From Hyphomicrobiales bacterium (GTDB lineage Bacteria > Pseudomonadota > Alphaproteobacteria > Rhizobiales > Beijerinckiaceae), in assembly GCA_027483945.1 (NCBI GenBank), contig JAIXTM010000002.1, forward strand, positions 1 to 64,000: a stretch of DNA of 64,000 nucleotides, read 5' to 3'. The number at the start of each line of letters is the position of its first letter. The first letter of the stretch is position 1. Positions 1 to 64,000 of this stretch are shown here, piece by piece. The notes beneath the pieces are model-generated. The model saw only the letters and a program-made list of their open reading frames with translations, made no database searches and was not told the DNA's origin. The translations under genes and the position numbers were made by a program.

Positions 1-123
1 CCCCGCCCGCGGGGAGAGGGCAGGGGTGAGGGGCGGTGGGACGGGGTTCCGTCTTGCGGGTAAGAGCTCCACGCCCGGCACCCCCACCCCTGACCCCTCC
101 CCGCCGCTGCGCGGGAGGAGGGG
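1..123. repeat. Intergenic palindromic repeat, module E (cut by window start)
   Basis: GC-rich stretch whose two ends are built from inverted G and C runs around a less regular centre. The same layout, with the shared words gacggggt and gcccggcaccccc, recurs at 62400-62532. It is probably truncated by the window edge. No protein-like coding is visible here, and the gene-free stretch up to position 484 holds only repeats and a candidate terminator. Confidence 0.6.
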
Positions 124-143
124 ATGCGCTCACGGCCATGGTC

Positions 144-357
144 CGTGCTTCGAGGCTCGCTTCGCTCGCACCTCAGCATGAGGACCGTTGTCAAGGGCGC
201 GATGCCCACCGAAGCCTCATCCTGAGGTGCTCGGCGACAGCCGAGCCTCGAAGGACCAGGCGTCATCCTCGACCGTCATGGCGAGGAGCAAAGCGACGAA
301 GCCATCCAGCCCGCCGCAACCGCACCCTGGATTGCTTCGCTTACGCTCGCAATGACG
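144..357. repeat. Composite intergenic repeat, modules A+B (copy 1)
   Basis: Module A (144-262) is an imperfect inverted repeat. Its left arm contains gcttcgaggctcg and cctcagcatgagga, and its right arm contains tcctgaggtgc and gagcctcgaagga. Module B (274-357) is a long palindrome with arms of the type cgtcatggcgagg / cgctcgcaatgacg around ccgcaac. A fragment of module C (gtcatcccggcgag) follows at about 367. This copy is the most diverged from the copies at 8.7, 9.2 and 51.5 kb. It lies downstream of the rpmF 3' end. Confidence 0.8.
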
Positions 358-402
358 ACCCTCGATGTCATCCCGGCGAGCTGGGCATCTGCAAACGACG
401 AA

Positions 403-429
403 GGCGCCGGACCGCGTGCGGCCGGCGCC
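403..429 (-). terminator. Candidate terminator hairpin after rpmF
   Basis: The arms GGCGCCGG (403-410) and CCGGCGCC (422-429) pair perfectly, and an inner ccgc/gcgg pairing extends the stem. It begins 55 nt past the rpmF stop codon. On the minus strand only a weak T-rich stretch follows, so it could also be a processing or stabilising hairpin. Confidence 0.45.
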
Positions 430-484
430 CATCGGGCAGCGCGAACGGCGGCGCCTGGGCGCCGGCCGGAACAGGCTTGTATGG

Positions 485-670
485 TCAGGCCTCGGCCTTG
501 GGGGTCAGCACCTGGCGGCCGCGATACATGCCGCTCTTCAGGTCGATATGGTGCGGACGGCGCAGCTCGCCCGAGGACTTGTCCTCGACATAGGTCGGCT
601 GCTTCAGCGCGTCGGCCGAGCGGCGCATGCCGCGCTTGGACGGCGAGGTCTTTCGTTTCGGAACGGCCAT
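485..670 (-). CDS. rpmF: 50S ribosomal protein L32
   Basis: A 61-residue basic protein beginning [18 protein letters not shown], the usual N-terminus of bacterial L32, a structural protein of the large ribosomal subunit. The alphaproteobacterial form lacks the cysteine zinc ribbon, and no cysteine is present here. The start is the ATG at 668-670, which gives the family length; longer in-frame extensions upstream do not look like L32. It lies 146 nt downstream of mtgA on the same strand, a neighbourhood seen in other Rhizobiales. Confidence 0.97.
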
Positions 671-816
671 TGTTCTCGTCTCCGGGACGACCTGCCTGGC
701 CCTCGCCCCTGGGATCGGGGCCAGGCGCCGGCATGCCGCCATTCATTGGGGTCGCGGGCTTATACAGAACGGGTGCTGGTCTGGCTAGCCCCGCATCGCG
801 AATAGCCGCGGCGGCC

Positions 817-1521
817 TCAGAGGCAGCCGACATCCTCGTTCCCCATGCGCGCCAAGATCGTGGATGCCCGCCGCGAGACATAGGCCGAGGGGCGCCCCGC
901 ATTGCGCCGGATCGGGTTGGGCAGCACGGCGGCCAGCAGCGCCGCCTCCCGGGGCGTCAGCGCCTTCGCGCTCTTGCGGAAATGGTGCCGGGCTGCCGCT
1001 TCCGCGCCGAAGATGCCCTCGCCCCATTCGGCGACGTTGAGATAGACCTCCATCACGCGCCGTTTCGTCCAGAGCGTGTCGATGACGAGCGCCAGCGGGA
1101 TCTCCATCCCCTTGCGCACCACCGAGCGCGAGGGCCACAGGAAGACGTTCTTGGCCGTCTGCATCGCGATGGTGGAGGCCCCGCGCGCCGGGCCGTCCTC
1201 GCCGGCTTCCTCGATCACCTCCTGAAGGGCGGTCCAGTCGACGCCCCCGTGCTGGCAATAGCGGCTGTCCTCGGAGGCCACGACCGCGCGCGGCAGGTGC
1301 GGCGAGATGTCCTGCAGCGGGACCCAGTCGCGCTCGACGCCGCTGAAGGTCACCCACCGGGCGAGCATCAGGGTGGAGACCGGCGGCACGAAGGCATAGA
1401 GGACGACGAGCAGCGCGAAGGCGGCGAGGACCGAGGCCACGACCCAGAACGCCCAGCGCATCGCGCGGCGCAGGCCGCTGCGCTGGCGCCTGCGGCCGCG
1501 TGTGGAACCCAGCAATGCCAT
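817..1521 (-). CDS. mtgA: Monofunctional biosynthetic peptidoglycan transglycosylase
   Basis: A 234-residue GT51 enzyme that polymerises lipid II into glycan strands at the outer face of the inner membrane. An arginine-rich N-terminus is followed by one membrane segment (about residues 20-42). The catalytic region has the GT51 signature VASEDSRYCQHGGVDW with the general-base Glu, then GASTIAMQTAKN and KRRVMEVYLNVAEWG. There is no transpeptidase domain, and the length matches MtgA. The ATG at 1519-1521 is chosen because upstream sequence lacks family similarity and would overlap the divergent ispA. The spacer to ispA is 133 nt. Confidence 0.93.
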   Translation of the reverse strand: MALLGSTRGRRRQRSGLRRAMRWAFWVVASVLAAFALLVVLYAFVPPVSTLMLARWVTFSGVERDWVPLQDISPHLPRAVVASEDSRYCQHGGVDWTALQEVIEEAGEDGPARGASTIAMQTAKNVFLWPSRSVVRKGMEIPLALVIDTLWTKRRVMEVYLNVAEWGEGIFGAEAAARHHFRKSAKALTPREAALLAAVLPNPIRRNAGRPSAYVSRRASTILARMGNEDVGCL

Positions 1522-1654
1522 CCCGCCCGTCTCGTGCTCCGTTGCCGTGCCGGGGCTTGACCGGCGGTCGCGGCCGGAAGATGTGACCCTACCGTCGCGC
1601 TCAGGCAAGCGCGACGGCAGCGATTTGGTTCCATCGGCCGCAGGAGCACGCGCC

Positions 1655-2587
1655 ATGACGCAGGGGCAGGATTCCGGCACCGCCTTCGCGCAAAGGTTGG
1701 CGCAGGTGGCGGACCGGGTCGAGGCGATCCTTGCCGCCTGGCTGTCGGACGACCCGGCGCCGGCGGAGATCGCCCGCCCGGCGCGCCTGATGGCCGCCAT
1801 GCGCCATGGCGCCCTCGGCGGCGGCAAGCGGCTGCGCCCGTTCCTGACGGTGGAGGCGGCCGGCCTGTTCGACGTGGCCAGGGACGCCGCGGTTCCGGCC
1901 GGTGCCGCCATCGAGTGCCTGCACTGCTATTCCCTCGTCCATGACGACCTGCCCGCCATGGACGACGACGACCTGCGCCGCGGCCGGCCCACCGTCCACC
2001 GGGCCTATGACGAGGCGACCGCCATCCTGGCGGGCGATGCGCTCCTGACCCTCGCCCTCGAGAAGCTGGCGGCGGAGAGCCATCCCGATCCGGCCATCCG
2101 CGCCGCGCTCGTCGCGGGGCTCGCCCGGGCCGGGGGCCTCGGCGGCATGGTCGGGGGCCAGATGCTCGATCTCGAGGCGGAGGGCCGCTACGGCGAGCCC
2201 GTGCGCGAGGCGGGCCGCACCCGCACCCTCCAGGCCATGAAGACCGGCGCGCTCCTCGCCTTCTCCGCCGAGGCGGGCGCCATCCTGGGCGGCGCGGACC
2301 TCGCCGCGCGCGCCGCCGTCGCCGCCTATGGACGGGCGCTTGGCGCCGCGTTCCAGATCGCCGACGACATCCTGGACCGCACGACCGACGCCGCGACCCT
2401 GGGCAAGGCGACCGCCAAGGACGCCGGGAAGGGCAAGGCGACGCTCGTGGACCTGCTGGGAATGGAGGCGGCGATCGCCGAGCGCGACCGCCTGGCGGGC
2501 GAGGCCGTCTCCGCGCTCGCCCGCTTCGGCGCCAGGGCGGACCTCCTGCGCGAGGCCGCCCGCTTCACGGCGAGCCGGCGCAACTGA
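1655..2587 (+). CDS. ispA: Farnesyl/geranyl diphosphate synthase (polyprenyl synthetase)
   Basis: A 310-residue short-chain isoprenyl diphosphate synthase that condenses DMAPP or GPP with IPP in the cytosol. The first aspartate-rich motif is in SLVHDDLPAMDDDDLRRG with the typical RGRPTVH following; the second is FQIADDILD. GGGKRLRP binds the IPP diphosphate. The ATG at 1655 is preceded by AGGAG at 8 nt spacing. Length and motifs fit IspA better than the octaprenyl synthases. ispG lies 2 kb downstream on the other strand. Exact product length cannot be proven from sequence. Confidence 0.92.
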   Translation: MTQGQDSGTAFAQRLAQVADRVEAILAAWLSDDPAPAEIARPARLMAAMRHGALGGGKRLRPFLTVEAAGLFDVARDAAVPAGAAIECLHCYSLVHDDLPAMDDDDLRRGRPTVHRAYDEATAILAGDALLTLALEKLAAESHPDPAIRAALVAGLARAGGLGGMVGGQMLDLEAEGRYGEPVREAGRTRTLQAMKTGALLAFSAEAGAILGGADLAARAAVAAYGRALGAAFQIADDILDRTTDAATLGKATAKDAGKGKATLVDLLGMEAAIAERDRLAGEAVSALARFGARADLLREAARFTASRRN

Positions 2588-2623
2588 AGGCCGAGGCGCG
2601 ACCGCGCCAGGCCTTCCACCCGC

Positions 2624-4540
2624 TTAGATGGTCACCTGCGTGCCGACCTCGACCACGCGGCCCGTGGGGATCTGGAAGAAGTCCGTGGCGTCGGACGCGG
2701 TCTTGGACAGGCCGATGAACAGCTTGTCCTGCCAGATCGGCATGCCGGACTGCGCCGCCGGGCGGATCGAGCGCCGCGACAGGAAGAACGACGTCAGCAT
2801 GATGTCGAACTTGAAGCCGCGCTTGCGCAGGACGGCGAGGCCCTTGGGGATGTTCGGCGTCTCCATGTAGCCGAAGGTCATGACGACGCGGGAGAACGTG
2901 TCGTCCACGGGCGCGATGGTCACTCGCTCCTCCTCCGAGACCCGCGGCGTGTCCACCGCCCGGACCGTCAGGATCACGTTCTTCTCGTGCAGCACCTTGT
3001 TGTGCTTGAGATTGTGGAGCAAAGCCGCCGGCGCGGTCTCCGGGTCGCTCGTCAGGAAGACCGCGGTGCCCTTGACCCGGTGCGGCGGGCTCTTCTGCAG
3101 CATGGCGCAGAGCTCCGACAGCGGCACGTCGGTCCGGCGCGTCTTGTCGAACAGGATGCGCGTGCCGCGCACCCAGGTCCCCATGAGCACGAGCAGGCCC
3201 GCCGCCATCAGGATCGGCAGGTAGCCGCCCTCGAAGACCTTCAGCATGTTCGCGCCGAAGAACATCAGCTCGATGGACAGGAACGGGATCATGACGAGCG
3301 CCACGCGGGGCCAGTTCCAGCCCCAGCGGCTGCGGAGCACGACCGTGGTCATCAGCGAGGTGAGGATCATCACGCCGCAGACCGCGATGCCGTAGGCCGA
3401 GGCGAGGTTCGCGGACGAGCGGAAGGTGACGACGAGGATGATGACGCCGATCATCAGGAGCCAGTTGATGCGCGGCAGGTAGATCTGGCCGGACTGGGTC
3501 TCCGAGGTGTGCCGCGTGTCCATGCGCGGCACGAGCCCGAGCTGGATCGCCTGGCGCGACAGCGAGAAGGCGCCCGTGATGACCGCCTGGCTGGCGATGA
3601 TCGTCGCCATGGTGGCGAGTATCACGAAAGGCAGCAGCGCCCAGCCCGGAACGAGCAGGAAGAACGGGTTCTCTCCCGCCGCCGGATTCTCCAGGACCAG
3701 GGAAGCCTGGCCCAGATAGTTGATGACGAGGCAGGGGAAGACGAGGGCCAGCCAGGCCCGGACGATGGGCTTGCGGCCGAAATGACCCAGGTCGGCGAAC
3801 AGCGCCTCCGCGCCGGTGATGGCGAGGAACACCGCCCCCAGCGCGACGAGGCTGCCGATGCCGTGCTCGCTGAGATAGGCGACCGCGTAATACGGGTTGA
3901 ACGCCTTGAACACCTCCGGATGGGAGGCGATGTGCGGCACGGCGGCAACCGCCATGCAGAGGAACCAGACGATGGTCATCGGCCCGAAGAAACGGGCGAC
4001 CTTCGCGGTGCCGCGGCTCTGCACCATGAAGATGCCGACGATGATGACCAGCGTGATCGGCACCACGTAGTCGTTGAAGGTCGGCGTGACGAGCTTGATG
4101 CCTTCGACCGCCGACAGGACCGAGATCGCGGGCGTGATCACCGCGTCGCCATAGAACAGGGCGGCGCCGATCAGCCCGAGCAGGAAGATGGCACCCTTGG
4201 ACCCGGCGCGCTGTCGGGCGAGCGCCATCAGCGAGAGGATTCCGCCCTCGCCCTTGTTGTCGAGCCGCGTGACGATCAGCACGTATTTGAGCGTGATGAT
4301 CGCGGTCAGCGCCCAGATGATCAGCGACGTGACGCCGTAGATCTCGTCGGGATGCACGACGCCGTCGGCGGCCGCCGTCGCGAAGGCCTCGCGGAAGGCG
4401 TAGAGCGGGCTCGTGCCGATATCGCCGTAGACGATGCCGACTGCGCCCACAGCCAGCATGAATTGCGAGGAGTGCCCATGGCCCCCGTGGGCGCCGGCCG
4501 CTCCGCCTTGCGGAGCCTGGATGTCATCGCTGGTTGTCAA
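2624..4540 (-). CDS. kup: Low-affinity potassium uptake protein Kup
   Basis: A 638-residue KUP/HAK/KT family K+/H+ symporter in the inner membrane. The family motif GIVYGDIGTSPLYAFREAF lies near residue 35, about twelve hydrophobic segments follow to about residue 460, and a cytoplasmic C-terminal domain ends the protein. A short Gly/His-rich stretch precedes the first membrane segment. The likely start is the TTG at 4538-4540, since no in-frame ATG gives a complete first segment; a later ATG (MLAVGAVG) would clip the leader. Convergent with ispA, 36 nt apart. Confidence 0.95.
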   Translation of the reverse strand: MTTSDDIQAPQGGAAGAHGGHGHSSQFMLAVGAVGIVYGDIGTSPLYAFREAFATAAADGVVHPDEIYGVTSLIIWALTAIITLKYVLIVTRLDNKGEGGILSLMALARQRAGSKGAIFLLGLIGAALFYGDAVITPAISVLSAVEGIKLVTPTFNDYVVPITLVIIVGIFMVQSRGTAKVARFFGPMTIVWFLCMAVAAVPHIASHPEVFKAFNPYYAVAYLSEHGIGSLVALGAVFLAITGAEALFADLGHFGRKPIVRAWLALVFPCLVINYLGQASLVLENPAAGENPFFLLVPGWALLPFVILATMATIIASQAVITGAFSLSRQAIQLGLVPRMDTRHTSETQSGQIYLPRINWLLMIGVIILVVTFRSSANLASAYGIAVCGVMILTSLMTTVVLRSRWGWNWPRVALVMIPFLSIELMFFGANMLKVFEGGYLPILMAAGLLVLMGTWVRGTRILFDKTRRTDVPLSELCAMLQKSPPHRVKGTAVFLTSDPETAPAALLHNLKHNKVLHEKNVILTVRAVDTPRVSEEERVTIAPVDDTFSRVVMTFGYMETPNIPKGLAVLRKRGFKFDIMLTSFFLSRRSIRPAAQSGMPIWQDKLFIGLSKTASDATDFFQIPTGRVVEVGTQVTI

Positions 4541-4675
4541 GGGAACTCGCCGTCAGGTTCAGCAGCAGGTCCGCGTCGCGTCCGCGGAGACATAACCCGT
4601 CGTCAAAGGCGCGGCTCTGTATCACGGCTTGGACAACCGCGATACGGCCGAAGAGTTGCATGCCAAGCGGACCGG

Positions 4676-5938
4676 TTATTCCGCCGCGTCGCGGCCCACC
4701 CGTCCGAAGCGCTTCTCCACGTAGTCCTGGACCAGCGTCATGAAGTCCTGGGCGATCGTCGGCCCGCGCAGCGTGACGGCCTTGCGCCCGTCGATGAAGA
4801 CCGGCGCGGTGGGCGCCTCGCCCGTCCCGGGCAGCGAGATGCCGATATCGGCATGCTTGGACTCGCCCGGCCCGTTCACGATGCAGCCCATCACGGCGAC
4901 GTTCAGCGCCTCGACGCCGGGATATTTCACCCGCCATTCCGGCATCGACCGGCCGATCCAGGACTGGATGTCCTGGGCCAGTTCCTGGAACACGGTGGAG
5001 GTCGTGCGCCCGCAGCCGGGGCAGGCCGCCACCAGCGGCACGAAGGCGCGGAAGCCCATCGTCTGCAGCAATTCCTGCGCCGTCTTCACCTCGAGCGTGC
5101 GGTCCCCGCCCGGCTCGGGGGTCAGCGAATAGCGGATCGTGTCGCCGATGCCCTCCTGCAGGAGGATGCCCATGGCGGCGGACGAGGCGACGATGCCCTT
5201 GGTGCCCATGCCGGCCTCGGTCAGGCCCAGATGCAGGGCGTAGTCGGACCGGCGCGCCAGGTCCCGGTAGACGCCGATCAGGTCCTGGACGTTGGAGACC
5301 TTGGCCGAGAGGATGATGCGGTTGCGGTTGAGGCCCATCTCCTCGGCGCGCTCGGCCGAGAGCAGCGCCGACTGGACCATGGCCTCGCGCGTGATGGCGC
5401 GGGCCTCCAGCGGGCGTTCGGCCCGGGCGTTCTCGTCCATCAGGTGGGTGAGGAGTTCCTGGTCGAGCGAGCCCCAATTGGCGCCGATGCGCACCGCCTT
5501 GTTGTGGCGGATCGCCATTTCGACGATCTGGCCGAACTGCCGGTCGCGCTTGTCCTTGAAGCCGACATTGCCGGGATTGATCCGGTACTTGTCCAGCGCC
5601 TCGGCGCAGGCCGGATGGTCGGCGAGCAGCTTGTGGCCGATATAGTGGAAGTCGCCGACCAGGGGCACCTGGATGCCCTTCCTGGCCAGCCGGTCGCGGA
5701 TATGGGGCACGGCCGCCGCGGCCTCGTCCCGGTCAACCGTGATGCGCACGATCTCCGAGCCCGCCAGCGCCAGGTCAGCCACCTGGCGCACCGTCGCCTC
5801 GATATCCGCCGTGTCCGTGTTCGTCATCGACTGGACGACGACGGGGGCGTTCCCGCCCACGACGACGCGCCCCACGCGCACCGCGACGGTCTGGTGTCGG
5901 CGGGCGGGGCCGGCGGGAGCGGTCGGGATGTCGATCAT
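4676..5938 (-). CDS. ispG: 4-hydroxy-3-methylbut-2-enyl diphosphate synthase (flavodoxin)
   Basis: A 420-residue [4Fe-4S] enzyme of the MEP isoprenoid pathway that converts MEcPP to HMBPP. The N-terminal TIM barrel begins with [12 protein letters not shown], and [10 protein letters not shown] and [11 protein letters not shown] follow. The C-terminal Fe-S domain shows ACPGCGRT and [18 protein letters not shown], supplying the cluster cysteines. The ATG at 5936-5938 is preferred over the TTG at 5980 because related proteins start just before [16 protein letters not shown]. zur ends 52 nt upstream on the same strand. Confidence 0.95.
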
Positions 5939-5990
5939 GGGCGATCCGGCGGAGGCGTTCGCGTTGAGTTGCGCCTGCAACGTGGTTTCG

Positions 5991-6560
5991 TCAAGCCGTG
6001 CGGCAATGGCTGCAGGTCCCGGCGACCTCGATCACCCGCGCCCGGGGAGCGAAGCCCGCCTCCCGCGCCACCGCGTCCAGCGCCTTGCGCACGGCCGTCG
6101 GCGAGGTCTCGTCGACACCCCCGCAGGTCTCGCAGATCAGGAACACGATGAGGTCCTCCTCGCCATGGGCGTGAGGGCAGGCGACGAAGGCATTGCGGCT
6201 TTCCAGCCGGTGCGCGAAGCCCTGCTCCATCAGGAAATCGAGCGCCCTGTAGATGGTGATCGGGGCGACATAGCGGCCGTTCTCGCCGCCGAGCGCGCCG
6301 GCGATCTCGTAGGCGCCGAGCGGCTTGTGCGTGCCCAGCAGCGTCTCCAGCACGCGCCGGCGGATCGGCGTCAGTCTGGCGCCGCGCGCCAGGCAGGCGC
6401 TCGCCGCGTTCTCCAGGGCCGCCCCGGCGCTCACCGCCCGGTGGCGGGCATGGTCGCAGGGCCCGTCATCGCCATGGGCATGGGCATGGCCATGAGCGTG
6501 GTGGTCGTGACGGCTTTCCGCCGCGTGGGCATGGATGGCGTGGGTATCGGCCGCTTTCAT
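5991..6560 (-). CDS. zur: Fur-family zinc uptake regulator Zur with His-rich N-terminus
   Basis: A 189-residue Fur-superfamily repressor. Twelve of the first 40 residues are histidine (for example [13 protein letters not shown]), an extension absent from most Zur proteins. A winged helix follows (about 55-125, [29 protein letters not shown]). The metal and dimer domain contains CPHAH, a CETC pair and a C-terminal CSHC, as in Zur with a structural zinc site. The ATG at 6558-6560 is the only start giving the domain cleanly. Divergent from bdhA across 165 nt, where I see no clear Zur box. Fur and Irr are less likely. Confidence 0.88.
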
Positions 6561-6725
6561 GGACAGATCCGTCTGGCGGCCGGGATGCCGATCCGGCCAT
6601 GCGTCTTTGTGGGGGAAGGCCCGCACTGGCGCAACCGCGGGGTGGCCCCTATCTTCGCCCTCAGGGCCTCGCTGCGCCGCAGCATAAACGGCACGGGCCC
6701 GTCGGCCAAGCGAACGGAGTGTCTC

Positions 6726-7529
6726 ATGTCGCAAGCACCATCCCGGTCCCTTGTCGGACGCGCAGCCCTGATTACCGGCTCCACCAGCGGCATCGGCCTC
6801 GCCATCGCGCGGGCGCTGGCCGCCGAGGGCGCCGACGTGGTCATCAACGGGTTCGGCGATGCGGCGTCCATCGAAAAGGAACGTGCGGCGCTGGAGGCCG
6901 ATTTCAAGGTCCGCGCGGCATATTCGCCCGCCGACATGACCAAGCCCGACGAGATCGCCGCCATGGTCGCCTTTGCCGAGACGACGCTCGGCAAGGTCGA
7001 CATCCTGGTCAACAATGCCGGCATCCAGCACGTCTCGCCGATCGAGGACTTCCCGCCCGAGAAGTGGGACCAGATCATCGCGATCAACCTCTCCTCCGCC
7101 TTCCACGCGATCCGCGCCGCGGTGCCGGGCATGAAGGCGCGCAAATGGGGCCGCATCATCAACACGGCCTCGGCCCACTCGCTCGTCGCCTCGCCCTTCA
7201 AGTCGGCCTATGTGGCCGCCAAGCACGGCATCGCGGGCCTGACCAAGACGGTGGCGCTGGAACTCGCCACCCACGGCGTCACGGTCAACGCCATCAGCCC
7301 CGGCTATGTCTGGACGCCGCTCGTCGAGCGGCAGATCCCCGACACGATGAAGGCCCGCGGCCTCACCCGCGAGCAGGTCATCAACGACGTGCTGCTCGGC
7401 GGCCAGCCGACCAAGCAATTCGTCACCGTGGAGCAGGTCGGCGCCATGGCCGCCTTCCTGTGCTCGGACGCGGCGAGCCAGGTCACCGGCGCCAACATGC
7501 AGATCGACGGCGGCTGGGTCGCGCAGTGA
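6726..7529 (+). CDS. bdhA: D-3-hydroxybutyrate dehydrogenase
   Basis: A 267-residue short-chain dehydrogenase. It carries the NAD-binding TGSTSGIG near residue 17, NNAGIQH near 97, the catalytic Ser in NTASAHSLVASP and the YVAAK Tyr-Lys pair. NAFSPGYV-type sequence (NAISPGYVWTPLV) and a C-terminal IDGGWVAQ match 3-hydroxybutyrate dehydrogenases, which oxidise D-3-hydroxybutyrate from PHB breakdown to acetoacetate. Its TGA overlaps the GTG of the downstream patatin gene. hbd at 45.6 kb acts on the CoA ester instead. Confidence 0.9.
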   Translation: MSQAPSRSLVGRAALITGSTSGIGLAIARALAAEGADVVINGFGDAASIEKERAALEADFKVRAAYSPADMTKPDEIAAMVAFAETTLGKVDILVNNAGIQHVSPIEDFPPEKWDQIIAINLSSAFHAIRAAVPGMKARKWGRIINTASAHSLVASPFKSAYVAAKHGIAGLTKTVALELATHGVTVNAISPGYVWTPLVERQIPDTMKARGLTREQVINDVLLGGQPTKQFVTVEQVGAMAAFLCSDAASQVTGANMQIDGGWVAQ

Positions 7530-8617
7530 GCGGCCGCGCCGCAAGACGCCGCGTCGAGGGCATTGCCGGCCCGAAGGCCCGCAAGGCGATCTCGCTCGCG
7601 CTCCAGGGCGGCGGCGCCCACGGCGCCTTCACCTGGGGCGTCCTCGACGCGCTCCTGGAGGACGGGCGGCTCGCCATCGAGGCCGTGTCCGGCGCCAGCG
7701 CCGGGGCGATGAACGCCGTCGTCATGGCGGAGGGCTATCTCGCCGGCGGCATCGACGGCGCCCGCACGCAGCTGGAGACCTTCTGGCGCCGCGTCTCGGT
7801 CAACGGCTCGCTGGTGGAAAGCCAGCGCCAGCTGCTCGGCAGCCTGTTCGGCTTCTGGGGCGCGGAGGCGCGCGCCCTGTTCTGGACCGACATCATGGCC
7901 CGGGTGGCGAGCCCCTACGACACCAACCCGCTCAACATCAACACGCTGAAGAGCACGGTGGACGACCTCATCGACTTCCAGAAGGTGAGGTCCTGCGACC
8001 ATGTCCGGCTCTTCGTGTCGGCCACGAACGTCCATACCGGCAAGATCGTCGTCTTCGAGAACGGCGACCTCACCGCCGACCACCTCATGGCCTCCGCCTG
8101 CCTGCCCACCCTGTTCCAGGCGGTGGAGATCAACGGCGTGCCCCATTGGGACGGCGGCTATACCGGCAACCCGGCGCTCTTCCCGCTCTTCTACAACACG
8201 GCCGCCGACGACATCCTGCTGGTCCAGATCAACCCGATCGTGCGCAAGACGACGCCCAAGACGGCGCAGGAGATCCGCGACCGGCTCAACGAGATCAGCT
8301 TCAACGCGACGCTGATGTCGGAGCTGCGCGCGGTGGACTTCGTCGTGCGCCTCATCGACAAGGGCAAGCTCTCCCGCGACGAGTACAAGCGCGTCCTGAT
8401 GCACCGGATCGACGCCGACAGGGCGCTCGCCCGGTTCAACGCCTCCTCGCGCCTCAACGCGGACTGGACCTTCTTCCAGAAGCTGCGCGACGCGGGCCGC
8501 CGCTCGGCCCATGCCTGGCTGAAGGCCCATTACGACGACATCGGCAAGCGCGCGACGATAGACATCAAGAAGACGCTGGCGGTGAAGAAGAAGGCGCCGT
8601 CCAAGTCCGCCGCGTGA
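7526..8617 (+). CDS. Patatin-like phospholipase family protein
   Basis: A 363-residue patatin-fold acyl hydrolase. The oxyanion loop LQGGGAHGAF lies near residue 22, the nucleophile elbow GASAGAM near 55, and the catalytic dyad aspartate in WDGGYTGN near 210. No signal peptide is visible and the C-terminus is lysine-rich, so the protein is probably cytoplasmic. The start is the GTG at 7526-7528, which overlaps the bdhA stop as GTGA and implies translational coupling. This coupling hints at a role in polyhydroxybutyrate or lipid turnover, but the substrate is unknown. Confidence 0.85.
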   Translation: MSGRAARRRVEGIAGPKARKAISLALQGGGAHGAFTWGVLDALLEDGRLAIEAVSGASAGAMNAVVMAEGYLAGGIDGARTQLETFWRRVSVNGSLVESQRQLLGSLFGFWGAEARALFWTDIMARVASPYDTNPLNINTLKSTVDDLIDFQKVRSCDHVRLFVSATNVHTGKIVVFENGDLTADHLMASACLPTLFQAVEINGVPHWDGGYTGNPALFPLFYNTAADDILLVQINPIVRKTTPKTAQEIRDRLNEISFNATLMSELRAVDFVVRLIDKGKLSRDEYKRVLMHRIDADRALARFNASSRLNADWTFFQKLRDAGRRSAHAWLKAHYDDIGKRATIDIKKTLAVKKKAPSKSAA

Positions 8618-8688
8618 CGCCGGGCGCCGGACAAGGACGCGATTGTCATCCCCGGCGAGGGAGGCGGGACGGCTCGGCCGGCATTCTG

Positions 8689-9016
8689 CGTGCTTCGAGG
8701 CTCGCTTCGCGAGCGCCTCAGCATGAGGACCGTTGTTAAGGGCGCGATGCCCACCGAAGCCTCATCCTGAGGTGCCGCGAAGCGGCCTCGAAGGACGAGG
8801 CGTCATCCTCAACCGTCATTGCGAGGAGCGAAGCGACGAAGCAATCCACCGGCCGCAACTGCGCTCTGGATTGCTTCGCTTACGCTCGCAATGACGACCG
8901 ACCTCCGTGTCATCCCCGGCGAGGGAAGGGGACCCAGAATGCCGGGCATCGAGCGCGATGGCGGGCTTTCCTGGATCCCCTTCCCCTCCGCCTGCGGCTC
9001 CGGCCGCGGATGACAC
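8689..9016. repeat. Composite intergenic repeat, modules A+B+C (copy 2)
   Basis: A (8689-8802), B (8814-8896, arms cgtcattgcgaggagc / gcttacgctcgcaatgacg) and C (8907-9016, arms gtgtcatccccggcg / ccggccgcggatgacac) follow in fixed order. A truncated C arm (tgtcatccccggcgagg) precedes A at about 8645. The unit repeats with a 486-nt period at 9175. The whole 8618-9533 spacer lies between two convergent genes and holds nothing but these modules. Confidence 0.88.
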
Positions 9017-9045
9017 GCACGGGTGACACAGCCACGTGCTGATCA

Positions 9046-9153
9046 CTCCCTGCAAAGGGAGGGTGGCCGGCGCGAAAGCGCCGGACGGGTGGGCATCTTG
9101 TTGGGTCCGGAACCCACCCGGCGCTTCGCGCCACCCTCCCCTCGCGGGGAGGG
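9046..9153. repeat. Intergenic palindrome, module D
   Basis: A long palindrome separates the two A-B-C units. The outer arms are ctccctgcaaagggag and ccctcgcggggaggga; inside them ccggcgcgaaagcgccgg and acccacccggcgcttcg fold back on gtgggc. Only this copy is seen in the window. Structurally it resembles RPE-like palindromes described in alphaproteobacteria. Confidence 0.75.
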
Positions 9154-9174
9154 ATCGGCTGTGCCGACATTCTG

Positions 9175-9509
9175 CGTGCTTCGAGACTCGCTCCGCGAGC
9201 GCCTCAGCATGAGGACCGTTGTTAAAGGCGCGATGCCCACCGAAGCCTCATCCTGAGGTGCGAGGCGACAGCCGAGCCTCGAAGGACGAGGCGTCATCCT
9301 CGACCGTCATTGCGAGGAGCGGAGCGACGAAGCAATCCACGGGCCGCAACCGCGCTCTGGATTGCTTCGCTTACGCTCGCAATGACGACCAACCTCCGTG
9401 TCATCTTCGGCGAGGGAAGGGGATCCAGAATGCCGAGCATCGAGCGCGACGGCTGGCATTGCCCTGGATCCCTTTCCCCTCCGCCTTCGGGTCCGGCCGG
9501 GGATGACAC
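9175..9509. repeat. Composite intergenic repeat, modules A+B+C (copy 3)
   Basis: A (9175-9293), B (9305-9387) and C (9398-9509) are nearly identical to copy 2, with a few substitutions such as tcatcttcgg for tcatccccgg in C. Ends 24 nt before the stop of the minus-strand methyltransferase. The near-identity of copies 2 and 3 suggests recent tandem duplication or gene conversion. Confidence 0.88.
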
Positions 9510-9533
9510 GTGAGCGTGCAACGGCCGGGATGA

Positions 9534-10187
9534 CTACCCTCTCAGCCGCCAGACGCTGGAGCGCTTGACCTCCGCGTCCTCCAGCGCCCGCGTCACTGGC
9601 ACCTCGTAGGTGGCGACGACCTCCAGCCGCTCCAGCGGGAGATAGGACCGGCGCGGATCGCCGATCAGGACCTGGGCGCCCCGGGCCTTGAGGCGCGACA
9701 GCCAGTCCAGAATGCGCTCCGCCATGCCGCGCTCGTAGCAGACATCCCCCGCGAGCACGTGGGTCCAGCCCTCGTCGGCGCCGATCAGGTCCTCGCCCCT
9801 CACCCGCACGGCGACCCCGTTGGCCGCCGCGTTGAGCGCGATCGCCGCGTGCGCGAAGGGATCGATGTCGTTGGCCTCTGCGGACGACGCGCCCGCCATC
9901 ATCGCGGCGATGGCGACGAGGCCCGAGCCCGAGCCGACATCCAGCACCCGTCCGCCGGCCACCGCTTCGGGATGATCGAGGAGATAGCGGGCGAGCGCCT
10001 GCCCGCCGGCCCAGGCAAAGGCCCAGAAGGGCGGCGGCAGGCCGATCTCGCCCAGCTCGTCCTCGGTCTTCTGCCAGAGCGCGGTCGCCTCGTCGGCGAG
10101 ATGCAGGCGGATCGCCGGGGCGTGGGGGACCGGCAGCAGCCGGGTATGGCCGCGGATGAAGGCCTCGGCATCGGCGATCTCAGCCAT
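9534..10187 (-). CDS. METTL20-like class I SAM-dependent protein methyltransferase
   Basis: A 217-residue seven-beta-strand methyltransferase. Motif I is VLDVGSGSGL (81-90), the acidic residue after the next strand is in ANDIDPFA (D107), and the family D-x-x-Y motif appears as GDVCY (147-151). FWAFAWAGGQALARYLL is typical of the METTL20/ETFB-lysine methyltransferase group (COG3897). The Agrobacterium homologue is known to methylate ETF-beta and ribosomal protein L7/L12; etfB lies at 47.5 kb. Its ATG overlaps the upstream glycosyltransferase gene by 8 nt, so the two are co-transcribed. Substrate is inferred. Confidence 0.8.
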   Translation of the reverse strand: MAEIADAEAFIRGHTRLLPVPHAPAIRLHLADEATALWQKTEDELGEIGLPPPFWAFAWAGGQALARYLLDHPEAVAGGRVLDVGSGSGLVAIAAMMAGASSAEANDIDPFAHAAIALNAAANGVAVRVRGEDLIGADEGWTHVLAGDVCYERGMAERILDWLSRLKARGAQVLIGDPRRSYLPLERLEVVATYEVPVTRALEDAEVKRSSVWRLRG

Positions 10188-11328
10188 GGCGGGCGAGCAT
10201 CGCGCGGTAGAGGCCGGTGACCGCCGCCATCACCGCCTCTTCGGTATGTCCGTCGAGAACCCGCGCGCGGGCGCTTGCGCCCATGGCGGCGACCCGGGCC
10301 GGATCGGCGGCGAGCATCGCGATCCGGTCGGCCAAGGCCGCCGCGTCGTCCCGCGCCACCACGAAGCCGTCGGCCCCGTCGCGCACGAAGGTGCGGCAGC
10401 CGGGGACGTCCGTCGTCAGCACCGCGCGGCCGCAGGCGGCCGCCTCCAGGATCGCCCGGGGCAGGCCCTCCCCGCCGCGCGAGGGCATGAGCGCCGCGTG
10501 ATGCCCGGCCCAGACATGCGCGATGTCCCGCGACGGTCCGGACCAGGCGATGCCGGGACGGCCCGCCCAGTCGCGCAGGGTCGCCTCCGGCACCGCCTTC
10601 GGGTTGGAAGGGTCGGGCGCACCGACCAGCGTCAGCGTGACGTCGGCGCCCCTCGCGCGGGCGGCCGTGACCGCCTCCACGGCGACGTCGACGCCCTTGG
10701 ACCACAGCATCCGGCCGACAAAGGCGAGCCGCAGCGGCGGCGCCGGCGGCAGGGGCTCCGGACGGAAGAGATCAGGATCGATCCCCGCCCCGCCGACGAT
10801 GGTGACGGGAGGATCGCCGGGCTTCAGGCCGAAGATCAGCGGATCGTCGGGGTTCTCGAAGAGGTAGCGCGTCCCCGGCCCCTCCAGCGGCCCGCGCACG
10901 ATCCGCGCGATCGCCCCCCGCGCCAGGCGCGCCGCCGCATCCTGCCGCGCCGCCAGGAAGCCGAGGCCCGTCACCGCATAGACGCGGGACGCGATGCCGG
11001 CGAGGCGCGCCGCCGCGCCGCCGATCAGGATCGCGCGCAGGGCGATGCAATGGACGATGGCGGGCCGCTCCGCCTTTAGGATCGCGGCGAGCCGGCGGGT
11101 GGCGGAGACGACGTCCAGCGGATTGAGGCTCTGCCGTTCGGCCTCCAGCGGGATGACGCGCAGCCCCTCCGCCTCCAGCACCGCCCGGTGGTCGCGCACC
11201 CGCGCGATGACCAGGACCTCGAACCCCGCCGCCCGGGCGGCGCGCGCCATCGGGAGGAAATGCGAGACGAAGAACCAGTCCTCGGTGACGATGAAGGCAA
11301 GCCGGGGCGGGGAGGCGGGACGCGTCAT
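10180..11328 (-). CDS. Glycosyltransferase family 4 protein
   Basis: A 382-residue GT-B enzyme. The N-terminal Rossmann half starts LAFIVTEDWFFVSHFLPMARAAR, the linker has VVGGAGIDPDLF-like sequence, and the C-terminal GT4 half has LAFVGRMLWSKGVD and the donor-binding PSRGGEGLPRAILEAAACG. It lacks a signal peptide and acts at the cytosolic membrane face. The N-terminus resembles capsular and O-antigen N-acetylgalactosaminyl or fucosyl transferases, but donor and acceptor cannot be read from sequence and no polysaccharide cluster surrounds it. It overlaps the downstream methyltransferase by 8 nt. Confidence 0.85.
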   Translation of the reverse strand: MTRPASPPRLAFIVTEDWFFVSHFLPMARAARAAGFEVLVIARVRDHRAVLEAEGLRVIPLEAERQSLNPLDVVSATRRLAAILKAERPAIVHCIALRAILIGGAAARLAGIASRVYAVTGLGFLAARQDAAARLARGAIARIVRGPLEGPGTRYLFENPDDPLIFGLKPGDPPVTIVGGAGIDPDLFRPEPLPPAPPLRLAFVGRMLWSKGVDVAVEAVTAARARGADVTLTLVGAPDPSNPKAVPEATLRDWAGRPGIAWSGPSRDIAHVWAGHHAALMPSRGGEGLPRAILEAAACGRAVLTTDVPGCRTFVRDGADGFVVARDDAAALADRIAMLAADPARVAAMGASARARVLDGHTEEAVMAAVTGLYRAMLARHG

Positions 11329-11369
11329 GGCGCCTCTTTAGGCCGGCGCCGGCGGCGCGGCCAGTCCGC

Positions 11370-12677
11370 TCAGCGCCCGCACTCGATCCTCACCAGCGCG
11401 CCCTGCCGGGCCGCCACGATGGCGCCCGTGCTGAGCGGGGGCCCCGCTGGCGCCGCGCCGCCCTCCACCCGCGCCGCCGCATGGGCCCGCTCGGGCAGGA
11501 TGCCGGCGACCATGAAGGTGCGGGCGGGATCGGCGGTGACGATCAGGGCCAGCCGCCCCGACCGGTCGAAGACCGGGCTTCCCGCCGCCCCCGGCTGGAG
11601 CGGGGCCATGATCGCCGGAGCGCCCCCGATGCTGCCGGCACGGGCCGGCATCGCCACCAGTCCCTCGGCGGCATGGGAAAGCACGACGAGGTCCTCGCCC
11701 TCCGCTGGCGCATCGGTCCTGACCGGCGCCGGCATACCGCCGCCTGCGATGTCGAGCGTCACGAGCGCCCCTGCCCCCGCGGTGACCTGGACCGGCGACC
11801 CGGCGATCCTCGGCCCCGGACAGGCATCGAGCGCCGCCCGGGAGGTCACCGCCCGGCCGGCCGCGAGACGCACGGCCGTCACCGAACGGACAGGTGACTG
11901 AACAGGACTGTCCACGGAACGTTCCGGACCGGCGACCGGTGCCGGGGAGCCGGGCGCCGGGAACGGCTCGAAGGCCGCCGCGACGGCGATGACGAGCCGG
12001 TCGATCCGCTCCGCCATCGCCTTGTCGTAGCCGACGGAAAAGCCGCGCAGCCCCGCCGGTCCTTCCGCCATCCGCGCATAGAACTTGCCCGTCCGGGTCT
12101 CGCCGCTGACCACGTAGAAGTCGGGCCGCAGCAGCTTGTAAGTCACTTTGCGATCAGGCGAATTGGGATTTGCGGCCGTCGCCCGCTCGAAGAGCGAGGC
12201 GAGCGTTTCGCCCGGCTGGCCGACGCGGGTGTCCAGCGTCACCTTGCCGTCGGCGCTCTGCCACCGCCCGCCGCCGAGCGGCGCCGTTCCGGCCTTCGGC
12301 AGGACCTTGAGCGGCACGCCGATCCTGATCCCCGAGCGGGAATCGGTGACGATCTCAAACCCCGCTTCGCTCCGCGCCCTGGCGGCGCCGTCCTTCAGCG
12401 CTTTCCGCTGGGCCGGGGTCAGGAGCCCGTCCGCCGCCGCGCCGGTCTTGCCGGCAAAAGTGTTGATCGCACGGAAGGTTAGCGGCCCGAAGCCGCCCGT
12501 CACCGTGCCGTTGTAATGACCCGTCCAGATCAGGTCCGACTGGATGGCGCGGCGCTCGTCCTCGGGAAGCCCGTCGAAGACCTGCTGGGCGGCCTGGAGC
12601 TTGGGATCGGGAGCCGGCTGCGCGGCGGCGGGCCAGGCCCAGAGCAGCAGCAGGGCGGCGGCGAAATGTCGGATCAT
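11370..12677 (-). CDS. Secreted peptidoglycan-binding protein with degenerate trypsin-like C-terminus
   Basis: A 435-residue exported protein. Signal peptide MIRHFAAALLLLWAWPAAAQ is followed by a peptidoglycan-binding_1-type repeat (about 35-95, IQSDLIWTGHYNGTVTGGFGPLTFRAI). The middle (110-240) is an unrecognised alpha/beta segment. The C-terminal part resembles a trypsin fold near PGAAGSPVFDRSGRLALIVT, but I cannot find a convincing His-Asp-Ser triad, so activity is doubtful. Divergent from the alpha-2-macroglobulin gene with a 163-nt shared spacer, which suggests a linked envelope function. Confidence 0.7.
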   Translation of the reverse strand: MIRHFAAALLLLWAWPAAAQPAPDPKLQAAQQVFDGLPEDERRAIQSDLIWTGHYNGTVTGGFGPLTFRAINTFAGKTGAAADGLLTPAQRKALKDGAARARSEAGFEIVTDSRSGIRIGVPLKVLPKAGTAPLGGGRWQSADGKVTLDTRVGQPGETLASLFERATAANPNSPDRKVTYKLLRPDFYVVSGETRTGKFYARMAEGPAGLRGFSVGYDKAMAERIDRLVIAVAAAFEPFPAPGSPAPVAGPERSVDSPVQSPVRSVTAVRLAAGRAVTSRAALDACPGPRIAGSPVQVTAGAGALVTLDIAGGGMPAPVRTDAPAEGEDLVVLSHAAEGLVAMPARAGSIGGAPAIMAPLQPGAAGSPVFDRSGRLALIVTADPARTFMVAGILPERAHAAARVEGGAAPAGPPLSTGAIVAARQGALVRIECGR

Positions 12678-12840
12678 GGCGCATCACTCCGCCCGGCGAG
12701 GTTTCCCATCAAAGCGCGGAGCGCCTGTCTCGCGCAATGGCGGCCCGCCACGCCATGTGCGCAAGCTCACGCCGATTGCCAGAGCCGCCGGCAATGATAG
12801 CCTCGCCCCCGACGGCCCGCGCGGCGGACCCGGACAGATC

Positions 12841-15800
12841 ATGGAGACGATGATGGCCCTCTTCCTGCGTCAGGCCGGCGTGAGGCGCCTCGCGGCCGGC
12901 CTTCTCCTTGGCCTCTCCGTCTCGCTCGCGGGCGGCGCGCTCGCCCAGAAGGCCTTTGTCCGCAACGACCTGGCGACCGAGGGCCAGCAGCTCGAGGAGC
13001 GGCTGAAGCGGGAGGTTTCCGCCGGCCAGCGCCCGCTCGCTCAGCTCCTGCGCGAGGGCGAGGGTCTTCTCGGGCGCGGCAACGGGCGCGGCGCGATCCC
13101 GATCGCCAACCTCGCCGTCGTCGCCGATCCCGGTAGCGCCGCCGCCTGGCGCCTGATGGCGCGCGCCGCGCTCTCCATCGACCCGCGCGACTACCGCGAG
13201 CGCTGGGACCTGCGCCAGCGCGCCAACGCCGCCGCCTATCTCGCCTATCAGCGCGCCACGACGCGCGCCGACGAGGCCGCCGCCCTGGCGCTGCTCGCGA
13301 AATCCTTCGTCGCCGGCGAGAGCTGGCGCCCGGCCCTGACCGCCTTCCGCCTGAGCCTCGACCTCCAGGACGATCCAGCGATCCGCACCGAATACGAGGC
13401 TTTGCGTGCCGAACGCGGCTTCCGCCTGACCTCCAACCAGGTCGATGCCGACGCCGCAAATCCGCGGGCCTGCTTCGAATTCTCCGAGCCGCTGGCTAGG
13501 GGCCGGGTGGATTTCGCCCCTTACGTCGCGATTTCCGGCGGGCGCGGCGACTTTGCCGTCAGCGCCGAAGACCGGCAGATCTGCGTGGACGGCCTGCGCC
13601 ATGGCGAGCGCTATGCCATCGTCGTGCGTCAGGGCGTGCCCTCGTCCATCCCCGGCGAGGTGCTGCTGAAATCGGCCGATTACGAGGTCTATGTCCGGGA
13701 CCGCACCCCGTCCGTCCGCTTCTCCGGCCGCACCTATGTCCTGCCGCGCACCGGGCAGCAAGGCATCCCGGTCGTCTCGGTCAACACGGACCGGCTGGCC
13801 GTGGAGATCCTGCGGATCGGCGACCGCAATCTCATCAATTCCGTCCATTCCGACGACTTCCTGACCCAGGTCGGCAGCTGGGGCACGCGGCAGATCCGGG
13901 AGGAGAAGGGCTCGCGCGTCTGGCAGGGCTCGCTGGAGGTGAAGTCGGAGCTGAACCGCGACGTCACCACCGCCTTCCCCGTCCTGGAGGCGGTCGGCAG
14001 CCTGCAGCCGGGACTCTACGTGATGGCGGCCAAGCCCGCCGCGCAGGGCAATGCCACGCCCGAGGAGGACGCCTATGACGGCCCCTCCCAGGCGACGCAA
14101 TGGTTCATCGTCTCCGATCTCGGCCTGACCGGCTTCACAGGCCCGGACGGGGTCCATGTCCTCGCCCGCTCGCTGGAAAGCGCCGCGCCCGTCGCCGGCG
14201 TCGAGCTTCGGCTGCTGGCGCGCAACAACGAGGTGCTTGGCACGGTGCGCACCGATGCCGCCGGCTACGCGAAGTTCGAGGCAGGCCTGTCCAAGGGCCA
14301 GGGCGGCGCGGCGCCCGGCCTCGTCGTTGCCGGGCTCGGAGACGATTACGGCTTCCTCGACCTGAAACAGGCCGCCTTCGACCTGTCGGACCGGGGCGTG
14401 AAGGGCCGCGTCGCCCCCGCGGGGCTCGACGCCTTCCTCTATACCGAGCGCGGCGTCTACCGTTCCGGCGAGACGGTCCAGCTCTCCGCCCTCCTGCGCG
14501 ATGCGCGGGGCGTCGCCGTCACCGGCCTGCCGCTGACCCTCGTGGTCAAGCGTCCGGACGGCGTCGAGTATCGCCGCCGTTCGGTCGAGGACCAGGGCGC
14601 CGGCGGGCGTGCCCATGCCATCCCGCTCATCTCCGGTGCCCAGACCGGCACCTGGCGCGTCCAGGCCTATGCCGACCCGAAGGCGCCCGCCATCGGCGAG
14701 GTGTCGTTCCTCGTCGAGGACTATGTCCCGGAAAAGCTGGAACTGACGCTGACCCCGAAAGCGCCGGCGCTGCGGGCCGGCCAGCCGGCGGAGATCGATC
14801 TCGCCGCGCGCTATCTTTACGGCGCGCCGGGCTCGGAGCTCGACGTGTCGGGCTCCACCATCGTGCGTCCGGCGACGCGCTCGGCAATTCCCGGCTTCGA
14901 GGGCTTCGAGGTCGGCCTCACCGACGAGGATGTCCAGGCGGTGCAGGGCGAATTGGAGGAGGCCGTGCGGACCGACGCGGCCGGCCGCGCCGCCGTCGCG
15001 GCGACGCTCCAGATGCCCGACACCAACCGCCCGCTGGAGGCCGAGATCACGCTGCGCGTCGCCGAGCCCGGCGGCCGCGCCATCGCCCGGGCGGTCACGC
15101 TGCCGATCCTGCCGGCGGGCACCGCCATCGGCGTGCGCAAGGCCTTCCGCGACGGCGATGTCGGCGCCGGGGGCGAGGCCGCCTTCGAGGTCATCCTCGC
15201 CGAGGGTGACGGACGGCGCGTCGCGCGCAGTGGCGTGAAATGGACGCTGTCCAAGGTCAACCGCACCTATCAATGGTTCTTCCAGGACGGGCGCTGGAAC
15301 TACGAGGGCGTGAAGACGACCCGCCGCGTCGCCGATGGCGAGATCGCGGCTGCTGTCGACGCCCCCGCCCGCATCGCCGCCCGCGTCGACTGGGGCACCT
15401 ATCGCCTCGACGTCGAGGCGCCGGGTCTCGACGGGGCGCAGACCAGCGTCACCTTCACCATCGGCTACGAGACGGACCGCACCGCCGACACGCCGGACGC
15501 GCTGGACGTGGCCCTCGACAAGGCCGCCTATGCCGACGGCGAGACGGCGCGCGTGCGCATCGCGCCGCGCTTTTCCGGCAAGGCGACGATTGCCATCGTC
15601 ACCGACCGCGTGGTCGCGACGCGCGTCGTGGACGTGACACCCGCCGGCGCCAGTGTCGACATCCCGGTCGAAACCGGGTGGGGCGGCGGCGCCTATGTCG
15701 TCGCGCTCGCCCACCGGCCTATGGACATCGCCGAGAAGCGCCTCCCCGGCAGGGCCATCGGCCTCGCCTGGTTCGCCATCGGCCGCGCCGAGCGCACGCT

Positions 15801-18117
15801 TGCCGTCACGCTCGATCCGCCGAAGCTCGTCCGCCCCCGCACGAACCTGCCGATTCCGGTGAAGATCGCCGGCGCCTCGGCAGGCGAGGAGGTCTTCGTG
15901 ACTGTCGCCGCCGTCGATGTCGGCATCCTGAACCTCACCCGCTACGAGGCCCCCGACCCGACCGCCTTCTATCTCGGACAGCGCCAGATCGGCCACGAGG
16001 TCCGCGACCTTTACGGATACCTGATCGACGGGATGCAGGGCACGCGCGGCGCGATCCGCTCCGGCGGCGATATCGGGCCGCAGCTCGGCGGCGACAAGCC
16101 GACGCAGGAGCCCCTCGCCCGCTATTCGGGCGTCGTGAGGATCGGGGCCGACGGCAGCGCGCAGGTTGATTTCGACCTGCCGCCCTTCAACGGCACGGTC
16201 CGCGTCATGGCTGTGGCGTGGTCGAGGAACCGTGTCGGACAGGCTTCCACCGACGTGATCGTGCGCGATCCGGTCGTGGCGGAGGCGACGCTGCCGCGCT
16301 TCCTCAATCTCGGCGACCAGTCCCGCTTCCACCTCCAGGTCGACAACGTGGAGGGAGAGGCCGGCGCCTACACGATCGACCTCGACGTGCGCGGGCCCGT
16401 CGTCGTCGCCGCCGACGCGACACACCGCGTCGTGCAGCTGGCGAAGGGCGGCAAGACCTCGCTCTCCATCCCCGTCACCGCGGCCGGGCTCGGCACCGCC
16501 AGCTTCGACATCCGCATCACCGGCCCGGGCGTGGAGGCCGTCCAGCGGGCGGCGGTCCGCGTCCAGCCGGCTGCGCAGACCATCGCCCGCCGCACCGTGC
16601 GCGGGCTCGACCCCAATGGCGGCGCCATCACCCTGTCGGGAGACCTGTTCAGCGACCTCGTTCCGGGCTCTGGCACCGTCTCGGTCTCCGTTTCGCCGCT
16701 CGCGGCGCTCGACGTGCCGGCTCTGCTGAAGGCGCTCGACCGCTACCCCTATGGCTGCACCGAGCAGACCGTCAGCCGCGCCATGCCGCTCCTTTACGTG
16801 AATCGGCTTGCAAGCGCGGAGCAGCTCGCCCTCGACACCTCCGCCCGCGAGCGGATCGACGGCGCCGTGGAGCGTGTCCTTGCCCGCCAGGGCGCCAACG
16901 GCTCCTTCGGCCTGTGGAGCGTCGGCGGGGACGACCTGTGGCTCGACGCCTTCGTCACCGACTTCCTGACCCGCGCCCGCGAGACGGGCGTGACGGTCCC
17001 GCAGGTCGGCTTCAACCTCGCCCTCGACCGCCTGCGCAACCAGGTCGTCAATACGGGCGAGGTGCGCAAGGAGGAGGCGTCCGGCATCGCCTATGCGATC
17101 TACGTCCTCGCCCGCAACGGCCGCCCGGTCATGGGCGACCTGCGCTATCTTGCCGACAACCGGCTGGGCGATTTCGCCTCGCCCCTGTCGCGCGCCCAGA
17201 TCGGCGCGGCCCTCGCCATGCTCGGCGACCGCGGCCGCGCCGGCCGCGCCTTCTCCAGCGCGCTGGCCGCCCTTCAGGAAAGCCGCGACGACGGCCTGTC
17301 CCGGCCCGATTACGGCTCGCGCCTGCGGGATGGCACCGGCCTCCTGACCCTGCTGGCGGAAACCAGTGGCGAGCGCGCCGACATCCAGCGGGCGAGCCTC
17401 GTCGTCGAGACCGCCCGCGCCGCCACGCGCTCCACCTCCACCCAGGAGAATGCCTGGATGGTGCTGGCGGCGCAGGCGCTCGCCAAGGATGCCGAAGGCC
17501 TGTCACTGACGGTCGACGGCACGCCGCGGACCGGCGCCTTCTACCGTACGGTCCGCCAAGCGGAGCTGGAGGCGAAGCCGCTCGCCATCGGGAATCCCGG
17601 CGCCGCCGCGGCCCGCGCGGTCGTGACCGTGTCCGGCATCCCGACCGCGCCTGAACCCCCGGTCGCCCAGGGCTTCGCCGTGGAGCGCAGCCTCTTCACG
17701 ACCAAGGGTGCCGCGGCCGATCCCGCGCAACTGCGCCAGAACGAGCGCTATGTCGTGGTCCTCAAGGTTCGCGAGAGCCCGGCACGCTATGGCCGCCTTC
17801 TGCTGGTCGATCCGGTGCCGGCGGGGCTCGAAATCGAGAACCCGAATCTGACCGACGGCGCTTCGCTGGAAGGATTCGACTGGCTGAAGCAGGACGTCCC
17901 GCCGGTCCATGTCGAGGCGCGGGACGACCGCTACGTCGCCGCGTTCGAGCGGGACGGGGCGGCCAATGCTCCGGCGGAGTTCACCGTCGCGTATCTCGCC
18001 CGCGCCGTCTCGCCGGGACGCTACGTCCACCCGCCGGCCTCCATCGAGGACATGTACAGGCCAGACCGGTTCGGCCGGACCGGGACCGGCCTTGTCGGCA
18101 TCGCTTCGGCCCGTTGA
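12841..18117 (+). CDS. Bacterial alpha-2-macroglobulin (YfhM-like) with thioester motif
   Basis: A 1758-residue periplasmic protease trap. A signal peptide (RRLAAGLLLGLSVSLAGGALA) is followed by an alpha-helical region, MG1/MG2-type beta domains (from about 350), a bait-like stretch, and the thiol-ester domain with YPYGCTEQ (C1306, Q1309), which forms the internal thioester in E. coli YfhM-type proteins. The C-terminal receptor-binding-like domain contains VEDPVPAG-like sequence (LVDPVPAGLE). No lipobox cysteine is seen after the signal, so it may be soluble rather than anchored. pbpC starts 4 nt after the stop, the canonical A2M-PBP1C pairing. ATG at 12841. Confidence 0.92.
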   Translation: METMMALFLRQAGVRRLAAGLLLGLSVSLAGGALAQKAFVRNDLATEGQQLEERLKREVSAGQRPLAQLLREGEGLLGRGNGRGAIPIANLAVVADPGSAAAWRLMARAALSIDPRDYRERWDLRQRANAAAYLAYQRATTRADEAAALALLAKSFVAGESWRPALTAFRLSLDLQDDPAIRTEYEALRAERGFRLTSNQVDADAANPRACFEFSEPLARGRVDFAPYVAISGGRGDFAVSAEDRQICVDGLRHGERYAIVVRQGVPSSIPGEVLLKSADYEVYVRDRTPSVRFSGRTYVLPRTGQQGIPVVSVNTDRLAVEILRIGDRNLINSVHSDDFLTQVGSWGTRQIREEKGSRVWQGSLEVKSELNRDVTTAFPVLEAVGSLQPGLYVMAAKPAAQGNATPEEDAYDGPSQATQWFIVSDLGLTGFTGPDGVHVLARSLESAAPVAGVELRLLARNNEVLGTVRTDAAGYAKFEAGLSKGQGGAAPGLVVAGLGDDYGFLDLKQAAFDLSDRGVKGRVAPAGLDAFLYTERGVYRSGETVQLSALLRDARGVAVTGLPLTLVVKRPDGVEYRRRSVEDQGAGGRAHAIPLISGAQTGTWRVQAYADPKAPAIGEVSFLVEDYVPEKLELTLTPKAPALRAGQPAEIDLAARYLYGAPGSELDVSGSTIVRPATRSAIPGFEGFEVGLTDEDVQAVQGELEEAVRTDAAGRAAVAATLQMPDTNRPLEAEITLRVAEPGGRAIARAVTLPILPAGTAIGVRKAFRDGDVGAGGEAAFEVILAEGDGRRVARSGVKWTLSKVNRTYQWFFQDGRWNYEGVKTTRRVADGEIAAAVDAPARIAARVDWGTYRLDVEAPGLDGAQTSVTFTIGYETDRTADTPDALDVALDKAAYADGETARVRIAPRFSGKATIAIVTDRVVATRVVDVTPAGASVDIPVETGWGGGAYVVALAHRPMDIAEKRLPGRAIGLAWFAIGRAERTLAVTLDPPKLVRPRTNLPIPVKIAGASAGEEVFVTVAAVDVGILNLTRYEAPDPTAFYLGQRQIGHEVRDLYGYLIDGMQGTRGAIRSGGDIGPQLGGDKPTQEPLARYSGVVRIGADGSAQVDFDLPPFNGTVRVMAVAWSRNRVGQASTDVIVRDPVVAEATLPRFLNLGDQSRFHLQVDNVEGEAGAYTIDLDVRGPVVVAADATHRVVQLAKGGKTSLSIPVTAAGLGTASFDIRITGPGVEAVQRAAVRVQPAAQTIARRTVRGLDPNGGAITLSGDLFSDLVPGSGTVSVSVSPLAALDVPALLKALDRYPYGCTEQTVSRAMPLLYVNRLASAEQLALDTSARERIDGAVERVLARQGANGSFGLWSVGGDDLWLDAFVTDFLTRARETGVTVPQVGFNLALDRLRNQVVNTGEVRKEEASGIAYAIYVLARNGRPVMGDLRYLADNRLGDFASPLSRAQIGAALAMLGDRGRAGRAFSSALAALQESRDDGLSRPDYGSRLRDGTGLLTLLAETSGERADIQRASLVVETARAATRSTSTQENAWMVLAAQALAKDAEGLSLTVDGTPRTGAFYRTVRQAELEAKPLAIGNPGAAAARAVVTVSGIPTAPEPPVAQGFAVERSLFTTKGAAADPAQLRQNERYVVVLKVRESPARYGRLLLVDPVPAGLEIENPNLTDGASLEGFDWLKQDVPPVHVEARDDRYVAAFERDGAANAPAEFTVAYLARAVSPGRYVHPPASIEDMYRPDRFGRTGTGLVGIASAR

Positions 18118-18121
18118 CGCC

Positions 18122-20251
18122 ATGGCGGAAGGGCGCGCCAGTCCAGTGAGACGGACGCTACGGATGGCGGGGGCCGGTCTTGCGGCCGCCGTCCTGAGCG
18201 GCGCGGCAGCGGTCGGCCTCTATGCGGCGAGCCTGCCGCCGCTGGACCTGTCCGCGACGGCGGCACGCTCGGCGCTGATCCTCGACCGGGAGGGGCGCCT
18301 GCTGCGCCCCTTCGTCAGCCCCGCCGGGCGCTGGACGCTTCCCGTCACCCATCAGGACGTCGATCCGCGCTACCTCGCCATGTTGAAAGGCTTCGAGGAC
18401 CGGCGCTTCGACAGCCATGCCGGCATCGACCCGCTGGCTTTCGCCCGTGCCGCCTGGCAGATCGCGACGCATGGTCGGATCGTCTCAGGAGGCTCGACGC
18501 TGACCATGCAGGTGGCGCGGCTGTTGGAGCCGCGCGGCGAGCGGTCTTTCGCGGCCAAGCTGCGCCAGGCGATCCGCGCCGTTCAGCTGGAGCGCCGCTT
18601 CACCAAGGGCGAGATCCTCGATCTCTACCTCACGCTGGCGCCCTTCGGCGGCAATCTCGAGGGCGTGCGCGCCGCGAGCCTGGCCTATTTCGGCAAGGAG
18701 CCCAAGCGCCTCTCCACGGCCGAGGCCGCCCTTCTCGTCGCCCTTCCCCAGGCGCCGGAGGCCCGCCGGCCGGACCGGGCGCAAACGGCCGCGCGCGTCG
18801 CCCGGGACCGGGTCCTGGCCTCCGCCCAGGCCGCCGGCCTCGTCACCCCGGAGGAACGGGAAACGGCCGGCGCGTCCACCCTGCCGCCGGGGCGCCTCGC
18901 CTTCCCCGCCTTCGCGCCGCATGCGGCTGAAGCGGCCTGGCGGGAGCGGCCGGATGCGCCGATCCAGCGCCTGACGCTCGACCTGCGCATGCAGCAGGGG
19001 CTGGAGCAGCTCGCCCGGGAGCGCGTCGTCGGCCAGAACGCTGCGCTGTCCGTCGCGATCCTCGTCGCCGACAACGAGACCGGCGAAATCCGCGCCCATG
19101 TCGGCGGCGTCGACTATTTTTCGACCGAGCGTGCCGGCGCCATCGATCTGACGCGGGCCCTGCGTTCGCCGGGTTCGGCGCTGAAACCTTTCATCTATGC
19201 CCTCGCCTTCGAGAACGGCATCGCCCATCCCGAGACGATGCTCGAGGACCGGCCGGCGCGTTTCGGCCTGTACGTCCCCGAGAATTTCGACCTCGCCTTC
19301 CAGGGCACGGTGACGGCCCGCAAGGCGCTGCAGCTGTCGTTGAACATCCCCGCCGTGGATCTCCTGTCCGCGCTGGGACCCCAGCGTTTCCTGACGCGGC
19401 TGCAAGGCGCGGGCGCCGGAATCGCGCTCCCCAGGAATGGCGCTTCGGGCGGCCTTGCCGGCGACGGAGACGCCGCGCCGGGGCTCGCCGTGGCCCTGGG
19501 CGGTCTTGGCATCACGCTTCAGGACCTGACGCGGCTCTATGTCGGCCTTGCTCGCGGCGGCGAGACGATTGACCTGACAGTCCGTGCCAGGTCCGGCCCG
19601 GGCGAGTCGCCGCTTCGCTTCGTCGATCCGGTGCCCGCATGGTACGTGACCGACACGCTGCTCGGAGCCCCGCCGCCCGCCAGCGCCCTGCCCGGCCGGA
19701 TCGCCTACAAGACCGGCACCTCCTACGGCTACCGGGACGCCTGGGCGGTGGGTTACGACCGCACCCATACGATCGGCGTCTGGGTCGGCCGGGCCGATAA
19801 CGGGGCCGTGCCGGGCCTGGTCGGGCGCCTCGTGGCCGCGCCCATCCTGTTCGACGCCTTCGCCCGCATTGGCATCGACCAGCGTCCTTTCCCGCGCCCG
19901 GCCGGCGTGCTGGCCGCGACACCCGCGACGCTGCCGCCGCCCCTGCGCCATCTGCGGCAGGACGTGCCCAAAGTGGCTGGAGCGATCGCCCAGCAGGGCC
20001 TGCGCCTCGCCTTCCCGCCGGACGGCGCCCGGATCGATCTCGCCTCCGGTGCGGCGGACGGAGCCGACGGGCTTGCGCTGAAGGTCGCCGGCGGGACCGG
20101 ACCCTTCACCTTCCTGGTGGACGGACTGCCGGTCGCCGGCCCCGTCGCCCGGCGTCAAACCGTCTGGCGCCCGCCCGGCCCGGGCTTTCTGCGCCTGTCC
20201 GTCATCGACGCGACCGGTGCCACCGACAGCGTCAGCGTCCGGGTCCAGTGA
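18122..20251 (+). CDS. pbpC: Penicillin-binding protein 1C (bifunctional)
   Basis: A 709-residue inner-membrane peptidoglycan synthase. An N-terminal membrane anchor (15-37) is followed by the GT51 domain with FEDRRFDSHAGIDPLA (Glu about 92) and GGSTLTMQVARLL. The transpeptidase domain has SALK in SPGSALKPF, SLN in ALQLSLNIPA and KTG in YKTGTSYGYRDAW, so all three penicillin-binding motifs are intact. The C-terminus has the BiPBP_C-type beta domain specific to PBP1C. It follows the alpha-2-macroglobulin gene after 4 nt; the pair is thought to protect and repair the wall after attack. Confidence 0.94.
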   Translation: MAEGRASPVRRTLRMAGAGLAAAVLSGAAAVGLYAASLPPLDLSATAARSALILDREGRLLRPFVSPAGRWTLPVTHQDVDPRYLAMLKGFEDRRFDSHAGIDPLAFARAAWQIATHGRIVSGGSTLTMQVARLLEPRGERSFAAKLRQAIRAVQLERRFTKGEILDLYLTLAPFGGNLEGVRAASLAYFGKEPKRLSTAEAALLVALPQAPEARRPDRAQTAARVARDRVLASAQAAGLVTPEERETAGASTLPPGRLAFPAFAPHAAEAAWRERPDAPIQRLTLDLRMQQGLEQLARERVVGQNAALSVAILVADNETGEIRAHVGGVDYFSTERAGAIDLTRALRSPGSALKPFIYALAFENGIAHPETMLEDRPARFGLYVPENFDLAFQGTVTARKALQLSLNIPAVDLLSALGPQRFLTRLQGAGAGIALPRNGASGGLAGDGDAAPGLAVALGGLGITLQDLTRLYVGLARGGETIDLTVRARSGPGESPLRFVDPVPAWYVTDTLLGAPPPASALPGRIAYKTGTSYGYRDAWAVGYDRTHTIGVWVGRADNGAVPGLVGRLVAAPILFDAFARIGIDQRPFPRPAGVLAATPATLPPPLRHLRQDVPKVAGAIAQQGLRLAFPPDGARIDLASGAADGADGLALKVAGGTGPFTFLVDGLPVAGPVARRQTVWRPPGPGFLRLSVIDATGATDSVSVRVQ

Positions 20252-20258
20252 CGAAAAA

Positions 20259-20278
20259 GGGCGGCCCGAAGGCCGCCC
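20259..20278 (-). terminator. Rho-independent terminator of the iron-type binding protein gene
   Basis: On the minus strand GGGCGGCC-TTCG-GGCCGCCC forms a perfect 8-bp stem with a UUCG tetraloop followed directly by TTTTT (20254-20258). It lies 50 nt past the stop of the 20329-21360 gene. Because the stem is symmetrical it may also slow transcription coming from pbpC, which ends 7 nt away. Confidence 0.88.
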
Positions 20279-20328
20279 AGTCTTGAGCTTGGGAGGACCA
20301 AGCTTGGCGCGCGGGAGGAACCAGCGCG

Positions 20329-21360
20329 TCAACGCGGGATGCTGTTCACGTCCTTTTCCCAACGGTCGAGCAGGCGCTTGCGCTCGGCCGCGGAGCCGTA
20401 CTTGATGAAGTCGTAGTTCACGAGCTTGAGCCGGGTCAGGTCCGGCGCGCCGGAGGGCGGCTCGGCAGCCGTGTTGGACGGCGAGACGTTCATCTTGCCG
20501 ACCTCGTAGCCGATCTTCTGGGCTGCCGGCTGCAGCGCCCATTCATAGAACCGCTGGGCCGAGGCGAGGTTGCGGGCACCCGTGATGATCGACATGGAGC
20601 CGATCTCGTAGGCGGTGCCCTCGCACGGCGCGTTATAGCCGACCGGGAAGCCGGCCTTCTGCTCGGTCACGGTGTCGTGGATGAAGTTGATGGCAACGCC
20701 GGTCTCGCCGCGGGCGGCCGCCTTGATCGGGCCGGCGCCGGAGCGCGGATAGGCGTTGATATTGGCGTGCAGCTTCTTCAGGTAGTCGAAGGCCTGCTCC
20801 TCGCCCATCAGCTGGACGAGCGTCGCGATCGCCAGATAGGCCGTGCCCGAGGAGTTCGGGTTCGGCATCTGGATCTCGCCCTTGTAGTCAGCCTTCAGAA
20901 GGTCGGCCCAGCACTTGGGCTCCGGGATCTTCTTCTTGGCCAGCACTTCCTTGTTGAAGCCGATGCCCAGCGCGCCCGAATAGACGCCGACGGAGCGCTT
21001 CTTGGACTGCGCCCACTGGTTCTGCGCCCAGGGATGCAGGCTGTTCATGGCCTTGGGTGTGTATTCCTGCGTCAGGCCCTCGGTGGCCGCGACCAGATGC
21101 GGGTCCTGCGTGCCGCCATACCAGACGTCACCGCGGGGATTGTCCTTCTCGGCGCGGATCTGCGCGAAGGTCTCGCCGACCGACTTCTGCACCATGTTGA
21201 CCTTGATGCCGGTCTCGGACTGGAAGGCCACGGCCATGCCCTGGCACCATTCCACCTGCATCGAGCAATAGACGTTGAGGTCCTGCGCCCGTGCGGCCGT
21301 TCCCATCGCGCATGCCGACACCGTCAGGGCCAGCGCGGCGGCCCATTGTCCCTTGGACAT
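20329..21360 (-). CDS. ABC transporter periplasmic binding protein, iron(III)/FbpA-like family
   Basis: A 343-residue exported binding protein. A signal peptide (MSKGQWAAALALTVSACAMGTAARA) precedes a mature domain starting QDLNVYCSMQVEWCQGMA. Segments such as GVYSGALGIGFNKEVLAKKKIPEP and the SGTAYLAIATLVQLMGEE hinge are typical of Fe3+ or phosphonate-type binding proteins (SBP_bac_6/FbpA). ATG at 21358-21360 has GGAG 7 nt upstream. No permease or ATPase gene is adjacent, so its partner must be elsewhere or it may have another role. The ligand is uncertain. Confidence 0.82.
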   Translation of the reverse strand: MSKGQWAAALALTVSACAMGTAARAQDLNVYCSMQVEWCQGMAVAFQSETGIKVNMVQKSVGETFAQIRAEKDNPRGDVWYGGTQDPHLVAATEGLTQEYTPKAMNSLHPWAQNQWAQSKKRSVGVYSGALGIGFNKEVLAKKKIPEPKCWADLLKADYKGEIQMPNPNSSGTAYLAIATLVQLMGEEQAFDYLKKLHANINAYPRSGAGPIKAAARGETGVAINFIHDTVTEQKAGFPVGYNAPCEGTAYEIGSMSIITGARNLASAQRFYEWALQPAAQKIGYEVGKMNVSPSNTAAEPPSGAPDLTRLKLVNYDFIKYGSAAERKRLLDRWEKDVNSIPR

Positions 21361-21490
21361 TCGTTTTCTCCACATCATCGGCTCTCTAACCGGAACCGTC
21401 CACGTATGAATACTACAATAACCGGAGCGCATAAAGGGGAATTTTTCGCCGGTATCGGGAAAAGACCGGGTATATCGTCGTAGTTATGAT

Positions 21491-21503
21491 GTAGTTTAAC
21501 TAC
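21491..21503. promoter_or_regulatory. Dyad in AT-rich spacer upstream of binding-protein gene
   Basis: GTAGTT-T-AACTAC is a perfect inverted repeat in an unusually AT-rich island (about 21405-21505). The spacer is shared by the minus-strand binding-protein gene and the plus-strand MBL gene. A further tagttatgatg lies next to it. It does not match the Irr or RirA iron boxes I know. It may be a promoter element or an operator. Confidence 0.35.
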
Positions 21504-21590
21504 GCTTCCGGTACGCCGAGGCGGCTACGCGCCGCTTTCGCCTTCCCCTGTCAGGCCCGCCCCGGTAACAGGAGAAAGAGGGAGATTATC

Positions 21591-22250
21591 ATGACAGACC
21601 GGCCCGAACCAAAGCTGCGCGTCGCCATCGTCCCGGTGACGCCGTTCCAGCAGAATTGCTGCCTCGTCTGGTGCACGCAGACGATGAGGGGAGCCGTCGT
21701 CGATCCCGGCGGCGACCTGGAGCGCATCCGGGACGTGATCGCGCAAGCCGGCGTGACCGTGGAGAAGATTCTGCTCACCCACGGCCATATCGACCATGCC
21801 GGCGGCGCGGCGGAGCTGGCGGGGGAGCTCGGTGTCCCCGTCGAGGGCCCGCATGAGGACGACCTCTACCTGCTGCAATCGCTCGTCGCGAAAGGCCGGG
21901 AATACGGCATGGACAACGCCATGAACCTCACGCCGGACCGCTGGCTGAGCGAAGGCGACAGCGTGACCGTGGGGGAAGCTTCCTTCGACGTGCTGCACTG
22001 CCCCGGCCATTCGCCGGGCAGCGTGGTCTTCGTCCAGCGCGAGCACCGCTTCGCCCTGGTGGGAGACGTGATCTTCCGGGGCTCGGTCGGGCGCACGGAC
22101 CTGCCGCGGGGCGACCATGCCGCGCTCATCGCCTCGATCCGCGACAAGCTCCTGCCGCTGGGCGACGAAACGGCCTTCATCTGCGGCCACGGCCCCACCA
22201 GCACGATCGGGCAGGAGCGCCTGACCAATCCGTTCCTGCAGGGCGACTGA
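21591..22250 (+). CDS. MBL-fold metallo-hydrolase (glyoxalase II / YcbL-like)
   Basis: A 219-residue metallo-beta-lactamase-fold hydrolase. The metal motif THGHIDHAGG, the later His in CPGHSPGS, the bridging Asp in LVGDVIFRGSVGRTDLP and the last His in CGHGPTSTIGQE are all present. These place it in the glyoxalase II group (S-lactoylglutathione or persulfide-type thioesters), short YcbL type. ATG at 21591 follows a purine-rich aggagaaagaggga leader. Physiological substrate is not defined. Confidence 0.85.
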   Translation: MTDRPEPKLRVAIVPVTPFQQNCCLVWCTQTMRGAVVDPGGDLERIRDVIAQAGVTVEKILLTHGHIDHAGGAAELAGELGVPVEGPHEDDLYLLQSLVAKGREYGMDNAMNLTPDRWLSEGDSVTVGEASFDVLHCPGHSPGSVVFVQREHRFALVGDVIFRGSVGRTDLPRGDHAALIASIRDKLLPLGDETAFICGHGPTSTIGQERLTNPFLQGD

Positions 22251-22253
22251 GGC

Positions 22254-22556
22254 TCAGGAGGCGCGCTTCCTGCGCGTCTCGGCCGCTTTCTTCGCCGATG
22301 CGGACCGGGCCGCGGCCGGGCGCGAGGCGGAGGCCTCGCCGCCCTTGCTGCCGCCCTTATGCGCCGCGGGATGGCCGGTGTCCTTGCCCCGGCCGGAACC
22401 GGACTTCTTGCCCCCGCCATCGTCCTTGTTGACGGTGGCCCAGGCGCGCCGCTCCGCCTCCTCGTGGGAGACGCCGCGCTTCTCGTAGCCTTCCTCGATA
22501 TGCTCGGCCTTGCGCTTCTGCTTGTCGGTATAGGCGTCCTTGTCTCCGCGGGGCAT
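22254..22556 (-). CDS. Small Lys-rich conserved protein (often called plasmid stabilization protein)
   Basis: A 100-residue basic protein beginning MPRGDKDAYTDKQKRKAEHIEEGYEKRGVSHEEAERRAW, a conserved helical N-terminus with the signature EEAERRAWATVNK. A disordered Gly/Ser/Lys/Ala tail ending in KKAAETRRKRAS follows. Homologues are widespread in Proteobacteria under the misleading name plasmid stabilization protein; no experimental function is known to me. Convergent with the MBL gene, 3 nt apart. Confidence 0.8.
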   Translation of the reverse strand: MPRGDKDAYTDKQKRKAEHIEEGYEKRGVSHEEAERRAWATVNKDDGGGKKSGSGRGKDTGHPAAHKGGSKGGEASASRPAAARSASAKKAAETRRKRAS

Positions 22557-22674
22557 GACGTCCTCCTTCGCGCGGCGTCCGGTCAGGAAAGAACAAGCGC
22601 CGCGGCACCGCGTTCCCTGCTGCATCCGTTTGGGGCGGCCGCGTGTAACCCACGCGGGGCCAATGCCGGGCACG

Positions 22675-22881
22675 ATGATGAACGAAGACCGACGCGACGA
22701 TATCCGCACCGACCTGCGCCTGGCGCGCGGCCGGGGAGACGGGACCGACGACAGCGAGCCGGCCTATCACGAGGTCGCGGAGCTTACCCGCGCCTTCATG
22801 GCCATCAGCGATCCGGAGCAGCGCGCCTCCGTCCTCATCCTGGCGCGGGCCCTCGCCAAGGCTGACCGCCTGAGGGGCTGA
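22675..22881 (+). CDS. Small hypothetical protein
   Basis: A 68-residue acidic/basic protein (MMNEDRRDDIRTDLRLARGRG...). The C-terminal half, EVAELTRAFMAISDPEQRASVLILARALAKADRL, looks like two amphipathic helices. No family recognised with certainty. An alternative ATG lies at 22663. Divergent from the small basic gene, with a 118-nt spacer. Confidence 0.5.
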   Translation: MMNEDRRDDIRTDLRLARGRGDGTDDSEPAYHEVAELTRAFMAISDPEQRASVLILARALAKADRLRG

Positions 22882-22928
22882 CACCGACGGGATTGAACCG
22901 GCCGCGCCGCCTGTGCCATGCCGTGGCG

Positions 22929-23258
22929 ATGCAAAGGTTCGCGTTCCTGCTGGCGCTCGCCGCCGCCCTTCTCCCGGCCGCCGCTGAGCCCGGCCTGGCG
23001 CTCGATCCGACCTGGACCGAGCGCAAATGCGCGCTGTACGGCGACGCATGGCGCAAGGTGCGCCGCGCGCCGGCCTATGCCGGAATGGGCGAGGACTTCG
23101 TCGCCGCCAACGAGCGCTTCATCGCCGCAGGCTGCACCGGCGAGCGGGACGCCTGCCCCCGCAGCGACGCGGATTTCCGCGCGGCGGACGCGCTCTCGCT
23201 CATGGCGGTCACGGAGGGAATGGCCGGCTCGTTCCTGCCCTTCGCCTGCCGCAAGTGA
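22929..23258 (+). CDS. Small secreted four-cysteine hypothetical protein
   Basis: A 109-residue protein with a signal peptide (MQRFAFLLALAAALLPAAAEPGLA). The mature part has four cysteines (ERKCALYGDAW, AAGCTGE, RDACPR, PFACRK) that could form two disulfides in the periplasm. The ATG at 22929 puts the signal peptide at the N-terminus. No family recognised. It begins 47 nt after the previous small gene. Confidence 0.6.
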   Translation: MQRFAFLLALAAALLPAAAEPGLALDPTWTERKCALYGDAWRKVRRAPAYAGMGEDFVAANERFIAAGCTGERDACPRSDADFRAADALSLMAVTEGMAGSFLPFACRK

Positions 23259-23315
23259 GTGGGGATGCAGGCTCATCGGAGCCGTGAGCGGCGTGAACTG
23301 GCGCGATCGAGGAAG

Positions 23316-23405
23316 TGGCGGAGAGGGAGGGATTTGAACCCCCGATACGGTTGCCCGTATGCCGCATTTCGAGTGCGGTGCATTCAACCACTCTGCCACC
23401 TCTCC
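23316..23405 (-). tRNA. tRNA-Ser (anticodon CGA)
   Basis: On the minus strand the sequence begins GGAGAGGTGGCAGAGTGG, a class II tRNA with acceptor stem GGAGAGG/CCTCTCC. The anticodon loop reads CTCGAAA (CGA at 23369-23371). A long variable arm (tacggg/cccgta-like) and the T arm GGTTCGAATCC follow. The 3' CCA is encoded (23316-23318). Confidence 0.95.
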
Positions 23406-23554
23406 GCGATGCCGAGGTTGTCGAGCGGCGGGGTGCGCATAGCATGGCGCCCGCGAGGGCTCAAGCACGCCTCCGCAGACGGGCTTGTCGTTTTGCGCGG
23501 CCTTGACATCGCGCCCTCCGGCCTTTCCGCTCGCGGCCCGTTTCCGTCGCGGTG

Positions 23555-25189
23555 ATGCCAAGGACCATGCTGCCCGAGATCCCCGACTACGACCGGCTCT
23601 ACGCATCCTTCCGCTGGCAGGTGCCCGCGCGGTTCAATATCGGCGTCGCGGCCTGCGACGGCTGGGCGAAGGCCGAGCCCTCCCGGGTGGCCATCCTCGA
23701 CGTCGCCGCCGACGGTCGGGTCGACCCCGTCGACTACGCCGCCCTGCGCGACGCGTCGAACCGCCTCGCCAACGGGCTCGCGCGCCGGGGCGTGAAGCGC
23801 GGCGACCGGGTCGCGATCCTGCTGCCTCAGGGCAGAGCGGTGCCGGCGGCGCATCTCGCGATCTACAAGCTCGGCGCCATCGCCCTGCCGCTGGCGGCCC
23901 TGTTCGGGGTCGACGCCATCGCCTACCGGCTCGCCGATGCCGGCGCACGCGCCATCGTCACCAACGCGGCAGGCCTCGCCAAGCTGCGCGCCATGGACGG
24001 CGGCACTGCCGATCTGCCGCTGATCCTCTCCACCGACGGGCCCGACGGCGAGGCGCTCGGCTGGCGCGAGACCCTGGCCGCCGAGGCGCCGGACTTCGCC
24101 CCCGTCGACACGGCCGCCGACGACCCGGCGATGATGATCTACACGTCCGGGACGACCGGCGCGCCCAAGGGCGCCCTGCACGGGCACCGGGTTCTGCTGG
24201 GCCATCTGCCGGGCGTGCAGTTCCCCCACGAATTCCTGCCCAAACCGGGCGACAGGTTCTGGACCCCGGCGGACTGGGCCTGGGCCGGAGGCCTTCTCAA
24301 CATCCTCCTGCCGGGGCTCTATTTCGGCGTGCCGGTCGTCGCGCGGAAGTTCGAGAAGTTCGACCCGGAGGAAGGCTTCCGCCTCGTCCAGGATCTCGCC
24401 ATCCGCAACGTCTTCATCCCGCCCACGGCCCTGCGCATGCTGCGATCGGTGGAGAACCCGCGTGGGCGGTTCCGCCTGGACCTTCGCACCCTCGCGTCCG
24501 GCGGCGAGGCTTTGGGCGAACCGACCTTCGCCTGGGGCCGGGAGGCGCTGGGCCTTTCCATCAACGAGTTCTACGGCCAGACCGAGTGCAACCTCGTCCT
24601 GTCATCCTCCGCCGCCATCGGCGTGTCGAAGCCGGGCTTCATCGGCAGGGCGGTGCCGGGTCACGTGGTCGCGGTGATCGGCCCGGACGGCGCGGTCCGC
24701 GGCCCCGACGAGCCGGGCCAGATCGCGATCCGGCGTCCGGACCCGGTCATGTTCCTCGGTTACTGGAACAAGCCCGATGCGACCGCCGCCAAGTTCATCG
24801 GCGACTGGATGACGACCGGCGACCAGGGCGTCATGGACGAAGCCGGCTACGTCCGTTTCTTCGGCCGCGACGACGACGTCATCACCTCGGCCGGCTACCG
24901 GATCGGCCCCGGCGAGATCGAGGATTGCCTCCTCAAGCACCCGGCGGTCGCGCTCGCGGCGGCGGTGGGCAAGCCCGATTCGCTGCGAACCGAGATCGTG
25001 AAGGCCTTCATCGTGCTTAAGGCGGGGCACAGCCCGTCCGATGCCCTCGCCGCCGACATCCAGGCCTTCGTGCGCACGCGGCTCTCGGCCCACGAATATC
25101 CCCGCGAGATCGCCTTCCGCGAGGAATTGCCGCTCACCACGACCGGCAAGGTCATCCGCCGCATCCTGCGGGACGAGGAGACAGGCTAG
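23555..25189 (+). CDS. AMP-binding acyl-CoA synthetase (medium-chain type)
   Basis: A 544-residue ANL-superfamily ligase that forms acyl-CoA from a carboxylate via an acyl-adenylate. The P-loop is IYTSGTTGAPKGALH (near 195), the A4 motif NEFYGQTECN, the ATP-binding TTGDQG, and the catalytic Lys lies in LPLTTTGKVIRR. The hinge RDDDVITSAGYRIGPGEIE is complete. Closest to acetyl-CoA-synthetase-like medium-chain enzymes (AcsM). ATGs at 23555 and 23567 are both possible. Its TAG stop shares bases with the ftsY stop. Confidence 0.88.
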   Translation: MPRTMLPEIPDYDRLYASFRWQVPARFNIGVAACDGWAKAEPSRVAILDVAADGRVDPVDYAALRDASNRLANGLARRGVKRGDRVAILLPQGRAVPAAHLAIYKLGAIALPLAALFGVDAIAYRLADAGARAIVTNAAGLAKLRAMDGGTADLPLILSTDGPDGEALGWRETLAAEAPDFAPVDTAADDPAMMIYTSGTTGAPKGALHGHRVLLGHLPGVQFPHEFLPKPGDRFWTPADWAWAGGLLNILLPGLYFGVPVVARKFEKFDPEEGFRLVQDLAIRNVFIPPTALRMLRSVENPRGRFRLDLRTLASGGEALGEPTFAWGREALGLSINEFYGQTECNLVLSSSAAIGVSKPGFIGRAVPGHVVAVIGPDGAVRGPDEPGQIAIRRPDPVMFLGYWNKPDATAAKFIGDWMTTGDQGVMDEAGYVRFFGRDDDVITSAGYRIGPGEIEDCLLKHPAVALAAAVGKPDSLRTEIVKAFIVLKAGHSPSDALAADIQAFVRTRLSAHEYPREIAFREELPLTTTGKVIRRILRDEETG

Positions 25190-26394
25190 GCCCTGTCGAC
25201 CCCCGCGATGGCCCGGGCGAAATCGCCGGCATCGAAGGGCTCCAGGTCGTCGACGCCTTCGCCGACGCCGATGAAATGCACCGGAAGGCCGAACCTTCCG
25301 GCGAGCGCGACGAGGATGCCGCCGCGCGCCGTGCCGTCGAGCTTGGTCATGACGAGGCCGGTGATGCCGGCCGATTTCGAGAACAGCTCCACCTGTGACA
25401 GCGCGTTCTGGCCGACCGTCGCGTCGAGGACCAGCAGCGCCGCATGGGGCGCCTGCGGCTCCACCTTGCGGATGACGCGGACCACCTTCTCCAGCTCCGC
25501 CATCAGCTCGGTGCGGTTCTGCAGGCGGCCGGCGGTATCGATCAGCACGATGTCCGTCCCTTCCGCCTTGGCCCGCGTCAGGGCGTCGAAAGCAAGGCCC
25601 GCGGCATCCGCGCCCTGCTCCCGGGCCGCGACGGCGGCGCCCGTCCGCTCGCCCCAGACCTTGAGCTGCTCGATCGCGGCGGCGCGGAACGTGTCGCCGG
25701 CCGCCATCAGGACCGAGCGGCCCTGCGCGCGGAACTTGGCCGCCAGCTTGCCGATCGTGGTCGTCTTGCCCGCGCCGTTGACACCGACAATCAGGATGAC
25801 GAAGGGCTTCGTCCCCGGCGTGATGTCCAGCGGCCGGGCGACGGGCTTGAGGATCGCCTCCACCTCCCGCGCCATCACGGCCTTCACCTCGTCAGGCGCG
25901 ATCTCCTTCTCGTATCGGTCCCGGCCCACGGCAGCGGCGATGCGCGACGCCGCATCGAGGCCGAGATCGGCCTGGATCAGGATGTCCTCCAGCTCCTCCA
26001 GGGTCGCGGCATCGAGCTTGCGCTTGAACAGCAGCGCGGTGACGCCTCCGCCGATGGACTGGGACGTGCGCGAGAGGCCCTGGCTCAGCCGCTGCCACCA
26101 GGAGCGCGGCGCGTCGGCCTGCGCGAGGGGCATCTCGGGCGACGGAACGGGCAGCGGATCCGGCGCCTTCGGCTCGACCGGGACGGCCGGCGCCTCGGCG
26201 AGGGCCGCTGGCGGCTCGGTGGCCTCCGGCTCGGGCGTTGCCGGAGGAGCAGGTTCGGCCGGTGCCGGCGGAGTCCCGGGCACGGGCTCAGCCGCCGGCG
26301 GAGCAGGCTGTGCCGGCTCCTTCGGCTCCGGCGCCCTGCCGCGCCCGAACAGCCGGGACAGCAACCCGCCCTTGCCTTCGTTCTCGTCCGCCAT
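25186..26394 (-). CDS. ftsY: Signal recognition particle receptor FtsY
   Basis: A 402-residue SRP receptor GTPase for co-translational membrane targeting. The N-terminal A domain (about 25-110) is a Pro/Ala/Glu-rich low-complexity stretch. The N domain (about 115-185) precedes the G domain with GVNGAGKTTTIGKLA (P-loop), DTFRAAAIEQL, DTAGRLQNR and TKLDGTARGG. ATG at 26392-26394 starts MADENEGKGGLLSRLFGRG, the usual FtsY amphipathic N-terminus. Convergent with the acyl-CoA synthetase: the two TAG stops overlap in the palindrome CTAG. Confidence 0.96.
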   Translation of the reverse strand: MADENEGKGGLLSRLFGRGRAPEPKEPAQPAPPAAEPVPGTPPAPAEPAPPATPEPEATEPPAALAEAPAVPVEPKAPDPLPVPSPEMPLAQADAPRSWWQRLSQGLSRTSQSIGGGVTALLFKRKLDAATLEELEDILIQADLGLDAASRIAAAVGRDRYEKEIAPDEVKAVMAREVEAILKPVARPLDITPGTKPFVILIVGVNGAGKTTTIGKLAAKFRAQGRSVLMAAGDTFRAAAIEQLKVWGERTGAAVAAREQGADAAGLAFDALTRAKAEGTDIVLIDTAGRLQNRTELMAELEKVVRVIRKVEPQAPHAALLVLDATVGQNALSQVELFSKSAGITGLVMTKLDGTARGGILVALAGRFGLPVHFIGVGEGVDDLEPFDAGDFARAIAGVDRA

Positions 26395-26507
26395 GTCCGC
26401 TCCGTCTGTCGCGATCGCCTGCCAAGGATGAACCCGCACTTGCGGCGTGGGTTCGCGGGCATTAGCCCGGACGACGCGGGACCATCCCCGCGGACCGGAC
26501 CGATGCC

Positions 26508-27215
26508 GTGACCCCCGAGGAGATCGTCGCCCGCGTGCTTTACCGCGATGCGCGGATGCTTGTCATCGACAAGCCCGCCGGCATGCCGGTTCATGCCGGC
26601 CCCCGCTCGGCGACGCAATCGGGGCCGGTGCTGGAGCGGCTCTTCCCGCATCTCGCCTTCGGCCTGCCGCAGCCGCCGGCTTTGGCGCACCGGCTCGACC
26701 GCGACACGTCCGGCTGCCTCATTCTCGGGCGGCACCGGGCGGCCCTCGCCTGGCTGACCGAACTGTTCAAGGCCGGCCGCATCGGCAAGACATACTGGGC
26801 GGTGGTGGAAGGCGCGCCGGACGCACAGGAAGGCGAGATCGACCTTCCGCTCGGCCGGAAGGATGCGAGCAGGGGCTGGTGGATGAAGGTCGATCCCCAA
26901 GGGCTTCCCTCCCGCACCCGCTGGCGCGTGCTCGGCCGCGGGCAGCGTCCCGACGGGCGGCCGCTGACGCATCTCGCGCTGGAGCCGCTAACAGGGCGGA
27001 CGCACCAGCTGCGCGTCCACATGGCCGCGATGGATTGGCCCATTCTCGGCGATCCGATCTACGGAAACGGACCGCGCTTCGGCGGTCCGCATCTCAATTT
27101 GCATGCGCGCGAAATATTTGTTCCCATGGACGGGAACAAAGAACCGGTCGTCTGCGTTGCAACCGCGCCGGATCACATGGCCGCGCCTTTGCGTGCGTGC
27201 GGATCCGGCCAATGA
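26508..27215 (+). CDS. RluA-family 23S rRNA/tRNA pseudouridine synthase
   Basis: A 235-residue pseudouridine synthase. The catalytic motif HRLDRDTSGCL (near 65) contains the essential Asp, with KTYWAVVEG and LEPLTGRTHQLRVHMAA as the downstream family motifs. The N-terminus RDARMLVIDKPAGMPVH is typical, and no S4 domain precedes it, as in RluA/TruC-size enzymes. Start is the GTG at 26508. Its TGA overlaps the start of the response-regulator gene as ATGA. The target uridine is unknown. Confidence 0.88.
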   Translation: MTPEEIVARVLYRDARMLVIDKPAGMPVHAGPRSATQSGPVLERLFPHLAFGLPQPPALAHRLDRDTSGCLILGRHRAALAWLTELFKAGRIGKTYWAVVEGAPDAQEGEIDLPLGRKDASRGWWMKVDPQGLPSRTRWRVLGRGQRPDGRPLTHLALEPLTGRTHQLRVHMAAMDWPILGDPIYGNGPRFGGPHLNLHAREIFVPMDGNKEPVVCVATAPDHMAAPLRACGSGQ

Positions 27216-27661
27216 CGGCAACAGCCGGTCAAGCCAACGATCCTGGGATGAGGGGCGAGGTGTCTTCCAACATCACGACGCAGGCGGCGTCTTCCGAACC
27301 GGCGAGCCTTCAAGGCCGCAAGGTCCTCATCGTCGAGGACGAGCCGCTCGTGGCCGTCCTTCTGGAGGAGATCCTGGAGGAATTCGGCTGCAGCGTCGTC
27401 GGCCCGGCGGCGCAGCTCGATCAGGCGCTAGAACTTGCCGGCTCCGCCGACGTGGACCTGGCCGTGCTCGACGTCAATCTGGGTGGCCAGCCGGTCTTCC
27501 CCGTGGCGCGGGTCCTGTCGGATCGCGGCGTCCGCTTCGTCTTCGCCACCGGCTACGGCGCCGGCGGATTGCCGCCGGAATGGTCGCATGTCCCGGCTCT
27601 GCAGAAGCCCTATACGCTCGACCAGGTGCAACAGGCCCTCGGCGCGGTGATCGCCGGCTAG
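27212..27661 (+). CDS. Single-domain response regulator (CheY-like)
   Basis: A 149-residue protein. A variable N-terminal tail (1-35) precedes a receiver domain with VEDEP acidic pair, phospho-acceptor Asp in AVLDVNLGG (near 89), a Thr/Ser-equivalent in FATGYGAGG and the conserved Lys in LQKPYTL. No output domain follows. ATG at 27212 overlaps the pseudouridine synthase stop. A cytosolic hybrid kinase gene lies 0.9 kb away and is a plausible phosphorelay partner, which is inference. Confidence 0.88.
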   Translation: MTATAGQANDPGMRGEVSSNITTQAASSEPASLQGRKVLIVEDEPLVAVLLEEILEEFGCSVVGPAAQLDQALELAGSADVDLAVLDVNLGGQPVFPVARVLSDRGVRFVFATGYGAGGLPPEWSHVPALQKPYTLDQVQQALGAVIAG

Positions 27662-27665
27662 CTGG

Positions 27666-28526
27666 TCACGCGCCGTGCCCGCCTGCATAGGCGTTGCGGG
27701 CCGGCGGGGTCCACCCGGCGGGCGGTGCGGCGGGGACGAACACCTCCACCTTGAGCGGGTGGCAGCGCGCCGCGTCGCTGGAATGCTCCGCCCCACAATC
27801 GCCGCCCGGGCAGGCCGAGAGCGCGCCGATCAGGTCGATCTCCGCGAAGAATTCGATGTGGTCGCCGGGACGCACCGGGCTCGCCTTCATGAAATATTGC
27901 CCGGTCTCACGCAGGAAGCCGGTGCACATGAAGACGTTGAGCACGTCGTGCACATGGGGCTCTGCCGCCGACGCGGACAGGCCGCTCCGCGCCGCGAGCG
28001 CCCGCGTCAGGTTCGAATGGCAGCAATGATGGTAGTCCCCGCCGGCGAGCAGCCGGTGCGTATAGGGGTCGCAGCGCGTGCCGATGACGTCGTGCACGCT
28101 CCCGCCGAACGCGTCGAACCCGTACCAGTCCAGCGTGTCGGCGACGATCGTCGCCATGGGGCGCAGATGCGGCAGGTTCGACCAGAGCCGGTCGCCGGTG
28201 GAGACATGCGTTCCGTGCAGCGCCCGCGTCTTGCCGGAGAAGAAGCGCTCCGAGAGGTCGTCCGCATTCCACAGATTGAGGTCGCCCACCTGCGGCCCCT
28301 CGATCGACGTGATGCGGAAGAAGGCTCCGGCGGGCACGTCGAAGGCCATCGCGTCCCGCGGCGGCACGATCGTCTCGGAAACCTTGCGGGCCCCCTCCCG
28401 CGCCGCGCGGTAGGCAACCAGGTCCGGCGGCGGCAGCGTGTCCACGGGATAGCAGACCACCGGCTGCACCGCGCGCCGCGCCGCGGCGTCCGGCGGGGCG
28501 GCGTGGTCGGGTCGGTCGGGTTTCAT
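27666..28526 (-). CDS. DUF1989 (urea carboxylase-associated) family protein
   Basis: A 286-residue cytosolic protein of the DUF1989 family. Recognisable parts are VPAGAFFRITSIEGPQVGDLNLWNADD, RALHGTHVSTGDRLWSN, THRLLAGGDYHHCCHSNL and the Cys-rich LSACPGGDCGAE near the C-terminus. Family members occur next to urea carboxylase or allophanate hydrolase and in degradation clusters, with a suspected metal-binding, cupin-like role. Here neither enzyme is nearby. The start may be the ATG at 28526 or 28532. Only 4 nt separate it from the convergent response-regulator gene. Confidence 0.8.
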   Translation of the reverse strand: MKPDRPDHAAPPDAAARRAVQPVVCYPVDTLPPPDLVAYRAAREGARKVSETIVPPRDAMAFDVPAGAFFRITSIEGPQVGDLNLWNADDLSERFFSGKTRALHGTHVSTGDRLWSNLPHLRPMATIVADTLDWYGFDAFGGSVHDVIGTRCDPYTHRLLAGGDYHHCCHSNLTRALAARSGLSASAAEPHVHDVLNVFMCTGFLRETGQYFMKASPVRPGDHIEFFAEIDLIGALSACPGGDCGAEHSSDAARCHPLKVEVFVPAAPPAGWTPPARNAYAGGHGA

Positions 28527-28596
28527 GGGCATTTCCGGAACGGCCGCGCCAAGCCTGCCGCGATCGGCCCGCAGCCGCAAGGCGCCGCTGCCGTCC

Positions 28597-31539
28597 CTAG
28601 CGCCTGTTGAAGAGCCGCGACAGGCAGGCCGCCAGTTCCTCGCTGCGGAAGGGCTTGGCCAGCCGGGGCAGCTCGGCCGCGATCCCGTCCATCTCCGCAT
28701 AGCCGGACATGATCAGGACCTTGAGAGCGGGATGCGAGACGGCGAGACGGCGCGCCAGCTGCGTGCCCGTCATGGCCGGCATCAGGTGGTCCGTCACCAC
28801 GATGTCGGGCCGGAGGCCCTCGGCGATGAGCCGCAGCGCCTCCTCGGCGGACCCCGCCTCCACCGGATCGTAGCCCAGCTCGGCCAGGACCGAGGCCGTG
28901 CTCAGCCGGACGAGGTCCTCGTCGTCGACCACCAGCGCGACGCCCTCGTGGCGGATATCGGGCTCTGCCGCCGCCGGCTCGGCCGTGCCGGCCGAAGCCT
29001 GCGTCTCCGGCAGCCAGAGATCGATCTCGGTGCCCTTGCCGGGCTGGCTGCTGATCGTCAGCGCGCCGCCCAGCTGCGTCGCGAGCCCATGCACCATGGA
29101 CAGGCCGAGGCCCGTGCCCTTCCCGACCCCCTTGGTCGAGAAGAACGGCTCCACCGCCCGCGCCAGTGTCGCCTCGTCCATGCCGATGCCCGTGTCCCCG
29201 ACGACGATCCGCAGATAGCGCCCAGTTTCCAGCCGGGATCGGTGATGCGGGCCGACCGTCTCGGCGCTGGCCGCGATGCGCAGGGTCCCGCCGCTGGGCA
29301 TCGCGTCGCGGGCGTTCACGGCGAGGTTCAGGATCGCCATTTCCAGCTGGTTGCGGTCGCCCCTAGCCGGCGGCAGCCCCGGCTGGACGTCGACGACGAC
29401 CTTGATCTGCGGCCCCGTCGTGCTGGCGACGAGATCGGCCATGTCACTCAACAATTCGCCGAGATCGACCGCGTCCGGCTGGAGCGGCTGGCGGCGCGCG
29501 AAGGCCAGCAACCTCTGCACCAGGACCCTCGCCCGCTCGGCGGACTGGATGGCGCCCGCGATCAGCCGCTGCTCGCGATCGCTGCCGGCCCCTGACCGCT
29601 GCAGCATGTCGAGCGCGCCGAGGATCGGCGTCAGGAGATTGTTGAAGTCGTGGGCGACGCCGCCGGTCAGCTGTCCCATCGCCTCCATCTTCTGCGACTG
29701 GCGCAGCGCCTCCTGCGCCTCCTTCAGCTCGGTAATGTCGCGGCCCTCCGCCACGAGGAAGACCGGTCGCCCCTGTTCGTCGAGGATCGGCTTCAGCGAG
29801 AAATCGACCATCGCGCGGACCTCGCCGGCGCCGCGCATCTCATGCTGCTCGCGGACGGTCTCGCCCGAGGCCGCCCGCTCGATCCCGGCGCGGATGGCCG
29901 CCTGGAGCGCGGCGTTGCCGCGCATCGGCGCCGCCACCCAGAACGGATGGCCGACAATCTCCGCGGGCGTGATCTGGCTCCAGGCCAAAGCGGTGCGGTT
30001 GACCTCCACCACGATGCCGTCCGGCGTCAGGAGCGCCATGAACTGCAAGGCGGAATCGAAAATGCCCTGGAAGCGCCGCTGGCTCTCGGTGAGCGCGGCG
30101 GTGCGTTCGGCGACGCGCCTCTCCAGCGTCTCGTTCAGGTCCCGCAATTGCTGTTCGCTGACGCGCAGGGCTTCCTCGGCGAGCTTGCGCTCGGTGAGAT
30201 CCTGGGCGATGCCGCCGGCCCGCACGACGCGACCCTGTCCATCCCGAATCGGAAAGCCGACATCGAGGATCCAGCGCATCTCGCCGTCGGACCGCACGAT
30301 GCGATATTCCTGGGTCAGGCGTTCCCCCGCCATGAGCCGAGGCAGGCCCTGGCTGGCGCCGGCCAGGTCCTCCGGGTGGACGAACATCGCCCAGCGGCCG
30401 ATATCGGCCATCACCTGCGCCCGCGGCTCGCCCCAGATCCGCTCATAGGCGGGGCTGAGATATTCCAGCTGCCCGGTCGCCGCGTCGACAATCCAGAGCG
30501 TGTCGGCCGCCGCGTCGCCGAACTGGCGGAAACGCTCCTCGCTCGCCCGCAGCGCCGTCTCGGCCACGGCGCGTTCGACGACGGCCCAGGTCCGCGCGGC
30601 AATCTCCTCGATCAACCCGATCTCGTCGGCGGTCCAGGCATGGGGCTCGCGGAAATTGACATAGAGCGAGGCGGTGAAGCGCCCGTCCCGTACCAGCGGG
30701 ACCGAGACATAGGACCTTGTGTCGATCGCCGCCCAGACGGCTTGGTCATGGCGCGGATCGGCCGCGACGTCGTCCGACCATTGCGTCTCGCCCCGGCGCT
30801 GGGCCGCGACCGCCTCCGGGCCGAACTGGAGGAGCGAATACGCGCCGCTCAGCGGCTCGATCCCGTCGGCGTAGCAGGAATGCAGGACAACGGTCTCGTT
30901 GTCCTCCTGGATCTCGCCGTAGCCGACACGATTGGCGCCCAGGTGCCGGCCGAGCAGTTCCACGACGGCAGCCATGACCACCCGTGGCTCGGTCAGGTCG
31001 CGAAGTCGCTCCTCCAGGGCCAGCCGGAAGGCCTGGCGACGCTCCGCGAGGACGCGCTCGGTCGTCTCCGACACGATGCACAGGACGCCGCCGACCGAGC
31101 CGTCGACCTCCGGGACGGCGGAATAGGACACATCGAAATAGACCGTTTCCCCGTAGCCGTGGCGTTCGATGTAGAACGCCCTGTCCTTGGCGAAGAAGGT
31201 GCGGCCGGTGTCGCGGACGCCCTGCAGCAGGGGGCGCAGATCGCTCCACAGTTCCGTCCAGTGCTCCACCGCCGGGCGACCGAGGGCGGCGGGATGCTTG
31301 GCGCCGATCGTCGGGGCATAGGCGTCGTTGTAGAGCGCGCAGAATTCGGGTCCCCAGAACAGGACGATCTGTGCCTCGGCCTTCAGCATGAGGCCGACGG
31401 TCGTCTTGAGGCTCTGCGGCCAGCCTTCCGGCGGCCCGAGCGGCGAGCGCGACCAGTCATGGGCGCGCATCAGATCGCCCAGCGTCCCCCCGCCCACGAG
31501 GAAATCGAGCTGGGAAGACAGGCCCTGCTGATCCGACAC
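28597..31539 (-). CDS. Cytosolic hybrid sensor histidine kinase (PAS-GAF-PAS-PAS-HisKA-HATPase-REC)
   Basis: A 980-residue protein with no membrane segment. Order: PAS-like domain (about 20-170, SRSPLGPPEGWPQSLKTTVGLML), GAF (about 185-330), PAS/PAC (335-460), coiled coil and another PAS (490-615), HisKA with GGVAHDFNNLLTPI (His near 640), HATPase with NLAVNARDAM and GTGLGLSMVHG, then a receiver with DDEDLV and phospho-acceptor in VVTDHLMP. Start is the GTG at 31537-31539, preceded by AGGGGG at 5 nt. It probably senses light, redox or a soluble ligand. The response regulator at 27.2 kb may be its partner. Confidence 0.9.
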   Translation of the reverse strand: MSDQQGLSSQLDFLVGGGTLGDLMRAHDWSRSPLGPPEGWPQSLKTTVGLMLKAEAQIVLFWGPEFCALYNDAYAPTIGAKHPAALGRPAVEHWTELWSDLRPLLQGVRDTGRTFFAKDRAFYIERHGYGETVYFDVSYSAVPEVDGSVGGVLCIVSETTERVLAERRQAFRLALEERLRDLTEPRVVMAAVVELLGRHLGANRVGYGEIQEDNETVVLHSCYADGIEPLSGAYSLLQFGPEAVAAQRRGETQWSDDVAADPRHDQAVWAAIDTRSYVSVPLVRDGRFTASLYVNFREPHAWTADEIGLIEEIAARTWAVVERAVAETALRASEERFRQFGDAAADTLWIVDAATGQLEYLSPAYERIWGEPRAQVMADIGRWAMFVHPEDLAGASQGLPRLMAGERLTQEYRIVRSDGEMRWILDVGFPIRDGQGRVVRAGGIAQDLTERKLAEEALRVSEQQLRDLNETLERRVAERTAALTESQRRFQGIFDSALQFMALLTPDGIVVEVNRTALAWSQITPAEIVGHPFWVAAPMRGNAALQAAIRAGIERAASGETVREQHEMRGAGEVRAMVDFSLKPILDEQGRPVFLVAEGRDITELKEAQEALRQSQKMEAMGQLTGGVAHDFNNLLTPILGALDMLQRSGAGSDREQRLIAGAIQSAERARVLVQRLLAFARRQPLQPDAVDLGELLSDMADLVASTTGPQIKVVVDVQPGLPPARGDRNQLEMAILNLAVNARDAMPSGGTLRIAASAETVGPHHRSRLETGRYLRIVVGDTGIGMDEATLARAVEPFFSTKGVGKGTGLGLSMVHGLATQLGGALTISSQPGKGTEIDLWLPETQASAGTAEPAAAEPDIRHEGVALVVDDEDLVRLSTASVLAELGYDPVEAGSAEEALRLIAEGLRPDIVVTDHLMPAMTGTQLARRLAVSHPALKVLIMSGYAEMDGIAAELPRLAKPFRSEELAACLSRLFNRR

Positions 31540-31666
31540 GCGACCCCCTCTGCCGAACGGACTATCGCCGCGATGGGTCCCGGCATACTTGGCCGGCGGC
31601 CCTCCGGCGGCAACCGGCATCCTCCGGACATAAAGGCTCTATTGCCCCGCTTAGGTTCCAAGGCAC

Positions 31667-31700
31667 GAAGAGATTTTCGGCGCGAAGAGATTTTCGCCGG
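31667..31700. repeat. 17-bp tandem repeat between quiC and kinase genes
   Basis: cgaagagattttcggcg is followed directly by cgaagagattttcgccg. Each unit has CGAA/TTCG ends that are mutually complementary. It lies 128 nt upstream of the kinase start and just after the dehydratase stop, so it could be an operator for the kinase promoter. Confidence 0.6.
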
Positions 31701-31706
31701 CGGCCG

Positions 31707-33611
31707 TCAGGGACGGGCCGTGCCGTCCAGACCCGCCCAATCGTACGGGATGGTGAGCGGGCCGATCTCGCGGGCCTGGGAGGCCAGGCGCACCGGCGCG
31801 TTGACGGCGCCGAAGCCGGCATAACCGTCCCTTTGGACGATCTCGAAGAAGAAGCGGCGGGCGAAGACCTGAGTATAGACCTGGAAGAAGGCGCCCGCTT
31901 CGTCCCGGTCATAGAGCACCTGGTGGCGGCGCAGCTTGTCCAGCAAGGCGGGATCGAGGTCGAGCCTCGCCTCCAGGTCGCGGTAATAGGTGTCCGGAAT
32001 CGCGAGCAGCGGCAGACCCGCCTCCCGCATCCGGCGGATGCAGGCGAAGATGTCGTCCGTCGCGAAGGCGATATGCTGCACGCCCGAGCCGAACTGTTCC
32101 GCGATGAACCGCGCCGAGAGGGTGCGGTGCGCCTGGGTGGCGTTGAGCACGAAACGCACCCGCTCTCCCGGCGCGACGAGCGGTTGGCTGCGCACGATGC
32201 CGCCCGGATCGACCACGCTCGCCTGCGCCACCCGCTCCATGTCGAACAGCGATGTGTAGGCGAGCAGCCAGGACAGCATCTCCTCGTGCGACATGGACTG
32301 GGAGACGTGGTCCACATGGGTGAGGGCCCCCGGCGCCGTGCCCGCGGCCTCGCCCGCGCGGAACTCCGTGTCCCACACCTCGCCCGCCCGGTCGGCTTCC
32401 ACGAAATAGAGGAGGCTTCCGCCGACCCAGCGGATCGCGGGGATCGGCAGTTCGCCGGGCCCCACCGGCTGGAGGAACGTCGTGGCGCGCAGGCCCTCGG
32501 CCCGCGCCATGGTCGCCTCCACGTCCCGGACCGCGAGGCCCAGCGCGCAGACGCCGGGGCCGTGCAGGATCGCGTGGGAATGGGCGAAGCCGTCGCTCTC
32601 GGTGTTGATGACGAGATTGATCTCGCCCTGCTGCCATCGCTCCACCGACTTGCTGACATGGTCCCCGGTGCGGGCGAAGCCGAGGCCGGCGAACAGGGCG
32701 CCGAGTTCCGCGCCGGTCGCGGGATCGGTGGCGAATTCCACGAACTCGACGCGGTCGATGTCGGCGCGCGGCGGCAAGGCCGGCGCCCGGCCCTCCAGCC
32801 GCCGCGCCTCGTCATCGAGGAACCGCAGCGACCGCAAGCCGTCCCGCGCCGTCGATTCCGGCGGCCCCGCGCGGAACTGGTCGTTGAAGATCTCCAGCGA
32901 CAGCGGCCCCGCATAGCCGGTGGCGTCGATCGCCTCGACGAAGGCGGCGAGCGGCAGCTCGCCCTGGCCCGGGAAGCAGCGGAAATGGCGGCTCCAGGTC
33001 AGGAGATCCATCTGCATGCGCGGCGCGTCCGCGAGCTGGACGAGGAAGATGCGGTCGCCGGGAATGGCCCGGATCGGATCGAGCGGCAGGTCGCGGGCGA
33101 AGGTGTGGAACGAATCCAGGATCAGCCCGACGGCGGGGTGGTCGGCCCGCCGCACCACCTCCCAGGCGTCACGGTAATCGTTGATATGCCGGCCCCAGGC
33201 CAGGGCCTCGAACCCCACGCGCAGGCCCTGCGCCGCGGCGATCTCGCCGAGCGCCGCGAAGTCGTCCGCGGCCCGGTCGATGCCACCCAGGCTCGCCGGT
33301 GCCACCGACGAGCAGACAAGGAGCAGCTCGGCGCCCAGCTCCTGCATCAGGTCGAACTTGCGCCGCGCCCGAGCGAAGGCCCGCGCCCGGTCGGGTTCAG
33401 GCAGGCCCTCGAAGTCGCGGAAGGGCTGGAAGGCGGAAACCGACAGGCCCAGGCCCTTGATCATGCGCCCGACGTCACGCGCCTGCGCGCTGATCGTCAG
33501 GAGGTCGTTGTCGAAAATCTCGACTGCGTCGAACCCCGCCGCGGCGATGGCCTCCAGCTTCTGGGCGAGGTCGCCGGACAGGGAGACGGTGGCGATCGAG
33601 GTGGGGTTCAT
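31707..33611 (-). CDS. quiC: 3-dehydroshikimate dehydratase fused to HPPD-like domain
   Basis: A 634-residue two-domain protein of the QuiC1 type. The N-terminal TIM barrel (1-280) keeps the metal ligands E135 (VGFEALAWG), D166 (ILDSFHTF), Q192 (LVQLADAP) and E240 (LSLEIFND), each one position off those of P. putida QuiC1. It converts 3-dehydroshikimate to protocatechuate. The C-terminal part (about 290-625) is a two-repeat VOC domain like 4-hydroxyphenylpyruvate dioxygenase with an apparent His-His-Glu triad (HVDHVSQ, GVQHIAF, FFFEIVQR). Last gene of the eight-gene operon; its ATG overlaps the upstream stop. Confidence 0.9.
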   Translation of the reverse strand: MNPTSIATVSLSGDLAQKLEAIAAAGFDAVEIFDNDLLTISAQARDVGRMIKGLGLSVSAFQPFRDFEGLPEPDRARAFARARRKFDLMQELGAELLLVCSSVAPASLGGIDRAADDFAALGEIAAAQGLRVGFEALAWGRHINDYRDAWEVVRRADHPAVGLILDSFHTFARDLPLDPIRAIPGDRIFLVQLADAPRMQMDLLTWSRHFRCFPGQGELPLAAFVEAIDATGYAGPLSLEIFNDQFRAGPPESTARDGLRSLRFLDDEARRLEGRAPALPPRADIDRVEFVEFATDPATGAELGALFAGLGFARTGDHVSKSVERWQQGEINLVINTESDGFAHSHAILHGPGVCALGLAVRDVEATMARAEGLRATTFLQPVGPGELPIPAIRWVGGSLLYFVEADRAGEVWDTEFRAGEAAGTAPGALTHVDHVSQSMSHEEMLSWLLAYTSLFDMERVAQASVVDPGGIVRSQPLVAPGERVRFVLNATQAHRTLSARFIAEQFGSGVQHIAFATDDIFACIRRMREAGLPLLAIPDTYYRDLEARLDLDPALLDKLRRHQVLYDRDEAGAFFQVYTQVFARRFFFEIVQRDGYAGFGAVNAPVRLASQAREIGPLTIPYDWAGLDGTARP

Positions 33612-34669
33612 GCCGCGAATGCCTCCATCCGGGTGTCGATCGAGACGAGCCCGCCGCTCATGGCTGCCTGCCCGACCGCCTCCACCACCGCCAGCGTGCG
33701 CGCCGCATCCGCCGCATCGGTGATCGGCCGCTCGGTGCCGCGGATCACGGCGCCAAAATGCCGAAGCTGCTCGGCAAGCGGCTCCATCGGTTCGACGGCG
33801 ATGACCTCGCGCCGGAGCGGCTCCCACCAGCCCGGCTTGCCCTCGTAGCGCCAGAGGTCGAGACCGGGCAGCGACAGCGAGCCCTCACTGCCGGCGATGA
33901 GGTAACAATGCCCGTCGCGCTGCGGATAGGCCTTGTTCTCGCCCGACGATAATTCCCAGCTCCAGGGCGAAGGCGTCGCGTCCGAGACCGTGGCCGTGCC
34001 CAGTGCCCCCGCCGCGAAGCGGAAGCTCAAGGCCGCACTGTCCTCGACGGGAAAACCCCGCGTCGCGTTGGAGGTCAACGCCTGCACGGCATCGATCTCG
34101 CCGCAGATGAAGCGCAGGTTGTCGATGTCGTGGATGAGGTTGATCAGGACCGGCCCACCGCCGGCCTCCCGCCGCCAGGCGACGTCGAAATAGTCGTCGG
34201 GTTTGCGGATGAGGAACAGGGCGGTGACGGCGACGATCCGCCCGAGCCTCCCCTCACGCACGAGCCGGCGCGCCGCCTTCACGATCGGATTATGCCGCCT
34301 GTGGTGGCCGGCCAGGACCGGAACGCCGGTGCGGGCCTGGGCCTCGACCAGCGCCCGCGCGCTCGCCAAGCTCTCGGCCAGCGGTTTCTCGACGAGGACC
34401 GGAACGCCCGCTTCCAGGCAGGCGATCGCCTGGGGGACGTGGAGCGCGTTGGGCGTCGCGATGATCGCTCCGTCGGGCCGCATCGCTGCCAGCATCTCGG
34501 CGGGGCTGGCGAACCAGGGCAGGCCGCGCTCCGCCGCGAGGGCCTGCGCTGCCTCCGTCGGGTCGCAGACCGCCGAGCAGGCGCAGTCGGGCGACGCGTC
34601 CAGCCGATCCAGATGGGCCCGGCCGATCAGCCCGGCACCGATCAGCGCGATGCCGAGCCGTTCGCTCAT
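33608..34669 (-). CDS. Gfo/Idh/MocA-family oxidoreductase
   Basis: A 353-residue NAD(P)-dependent dehydrogenase. The Rossmann motif is ALIGAGLIGRAHL at the N-terminus, with VLVEKPLAES (catalytic-region EKP) near 97 and a C-terminal alpha/beta domain with GGGPVLINLIHDIDNLRF. Substrates in the family are sugars, inositols and other polyols. Its position between livF and quiC, with ATGA overlap to quiC and 4-nt overlap to livF, suggests oxidation of a cyclic polyol such as quinate, shikimate or a derivative. The exact substrate is inferred. Confidence 0.85.
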   Translation of the reverse strand: MSERLGIALIGAGLIGRAHLDRLDASPDCACSAVCDPTEAAQALAAERGLPWFASPAEMLAAMRPDGAIIATPNALHVPQAIACLEAGVPVLVEKPLAESLASARALVEAQARTGVPVLAGHHRRHNPIVKAARRLVREGRLGRIVAVTALFLIRKPDDYFDVAWRREAGGGPVLINLIHDIDNLRFICGEIDAVQALTSNATRGFPVEDSAALSFRFAAGALGTATVSDATPSPWSWELSSGENKAYPQRDGHCYLIAGSEGSLSLPGLDLWRYEGKPGWWEPLRREVIAVEPMEPLAEQLRHFGAVIRGTERPITDAADAARTLAVVEAVGQAAMSGGLVSIDTRMEAFAA

Positions 34670-35430
34670 GCGGCGGGCTCCATGGCGCCGCCGAGGAAGA
34701 GCTGTGCCACGCGCGGATCGTTGAGGATGTCCCGCGCCGGGCCCTGCAAGCGCGCCCGGCCGAGTTCGAGCACCAGGCCCTCGTCGGAAATCTCCAGCGC
34801 CGAACGCGCGTTCTGCTCCACCATCAGGATGGTGACGCCCCGGTCGCGCAGGTCCTGCAGGATGCCGAACGTCTCCTGCACCAGCATGGGCGACAGGCCG
34901 ATCGATGGCTCGTCGATGAGGATCAGCTTGGGATCGAGCAGGAGGCCGCGCACGATCTCCAGCTGCTTCTGCTGCCCGCCCGACAGGGTCGAGGCCTGCA
35001 CGTCCGCCTTTTGGCGGAGCGCCGGGAATCGGTCGAGCGCCGCCTCGATCCGCGCCGGCATGTCGGTGATATGCGGACCCGCCGCGACGGCGCCGAATTC
35101 CAGGTTGTGGCGGACGGAGAGCTCCGGAAAGATGTTGCGCCCTTGCGGCACGTAGACGATGCCGGCCTCCAGGAGGCGCCGCGGCGTCCATCCGGTAACG
35201 TCCCGCCCCTCGAACCGGATCGCGCCCGAGCGCAGCGGCAGAAGCCCGAAGATCGCCTTGAAACAGGTGGACTTCCCCGCCCCGTTGGGGCCGATCACCG
35301 TGGTGATCGTGCCCCGCCGGATGGAAAAGGTCGTGCCGTGGAGGATCGTCATGCGGCCATAGCCGCCGACCACGTCTTGCATTTCCAGGACGGCGCCTGT
35401 CGTTGCCGCCGGGCCGGTCTCAATGGCCAA
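34666..35430 (-). CDS. livF: Branched-chain-type ABC transporter ATP-binding protein LivF
   Basis: A 254-residue ABC ATPase. Walker A is GPNGAGKS, the signature TLSGGQQKQLEI and Walker B LILIDEPSIGLSP, with GIVYVPQGRNIFPELSV as the LivF Q-loop region. The TTG at 35428-35430 overlaps livG by 11 nt and is the likely start; the next ATG (MQDVVGGYG) would remove only a non-conserved leader. It forms the ATPase pair with LivG for the LivHM permease. Confidence 0.92.
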   Translation of the reverse strand: MAIETGPAATTGAVLEMQDVVGGYGRMTILHGTTFSIRRGTITTVIGPNGAGKSTCFKAIFGLLPLRSGAIRFEGRDVTGWTPRRLLEAGIVYVPQGRNIFPELSVRHNLEFGAVAAGPHITDMPARIEAALDRFPALRQKADVQASTLSGGQQKQLEIVRGLLLDPKLILIDEPSIGLSPMLVQETFGILQDLRDRGVTILMVEQNARSALEISDEGLVLELGRARLQGPARDILNDPRVAQLFLGGAMEPAA

Positions 35431-36163
35431 GATAGGCCTCCATCACTGCCGGATTGGCCCTCACCTCCGCTGGCGTGCCTTCAGCCAGCACGGCGCCCTC
35501 GGCGAGCACCACGACGCGGGTGCACAGGCTCATCACGAATTCCATGTTGTGCTCGATGACGACGAATGTCGCGCCGAGTTCCTCGTTCATTGCCCGCAGG
35601 CGCTCCTTCAGGCTCGCCAGCATGGTCAGGTTCACTCCGCCCGCCGGCTCGTCGAGGAGCACGATCTGCGGCCCGGCCATGAAGGCCATCGCCGCATCGA
35701 GCAGCTTCTGCTGGCCATAGGACAGGCCCCCCGCCTTGGCGTCGGCGAGATGGTCGAGCTTGAAGAAGCCGATCATCGTGTCCGCCGAGGCCGTGAGCCC
35801 GGCGTCGCGCGGTCCGAACAGCCGGCCGATCATGGAGCCGTGATGCTCCTGCCCGGCCAGGATCAGGTTCTCCCGCACCGTCAGGTCCGGGAAGACCTGG
35901 AGGAGCTGGAACGTGCGGCCGACGCCGCGCCGGTTGAGGTCGGACGGCCGCAGGCCCGTGACGTCCTCGCCGTTGAGGCGCACCCGGCCGGCGGTCGGAT
36001 CGAGCTGGCCGAGGATGCAGTTGAACAGGGTGGACTTGCCGCAGCCGTTCGGGCCGATGATCCCCAGGATCTCGCCCTTGCGGACGGAGAAGCTCACGCC
36101 CCGGACGGCCTTGATGCCGCCGAAGCTCTTGTGCAGGTCCTCGACCTCCAGCACCGCGCTCAT
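35420..36163 (-). CDS. livG: Branched-chain-type ABC transporter ATP-binding protein LivG
   Basis: A 247-residue ABC ATPase. Walker A is GPNGCGKS, the signature GLSYGQQKLLD and Walker B QIVLLDEPAGGVN, with GVGRTFQLLQVFPDLTV typical of LivG. ATG at 36161-36163 follows GGAGGACGTC and overlaps the livM stop (ATGA). Same transporter as livF. Confidence 0.94.
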   Translation of the reverse strand: MSAVLEVEDLHKSFGGIKAVRGVSFSVRKGEILGIIGPNGCGKSTLFNCILGQLDPTAGRVRLNGEDVTGLRPSDLNRRGVGRTFQLLQVFPDLTVRENLILAGQEHHGSMIGRLFGPRDAGLTASADTMIGFFKLDHLADAKAGGLSYGQQKLLDAAMAFMAGPQIVLLDEPAGGVNLTMLASLKERLRAMNEELGATFVVIEHNMEFVMSLCTRVVVLAEGAVLAEGTPAEVRANPAVMEAYLGH

Positions 36164-37170
36164 GACGTCCTCCTGAAGCGGCGCACCACGGCACCCAAGG
36201 CCTGCTCGGCAAGACCCAGCACGCCCTTCGGGCACACGATAAGCAGCAGGAGGACGATGGCGGCGAAGATGATAAGATAGAGCCCGCCGGTGAAGCGCAG
36301 CCATTCGGGCAGCACGACCCCCAGCAGCGCCCCGATGAAGGGCCCGAACAGGTAGCCCGACCCGCCCGCCACCACCATGAGCAGCAGGAAGAACGAGGCC
36401 GAGATCGCGAAAGGCGAGGGGTCGATGAACTCGACCAGCGGCGCGTAGAGCGCCCCCGCCATGCCGCCATAGGCCGAGCCGATGGCGAAGGCGAGGAGCG
36501 TGTAGGCCCGCACGTCGACGCCGAGGCTCGCGGCGCGGACCGGGTTCTCGCGCAGGGCCAGGAACGCCCGGCCCCAGGGGCTGCGCATCAGCCACCAGAT
36601 CATCAGCGTCAGCGCGGCGGTGACGACGACCACGAAGCGGTGGAACGACAGGGCGTCGTCCAGGCGTGTGCCCAGCAGTGTTGGCCGGGGGATGTTGGGC
36701 AGGCCGAACGTGCCGCCGGTCAGCCACTGCTCGTTGCGCAGGAACAGCCAGACCAGCGAGGTGAAGGCGAGCGTCACGAAGGCCAGATAATGGGCCTTCA
36801 CCCGCAGCGCCGGGAAGCCGACGACGAGGCCGACCGCGAAGGTCGCCACCGCCGAGATGGCGAAGGCGGGATACCAGGACAGGCCCATCTTGGCGGTGAG
36901 GAGCCCGGTCGCGTAGGCGCCGATGCCCATGAAGGCCGCCTGGGCCAGCGATTTCAAACCCGCGACGCCGAGCGTCAGGTTCAGCCCCATCACCGCGATG
37001 GCCATGACGAGCCAGAGCGTGAGGACATAGGTCCCGTAGCGGCCCATGCCGACGGGGGCGAACCACAGGATGAGCGCGCCTGCCAGGATGGTGACGAGCG
37101 CGGCGTCGATGCGCCCGCCCGGGCGCCTCACGGCGAGCGCCGCCGGCGCCGTATCGGTTTCGGCGGTCAT
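36160..37170 (-). CDS. livM: Branched-chain-type ABC transporter permease LivM
   Basis: A 336-residue inner-membrane permease with about ten hydrophobic segments after a short charged leader. Family motifs are VMAIAVMGLNLTLGVAGLKSLAQAAFMGIGAYA and the cytoplasmic loop LRENPVRAASLGVDVRAYTLLAFAIG, which docks the ATPases. ATG at 37168-37170 overlaps the livH stop by 4 nt; its own stop overlaps livG. Confidence 0.93.
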   Translation of the reverse strand: MTAETDTAPAALAVRRPGGRIDAALVTILAGALILWFAPVGMGRYGTYVLTLWLVMAIAVMGLNLTLGVAGLKSLAQAAFMGIGAYATGLLTAKMGLSWYPAFAISAVATFAVGLVVGFPALRVKAHYLAFVTLAFTSLVWLFLRNEQWLTGGTFGLPNIPRPTLLGTRLDDALSFHRFVVVVTAALTLMIWWLMRSPWGRAFLALRENPVRAASLGVDVRAYTLLAFAIGSAYGGMAGALYAPLVEFIDPSPFAISASFFLLLMVVAGGSGYLFGPFIGALLGVVLPEWLRFTGGLYLIIFAAIVLLLLIVCPKGVLGLAEQALGAVVRRFRRTS

Positions 37171-38045
37171 ACGTGCCGCTCCTCTTTGCGGCCGATCAGG
37201 CCTTCGGGCTTCAACAGGATGATGAGGACGAGCAGCGCGAGCGGCACCGCGAGCCGGTAGGAGGTCGACACATAGGCCGCCGCCAGGCTGTCGAAGATGC
37301 CGACCAGGATGCCGCCGAGCAGCGCGCCGCGGACCTGGTTGAAGCCCCCGACAATGGCCGCGATGAAGGCGAACAGGCCGATCGTCTCGCCGTTGGAGAA
37401 TTTCGCCAGGTAGATCGGCGAGATCAGGAATGAGGCCAGCGCGGCGAGCGCGGCGTTGATGATGAAGGTCAGCATCACCATGCGCTCCACCGGGATGCCG
37501 AGGATCCGGGCGACGTTGGGGTTCTGCGCCGCGGCCTGCATCTGGCGGCCGGTGCGCGTGCGGGTGACGAACCATTGCAGCGCGGCGATCGAGGCGAAGG
37601 CCACGACGATGATCATGATGAACTGCACCGAGACCGCCGTGCCGAGGATCGACACCGTGTCCGCCGCGAAGGGCGAGGGGAAGCTCTGCGCCTCCGCCGA
37701 GAACCCGTCCTTGGCGCCTTCCTTCATGATGATGGCAAGCGACATGGTCGCGATGGCGAGCGGCAGGACGCCGTGCGGCAGCATCGGATCGACGATCGCG
37801 CGCTTGAAGCCGACGCCGAAGATCAGGACGAACGCCGCCGCGCCGATCAGCACCGCGACCGGGATCGGCACGCCGAGCAGCTTGACCGCCAGCAGCACCA
37901 GGATGGCGGGGAGCATCACGAACTCGCCCTGCGCGAAGTTGATCGTCTGGGACGTCTGCCAGACCAGGGTGAAGCCGATCGCCGCAAGCGCGTAGATCGA
38001 GCCTGTCGCGATGCCGACGATCAGGTAGGCCAGGAATTCCGACAT
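37167..38045 (-). CDS. livH: Branched-chain-type ABC transporter permease LivH
   Basis: A 292-residue inner-membrane permease, eight or so hydrophobic segments. MSEFLAYLIVGIATGSIYALAAIGFTLVWQTSQTINFAQGEFVML is the LivH N-terminus, and QNPNVARILGIPVERMVM is the coupling loop. It overlaps livM by 4 nt and is separated from livK by 76 nt carrying a strong hairpin. Confidence 0.93.
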   Translation of the reverse strand: MSEFLAYLIVGIATGSIYALAAIGFTLVWQTSQTINFAQGEFVMLPAILVLLAVKLLGVPIPVAVLIGAAAFVLIFGVGFKRAIVDPMLPHGVLPLAIATMSLAIIMKEGAKDGFSAEAQSFPSPFAADTVSILGTAVSVQFIMIIVVAFASIAALQWFVTRTRTGRQMQAAAQNPNVARILGIPVERMVMLTFIINAALAALASFLISPIYLAKFSNGETIGLFAFIAAIVGGFNQVRGALLGGILVGIFDSLAAAYVSTSYRLAVPLALLVLIILLKPEGLIGRKEERHV

Positions 38046-38085
38046 GGTGTCCTCTCGCGGTCTGAAGGCCGCGCGGTCAGTGCAT

Positions 38086-38110
38086 GCGGGGCGCCGGATG
38101 GGCGCCCCGC
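38086..38110 (-). promoter_or_regulatory. Intercistronic hairpin between livK and livH
   Basis: Perfect 10-bp arms GCGGGGCGCC (38086-38095) and GGCGCCCCGC (38101-38110) enclose a 5-nt loop. No T run follows, so full termination is unlikely. Such hairpins often protect the 3' end of a binding-protein message so that LivK is made in excess over the membrane parts. Confidence 0.6.
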
Positions 38111-38121
38111 CGCGTTTCAGG

Positions 38122-39258
38122 TCAGGGGCCGACGGGAGGAAGCACCGCCACGATCTCCTGCTTGCCGGCCTTCACCTCGGCCAGGAAGCTCTCGCGGTCG
38201 ATGTCGCCGTTCTTCAGGATCGTCGTGTCCATCAGGATGCCGGGCTCCTCCGACACCTTGATCGTGGCGCCCCGCAGCGTGTCGGCGACGCCCTTCTTGT
38301 CGAACTTCTTCTGCTTCTCGGTCGCCCACTTGATCATGTAGACGGCGTTGTAGCCCTTGATGCCGTTATGGTCCGAGGGGTAGTTGAACCTCTCGCGGAA
38401 CTTGCGGCCGAAATCCCGCAGGGGGTTCATCGGCGCGTCGACGGAGAGGCCGACATGGCCCTTCACGCCGTTGGCGGCGTCTCCCGCGAGCTCGATCACC
38501 TTGGCGCCGAGCAGCGTGGTCTCGCCCCAGATCGGCTTGTCGATGCCCTGCTGGCGCGCGGCGCGCAGGAAGCGGGCGCTCTCCTCCTCGTTGAGATAGG
38601 CGAAGACCGCGTCCGGATTGGCGTTCTTGATCTTGATGGCGTCGGCGGCGAAATCCGCCTGGCCCTGCTCGGTCGAGACGTCCGCCACGACCTTGATGCC
38701 GACCTTGGCGAGCTCGGCATTGATCGCGTCGCGGCCGCCCTTGCCGAAGTCGTTGTTGACCCACACGACCGCGACGGACTTGGCCTTCACGTCGGTGGCG
38801 AGCGCCTTGGCGAGCTTGGGCATCGCCGCGGTCTGGCTGAGGGACGTGCGGAAGATGTAGGGGTTGCCCTGCTGGGTGAGGTTCGCGGCTTCACCCCCGA
38901 CGAACTGCGCGATCTCGGCCCGCTGGGCGATCTGCATGGACGCGCCGATCGGGCCGGAGAAGACGGGCCCCAGCACCGCATAGGTGCCCTCGTCGATGGC
39001 GCGCTGGACCGCGGCGCGGGTATTGGCCGGGTTGGTCTGCGTGTCGTAGTGCACGATCTCGATCTGGCGGCCCATGATGCCGCCCTTGGCGTTGATCTCC
39101 GCCACGGCGAGGTCGATGCCGTTCTTCCAGTTGGTGCCGGCGGTGGCGCCCGCGCCCGACAGCTCGGACACGTTGATCAGCTTCACCTTCTCCTGCGCCG
39201 CGACCGGGCTCGCCAGAGCCAGGGCCGCGAGCGCGCTGCCGATGATCCAGTTCCTCAT
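38122..39258 (-). CDS. livK: Branched-chain-type ABC transporter substrate-binding protein LivK
   Basis: A 378-residue periplasmic binding protein (Peripla_BP_6). The signal peptide MRNWIIGSALAALALASPVAAQ is cleaved before EKVKLINVSELSGAGATAGTNWKNGIDLAVAEINAKGGIMG. RTSLSQTAAMPKLA and DHNGIKGYNAVYMIKWA are inner-lobe features. ATG at 39256-39258 has GAGGAGG at 6 nt. Such proteins bind aromatic and cyclic acids as well as amino acids; here the flanking catabolic genes point to quinate, shikimate or 3-dehydroshikimate. Confidence 0.92.
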   Translation of the reverse strand: MRNWIIGSALAALALASPVAAQEKVKLINVSELSGAGATAGTNWKNGIDLAVAEINAKGGIMGRQIEIVHYDTQTNPANTRAAVQRAIDEGTYAVLGPVFSGPIGASMQIAQRAEIAQFVGGEAANLTQQGNPYIFRTSLSQTAAMPKLAKALATDVKAKSVAVVWVNNDFGKGGRDAINAELAKVGIKVVADVSTEQGQADFAADAIKIKNANPDAVFAYLNEEESARFLRAARQQGIDKPIWGETTLLGAKVIELAGDAANGVKGHVGLSVDAPMNPLRDFGRKFRERFNYPSDHNGIKGYNAVYMIKWATEKQKKFDKKGVADTLRGATIKVSEEPGILMDTTILKNGDIDRESFLAEVKAGKQEIVAVLPPVGP

Positions 39259-39323
39259 TCTTTCCTCCTCCTTGGCGCTTTCCGCCTTGTTCCGGACCTT
39301 GTGCGGTCGTCCGTGGACCGTTC

Positions 39324-40205
39324 TCAGGCAGCGATCGGGCCGTCGGGAACCGGCGGCACGATCCTGTCGAAAGCTGTGCTCATCTCCGCCTCGGACGCCG
39401 CGACGCCCGTCATCAGGGCGAAGGCGTCCACCGCCTGGCGGATGGCGAGGTCCCGCCCGGTGACGGTGAGGGCGCCGCGCGCGCGGGCATCGCGCAGCAG
39501 CCGCGTCCAGAGCGGGACATAGACCGCGTCGGCGACCCAGAGCCCGCCATGGAGCCTGTCGGCGGGAATCGGGCTCTCCTGCGGCGCCTTCATGCCGACC
39601 GGGGTCGCGTTGACGATGCCGGTGCAATCGGCCAGCGCGTCGTCGAGGGAGGCGCAGGCGCGGATGACCCCGAGGCCCTTCAGGTCATGGGCGAGCCCGG
39701 CTGCCTTGGCGGCGTCCCTGTCGAGGACGCGCAGCTCCGGCACGCCGGTCTCGAGCATGGCGACGGCCATGGCCCGGCCGACGCCGCCGGCGCCGATGAG
39801 CGCCGCGGGACCGGAGCGAACCCGCGCCCCGATCCGGGCGCACACGGTGCGGAAGCCCGTGCAATCGGTGTTGTGCCCGACGAGCGCCCCGTCCTCGACC
39901 ACGATCGTGTTGACCGCGCCGAGCGCCGCGGCCTGCGGCGAGAGCCGGTCGAGAAGCGGGGCGATCCGCTCCTTGTAGGGGAAGGTGACGTTGATGCCGG
40001 CAAAGCCGAGCGCCGGCAGGCCCGCGAGCACGACCCTGAGCGCCGCCTCGTCCAGCCCGTCCCGCTCGATCAGGTGGTAGCGGACATCCAGGCCCGCGGC
40101 GCGGCCCGCCGCCTCGTGCATCGCGGGCGACGCCGAATGCGCGATCGGATAGCCGAGGAGGCCGGTCAGGATCCGGCGTGGGCCGGTACTGTCCGCGAGG
40201 GCCAT
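39324..40205 (-). CDS. AroE-family quinate/shikimate dehydrogenase, predicted catabolic
   Basis: A 293-residue shikimate dehydrogenase-fold protein. Substrate residues are intact: the Ser pair in IAHSASPAMH (S24, S26), the catalytic K78 in NVTFPYKE and D114 in GHNTDCTGF. The Rossmann motif is GAGGVGRAM. At the end of the second strand, RVLDRD places Asp162 where biosynthetic AroE has the NADP-binding NRT motif, which suggests NAD+ use as in catabolic quinate/shikimate dehydrogenases. First gene of the operon; ATG at 40203-40205 preceded by GGGA. Probably not the housekeeping aroE. Confidence 0.82.
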   Translation of the reverse strand: MALADSTGPRRILTGLLGYPIAHSASPAMHEAAGRAAGLDVRYHLIERDGLDEAALRVVLAGLPALGFAGINVTFPYKERIAPLLDRLSPQAAALGAVNTIVVEDGALVGHNTDCTGFRTVCARIGARVRSGPAALIGAGGVGRAMAVAMLETGVPELRVLDRDAAKAAGLAHDLKGLGVIRACASLDDALADCTGIVNATPVGMKAPQESPIPADRLHGGLWVADAVYVPLWTRLLRDARARGALTVTGRDLAIRQAVDAFALMTGVAASEAEMSTAFDRIVPPVPDGPIAA

Positions 40206-40301
40206 GGCGTTTCGTCCCAGCACCGGCTGTTCCGCCGGCTTGTTCAAGGCCGAGCTAAGGACGCGGAAGCGCTTAACGCAATGACCGATTCGTATGGGAA
40301 G

Positions 40302-40318
40302 CCTAACACGATGTTAGG
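40302..40318. promoter_or_regulatory. Candidate LysR operator (perfect dyad with T-N11-A)
   Basis: CCTAACA-CGA-TGTTAGG is a perfect 7-bp inverted repeat and contains T-N11-A, the classical LysR-type binding core. It lies 97 nt upstream of the dehydrogenase start and 22 nt past the stop of the LysR gene. A possible sigma-70 element (TTGCGT-17-TTAGCT on the minus strand) follows downstream. Confidence 0.65.
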
Positions 40319-40339
40319 TTATCGCCGGCACCGGCACCT

Positions 40340-41263
40340 TCAGTTCAGGTGCGGCGCCACCGCCTTCATCTCCTCGCGCAGGAGCTGGATGAAGGTCTCC
40401 GCATAGCGCGACAGCGCCCGGTCGGCCTTGACCGCCACATAGGTCTGAAACTCGGTCGGCTCGGTGATCCTCAGGAGCCGGATGCCCGGCATCCCCCCAT
40501 GCGCGACCGTGAACTGGTCGATCATCGCGATGCCCAGGCCCGCCTTCACCAGGGCGCAGACCGTGGTGCCGAAGCGCGCCCGGATGACGATGTCGTAGGC
40601 CAGCCCGTGCCGGGCGAAGATCTCGGTCAGGATGCGGCCATAGGGATCGTTCGGGTCGATGCCGATGAGCGGCTGGCTCGCGATCTCAGCCGGCGTGATC
40701 TCGGTGCGCGCCGCGAAGGGGTGGTTCTCCGGCACGATGCAGAACAATTCCCCGCGCGCCAGCGGCAGGAAGTCGATGCCCGGATGATGCAGCCTGTAGC
40801 TCATCACCGCGAGCTCGCCGCGCCCGAGCAGCAGGTAGTCCAGCGCTTCCTCGATCTTGAGGATGTTCACGTCGAGCCGAAGCGCGGGATGCTTCGTCTT
40901 CAGCCGCTCGATGGCGCGCGGCACCATGACGTGGGAGATCGACGGCACCGAGCCCAGATGGAACTCCTCGTCGACACCCCGCTCGATGCGCATCAGCATC
41001 TGCTGCAGGTCGTCCACCTTCCGGTAGACGTCGTTGATCTGCTCGAAAATGTCCCTGGCCTGGGGGGTCAGCACGTAGCGCCCGTGCTTGCGCTCGAACA
41101 GCCGCAGATGGATCGATCGCTCGGTATATTTCATCAGCCGGCTGATGCCGGGCGCCGAGACATTGAGGAGATTGGCCGCCCCGGCGATCGTCCCGGTGAT
41201 CATGATCGCCCGGATCACCTCGATCTGGCGCAGGGTGAGCGAGGCGCGGTTCTCCGCCGGCAT
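40340..41263 (-). CDS. LysR-family transcriptional regulator
   Basis: A 307-residue LTTR. The N-terminal winged helix (LTLRQIEVIRAIMITGTIAGAANLLNVSAPGISRLMKYTE) is followed by a linker helix and an effector-binding domain of two alpha/beta lobes (from about 95). The effector would be a metabolite of the adjacent operon. ATG at 41261-41263 has AGGACAG just upstream. It reads in the same direction as the operon, 134 nt upstream, with the dyad between them, so it most likely activates it. Confidence 0.9.
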   Translation of the reverse strand: MPAENRASLTLRQIEVIRAIMITGTIAGAANLLNVSAPGISRLMKYTERSIHLRLFERKHGRYVLTPQARDIFEQINDVYRKVDDLQQMLMRIERGVDEEFHLGSVPSISHVMVPRAIERLKTKHPALRLDVNILKIEEALDYLLLGRGELAVMSYRLHHPGIDFLPLARGELFCIVPENHPFAARTEITPAEIASQPLIGIDPNDPYGRILTEIFARHGLAYDIVIRARFGTTVCALVKAGLGIAMIDQFTVAHGGMPGIRLLRITEPTEFQTYVAVKADRALSRYAETFIQLLREEMKAVAPHLN

Positions 41264-41361
41264 CTGTCCTGATTCCCCACCCGGGCGCACCGGGCGCCGC
41301 CGGCGCCAGACGTTAGCCGAGAGCCGGCGTTAGGCAAGCGGGGCTGAAAGCGGAAGATCGA

Positions 41362-41446
41362 TGGTGCCCCTGGCCGGGATCGAACCAGCACTCCTTGCGG
41401 AACTCGATTTTGAGTCGAGCGCGTCTACCAATTCCGCCACAGGGGC
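41362..41446 (-). tRNA. tRNA-Leu (anticodon CAA)
   Basis: On the minus strand it begins GCCCCTGTGGCGGAATTGGTAG, with acceptor GCCCCTG paired to CAGGGGC-type 3' end. The anticodon stem is CTCGA/TCGAG and the loop CTCAAAA gives CAA (41410-41412). A short long-arm (TTCCGCAAGGA) marks class II. CCA is encoded at 41362-41364. Confidence 0.95.
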
Positions 41447-41629
41447 AACGCTGGGGCGGAGGTAGCATCGCGGCTTCGGCCCGGTCAATGGAGGCGCCGC
41501 GGCCGGCCGGCCGGTCACGCTGCCGCCGGGCCGGCGGAACGGGTTCCCGCAGGCCCGCCGCATGGACACGTCCCGCGTTTCGGCCTAAGGGGGCGCGGCG
41601 CGGGGGCTTCGCGCCTCACCGGATGCTGC

Positions 41630-42211
41630 ATGTTCAAGCGCCTCTATGACTGGACGCTCTCGCTGGCGGCGCGGCCGCGCGCGGCCTGGGGCCTCGGCGC
41701 GGTGTCCTTCGCCGAAAGCTCGTTCTTCCCCGTCCCGCCCGATGTCGTGCTCGTGCCGATGATCCTGGCGCGGCCGGACATGGCCTGGCGCTATGCGCTC
41801 ATCTGCACCCTGACCTCCGTCGCCGGCGGGGTGCTCGGCTATGCGATCGGCGCCCTCCTCTACGAGAGCGTCGGGCAATGGCTCATCGCGCTCTACGGCT
41901 ACGGCGACCGCTTGGAGGATTTCCGGCGGCTCTATGCGCAATGGGGCGCCTGGATCATCCTGCTGAAGGGCCTCACTCCGATCCCCTACAAGCTGGTGAC
42001 GATCGCGTCGGGCTTTGCCGGCTACGACATGCTCTGGTTCGTCGTGCTCTCGCTGATCACCCGCGGGGCGCGCTTCTTTGTCATCGCCGCCATCCTGAAG
42101 CGCTTCGGCGAACCGATCCGCGCCGCGTTGGACAGGCATTTCACGCCGGTCATGATGGGGGTCGCAATCTCCATCGTCGGCGGCTTCGTCATCGCCAGAT
42201 ACGTGTTCTGA
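41630..42211 (+). CDS. YqaA/DedA-family (SNARE-associated) membrane protein
   Basis: A 193-residue inner-membrane protein with four to five hydrophobic segments. FAESSFFPVPPDVVLVPMIL is the DedA-type re-entrant motif, and LLKGLTPIPYKLVTIASGFAG the second half with the conserved T-P-P-Y arrangement. Family members act in lipid flipping or envelope homeostasis. Start ATG at 41630. dsbB begins 14 nt after the stop, so they form a small operon. Confidence 0.85.
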   Translation: MFKRLYDWTLSLAARPRAAWGLGAVSFAESSFFPVPPDVVLVPMILARPDMAWRYALICTLTSVAGGVLGYAIGALLYESVGQWLIALYGYGDRLEDFRRLYAQWGAWIILLKGLTPIPYKLVTIASGFAGYDMLWFVVLSLITRGARFFVIAAILKRFGEPIRAALDRHFTPVMMGVAISIVGGFVIARYVF

Positions 42212-42225
42212 TCCGGGAGCCGCCG

Positions 42226-42735
42226 ATGCCGCGCCTTGAGAGCCTGATGCAGCCGCGCCTCGTCGCGCTCGCCGCGCTCGGGATCGCGGCCGCCACGATC
42301 GCCGGGGCCTTTGTCTTCGAATACGGGTTCGGCCTGACGCCCTGCAAGCTCTGCCTCCAGCAGCGCCTGCCCTATTACGCGGCGATGCCGCTTCTCGCAC
42401 TCGCCGCCCTCGTCGCGCCGATCCGGCCGCGCTCGGCGGTCCTGGGGCTCGGACTGGCGGCGCTCCTCTTCGTCGGCGGCGCGGCGCTGGGGGCCTACCA
42501 CGCCGGGGCCGAATGGGCCTTCTGGCCGGGCCCGAGCGATTGCGGCGCCACCGGCGGGCGTGCGGCGGCGCAGGTCGGCGATTTCCTCTCCCAGCTCCAG
42601 ACGACGCGGGTGGTGAGCTGCACCGACGCCGCCTGGCGCTTCGCCGGCCTGTCGCTCGCGGGCTGGAATGTCCTGATCTCGCTGGGTCTCGCCGCGCTCT
42701 GCGGTATGGGTGCCGCCCGGGCCTACCGCGCCTGA
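42226..42735 (+). CDS. dsbB: Disulfide bond formation protein B
   Basis: A 169-residue four-helix membrane protein that reoxidises periplasmic DsbA and passes electrons to quinone. The first redox pair is TPCKLCLQQR in the first periplasmic loop; the second pair is C-x-C separated in GPSDCGAT and VVSCTDAAW. The N-terminal CKLC and QQR motif are hallmarks. Its 3' end overlaps the convergent msrQ by 13 nt. The neighbouring msrPQ repair oxidised periplasmic methionines, a related role. Confidence 0.92.
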   Translation: MPRLESLMQPRLVALAALGIAAATIAGAFVFEYGFGLTPCKLCLQQRLPYYAAMPLLALAALVAPIRPRSAVLGLGLAALLFVGGAALGAYHAGAEWAFWPGPSDCGATGGRAAAQVGDFLSQLQTTRVVSCTDAAWRFAGLSLAGWNVLISLGLAALCGMGAARAYRA

Positions 42736-43358
42736 GCGGCCCGGCCGCGGGCGCCCGGCTTGCGCAGACGCGGCTCCACGATCCGGTAGGCGAGGAGCGC
42801 GGCGACGAGCGCCAGATAGATCAGGGGCTCCGGCGGCCAGGCCTTCACCAGCATCAGGAAATGCAGGGCGGCGAGGAGCGCGGCCGGGTAGACGAGCTTG
42901 TGCAGGCGGTTCCAGCCCGCGCCCAGGCGGCGGATCGAAAACGCATTGGACGTCGCCGCCAGCGGCACCAGGAGCGTGAAGGCCGCCATGCCCACCGTGA
43001 TGTAGGGCCGCTTCAGGATGTCGGCCCAGATCGCCGCCCCGTCCAGCCCCTGATCGAGGACGAGATAGACCGTCAGGTGCAGGCACGCATACCAGAACGC
43101 GAGGAGGCCGATCGCTCGCCGGTAGCGGACGAGGTTGAGCCCGAAACTGCGCCGCAGCGGTGTGACGGCGAGCCCCGCTACCAGGAAGCGCAGCGCCCAC
43201 AGGCCGAGCGCACGTTCCAGGACGTTCTGCGGGTCGGCGCCCAGCCGGTCCATGATCCCGAGCGTGAAATAGGCCACGGCCGGGACGAAGCCGATAAGAT
43301 AGACCAGCCAGACCGGCGGCAGGACGCGGGTCAGGCCTTCGTGTCGCGCACCCGCCAC
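42723..43358 (-). CDS. msrQ: Heme-binding membrane subunit MsrQ (YedZ)
   Basis: A 211-residue ferric-reductase-like membrane protein that supplies quinol electrons to MsrP. Six hydrophobic segments are seen. Heme-ligand histidines lie in FWYACLHLTVY and NRLHKLVYPAALLAALHFLMLV. The start is the GTG at 43356-43358, right after the msrP stop, so the genes are coupled. Length and order match the MsrPQ system. Confidence 0.92.
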   Translation of the reverse strand: MAGARHEGLTRVLPPVWLVYLIGFVPAVAYFTLGIMDRLGADPQNVLERALGLWALRFLVAGLAVTPLRRSFGLNLVRYRRAIGLLAFWYACLHLTVYLVLDQGLDGAAIWADILKRPYITVGMAAFTLLVPLAATSNAFSIRRLGAGWNRLHKLVYPAALLAALHFLMLVKAWPPEPLIYLALVAALLAYRIVEPRLRKPGARGRAAQAR

Positions 43359-43359
43359 G

Positions 43360-44304
43360 TCAGAAGAACGTCTTCAGGTCCATGCCGGAATACAGGCTCG
43401 CGACCTGGTCGGCATAGCCGTTGAAAGGCAGGGTCTCCCGGCGCTTCACGAAGATGCCGCCCTCCCCGATCCGGCGCTCGGTCTTCTGGCTCCAGCGCGG
43501 ATGGTCCACGGCCGGGTTCACATTGGCGAAGAAGCCGTATTCCCGCGGGCTGGAGATCATCCAGGACGTGCGGGGCTGCGCTTCGACGAAGGAAATCCGC
43601 ACGATCGACTTGATGCCCTTGAACCCGTATTTCCACGGCACGACGAGGCGCACCGGCGCGCCGTTCTGGTTCGGCAGCGTCTCGCCGTAGAGCCCGGTGG
43701 CGAGGATGGTGAGGGGGTGCATCGCCTCGTCCATCCGGAGGCCCTCGACATAGGGCCAGTCCAGGATCGGCAGGATGGAGCGCTGGCCGGACATCTCGGC
43801 GGGCCGGACCAGCGTCTCGAACCGCACATATTTCGCGCTGCCCTGCGGCTCCGCGCGCTTCGCGATCTCGCTCAACGGAAAGCCGATCCAGGGGATGACC
43901 ATGGACCAGCCTTCGACGCAGCGCATGCGGTAGACGCGCTCCTCCAGGCTCACACCCTTGAGGATATCCTCCAGCGCATACTCGCCCGGCTTGTTGACGA
44001 GCCCGTCGACCTTGATCGACCAGGGGCTCGTCGTCAGCGCGCCGGCATTGGCCTTGGGGTCGCTCTTGCCCGTCCCGAACTCGTAGAAATTGTTGTAGGA
44101 GGTCACGTCCTCCTTCGGCGTCTTCGGCTCGTCGGTCGAGAACGCGCTGGGCGCGGCGGAGAGCGGTGCCGCCCCGGCCCCGTGCCCGAGGATCAGCCCC
44201 GCGCCGAGGCCGCCCGCCGCGCCGAGGAAACGCCTGCGGTCGAGCCATGCCTGCTTTGGCGTGATCTCCGATGGCGCGATGTCCTGTGTCCGGCCGATGA
44301 GCAT
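43360..44304 (-). CDS. msrP: Periplasmic methionine sulfoxide reductase catalytic subunit MsrP (YedY)
   Basis: A 314-residue molybdoenzyme that reduces protein methionine sulfoxide in the periplasm. The Tat signal [18 protein letters not shown] follows [20 protein letters not shown]. The Mo-coordinating Cys is in [19 protein letters not shown]. The rest shows [18 protein letters not shown] and [16 protein letters not shown] at 44304 is chosen with AAGGA upstream; ATG at 44325 is an alternative. Confidence 0.94.
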
Positions 44305-44432
44305 GGCGATCGATTCCTTCCGCATCCTGCCGCGCAACCCGTCGCGGCGATGCCCGTGCCGTGACATGTAGCGCGCCGGGCCGGCGACCGGACTTCACGA
44401 TCGGATGAAGGCCCGCGCCGGACCCTCGTCCG

Positions 44433-45002
44433 TCACGGCTCCAGTTCGGTGTCCCAGTAGAGGTAGTCGAGCCAGCTGTCGTGCAGGTAGTTGGGCGGGA
44501 AGAGCCGCCCGTTCTGGTGCAGGTCGTGGACGCTGGGCGCGTAGGCGCTCTGCATCGGCCACATCTGCGCGTCGGCAGGCAGCCGGTTGCCCTTGCGCAG
44601 ATTGCACGGCGAGCATGCGGCGACGACGTTCTCCCACGTCGTCAGCCCGCCTTTCGAACGCGGGATGATGTGATCGAAGGTCAGGTCCTCCCGGGCCCCG
44701 CAATACTGGCAGGCGAAGCGGTCGCGCAGGAAGACGTTGAACCGGGTGAAGGCCGGCTGGCGCGAAGGCTGGACATAGGTCTTCAGCGCCACGACCGAGG
44801 GGAGCCGCATGGAGAAGGTGGGGCTCTTCACGGCCCGCTCGTACAGCGAGACGATGTTCACCCGGTCGAGGAAGACCGCCTTGATCGTATCCTGCCAGGA
44901 CCAGACCGAGAGGGGATAATAGCTCAGAGGCCGGAAATCGGCGTTGAGCACGAGGGCCGGACAGGCGTCCGGATGCACGACTGGCCTGACGTGAGCCGTC
45001 AA
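44433..45002 (-). CDS. HNH endonuclease
   Basis: A 189-residue HNH_5-type nuclease. Two zinc-binding CxxC pairs (CQYCG and CSPCN) frame the catalytic DHIIPRSKGGLTTWENVV. The N-terminus (ALVLNADFRPLSYYPLSVWSWQDTIKAVFLDRVNIV) is highly conserved in alphaproteobacterial members of unknown cellular role; it is a stand-alone chromosomal gene, not part of a restriction system. Start is a TTG at 45000-45002 with GGGGAG 6 nt upstream. Confidence 0.88.
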   Translation of the reverse strand: MTAHVRPVVHPDACPALVLNADFRPLSYYPLSVWSWQDTIKAVFLDRVNIVSLYERAVKSPTFSMRLPSVVALKTYVQPSRQPAFTRFNVFLRDRFACQYCGAREDLTFDHIIPRSKGGLTTWENVVAACSPCNLRKGNRLPADAQMWPMQSAYAPSVHDLHQNGRLFPPNYLHDSWLDYLYWDTELEP

Positions 45003-45105
45003 ACAGCTCTCCCCAAATCACGCTGGGGAATAATCTACAGGTGGTATGACGGCGTTGTGAAGGCCCGCCAGACCTTGTCCGCAGGGGACATTGTCGCGGG
45101 CGATG

Positions 45106-45312
45106 TCAGATCCGCCGGTCAACGAGGTTGCCCAGCCCCGCCTGCACGGCGACGGCCGGCATCTCGGTCTTCGCCGCGTCCGTCGCCTGGGCGATCATGT
45201 TCACGACCGCCTGCTCGGCGGCCTGGGTCTGGCGCAGCATCGCGATCTCCACCGCGTCGCGGCGGGCCGAGGCGCTGGAGGAGAGCGCGGCGGAACTGCT
45301 GACGGCGTCCAT
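45106..45312 (-). CDS. Small YjfB-like (putative motility) protein
   Basis: A 68-residue helical protein, MDAVSSSAALSSSASARRDAVEIAMLRQTQAAEQAVVNMIAQA..., resembling the YjfB family by its N-terminal Ser/Ala pattern and repeated VVNMI-type helix. No function is proven for the family. The ATG at 45310-45312 overlaps the upstream gene's stop in TGATG. Confidence 0.6.
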   Translation of the reverse strand: MDAVSSSAALSSSASARRDAVEIAMLRQTQAAEQAVVNMIAQATDAAKTEMPAVAVQAGLGNLVDRRI

Positions 45313-45527
45313 CAGGCGATCCTGTCGATGGTGAGCCCGAGGCCGAAGGACGCGATGCGCCCGGCCTGGATCTCGGCTTCGCGGCCGACCTCGATCATGC
45401 CCTGGGCGAGGATCCGGCGGGCGTCGTCGTCCTCGGTGGCACGGGAGGCGGCCGCCATGGCGCGCATGCGCAGGGCCGTCATCTGGAAATCGACCAGGCT
45501 GGACGCGATGTCGCCGACCGCCGGCAT
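45312..45527 (-). CDS. Small helical hypothetical protein
   Basis: A 71-residue protein, MPAVGDIASSLVDFQMTALRMRAMAAASRATEDDDARRILAQGM..., probably one or two amphipathic helices. Translationally coupled to the YjfB-like gene (TGATG). No family recognised; it may be a partner of the second protein. Confidence 0.6.
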   Translation of the reverse strand: MPAVGDIASSLVDFQMTALRMRAMAAASRATEDDDARRILAQGMIEVGREAEIQAGRIASFGLGLTIDRIA

Positions 45528-45624
45528 GGGATGCCCCCGACATGGAACTGCCGGACATCATGCCGAAGCGGTCTTGCGGAGCGCTTAAGCCGGAAGCGAC
45601 GATTTGAGCGTTCGCCGGCGCGGC

Positions 45625-46506
45625 TCAGCGCGTCGGGACAGGGTGCTCGCCGCGATAATCGTAGAAGCCGCGCTTGGTCTTCCGGCCGAGCCAGCCGGCC
45701 TCGACATACTTCACCAGCAGCGGGCACGGGCGGTACTTGCTGTCGGCAAGGCCCTCGTGCAGCACCTGCATGACCGAGAGGCAGGTGTCCAGGCCGATGA
45801 AGTCGGCCAGCTGGAGCGGGCCCATCGGATGATTGGCGCCCAGCCGCATCGCCGTGTCGATCGCCTCGACCGAACCCACGCCCTCGTAGAGCGTGTAGAT
45901 CGCCTCGTTGATCATCGGCAGCAGGATGCGGTTGACGATGAAGGCCGGGAAGTCCTCCGACACCGAGATCGTCTTGCCGAGCCGCTCGATGAGCTGGCGC
46001 GAGGCCTCGAATGTGGCGTCGCCCGTCGCGATGCCGCGGATGAGCTCCACGAGCTGCATCAGCGGCACCGGGTTCATGAAATGGATGCCGATGAACTTCT
46101 CCGGCCGGTCCGTCGACGCCGCGAGCCGGGTGATCGAGATCGACGACGTGTTGGTGCCGATCAGCGTGTCCGGCGAGAGGACCGGGCAGAGCGCCTGGAA
46201 GATCCGGCGCTTCACCTCCTCGTTCTCGGTCGCGGCCTCGATCACGAGGTCGCAGCGGCCGAGCTCCTCCAGCGCGATGGCGGGACGGATGCGGTCGATG
46301 CCCGCCTTGCGCTCCTCCTCCGACAGCTGGCCCTTCGCCACCTGGCGCGCCATGTTGCCGTTGATCGTGGCGAGGCCCGCCTCGACGCGGTCGCTGTTCA
46401 CGTCATGCAGCAGGACATCCAGGCCGGCGACGGCGCAGACATGCGCGATGCCGTTGCCCATCTGGCCCGCGCCGATGATCCCGACTTTGTTGATCGTAGT
46501 CACCAT
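45625..46506 (-). CDS. hbd: 3-hydroxybutyryl-CoA dehydrogenase
   Basis: A 293-residue enzyme of the 3-hydroxyacyl-CoA dehydrogenase family. The NAD motif is [15 protein letters not shown] at the N-terminus, catalytic His in [12 protein letters not shown] with Glu in [12 protein letters not shown], and Asn/Ser in [17 protein letters not shown]. It converts 3-hydroxybutyryl-CoA to acetoacetyl-CoA for fatty acid or PHB metabolism. Next to etfA on the same strand, with an 81-nt spacer, the common alphaproteobacterial order etfB-etfA-hbd. Confidence 0.93.
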
Positions 46507-46587
46507 TCGACGTGTCTCCGCCCCCATCCTCGTTTAGCGCGCCCGCGCCGCTTTGGCGAGGGCGCGCCGGGGGTGCAGCGCAAGAGA

Positions 46588-47517
46588 TTACAGGGCCTTG
46601 GTCAGGTCCGGCACCAGCTGGAACAGGTCGCCGACGAGCCCGTAATCGGCGACCTGGAAGATCGGCGCCTCCTCGTCCTTGTTGATGGCGACGATGACGC
46701 GGCTGTCCTTCATGCCGGCCAGGTGCTGGATGGCGCCGGAAATGCCGACCGCCACATAGAGGTCCGGCGCCACGACCTTGCCGGTCTGGCCGACCTGCCA
46801 GTCGTTGGGCGCATACCCGGCATCGACCGCCGCGCGGGAGGCGCCCGTCGCGGCGCCGAGCTTGTCGGCGAGCGGGACGATGACCTCCTGGAACTTCTCC
46901 TTGGAGCCGAGCGCCCGGCCGCCGGAGACGATGAACTTGGCGGAGGTGAGCTCGGGCCGGTCGGACCTCGCGACCTCCTCGCCCTTGAAGGCGGAGAGGC
47001 CCGGATCGGCGGCCGCCGCCACGGTCTCCACCGCGGCCGAGCCGCCGGTGCCCGCGGCCTGGAACGAGGCGGTGCGCACCGTGACGACTTTCTTGGCGTC
47101 GGCCGACTGCACGGTCTGGATCGCATTGCCGGCATAGATCGGCCGCTCGAACGTGTCGGGCGAGACGACCTTCATGATGTCCGAGATCTGCATCACGTCG
47201 AGCTTGGCGGCGACGCGCGGCAGCACGTTCTTGCCCGATGTCGTGGAGGGCGCGACGATGGCGTCGTAGGAGCCGGCGAGCGACAGGATCAGCTCCGCCA
47301 GTGGCTCGGCGAGCCCGTGCTCGTAGGCGGCGCCATCGGCGAGCAGCACCTTCTCCACGCCCTGGAGCGCGGCGGCGGCATCGGCCGCGGGCTTGGCGCC
47401 CTTGCCGGCGACCAGCACATGGACCGGCCCGCCGAGGGCGGAGGCCGCCGTCAGCGCCTTGGCCGTCGCCTCCTTCAGAGAGGCATTGTCGTGTTCGGCG
47501 ATCAGCAGCGTGGCCAT
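46588..47517 (-). CDS. etfA: Electron transfer flavoprotein subunit alpha
   Basis: A 309-residue FAD-binding subunit. Starts [11 protein letters not shown]; the C-terminal FAD domain has [59 protein letters not shown] and [21 protein letters not shown]. It passes electrons from acyl-CoA and other dehydrogenases to ETF-ubiquinone oxidoreductase. Its ATG shares a base with the etfB stop (TGATG). Confidence 0.96.
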
Positions 47518-48263
47518 CAGAGGACTCCGGTGTCTTTCAGCTTGCCCACCAGCTCGGCGACCGAGCCGACCTTGACGCCCGCGCTGCGCCTGGGAGGCTC
47601 GGCCGTGGACAGGACCTTGAGCCGGGGCGCGATGTCGACGCCCAGCGCCTCCGCGCTCGTCTCGTCGATGGGCTTCTTCTTGGCCTTCATGATATTGGGC
47701 AGCGACGCGTAGCGCGGCTCGTTGAGGCGCAGGTCCGTCGTCACGACGGCCGGCAGCTTGATCTCGACCGTCTGCAGGCCGCCATCCACCTCGCGGGTGA
47801 CCGCGATGGCGCCCGAGCCGATCTCCACCTTGGAAGCGAAGGTGCCCTGGGGCCAGCCGAGCAGCGCGGCCAGCATCTGGCCGGTCTGGTTGCAATCGTC
47901 GTCGATCGCCTGCTTGCCGAGGATGACGAGGTCCGGCTTCTCGGTCTCCACCACCTTGGCGACGATCTTGGCGACCGCCAGCGGTTCGACTGTCTGGTCG
48001 CTCTTCACGTGGATGCCGCGGTCGGCGCCCATGGCGAGCGCGGTGCGGATCGTCTCCGCCGCCTGGGCCGGGCCGATCGACAGGGCAACGATCTCCGTCG
48101 CCTTGCCGGCTTCCTTCAGGCGGATCGCCTCCTCGACGGCGATCTCGTCGAAGGGGTTCATCGACATCTTGACGTTGGCGAGATCGACGCCCGAACCATC
48201 CGCCTTGACGCGGATCTTCACGTTGTAGTCGACCACGCGCTTCACGCAGACCAGAAGCTTCAT
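47517..48263 (-). CDS. etfB: Electron transfer flavoprotein subunit beta
   Basis: A 248-residue AMP-binding subunit starting [20 protein letters not shown]. The recognition loop that docks dehydrogenases, [12 protein letters not shown] (188-199), keeps the lysine cluster that METTL20 enzymes methylate in mitochondria. Downstream features [23 protein letters not shown] are typical. An ATG at 48278 would add five residues and is less likely. See the METTL20-like gene at 9.5 kb. Confidence 0.96.
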
Positions 48264-48394
48264 CGGGTGCAAATCCATCGGAAAAGCCGGCCGTCCGGGC
48301 GGCCGAGGGGGATGGGGCGGGACCGTAGCGACGCGCTTTGCGCGTTGTCAACGCCACCTAGGGCTTAGGCGGCGATAGGCAATCTCCCGCCCGC

Positions 48395-49111
48395 TCAGCG
48401 CTCGCCGGTGAGGTCCGGACCGTCCGCCGCGCCGAAGAGCGGCTGGTCGCGCGGGCGCATCACGAAGACCAGCGCGAGGCCCGCCGCGAAGCCGCCCAGA
48501 TGCGCCGTCCAGCCGGTGGACGTGTCGCCTGCGGAGTAGATCTGCCAGAGTTGCAGGGCCGCCCAGAGCGCGATTCCCCACGCCGCCCGCAGCCTGACCG
48601 GGATGCGGAACAGGATGAGCCCCCACACCTTCACCCGGGGATGCAGGACCAGATAGGCGCCGATGATCCCCGACACCGCCGAGGAGGCACCGACCAGCGG
48701 CCGGGGTGCGGAAAGGTCCATGGCGGCATGGGCAAGGCCGCCCGCGATCCCGCACAGGAGGTAGAAGGCGAGGAAGCGCCAGTGCCCCAGCGCGTCCTCC
48801 ACATTGTCCCCGAACACGAACAGCACGACCATGTTGCCGATGACGTGCATCCAGGACAGGTGCAGGAAGAGGCTCGTGACGAGCGTCGCGGGCGCGGGCA
48901 CGAGCGGCAGGCCGGCCGGCAGTTCCTCGTAGCCGAAGATCACGGAGGGGATCGCGCCCAAACCCGCTGCGAGATAGGCGAAATCCTCCTGCATCTGCGG
49001 CGTCGCCGCGGTGGCGGCGAAGACAGCGACGTTGATGAGGATGAGCGCGTAGGTGACGAAGGGCGCCTTCAGGCGCCGCATCGGCACGCCGTCATAGAGC
49101 GGAACGAACAT
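48395..49111 (-). CDS. Rhomboid-family intramembrane serine protease
   Basis: A 238-residue membrane protein of about six segments. Active-site Ser in VGASSAVSGIIGAY, the His in TAHLGGFAAGLALV, and oxyanion-side HVIGNMVVLFVFGDN, so the dyad is intact. The HLSWMHVIGN and GFAAG pattern place it in the bacterial rhomboid group. It sits between PduO (34 nt) and etfB and may be co-transcribed. Substrate unknown. Confidence 0.9.
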   Translation of the reverse strand: MFVPLYDGVPMRRLKAPFVTYALILINVAVFAATAATPQMQEDFAYLAAGLGAIPSVIFGYEELPAGLPLVPAPATLVTSLFLHLSWMHVIGNMVVLFVFGDNVEDALGHWRFLAFYLLCGIAGGLAHAAMDLSAPRPLVGASSAVSGIIGAYLVLHPRVKVWGLILFRIPVRLRAAWGIALWAALQLWQIYSAGDTSTGWTAHLGGFAAGLALVFVMRPRDQPLFGAADGPDLTGER

Positions 49112-49145
49112 GACGGCGGCTCCGGACCCCGCGTCGCGCGGGCTG

Positions 49146-49724
49146 TCAGCGATTCTGGCCCGGAACCCAGAGCACGTCGAGGGCCCCGTCGCCATTGGCG
49201 ATCCGCGAGGCGACGAACAGGAAGTCGGACAGCCGGTTGAGATATTTCACCGCCGCCTCCGAAACGACCTCGCCCTCCCGGCGCGCCAGCTCGACGGTCA
49301 GGCGCTCGGCCCGGCGGCATATGGTGCGGGCCAGGTGCAGCCCCGCCGCGGCCGGCGTCCCGCCGGGCAGGACGAAGGAATTGAGCGGGGCGAGCCGCGC
49401 ATTGAGTTCGTCGATCTCGCGCTCGACACGGTCGACCTGGGCCTGCGTGATGCGCAGGGGCTCGTAGGGAAGCGGCTTGCCGTCGTCCGGGCAGGCGAGG
49501 TCCGCGCCGAGATCGAACAGATCGTTCTGGATGCGCCCGAGCATGGCGTCGAGCTCGGGGCTGTCGGCGGTGTGGAGACGGGCGATGCCCAGCGCCGCGT
49601 TGGTCTCGTCCACCGTGCCATAGGCCTCGACGCGCAGGTCCGACTTCAGGCGGCGCTCGCCGTTGCCGAGGCCCGTCGTGCCGTTGTCGCCGGTGCGCGT
49701 GTAGATCCGGTTGAGCTTGACCAA
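49146..49724 (-). CDS. Cob(I)alamin adenosyltransferase, PduO type
   Basis: A 192-residue ATP:corrinoid adenosyltransferase that makes adenosylcobalamin. The ATP-binding N-terminal TRTGDNGTTGLGNGERRLKSDLRVEAYGTVDETNA is diagnostic, and RTICRRAERLTVELARREG supplies the corrinoid side. The start is a TTG at 49722-49724 after the PagL-like stop; a longer frame from 49772 would overlap that gene. Serves methylmalonyl-CoA mutase-type reactions, which sits well with the acyl-CoA genes here. Confidence 0.9.
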   Translation of the reverse strand: MVKLNRIYTRTGDNGTTGLGNGERRLKSDLRVEAYGTVDETNAALGIARLHTADSPELDAMLGRIQNDLFDLGADLACPDDGKPLPYEPLRITQAQVDRVEREIDELNARLAPLNSFVLPGGTPAAAGLHLARTICRRAERLTVELARREGEVVSEAAVKYLNRLSDFLFVASRIANGDGALDVLWVPGQNR

Positions 49725-49740
49725 GGGGGAACCGCTGGCG

Positions 49741-50322
49741 TCAGAAGCGGTAGCCGAGCCGCAATCCGGCATTGGTCAGGCCGCGATTGGCGTCGCAGAG
49801 CCCGGCATTGGACAGGTGCTCCACGACGGCCATCACCGAGAGCTGCTCGGTGATGCGATAGCCGAGGCCGACCGATTCGCGGAACAGCGGCGAACAGCCG
49901 AGCGCGTTGCGCCCCACCGGCACGATCGGACCGGTCTCGCCGTTATGGATCGCGCCGCCGAACGTCACCTCGCCGAAGAAGCGCGGGGTGAAGTCGTAGG
50001 ACCAGGTGAAGCCCGCATAGCCGAAGCTGGTGTCGCCGCCGGCATTGATGCTGGCGCCCACATGCAGGCGGGGGATGAAGAAATCGGCCAGCGGGTCGGC
50101 GGCGCGGAAGAATTTCGGCGTCAGGACCTCGCCGACGATGGCGACCGAGCCGCTCTCCGGACCGTCGATCTCATGATATGACGCGCCGAGCCGCAGTTCG
50201 AAGAAGGACGGCTCGCGGACCGGCGCGACCGGCGCCAGCGTCCTGCCGTCGCGGATGTCCGCGGCGAAGGCCGACAGGGCGGACAGGACGAGAAGGGCGA
50301 CAGACGCGGTCAGGCGGATCAT
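49741..50322 (-). CDS. PagL-like lipid A 3-O-deacylase / acyloxyacyl hydrolase
   Basis: A 193-residue outer-membrane beta-barrel candidate. A signal peptide (MIRLTASVALLVLSALSAFA) precedes alternating aromatic strands (SFFELRLGASYHEIDG, WSYDFTPRFFGEVTFGG) and ends in the C-terminal Phe of GLRLGYRF. The PagL catalytic His and Ser appear in VVEHLSNAGLCD. It would trim one acyl chain from lipid A. ATG at 50320-50322, RBS AGGGAC. Sits between HIG1 and PduO genes. Confidence 0.82.
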   Translation of the reverse strand: MIRLTASVALLVLSALSAFAADIRDGRTLAPVAPVREPSFFELRLGASYHEIDGPESGSVAIVGEVLTPKFFRAADPLADFFIPRLHVGASINAGGDTSFGYAGFTWSYDFTPRFFGEVTFGGAIHNGETGPIVPVGRNALGCSPLFRESVGLGYRITEQLSVMAVVEHLSNAGLCDANRGLTNAGLRLGYRF

Positions 50323-50454
50323 GGGCGGTCCCTGGAGGTCGCGGGACCTTATCACGCACGGTCAAGCCTCCAAGCGAAATGCGGGCGGCCGCGCCTCCCA
50401 CGGCGCGAACGTGGCGCCCGCGCCACACTTCAGGACGGGCGAAACGGCAGGCGT

Positions 50455-50643
50455 TCAGCCGGATTTGAGCCAGATCACCGCCATGATCACCACGATGGCC
50501 GCGAATTGCAGCATGACCCGCAGGCGCATCAGCTTCTGCGAGCGATTGGGATCGCCCCCGCGCATCATGTTCACGAGGCCGAGGACGAGGACGACGGCCA
50601 CGATCAGAACCGCGGCCGGAACGAGGAGCGTGCCGATATCCAT
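50455..50643 (-). CDS. HIG1-domain small twin-transmembrane protein
   Basis: A 62-residue two-helix membrane protein. The HIG1 signature Q-x3-R-x-R-x3-Q is met exactly by QKLMRLRVMLQ between two hydrophobic helices. In Rhizobiales such a gene often precedes the PduO gene. HIG1 proteins in mitochondria assist respiratory complexes, so an oxidase-linked role is possible. An ATG at 50652 is an alternative start. Confidence 0.75.
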   Translation of the reverse strand: MDIGTLLVPAAVLIVAVVLVLGLVNMMRGGDPNRSQKLMRLRVMLQFAAIVVIMAVIWLKSG

Positions 50644-50839
50644 GGCCCACATCTAGGGCAGGACGGCCCGGCGGGAAATGGCCTCTTCCGGCCGATCGGC
50701 GCGGTGTGATTCGGATTCGCCTCGAATGCCCGGGGCACCCGCAAGCGGGTGGCAACCATGCCGCGAACGGCGCTGCAACCTTTGCCGGCCCTCCTCGGTA
50801 TCCCCCTCGTTGGTCGATCCATTTTTGAAGGAGATTGCC

Positions 50840-51370
50840 ATGACGAGATTGTTGGTCGTCCTGGGCGGCGCGCTCAGCCTCGCCGCCTGCCAGACCCCGA
50901 TGGAGACCGGCTCGCTCGGAGGCTGCGAAGGCCTCAGGGGCAGCGCCAAAGCCCGCTGCCTGCAGCAGGCCCGCGCGCAGCAGCCGGGCTTCGACCGCGC
51001 CGGCACCTTCGCGACCGGCTCGCTCGGCGGTCCCGGTGCGAGTTCCGGCGCCGGAACCGCCGGCCCCGGCGGTACAGGGTCCGGGCCCGGAACCGGACCG
51101 GGCGGAGGTTCCACCGGCGGCGGCTTCGGCGTCGGCGCCGGCGTCGGTGCGGGCATCGGCGGCTCCGGCGGCCTCGGTGCCGGTGCCGGGGTCGGCGGGA
51201 TCGGCGCTGGCCTCGGGGCCGGGCTCGGGGCCGGTCCCGGCGGCCTGGGCGTCGGCGTCGGGACCGAAGCCGGGATCGGCGGCCTCGGGGCCGGCCTCGG
51301 CGCCGGGGTCGGGATCGGCGGAGGCGGCATCGGCGTCGGAGCCGGAGCCGGCGTCGGCACCTCGAACTAG
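50840..51370 (+). CDS. Glycine-rich surface lipoprotein
   Basis: A 176-residue protein. A lipoprotein signal ending LSLAAC leaves Cys at 17 as the acylated residue. Residues 1-60 of the mature part carry CEGLRGSAKARCLQQ, a Cys pair. Residues 65-175 are almost only Gly, Ala, Ser, Val and Ile in a G-x-G-x pattern (for example GVGAGVGAGIGG), predicted to be extended or beta-helical. No family recognised. The ATG has AAGGAG 7 nt upstream. Followed by a hairpin at 51400-51429. Confidence 0.72.
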   Translation: MTRLLVVLGGALSLAACQTPMETGSLGGCEGLRGSAKARCLQQARAQQPGFDRAGTFATGSLGGPGASSGAGTAGPGGTGSGPGTGPGGGSTGGGFGVGAGVGAGIGGSGGLGAGAGVGGIGAGLGAGLGAGPGGLGVGVGTEAGIGGLGAGLGAGVGIGGGGIGVGAGAGVGTSN

Positions 51371-51399
51371 GTCCTTCGGAAAGGAACGCCCCAGGCAGC

Positions 51400-51429
51400 G
51401 ACGCCCGCCGCTTTCAAGTGGCGGGCGTC
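51400..51429. terminator. Hairpin after glycine-rich lipoprotein gene
   Basis: Arms GACGCCCGCC (51400-51409) and GGCGGGCGTC (51420-51429) pair perfectly around a 10-nt loop. No T run follows, so it may terminate or stabilise the message. Confidence 0.5.
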
Positions 51430-51463
51430 ATGCGCTCGGCCGTCGCCCTGCGCTGGCATTCTG

Positions 51464-51675
51464 AGTACTTCGAGGCTCGCGTCGCGAGCGCCTCAGCATG
51501 AGGACCGTTGGGAACGCGCGCCGCCGATCGAAGCCTCATCCTGAGGTGCGAGGCGAAGCCGAGCCTCGAAGGACGAGGCGTCGTCCTCAACCGTCATTGC
51601 GAGGAGCGAGAGCGACCAAGCAATCCACCAGCCGCAACCGCTCGATGGATTGCTTCGCTTACGCTCGCAATGACG
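51464..51675. repeat. Composite intergenic repeat, modules A+B (copy 4)
   Basis: A (51464-51580) shares ggcattctg...acttcgaggctcg and cctcagcatgaggaccgttg with the 8.7 and 9.2 kb copies but its core differs. B (51592-51675) is close to those copies (gtcattgcgaggagcgagagcgac / cgcttacgctcgcaatgacg). A short C remnant follows (cgcgtcaccccggcgggcg). The 51371-51757 spacer lies between convergent genes and holds only this and the hairpin at 51400. Confidence 0.85.
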
Positions 51676-51757
51676 ACCCCTCTCGCGTCACCCCGGCGGG
51701 CGCAGCGCCGAGAGGAGGCCCGGGCGGTGATCGCTCATCGCGACGGGGCAAACGGGC

Positions 51758-54463
51758 TCACCGCTGCCGCAGCAAGCGCTCGAAATAATCCAGCTCCTCC
51801 TGGCTGCGCGTGGGATCGCCCAGGCGCCGGCGCAGCTCGCTGATCACCTCGTCGATGCGGATTTCGGACCCGGCGCGGCCGCCGCGCCGGTCGAAGCGCG
51901 CATTGTCGTTGTCGCGCGGGTTGCGCACGGGGCGTCCCAGCGGGTCGTTCGGGTCCTGGCCGCGATCGGCCTGCCGCGAGCCCGGCCGGTCCGAGCCCTG
52001 GCCCGGCTCGCCATTCGCCTGGCCTTCGCCGTCGCCGTCCTGGCCGGGCTGCATGTCCCGCGCCATCTGCTCGCCGCCGCGCCGCAGCGCGTCGAGCGCG
52101 CGGCCCTGGCCGTCGAGCGCCTGGTCGCCATTGCCCTGGCCGAGGCCCTGCTCCGCCTGGCGCATCGCGTCCTCGGCCTCGCCCAGTTCGCCCTCGCCGC
52201 TCTGCTGGCCGCGCTCCTGCATCCGCCGGCGCATCGCCTCCAGCCGCTCGCGCAGCCGCTGCTGGCGGTCGCGCAGGGCCTGCATGTCCTGCTGTCCCTG
52301 GCCCTGCTGGTCGCCTTCGGCCTGCTGACCCTGGCCCGGCTGCTGCTGGCCCTGTTGACCCTGCTGGCCGCGCTGGCGCTGGCCCGGCTGCTGGCGCTGG
52401 CGGTTCTGGCCGAACTGGTTCTGGTTCTGCCCCTGTCGCCGGCGCTGCTCGCGGGCATCGGGCGGCTGGTTCTGGAACGTCTCGTCGCGCAGGTCCTGCT
52501 GGTCCCGCGTCATCTCGTCCAGCTCGTTGAGGGACTGCTCCATCTCCTGCTGCTGCGGGCTGCGGCCCGGCCGCGCGGTCTGGAGGTTCTCCATCATCTG
52601 CTTGAGCTGCTCCAGCAGGCGCTGGGCGTCGGCGACGTTGCCCTCGCGCATCATCTGCTCCATCCGGTCCAGCATCCGGTTGAGGTCCTGCTGGGTGATG
52701 GTGCGGCTCGGCTGGTTGCGCTGGTTCGGCTGGTTCTCCGCGTTCTGCTGGTTGCGCTGGGCCCGCTCCGCGAGCTCGCGCAGGAAATTGTTCATCGCCT
52801 GCCGGAGCTGGTTCATCAGCCGGCGGATCTCGTCCTCGTTGGCGCCGCGCTCGATGGCCTGGCGGAGCGCCTCCTGCGCGGCGCGCAGGTCGCGCTCGGC
52901 GCCGGACAGGTCGCCGTCCTCCAGCCGCACCGCCATCTCCCAGAGATACTGGGCGACGTCGAGGAGGTCCTCGTCGGTACGGGCATTGCGCAGCCGCTGG
53001 GAGCCGACCGCGAGGCCGAGATATTCGCCGAGCTTGGGCGAGAAGAGGTCCGGCGCGATGGCCAGTGCGTCGAGCGCCGTCTGCACGATCGGCCGCGCCT
53101 CCCGGTCCATGACCAGGTTGCGCCGCTGCTCGATCAGCGCCTTGGCGAGGGGATGGGCGAAGGGCCGCTGGGGCAACGTCACGACGAGCGGCTCGCTGCG
53201 GCCCTCCTGCCCGGCATCGTCGCCGACCACGATCGTCGTGCGAACCCGGGCGCCGGCCCAGGGATGGTCGGCGAGGTCCAGCCCGGCCGAGGTCTCCGCA
53301 TTGGCGGTGGGATCGGCCGGCAGCGCCAACGGCGGGCGCGGCGGCGGCACGAGCGCGCGGCCGGCCGCGGCCGGGTCGACCGGCTCCATCAGGGCCTCGA
53401 TGCGGGCGACGGCATAATCGTCCTGCGCCCGGTAGAACAGGGTCAGCCCGCCGCGGGCGGTCTGCTCGGGCGGGCGCGACCATTCGGCGGACGGCGCCCG
53501 GTCGGGAATCGCCTCCAGCGCGACGACCGCCTGTCGGCTGCGCCCCACATCCACCGCGATCTCCCCGGTGCCGGAGACGCGCAGTCGGCGCTCCATCGCC
53601 GGCTCGCCCGGCCGCGCGGCAGGCGGCGCGGGAAGGTCGCGCGCAGCCTGGACCGCACCGTCCTTGCCCTCCTGCGTCTCCTTGGGCGCATCGGCGATGC
53701 CGCCCGAAAGCGCCAGCGCGACGTCGCTGCGGCCGGCGGCCCGCACGATGATCGTGCTGTTGGCCGGCACGCGCACCGCATGGCGGCGCGTGCCGCCCTC
53801 GGGCGGGGTCGTCAGGTCGAGCACGACAGGGGGCTGACGCGTATAGACGGGCGGGTCCACCCAGGCGTCGAGCCGGAACGGGGCGGCCTCGCCCAGCGAT
53901 CCGCGCCAGTCGAAGGCGGCGGCGACGCGGGCGCGCCATTCCGGCCCGGCGACGAAGAGGCTCGCGACCAGGGCGACAAGCGCCGCGGCGCGGAAGGCGA
54001 AGGGATCCCGGCGCGGCGCGTCCGGCCGGGGCTTCGGAACGGGAAGGGCAAGGACCGCCCGCGCCGCCCGCTGGCGGTGCAGGGCCCAGAGCGCGCGGCT
54101 GGCCGGATCCTCCCCGCCGAGCGCGAGCCGGTCCTCGGCCGCGGTGGCGGGACGATGCTGCAGGGCGCCGTCGCGGTCGACCCGCGCCAGGGCTTCGTCC
54201 CGGCTTGGCAGGCGCAGCCGCGCCAGCGGCAGGAGCGAGGCGACGAAGACGAGGCCGAAAAGGACGGTGCCCGCGATCCGCGCCCAGCCCGGCACGACGA
54301 GCCACAGGCCGAGGCCCGACACGGTCAGGAACAGCGCGACGACGACGAGCGGGGGAATGAGCGCCGGCCAGAGCCGGTCCCAGACAATGGCGGCGCGCGC
54401 CGCCAGGATCAGCCGCTTCAGGCGGCCGTCAGCGGTGCCGATTTCATCAGACGTCCGGCTCAC
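51758..54463 (-). CDS. TIGR02302/DUF4175 family membrane protein
   Basis: A 901-residue protein of unknown function conserved in alphaproteobacteria. The N-terminus has two hydrophobic segments (about 25-70) and a third near 140. A beta-rich middle follows (about 170-420), and the C-terminal 400 residues are helical and extremely rich in Gln, Arg and Asn (NQQNAENQPNQRNQPS, RQQPGQRQRGQQGQQG). The end, DEVISELRRRLGDPTRSQEELDYFERLL, is conserved. GTG at 54461-54463 has GAGGAGG upstream. Same operon as lysA, 82 nt downstream. Confidence 0.85.
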   Translation of the reverse strand: MSRTSDEIGTADGRLKRLILAARAAIVWDRLWPALIPPLVVVALFLTVSGLGLWLVVPGWARIAGTVLFGLVFVASLLPLARLRLPSRDEALARVDRDGALQHRPATAAEDRLALGGEDPASRALWALHRQRAARAVLALPVPKPRPDAPRRDPFAFRAAALVALVASLFVAGPEWRARVAAAFDWRGSLGEAAPFRLDAWVDPPVYTRQPPVVLDLTTPPEGGTRRHAVRVPANSTIIVRAAGRSDVALALSGGIADAPKETQEGKDGAVQAARDLPAPPAARPGEPAMERRLRVSGTGEIAVDVGRSRQAVVALEAIPDRAPSAEWSRPPEQTARGGLTLFYRAQDDYAVARIEALMEPVDPAAAGRALVPPPRPPLALPADPTANAETSAGLDLADHPWAGARVRTTIVVGDDAGQEGRSEPLVVTLPQRPFAHPLAKALIEQRRNLVMDREARPIVQTALDALAIAPDLFSPKLGEYLGLAVGSQRLRNARTDEDLLDVAQYLWEMAVRLEDGDLSGAERDLRAAQEALRQAIERGANEDEIRRLMNQLRQAMNNFLRELAERAQRNQQNAENQPNQRNQPSRTITQQDLNRMLDRMEQMMREGNVADAQRLLEQLKQMMENLQTARPGRSPQQQEMEQSLNELDEMTRDQQDLRDETFQNQPPDAREQRRRQGQNQNQFGQNRQRQQPGQRQRGQQGQQGQQQPGQGQQAEGDQQGQGQQDMQALRDRQQRLRERLEAMRRRMQERGQQSGEGELGEAEDAMRQAEQGLGQGNGDQALDGQGRALDALRRGGEQMARDMQPGQDGDGEGQANGEPGQGSDRPGSRQADRGQDPNDPLGRPVRNPRDNDNARFDRRGGRAGSEIRIDEVISELRRRLGDPTRSQEELDYFERLLRQR

Positions 54464-54545
54464 CCGAGCCTCCTCGCCCTGCGCGCCCGCCCATGGCCCC
54501 ATGGAGCGAGGCTAGCACGGATGGACGCGTTGGCCAGAGCGCCGG

Positions 54546-55814
54546 TCAGTCCATCCAGCCGGGAAGGCGGTCCAGGCCGATCACATCCTCGTAGGACGGG
54601 CGCGGCCGCACGACGGCCCATCCGGCGCCGTTGACCATGGTCTCGGGCACCAGGAGCCTGGTGTTGTAGGTGCCGGCCTGGACGGCCCCGTAGGCGCCTG
54701 CCGTCATCACCGCGATGAGGTCGCCGGCCTTTACCTCCGGCATCTCGCGCCGGAGCGCGAGATAGTCGCCGGTCTCGCAGACCGGGCCGACCACGTCCGC
54801 GACCATGCGCCGCGCGTCGGGCGCCGGCACGGCCACCGGCTTGATATCGTGATGCGCCTCGTAGAGCGTCGGGCGGATGAGGTCGTTCATCGCCGCGTCG
54901 ACGATGACGAAGGTTCGGCCCTCGCCGTGCTTCACATAGATCACCCGGGTGACGAGGATGCCGGCATTGCCGGCAATCAGCCGTCCCATCTCGAAGACGA
55001 GCTTGAGCCCGAGCGGCCTGGTGTGCCGGGTGATCATCGCCGCGTAGGCGGCCGGATCCGGCGGGGGCTCGTTGTCCTCCCGGTAGGGCACGCCAAGGCC
55101 GCCGCCGAGATCGATATGGTGCAGTTTGTGGCCCTGCGCCATCAGGTCCCGCGCCAGCTCCGCGAGGAGCGCGGTCGCGTTGTCGAAGGGCGCGAGATCG
55201 GTGATCTGGCTGCCGATATGCATGTCGACGCCGGTGATCGCGATTCCGGGAAGCTCGGCCGCGCGGGCATAGACGTCCCGCGCCCGGCTGATCGGGATGC
55301 CGAACTTGTTCTCCGACTTGCCCGTCGAGATCTTGGCGTGGGTCTTGGCGTCGACGTCCGGATTCACCCGCACCGAGACGGGCGCCTTGACCCCCTTCGA
55401 CGTCGCGACCTCGGACAAGGCGGCGAGCTCCGGCTCGCTCTCGACGTTGAAGCACAGGATGCCGGCATCGAGCGCGTCGGCCATTTCGGCCTGAATCTTG
55501 CCGACGCCCGAGAAGACGATGCGCTCGCCGGGCACGCCCGCGGCCAGCGCGCGGCGCAGTTCCCCGCCCGAGACGATGTCCATGCCGGCGCCGAGATCGC
55601 CCAGGGTCTTCAGGACCGCCTGGTTGGAATTGGCCTTCATCGCGTAGCAGATGAGGGCGTCCGTGCCGGCGAAGGCCTCCGCCATGACCCGGTAGTGCCG
55701 GGCGAGCGTCGCGGTCGAATAACAGTAGAACGGCGTGCCCACGGCCTCGGCGATGGCCGGAAGGGCGACGTCCTCGGCGTGGAGGACGCCGCCGCGATAA
55801 TGGAAATGGTGCAT
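54546..55814 (-). CDS. lysA: Diaminopimelate decarboxylase
   Basis: A 422-residue PLP enzyme catalysing the last step of lysine synthesis. Residues present: the PLP Lys in CYAMKANSNQAVLK, GGELRRALAAGVPGERIVFSGVGK, SRVNPDV-like HIGSQITD, and the substrate Cys-bearing GPVCETGDYL with YNTRLL. ATG at 55812-55814 begins MHHFHYRGGVLHAEDVAL. lptM lies 23 nt upstream on the same strand. Confidence 0.96.
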   Translation of the reverse strand: MHHFHYRGGVLHAEDVALPAIAEAVGTPFYCYSTATLARHYRVMAEAFAGTDALICYAMKANSNQAVLKTLGDLGAGMDIVSGGELRRALAAGVPGERIVFSGVGKIQAEMADALDAGILCFNVESEPELAALSEVATSKGVKAPVSVRVNPDVDAKTHAKISTGKSENKFGIPISRARDVYARAAELPGIAITGVDMHIGSQITDLAPFDNATALLAELARDLMAQGHKLHHIDLGGGLGVPYREDNEPPPDPAAYAAMITRHTRPLGLKLVFEMGRLIAGNAGILVTRVIYVKHGEGRTFVIVDAAMNDLIRPTLYEAHHDIKPVAVPAPDARRMVADVVGPVCETGDYLALRREMPEVKAGDLIAVMTAGAYGAVQAGTYNTRLLVPETMVNGAGWAVVRPRPSYEDVIGLDRLPGWMD

Positions 55815-55837
55815 GGCGGCGGCCGGTCGGGAGGCGC

Positions 55838-56077
55838 TTACAGGAGTGGGTCGAGGATGAAGTCGCGCTTGGGCACCTCGAAGCCGGTGTCGCGGCGGCG
55901 CGGCTGGCCGACCGGCGAGACGGTGAGCCCGCCGCCCGCCTGCGTTTCCTCGGCCTTGGGCGCGGACGGGTCCGGCGGCGGCTCCAGCGCGCCGCGGCGG
56001 CCGCAGGCGGCGAGCGTCAGCGACACCGCGCCCGCGATCAGGATCAGGCGGAGGACGGAAGAGGTCGAGTGGGACAC
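55838..56077 (-). CDS. lptM: LPS translocon maturation lipoprotein LptM (YifL)
   Basis: A 79-residue lipoprotein. Signal ends with LTLAAC, and the mature start CGRRGALEPPPDPS matches the LptM motif that helps LptD fold. The tail ends KRDFILDPLL, a conserved C-terminus. GTG at 56075-56077 is the likely start. Position between argH and lysA is the usual alphaproteobacterial order. Confidence 0.88.
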   Translation of the reverse strand: MSHSTSSVLRLILIAGAVSLTLAACGRRGALEPPPDPSAPKAEETQAGGGLTVSPVGQPRRRDTGFEVPKRDFILDPLL

Positions 56078-56162
56078 GGGATGGACGTCTCCGGCGGAAG
56101 GTGGCCCGGTTGCGGCGCTGCGGACCTTAGCGTCAGCCGCACCGCAAGGCGAGGGCGTGGGT

Positions 56163-57557
56163 TCAGGCCTTGCGGGGAGCGGCGAGCCGCTTCAGCCAGC
56201 GCCGGGCCTGGGCGCGCACATTGGCCGGCGCGGTGCCGCCATAGGAGGTGCGGCTCCTGACCGAGCGCTCGACGCCGAGAACGCCGAACACGTCCTCGCT
56301 GATCCGCGGCTCGACGCCCTGCATCTCGGCGAGCGTGAGCTTCTCCAGCCCGACATCGCGCTCCGCCGCCAGCGCGACGAGGCGCCCGGTGACGTGGTGC
56401 GCGTCGCGGAACGGCATCTCCAGCACCCGGACCAGCCAGTCGGCGAGGTCGGTCGCGGTGGAGAAGCCGGAGCCCGCCGCCTTCTTCAGCCGCTTCACGT
56501 CCGGCTCCATGTCCCGGACCATGCCGGCCATGGCCGCCAGCGACAGCGAGAGCGTCTGGAGCGCGTCGAACGTGCCCTCCTTGTCCTCCTGCATGTCCTT
56601 GGCATAGGCGAGCGGCAGGCCCTTCATGACGACGAGCAGGCCGTTCAGCGCGCCGATGACGCGGCCCGCCTTGGCGCGCACCAGCTCGGCCGCGTCCGGG
56701 TTGCGCTTCTGGGGCATGATCGACGAGCCGGTGGTGAACTTGTCCGACAGGCGGATGAAGCCGAATTGCGGCGTCGTCCAGATGACGATCTCCTCGGCGA
56801 AGCGCGACAGGTGCATGGCGCAGATCGAGGCCGCCGCCAGCGCTTCCAGCGCGAAGTCCCGGTCCGAGACCGAATCGATGGAATTGGCGGTCGGCCGGTC
56901 GAAGCCCAGCGCCTTCGCCGTCATGTGCCGGTCGATGGGGAAGGACGTCCCCGCGAGCGCCGCGGCACCGAGCGGGCATTCGTTCATGCGAGCCCGCGCG
57001 TCCGCGAAGCGCCCGCGGTCGCGCCCCAGCATCTCCACATAGGCGAGCAGGTGATGGCCGAACGTCACCGGCTGCGCCGATTGCAGATGGGTGAAGCCCG
57101 GCATCACGGCGCCGGCGAAGGCAAGCGCCTTCTCCGCGAGCGCCGTCATCAGGTCGGCGATCTGTGCGTCGAGAGCATCCAGCGTGTCGCGTACCCACAG
57201 GCGCATGTCGGTCGCGACCTGGTCGTTGCGCGAGCGCGCCGTGTGCAGCCGCCCGGCCGGCGTCCCGGCGATCTCCTTCAGCCGGGATTCCACGTTCATA
57301 TGGATGTCCTCGAGCCCGCGCGAGAACGTGAAGTTGCCGGCCTCGATTTCGGCGGCGACCGCCTTTAGGCCCTTCTCGATGGCGGCGACGTCGGCCTTCT
57401 TCAGGATGCCGGCCTCCGCCAGCATCGCCGCATGGGCGAGGGAGCCGCGTATGTCCTGTTGCCACAGGCGCTGGTCGAACCCGATGGAGGCGTTTATCTC
57501 CTCCATGATCGCGTCCGGGCCGGTCGCGAACCGCCCGCCCCACATCCGGTTGCTCAT
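56163..57557 (-). CDS. argH: Argininosuccinate lyase
   Basis: A 464-residue lyase that releases arginine and fumarate from argininosuccinate. [25 protein letters not shown] is the usual N-terminus, and the fumarase signature [12 protein letters not shown] with the catalytic Ser loop is present near 280. Other motifs: [29 protein letters not shown]. First gene of argH-lptM-lysA-DUF4175; 42 nt from the divergent tlpA start. Confidence 0.97.
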
Positions 57558-57599
57558 GCTCAGCGCCTGCCTGTCGAAAAGAAGGATCGTCCGGTCGTC

Positions 57600-58250
57600 A
57601 TGATGCGCGTCCCGCCCGGCAAGGCGTCCATCCTGATCGTCGGATTGCTCGCTTTGGCCGGAACCGCCGCCGCCCTATACGGGACGGGCGGGGTTCCGGG
57701 CAACCGCGGCGCGGATGCCGCCTGCGCCGCCTCCGCCGCGAAGATCGCCGCGCTGAAGCCGCTGGCGACCGGCGCAGTCGCCGCCTTCGCGGTTCAGGAC
57801 AGCCCCAAACCCCTGCCGGCCCTGACGTTTTCGGCAAAGGACGGCGCCCGCACGGGTCTCGCGGACTTCCGCGGCCGCACCGTGCTTTTGAACCTCTGGG
57901 CCACCTGGTGCGCCCCGTGCCGGGAGGAGATGCCGGCCCTCGACCGCCTCCAGGCCGATCTGGGCGGCGAGGCCTTCACGGTCGTCGCGGTCAATATCGA
58001 CACGCGAAACCTCGAGCGACCCAGGACCTGGCTTCAGGAGGCGGGCATCGCGAACCTCGCCTATTACGCCGACCCGCAGGCCAAGGTGTTCCAGGAGCTG
58101 AAAAGCGTCGGCAAGGCCTTCGGCATGCCGACCACGCTCCTCGTGGGCCCCGACGGCTGCGAAATGGGCATCCTGTCCGGCCCCGCCGACTGGGCGAGCC
58201 CGGAAGCGAAGGCCCTCGTCACCGCCGCCACGGACGGCAGACCGCGCTAG
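57600..58250 (+). CDS. tlpA: TlpA-family thiol:disulfide interchange protein
   Basis: A 216-residue membrane-anchored periplasmic thioredoxin. An N-terminal hydrophobic anchor (10-28) is followed by the thioredoxin fold with redox motif [17 protein letters not shown] (CAPC near 101) and cis-Pro in [10 protein letters not shown]. It supports cytochrome c or oxidase maturation. The conserved TlpA insertion and a second Cys pair (AACAAS, DGCEMG) are visible. Start MMRVPPG at 57600, divergent from argH. Confidence 0.9.
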
Positions 58251-58330
58251 CCGCTTCGCCTCCGCCTTATTCCCGTCTCGACGCTGCGTTTTGCCGGGCC
58301 GACAATGGCCATCCGTCGAGGGAGGGACCG

Positions 58331-60430
58331 ATGGCGGACATCACCAGCGCGACGCCGCTCTTCGCCATCCGCGCCGTGGCGCTGGACGCCGAGACCACCG
58401 GCCTCGACGTGCGCCGCTCGCGGCTCATCGAGATCGGCGCGGTCCATGTCGACGGCACCCGCATCGACCGCGCCAACGCCTTCCAGTCCCTCGTCGCCTG
58501 CCCCGAGCCCATCTCCGCCAGCGCCACCGCCGTCCACGGCATCGACGCGGCAACGCTCGAGGGCGCGCCGGACTTCGCCATCCTCTATCCCGGCCTCAAG
58601 GCCTTCATCGCCGACCGGGTCATCGTCGGCCATACGATCGGCTTCGATCTCGCCATGCTGCGCCACGAGGCGGAGCGGATCGGGCAGGCCTTCGCGCCGC
58701 CTCCGGCCCTCGACGTGCGCCTCCTCGCCCAGATCGCGGACCAGCGCCTGCCCTCCTATTCGCTGGAGGCGCTGGCGGCCTGGCTTAACGTCGCGCTGGA
58801 GGACCGCCACCGGGCCATGGGCGATGCCATGGCGGCGGCGCGCATCCTGGTCGCGCTCGCGCCGCGCCTGCGCGAGAAGAACATCCGCACCGTGGGCGAG
58901 GCGATCGCCGCCAGCCGGCGCATCGCCGACGCCATGGCCGGCACCGCCCCGATCGCGTGGGAATTGCCGGGCGCCTCCGAGCGATCGGCGATCCCCAAGC
59001 TCGATTCCTATCCGTATCGCCATCGCGTCGCCGAGGTCATGAACCCGGATCCGGTCTTCCTGCCGGCCGACACCCCGCTGACGCAGGCCCTCGCCGTCAT
59101 GGCCGGGCACAAGCTCAGCTCCGTCCTCGTCGGAGACGCGGATGACGGTCCGGAGGCGCTGGGCATCGTCACGGAGCGCGACGTGCTGCGCCACATCGCG
59201 GCTGGCGGCGCGGCCGCCCTGTCCGATACGCTGGAGGCGCTGGCCTCCCGCCCGGTCCTCCACGTGCCCGCAGATGCCTTCCTCTACCGCGCCATCGGCC
59301 GGATGAGCGCGAGGCGCGTGCGGCATCTCGCCGTGACGGCGGACGAGATGCGGGTCGTCGGCATCGTGACGACCCGGGATCTCCTGCGCCTCCGGTCGGA
59401 ATCGGCGGTCGCCATGGGCGACGACATCGACGGGGCGCAGGACACGCAGACGCTGGGCCAGGCCTGGGCCAAGCTGCCGGCCATGGCGGCGAGCCTCGCG
59501 GCCGAGGGCGTGGAGGCGGCCATCATCGCCGCCGTCGTGGCGCGCGAGGTCGGGGCGCTGACCCGCCGGGCCGCGATGCTCGCGGAGGCGGAGCTGACGG
59601 CGCAGGGCAGCCCGCCGCCCTGTCCCTACGCGGTCCTGATCCTCGGGTCGGCCGGCCGCGGCGAAAGCCTGCTGGCCATGGACCAAGACAATGCCATCGT
59701 CTTCGCCTCAGGACCCGAAGGCGGGCCGGAGGACCTCTATTTCGCCGCGCTCGGCCAGCGGATGACCGAGATCCTCAACGAGGTGGGCGTGCCCTTCTGC
59801 AAGGGCGGGGTCATGGCGTCGCGCCCCGCCTTCCGCGGCGCGCTCGACACCTGGCGCGAGCGGATCGCCCATTGGCTCGAGCGCTCGAGCCCGGAGGACC
59901 TCCTGGCCGTCGATATCTTCTTCGATTTCCGCGCCGTCCACGGCGACCGGGTCCTGGCGGGAACGCTGTGGCGCGAGGCCTGGGAGGCGGCACGCAACCG
60001 CACTGCCTTCCTCAAGCTCCTCTCGGAGGCGGCGGGCGAGACCCGCGGCGCCGTCACCTTCCTCGGCCGGCTGCGCACGGAGGAGGACGGACGGATCGAC
60101 CTGAAGCTCGCCGGCCTCAAGGCCATCGTCACCACGGCCCGCATCCTGGCGATCCGCCACGGGATCGCGGTCCATTCCACCCGCGACCGCATCGCCGGCG
60201 TCGCCGCCCTCGACGTCGGCGGGGCCAGCGACCTCGCCGCCCTGCGGGACGACCACGCGGCGATCCTCGAGGCGATCCTGCGCCAGCAGCTCGCCGACAT
60301 CGCCGCCGGCCGGCCGCCGGACAACCGCGTCGATCCGACGATCCTGACCCCCGCCGAGGCGGCCGGGCTGAAACGGGCCCTTGCCCACCTCTCGGTCCTG
60401 GACGACCTGCGCCGCGACCAGTTGAGCTGA
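58331..60430 (+). CDS. DnaQ-like exonuclease / CBS pair / DUF294 nucleotidyltransferase fusion
   Basis: A 699-residue three-part protein. 1-180: DEDDh exonuclease fold with D19/E21 (LDAETTG), D106 (HTIGFDLAML), H160 and D165 (HRAMGDAM), so the active site looks complete. 230-355: two CBS domains (VMNPDPVFLP, VTERDVLRHI, IVTTRDLLRL) that bind adenine nucleotides. 400-700: GlnD-like DUF294 nucleotidyltransferase with GSAGRGE (439-445) and DQD (451-453), then its helical C-terminus. ATG at 58331 follows GGAGGGACCG. Related proteins are known in alphaproteobacteria; substrate and role are undefined. Confidence 0.88.
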   Translation: MADITSATPLFAIRAVALDAETTGLDVRRSRLIEIGAVHVDGTRIDRANAFQSLVACPEPISASATAVHGIDAATLEGAPDFAILYPGLKAFIADRVIVGHTIGFDLAMLRHEAERIGQAFAPPPALDVRLLAQIADQRLPSYSLEALAAWLNVALEDRHRAMGDAMAAARILVALAPRLREKNIRTVGEAIAASRRIADAMAGTAPIAWELPGASERSAIPKLDSYPYRHRVAEVMNPDPVFLPADTPLTQALAVMAGHKLSSVLVGDADDGPEALGIVTERDVLRHIAAGGAAALSDTLEALASRPVLHVPADAFLYRAIGRMSARRVRHLAVTADEMRVVGIVTTRDLLRLRSESAVAMGDDIDGAQDTQTLGQAWAKLPAMAASLAAEGVEAAIIAAVVAREVGALTRRAAMLAEAELTAQGSPPPCPYAVLILGSAGRGESLLAMDQDNAIVFASGPEGGPEDLYFAALGQRMTEILNEVGVPFCKGGVMASRPAFRGALDTWRERIAHWLERSSPEDLLAVDIFFDFRAVHGDRVLAGTLWREAWEAARNRTAFLKLLSEAAGETRGAVTFLGRLRTEEDGRIDLKLAGLKAIVTTARILAIRHGIAVHSTRDRIAGVAALDVGGASDLAALRDDHAAILEAILRQQLADIAAGRPPDNRVDPTILTPAEAAGLKRALAHLSVLDDLRRDQLS

Positions 60431-60487
60431 GCGCCGCGGGCGCGGGCGGTTGCTTTCGCCGGTGCGCTGAACCAGTCTGCGCGCCCC

Positions 60488-62233
60488 ATGCGCTATCACA
60501 TCGGCCTTGCCACCACCTTCCACGATCCGGCCATCGCCATCGTGGGCCCGGACGGAAACCCGCTCTTCGCCGAGGCGACGGAGCGTTACCTGCAATACAA
60601 GCGCGCGCCCAATTGCGAGCCGGACAGCGGCCCGCGCATGGCGTCGCTCCTGAAGGAATACCTGCCGGCCGGCGCGGAGGTCGCCATCGCGACCAGCTGG
60701 GGCGAAGCCTTCACCGGCTTCCTCAACCAGTCGGCGCGGGCCGGCGCCTACGATTTCGCCGCCCTGGCCGCCCTCTCGCCGGACTTCAACCGCTCCATGG
60801 TGCCGGAGCGCGCCGAGCGGGCGCTGATCGGCCAGCTGCATCTGGCGCAGGCGCGGGCCGGCTACGGCACGATCCTCGGCCTCGACCGGGCCTTCGGCCG
60901 CGCCAACGTGGCGGGCGGGGTCAGGCGCTTCGGCCACCATCTCACCCATGCCGCCTATGCCGCCTTCGCCTCGCCCTTCGCCGACGCCACCGTGCTCGTC
61001 GTCGATGGCATGGGCGAGACCGGCGCCTCCGCCATTTTCGGCTACAGGGACGGCCAGCTCACCGAGCTGAAGCGCAATCGCGGCCGGGAATCGATCGGCT
61101 TCTATTTCGGCCTTGTCACGGATCTCGCCGGCTTCGACCAGCTCAAGGGCGAGGAATGGAAGATCATGGGCCTGGCGCCCTATGGCCGCCGCGACCCCGA
61201 ACTTCTCGGCCTCCTGCGCCGCATGTACCGGATCGAGAACGGCAAGCTCGCCTTCGCCGACGAGGCGACGATCCGCGACGCCTGCCGCGCCATCCTCGCC
61301 CGCCGGCCCGCCAATGCGACCGATGTCGGCTGGGCCGACCTGTCGCGCTGCGGCCAGGACGTGTTCGAGGAAATGATGGACGTCTATCTGGACCAGGCGA
61401 AGGCGCTCGGCTCCTCGCGCAACCTCGTCGTCGCCGGCGGCTGCGCGCTCAATTCCTCCTTCAACGGCAAGATCGCGGGCCGGGCCGGCTTCGACGCGGT
61501 CTTCGTGCCCTCCGCCCCCGCCGATGACGGCAACGCGCTCGGCGCCGCCTGGCTGAGCTATGCCGCCGACAATCCCGGCTGGAGGCCGGACGAGGTGGCG
61601 CGCGAGCGCGGTCCCCTGACGCCCTATCTGGGTAGCCGCGTCTCCACCGAGCCCCTGGAGCGGATGACCGGCTGGGAGCCGCGCCTGAGGAAGCTCGGCG
61701 ACGACGTGGTGCCGGAGACCGCCCGCCTGCTCGCCGAGGGCAAGCTCGTCGGCTGGGTCCAGGGCCGCGCCGAATTCGGCCCGCGGGCGCTGGGCAACCG
61801 CTCCATCCTCGCCGATCCGCGCCCGGCGGACGCCAAGGACATCCTTAACGCCAAGGTGAAGTACCGCGAGGCCTTCCGGCCCTTCGCGCCCTCGATCCTG
61901 GCCGAGGCGGCGGCGGACTGGTTCGAGGACTACCAGGACAGCCCCTACATGGAGCGCACCCTGGTCTGGCGGGAGGACAAAAGGTCCCGCGTCCCCGCCG
62001 TCGTCCACGAGGATGCGACGGGGCGCCTGCAATCGGTCACCGCCGACCGCAATCCGCGCTACCACGCCCTCATCAGCGCCTTCCGCGACATCACCGGCGT
62101 GCCGGTCGTGCTCAACACCTCCTTCAACGTGATGGGCAAGCCGATCCTCCACACCGCCGAGGACGCGATCCTCATGTTCTACACGACCGGCCTCGACGCC
62201 ATCGTGGTGGAGGACTGGCTGCTGGCGAAGTGA
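60488..62233 (+). CDS. NodU/CmcH-family carbamoyltransferase
   Basis: A 581-residue two-domain carbamoyltransferase. The N-terminal TsaD/YrdC-fold part has metal His residues in RFGHHLTHAAYAAFASPF and VVDGMGETGAS (Asp); the C-terminal part has GWVQGRAEFGPRALGNRSILADPR and VVLNTSFNVMGKPI. It should transfer a carbamoyl group from carbamoyl phosphate to a hydroxyl of a sugar or small molecule. Nod factor and antibiotic clusters are absent around it, so the acceptor is unknown. ATG at 60488. Confidence 0.9.
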   Translation: MRYHIGLATTFHDPAIAIVGPDGNPLFAEATERYLQYKRAPNCEPDSGPRMASLLKEYLPAGAEVAIATSWGEAFTGFLNQSARAGAYDFAALAALSPDFNRSMVPERAERALIGQLHLAQARAGYGTILGLDRAFGRANVAGGVRRFGHHLTHAAYAAFASPFADATVLVVDGMGETGASAIFGYRDGQLTELKRNRGRESIGFYFGLVTDLAGFDQLKGEEWKIMGLAPYGRRDPELLGLLRRMYRIENGKLAFADEATIRDACRAILARRPANATDVGWADLSRCGQDVFEEMMDVYLDQAKALGSSRNLVVAGGCALNSSFNGKIAGRAGFDAVFVPSAPADDGNALGAAWLSYAADNPGWRPDEVARERGPLTPYLGSRVSTEPLERMTGWEPRLRKLGDDVVPETARLLAEGKLVGWVQGRAEFGPRALGNRSILADPRPADAKDILNAKVKYREAFRPFAPSILAEAAADWFEDYQDSPYMERTLVWREDKRSRVPAVVHEDATGRLQSVTADRNPRYHALISAFRDITGVPVVLNTSFNVMGKPILHTAEDAILMFYTTGLDAIVVEDWLLAK

Positions 62234-62245
62234 GCGGGCGCTCCT

Positions 62246-62375
62246 TGTCATCCCCGGCGGCGCGCAGCGCCGGGAAGGGGATCCAGCAGAACGTCGGCCA
62301 TCGAGCGCGACGGCTGGCATTGCCCTGGATCCCCTTCCCCTCCGCGCCTGACGGCGCTCCGGCCGGGGATGACAC
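62246..62375. repeat. Intergenic palindromic repeat, module C (copy 5)
   Basis: tgtcatccccggcgg at the start pairs with ccggccggggatgacac at the end; the inner words atcgagcgcgacggctggcattgccctggatcccctt are those of copy 3. It stands 13 nt after the carbamoyltransferase stop, without modules A and B. Confidence 0.8.
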
Positions 62376-62399
62376 GGGAGAGCTGCGATGCCGCTTAAC

Positions 62400-62532
62400 C
62401 CCCTCCCCCCGCTTGCGGCGGGGAGGGTAAGGGTGGGGGCGGTGCGACGGGGTGAGCCTTTCCCCGTGAGAGACAGCCCAAGCCCGGCACCCCCCACCCC
62501 TGGCCCTCCCCGCCGCTGCGCGGGGGGAGGGA
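62400..62532. repeat. Intergenic palindromic repeat, module E
   Basis: Same layout as 1-123: ccctcccccc-type arms with gggagggtaagggtgggggc and ctcccccgcgg complements around gcgacggggtgagcc. The 62234-62812 spacer holds this, module C and the TPP riboswitch. Confidence 0.75.
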
Positions 62533-62621
62533 GACGCGCTCGACCGTTGCGGGTGCCTTGGCCTATCCTCCCTGTCATCCCCCGCCATTGACCTCCACCC
62601 CCCTTTGGTCCATCGTCCGCG

Positions 62622-64000
<1,379 letters not shown>

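Follow-up and report, generated by a model that had tools for sequence, protein, structure and literature searches.

What would a single bacterial protein do with a 3′-5′ exonuclease, a pair of CBS domains and a nucleotidyltransferase? The question is raised by one gene of the window, i.e. the whole 64,000-nucleotide stretch from a Hyphomicrobiales bacterium (contig JAIXTM010000002.1) that was analysed. The gene forms a single open frame of 699 aa, and a preliminary description had its parts right: the three-way fusion, the exonuclease residues D19, E21, D106, H160 and D165, the two CBS domains and the GSAGRGE...DQD motif were all found, by sequence and Pfam, where it had placed them. The C-terminal DUF294_C domain was absent from that description. 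RNase_T, the two CBS domains, DUF294 and DUF294_C each exceeded the Pfam curated cut-off, and with PF03445 and PF10335 above cut-off together with GS-x-GRGE...DxD, the protein belongs to the DUF294/DUF294_C group. The AlphaFold2 model of the whole protein (59 sequences) had a pLDDT of 90.5 and a pTM of 0.89. Coordinates are collected in Table 1.

Table 1. Coordinates of the fused gene and its parts in the window, and of frames from two neighbour clusters in other loci
Feature	Coordinates	Strand	Evidence
Whole gene: DEDDh exonuclease - CBS pair - DUF294 nucleotidyltransferase - DUF294_C	58331..60430	+	Open frame, Pfam, AlphaFold2
Ribosome-binding-site-like GGGAGGG, 4 bases ahead of ATG	58320..58326	+	Sequence
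DEDDh 3′-5′ exonuclease domain, residues 16-173	58376..58849	+	Pfam RNase_T, E 4.2e-28
Two CBS domains, about residues 233-356	59027..59398	+	Pfam CBS, E 2.8e-24, two stretches, best 233-290
DUF294 nucleotidyltransferase domain, residues 381-522	59471..59896	+	Pfam, E 6.7e-37; GlnE/DrrA fold
Catalytic motif GSAGRGE...DQD, residues 439-453 (D451, D453)	59645..59689	+	Conservation; GSAGRGE from 439, DQD from 451
D532, third conserved acidic residue	59924..59926	+	Conservation
DUF294_C helical domain, residues 559-688	60005..60394	+	Pfam, E 2e-26
Uncharacterised neighbour cluster, representative (locus L093)	2564-3430	-	
Uncharacterised neighbour cluster, representative (locus L030)	5271-5987	+	
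Frame relating these two clusters (locus L134)	9899-10597	+	

The N-terminal part has a complete D-E-D-H-D site, matches DnaQ/PolC exonuclease structures with Z scores of 21-24, and also has an RNase T-like fold; judged by its domain and residues, it is predicted to be active as a DEDDh exonuclease. The conserved motif and the predicted structure served to place the end of the second CBS domain. DUF294_C is grouped with HEPN in Pfam clan CL0291 (PMC3710099). Pfam gave no match to the cyclic-nucleotide-binding domain (PF00027) in the fused protein, and neither HD nor ACT appeared in its Pfam table up to an E value of 0.1.

An assembly chimaera was ruled out by full-length homologues in many genomes; in a same-genus genome the homologue is 84% identical across residues 1-698. 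A phage gene was rejected as well: 26 phage records matched, none over more than 80% of the query, and the 8 listed of these 26 all fell within the exonuclease part. This part alone also matched in PADLOC, to general DEDDh and PDC-S48 models, and the reading as a defence system was set aside. Scanning the gene region for promoters and terminators yielded nothing beyond chance. The neighbours (DUF4175, a lysA-like pyridoxal-dependent decarboxylase, argininosuccinate lyase and a thioredoxin-like protein, with a carbamoyltransferase and then thiC downstream) suggest no common pathway. The carbamoyltransferase gene (60488-62233) begins 57 bases downstream of the fused gene, on the same strand; co-transcription is possible, and no functional link was seen.

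How widespread is the fusion? PF03445 matched in 38 of 60 related genomes, and in 22 of them at 60 bits or more, which we took as true DUF294; the rest, weaker and for the most part in frames near 1000 aa, are probably of GlnE/GlnD type and were left out. The fusion was present in 11 of the 60 genomes, one of which (G044) has it split in two between different contigs. A scan of named genomes, from which the best 80 of 173 loci were taken, gave mostly Hyphomicrobiales and other Alphaproteobacteria, plus a group of Gammaproteobacteria; its query selects fusions, and the frequency of fused genes was not derived from it. Of 100 loci collected, 88 had a full-length fusion, and 78 non-redundant fused homologues were left once rows at least 90% identical were removed. 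One fusion, 52% identical, comes from a contig of 4.25 kb whose record is titled Acidobacteria (L029); the contig is probably misbinned and alphaproteobacterial.

The preliminary description had named loss of either active site in most homologues as the result that would speak against it; both sites were intact in nearly all. On the nucleotidyltransferase side, G439, S440, R443, E445, D451, D453 and D532 were retained in 78/78 fused homologues, and D532 presumably completes the usual acidic set of nucleotidyltransferases, with a catalytic role. On the exonuclease side, D19, E21, D106, H160 and D165 were each found in 77 or 78 of the 78, and all five in 77. Since the mean frequency of the top residue per column is just 0.61 across the same homologues, the near-invariance of the active-site residues reads as selection. 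The sole deviant is the Blastochloris sulfoviridis fusion (L051, 6001-8079), with E21D, H160P and D165R by alignment and an intact nucleotidyltransferase. In the CBS pair, I279, T281, E282, R283 and D284 were invariant (78/78); in the second CBS domain, S or T stands at position 347 in all 78, and D350 is kept in 74. A T/S-x-x-D-type motif is therefore kept in both CBS domains. This motif is linked to adenosine ligands in CBS domains, and the sequence thus favours the adenine-nucleotide sensing that had been suggested for the protein.

Because the scan of named genomes selects fusions, an independent sample was drawn, made of 150 genomes of the phylum (completeness of at least 90% asked) searched with PF10335. 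It gave 78 matches in 55 genomes, so that DUF294 proteins are common in the phylum. Two of these matches, in the window's genome (G000) and in G026, are known fusions and were left out; the other 76 genes were fetched, and none was fused. Exonuclease frames were then called with a custom DEDDh profile (above 25 bits). Such a frame was present within 500 bp of 63 of the 76 DUF294 genes, within 1 kb of 67 and within 2.5 kb of 70, and 66 of the 67 frames at 1 kb or less were on the same strand, while in 998 kb only 5 DEDDh frames were farther than 1.5 kb from every DUF294 gene. Across the phylum, DUF294 and DEDDh are near-obligate gene partners, and the partnership was found over many families of the sample. 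The exonuclease head, which had been called less usual, is so as a fusion (2 of 78 matches in this sample) but not as a partner (67/76 within 1 kb). An opposing-activity pair had also been proposed, and a close partnership of the two activities as separate genes fits this proposal.

Conservation was followed in an extended set, which also took in relatives: 76 split pairs, of which 67 came from the sample and 9 from elsewhere, plus 12 lone genes. The exonuclease was downstream in 74 of the pairs, upstream in one, and on the opposite strand in one. G439, S440, R443, D451 and D453 were kept in all fused, split and lone genes (78/78, 76/76 and 12/12); D532 was kept in 74/76 split genes, with E in the other 2, and in 12/12 lone genes. 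In the split exonucleases, D19, E21 and D165 were kept in 74 and H160 in 75. Position 106 was more variable, with D in 51, E in 23 (e.g. L138, L150 and L160) and another residue in 2, one of them I; the change from D to E may alter the use of substrate or metal. Two partner exonucleases, in L191 and on the minus strand of L175, are degenerate, having lost several active-site residues.

For 9 of the 76 fetched DUF294 genes, no exonuclease was found within 1 kb. L117 and L121 were classed as lone with an exonuclease more than 1 kb away, and no exonuclease was seen for L127 and L172, on contigs of just ~7 kb each. Eight lone DUF294 proteins were scanned with Pfam, which found no hydrolase domain inside them. 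In L207 (7003-9561, minus strand), DUF294/DUF294_C is fused to Cache and PAS sensors in place of cNMP/CBS, and no exonuclease frame is present within its 14 kb stretch. The cyclic-nucleotide-binding domain is itself variable among homologues outside the fusion, being present in L117 and L123 and absent in L121. On the exonuclease side, 20 of the 70 frames within 2.5 kb exceeded 450 aa (stop to stop). Frames of ~700-970 aa were seen in L116, L118 and L121 and likewise in L164, L169, L173, L174 and L199. Among six long exonucleases scanned, those of L116, L118 and L121 had weak PAS matches upstream of DEDDh, L118 alone being above cut-off. Given PAS in some exonucleases and Cache/PAS in L207, either partner may bring its own sensor.

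Which process could such a pair control? When the neighbours of the 78 fused loci were clustered, with each cluster named from one representative, VC_2705-family sodium/solute symporters and their small subunits each turned up in 30 loci, hybrid histidine kinases in 20 and ErdR-like regulators in 14. A recount with profiles gave 25, 33, 16 and 14, respectively. The symporter was within 1.4 kb in 23/78 loci, and 26 of the 44 loci that extend 5 kb to either side had at least one of symporter, kinase and regulator. Among the 76 fetched DUF294 genes, 37 had an SSS symporter at 1 kb or less and 46 had one in the region; a symporter or hybrid kinase was in the region of 51. Symporter frames cluster close to DUF294: 37 at up to 1 kb, 6 between 1 and 4 kb, and 1 farther away. 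Over the 60 relatives, 14 genomes had both DUF294 and the VC_2705 symporter, 8 DUF294 only, 4 the symporter only, and 34 neither (P = 2.7e-5, uncorrected for kinship). Genome G039 has the symporter with a weak, GlnE/GlnD-like DUF294 match, which means that the symporter does not need a true DUF294 protein.

In the window's genome, the fused gene (contig C18) is unlinked to the symporter (contig C17). The latter scored 687.9 bits with the VC_2705 model (cut-off 320.75), and C17 also carries the DUF4212 small subunit (81.1 bits, cut-off 26.05) and an ErdR-like regulator at 237.4 bits; ErdR-like regulators score 237-245 bits, below the ErdR model cut-off of 390. A hybrid kinase 59% identical to the representative of the kinase cluster is found on contig C6. 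This representative has a PAS-HisKA-HATPase-receiver layout and fits the NCBIfam NahK/ErcS C-terminal model; its first 650 residues gave no Pfam match at E 0.001, and the N-terminal part has a weak likeness to SSS symporters. We infer that the hybrid kinase is the counterpart of CrbS/MxtR. The link to CrbS/CrbR proper is loose: no ACTU-like CrbR motif was found at 58031-58360, upstream of the window gene, and the motif was not enriched upstream of the fused genes, with 10 of 76 loci vs 7.6 expected for a crude pattern derived from P. fluorescens sites (2 of the 78 loci were dropped for their short flanks). Two further neighbour clusters, present in 20 and 12 of the 78 fused loci, are interrelated through L134, and their representatives (Table 1) matched nothing in Pfam or NCBIfam. 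A small YGGT-family membrane protein lies beside the symporter in L115 (6976-7368, minus strand), and its cluster is near 16/78 fused loci.

Counterparts of both parts have been studied in Pseudomonas, where they belong to the acetate regulon, the DUF294 proteins being described as uncharacterised (PMC8402216, PMC5715377). In P. putida, the gene of the CBS protein, pp_0354, and that of the RNase_T protein, pp_0353, make up one operon, which is part of the acetate (MxtR/ErdR) regulon and is located near glcB and not actP (PMC9927547); ErdR binds the pp_0354 promoter (PMC8402216). In P. fluorescens, the CrbS/R regulon includes Pflu5625, a cAMP/CBS/nucleotidyltransferase protein whose deletion made a negligible difference on acetate (PMC5715377). 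Propionate raises PA3232-PA3235 (PMC9765439). A P. aeruginosa plasmid copy has the order DUF485, acetate symporter, cyclic-nucleotide/CBS protein and exonuclease, with a 4-base overlap between the last two genes, and by gene order the pair on the actP side is PA3233/PA3232. As for phenotypes, deletion of pp_0353, the exonuclease, or of actP-I impaired growth on pyruvate and spared growth on 20 mM acetate, whereas deletion of pp_0354, the nucleotidyltransferase, left growth normal on both (PMC9927547).

The fold of the nucleotidyltransferase half bears on the question of its substrate. Folded alone (pLDDT 94.2), this half matched the GlnE N-terminal domain with a Z score of 25.2 (305 aligned, 3.0 Å), DrrA with 24.0 (293 aligned, 3.7 Å) and the GlnE C-terminal domain with 24.0 (296 aligned, 3.2 Å). 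The next enzyme class, the aminoglycoside adenylyltransferases, reached 8.4, and MNT antitoxins about 5. Poly(A) polymerases and CCA enzymes were absent from its VIA-align list, which is not proof of difference. GlnE and DrrA move AMP onto protein tyrosines. With protein adenylyltransferases at Z 24-25 and other nucleotidyltransferases at about 8 or below, the idea of RNA or a free nucleotide as the common substrate becomes less likely. The nucleotidyltransferase assignment of the preliminary description holds, and its GlnD-like label is better replaced by GlnE/DrrA-like. A fold in common with GlnE and DrrA suggests, and does not prove, a protein substrate.

Our preferred reading, tentative and given nearly an even chance as a whole, is that one chain both writes and erases a reversible nucleotidylylation of a protein while sensing adenylates. 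The DUF294/DUF294_C half would move NMP from NTP to a protein hydroxyl, most likely of tyrosine, the DEDDh half would hydrolyse the nucleoside-5′-phosphate ester so made, and the CBS pair would set the balance between the two by binding adenine nucleotides. It could control how short organic acids are taken up or first used, in surroundings that resemble the MxtR/ErdR (CrbS/CrbR) acetate regulon; candidate targets are the symporter, the small protein that accompanies it and other proteins of such a regulon. What we infer are the reaction chemistry, a protein as substrate, the target and the CBS ligand; the mechanism itself is independent of the labels given to the regulator and the kinase. Can a DEDDh domain act as an eraser? 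Oligoribonuclease is a DEDDh enzyme. One oligoribonuclease hydrolyses pNP-TMP, the p-nitrophenyl ester of TMP (PMC6390093), and as the bond is of the type found in Tyr-O-NMP, a DEDDh domain is plausible in this role. The P. putida phenotypes, i.e. impaired growth without the exonuclease and normal growth without the nucleotidyltransferase, are those expected if unopposed writing shuts the target off. The lack of phenotype of the pp_0354 mutant is equally explained if the nucleotidyltransferase is irrelevant to growth on pyruvate. The pairing, the intact active sites, the single clade of fusions next to L204, the fold match and the symporter and two-component genes nearby speak for the writer/eraser reading; DUF294 genes that lack a close exonuclease, the degenerate partners, the symporter of G039, the unlinked position in the window's genome, the CrbR motif result and the loose link to CrbS/CrbR speak against it.

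The leading rival is RNA decay. DEDDh would degrade particular carbon-metabolism mRNAs, and DUF294 would tail or mark the same RNA, or merely regulate the nuclease. The exonuclease is a good one, with DnaQ/PolC and RNase T-like folds, and mRNA decay was the speculation for pp_0353 of the authors of PMC9927547, who left the mechanism open. However, the nucleotidyltransferase half is GlnE/DrrA-like, Pfam found no RNA-binding domain in the fused protein or in the 8 partner exonucleases scanned, and a purely regulatory nucleotidyltransferase would not need conserved catalytic residues. We consider this rival rather unlikely.

A second rival bears on the origin of the fusion: separate, co-regulated activities of one metabolic response, with no common substrate, may have been fused by operon collapse. 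Adjacent same-strand genes can fuse by chance, and the fused proteins do form one clade without split members (FastTree support 0.83 in the nucleotidyltransferase tree and 0.92 in the exonuclease tree, both rooted on a distant split gene). The mapping of phylogenetic spread that had been advised thus gives 78 non-redundant fused homologues in a single clade, and split pairs across the phylum. Nearest to the clade in both trees is L204 (support 0.90 and 0.94), where a 254-aa exonuclease frame comes first and is followed, after a 9 bp gap, by a CBS-DUF294 frame without the cNMP domain; such an arrangement would be expected of a state before the fusion, or of a fusion that split later. A phenotype reported for the exonuclease deletion only (PMC9927547) would also fit independent activities. 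Yet the pairing extends over many families with strand and order almost fixed (exonuclease downstream in 74/76), and the order is reversed in the fusion while both parts stay together. Moreover, the distances of the partners correlate over the 76 pairs (r 0.50 vs at most 0.11 in 1000 shuffles), a value that still includes shared species history. Operon collapse is, in our opinion, unlikely. A nucleotide-signal switch, in which DUF294 would make a messenger such as a di- or oligonucleotide, an oligoribonuclease-like DEDDh would destroy it, and CBS/cNMP would be receptors or feedback sites, is very unlikely. In its favour, the pairing is of writer/eraser type, oligoribonuclease is believed to cleave 2-mers (PMC6390093), and the messenger-type Hailong HalB is among the fold matches, though at a Z score of just 6.7. 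Against it, GlnE and DrrA rank far above HalB, and the CD-NTase CdnC match is insignificant (Foldseek E 1.9).

The writer/eraser reading, if true, would explain why, of the two deletions, only that of the exonuclease retards growth on pyruvate. If a DEDDh domain did act on a nucleotidylated protein, this familiar nuclease fold would, as far as we know, have gained a new role, and a confirmed mechanism would be a reversible protein switch of a new kind. The wider proposal is that split (much of Pseudomonadota) and fused DUF294-DEDDh form an unrecognised reversible nucleotidylylation switch, with an exonuclease-fold de-nucleotidylylase gating organic-acid uptake by energy state; we hold it with clear reserve. 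Among the open-licence PMC papers that the searches listed, we found no biochemistry or assay for any DUF294-DEDDh member, and nothing on the fusion, the phylum-wide pairing or the writer/eraser model. The fusion and the near-obligate pairing provide a concrete, testable hypothesis for both partners.

How does the protein compare with known systems? GlnE, the glutamine synthetase adenylyltransferase, and the AMPylase domain of DrrA have the same fold, a nucleotidyltransferase with a helical domain over ~300 residues at 11-13% identity, but these enzymes are devoid of a DEDDh or CBS part, and the window protein has both. GlnE takes AMP off with a second nucleotidyltransferase domain of the same fold, so that a nucleotidyltransferase need not have a hydrolase partner, which argues against the writer/eraser reading. 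The closest layout is that of GlnD, where a nucleotidyltransferase writer, an HD hydrolase eraser and an ACT sensor stand in one chain; the window protein likewise combines writer, eraser and small-molecule sensor, with DEDDh and CBS instead of HD and ACT. Its exonuclease domain has the fold and the five active residues of DnaQ, PolC and oligoribonuclease, and unlike these exonucleases it is joined to a nucleotidyltransferase and a CBS pair; it is not a polymerase subunit. Finally, pp_0354/pp_0353, Pflu5625 and PA3233/PA3232 have the same composition, i.e. CBS and a DUF294-type nucleotidyltransferase with a DEDDh exonuclease partner. The pp_0354/pp_0353 type consists of two genes, nucleotidyltransferase first, with an extra cyclic-nucleotide domain, whereas the window protein is one chain, exonuclease first, without this domain. 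P. aeruginosa has ActP and DUF485 where the window's genome has the VC_2705 symporter and DUF4212, and the symporter adjoins the pair in P. aeruginosa but not the window gene.
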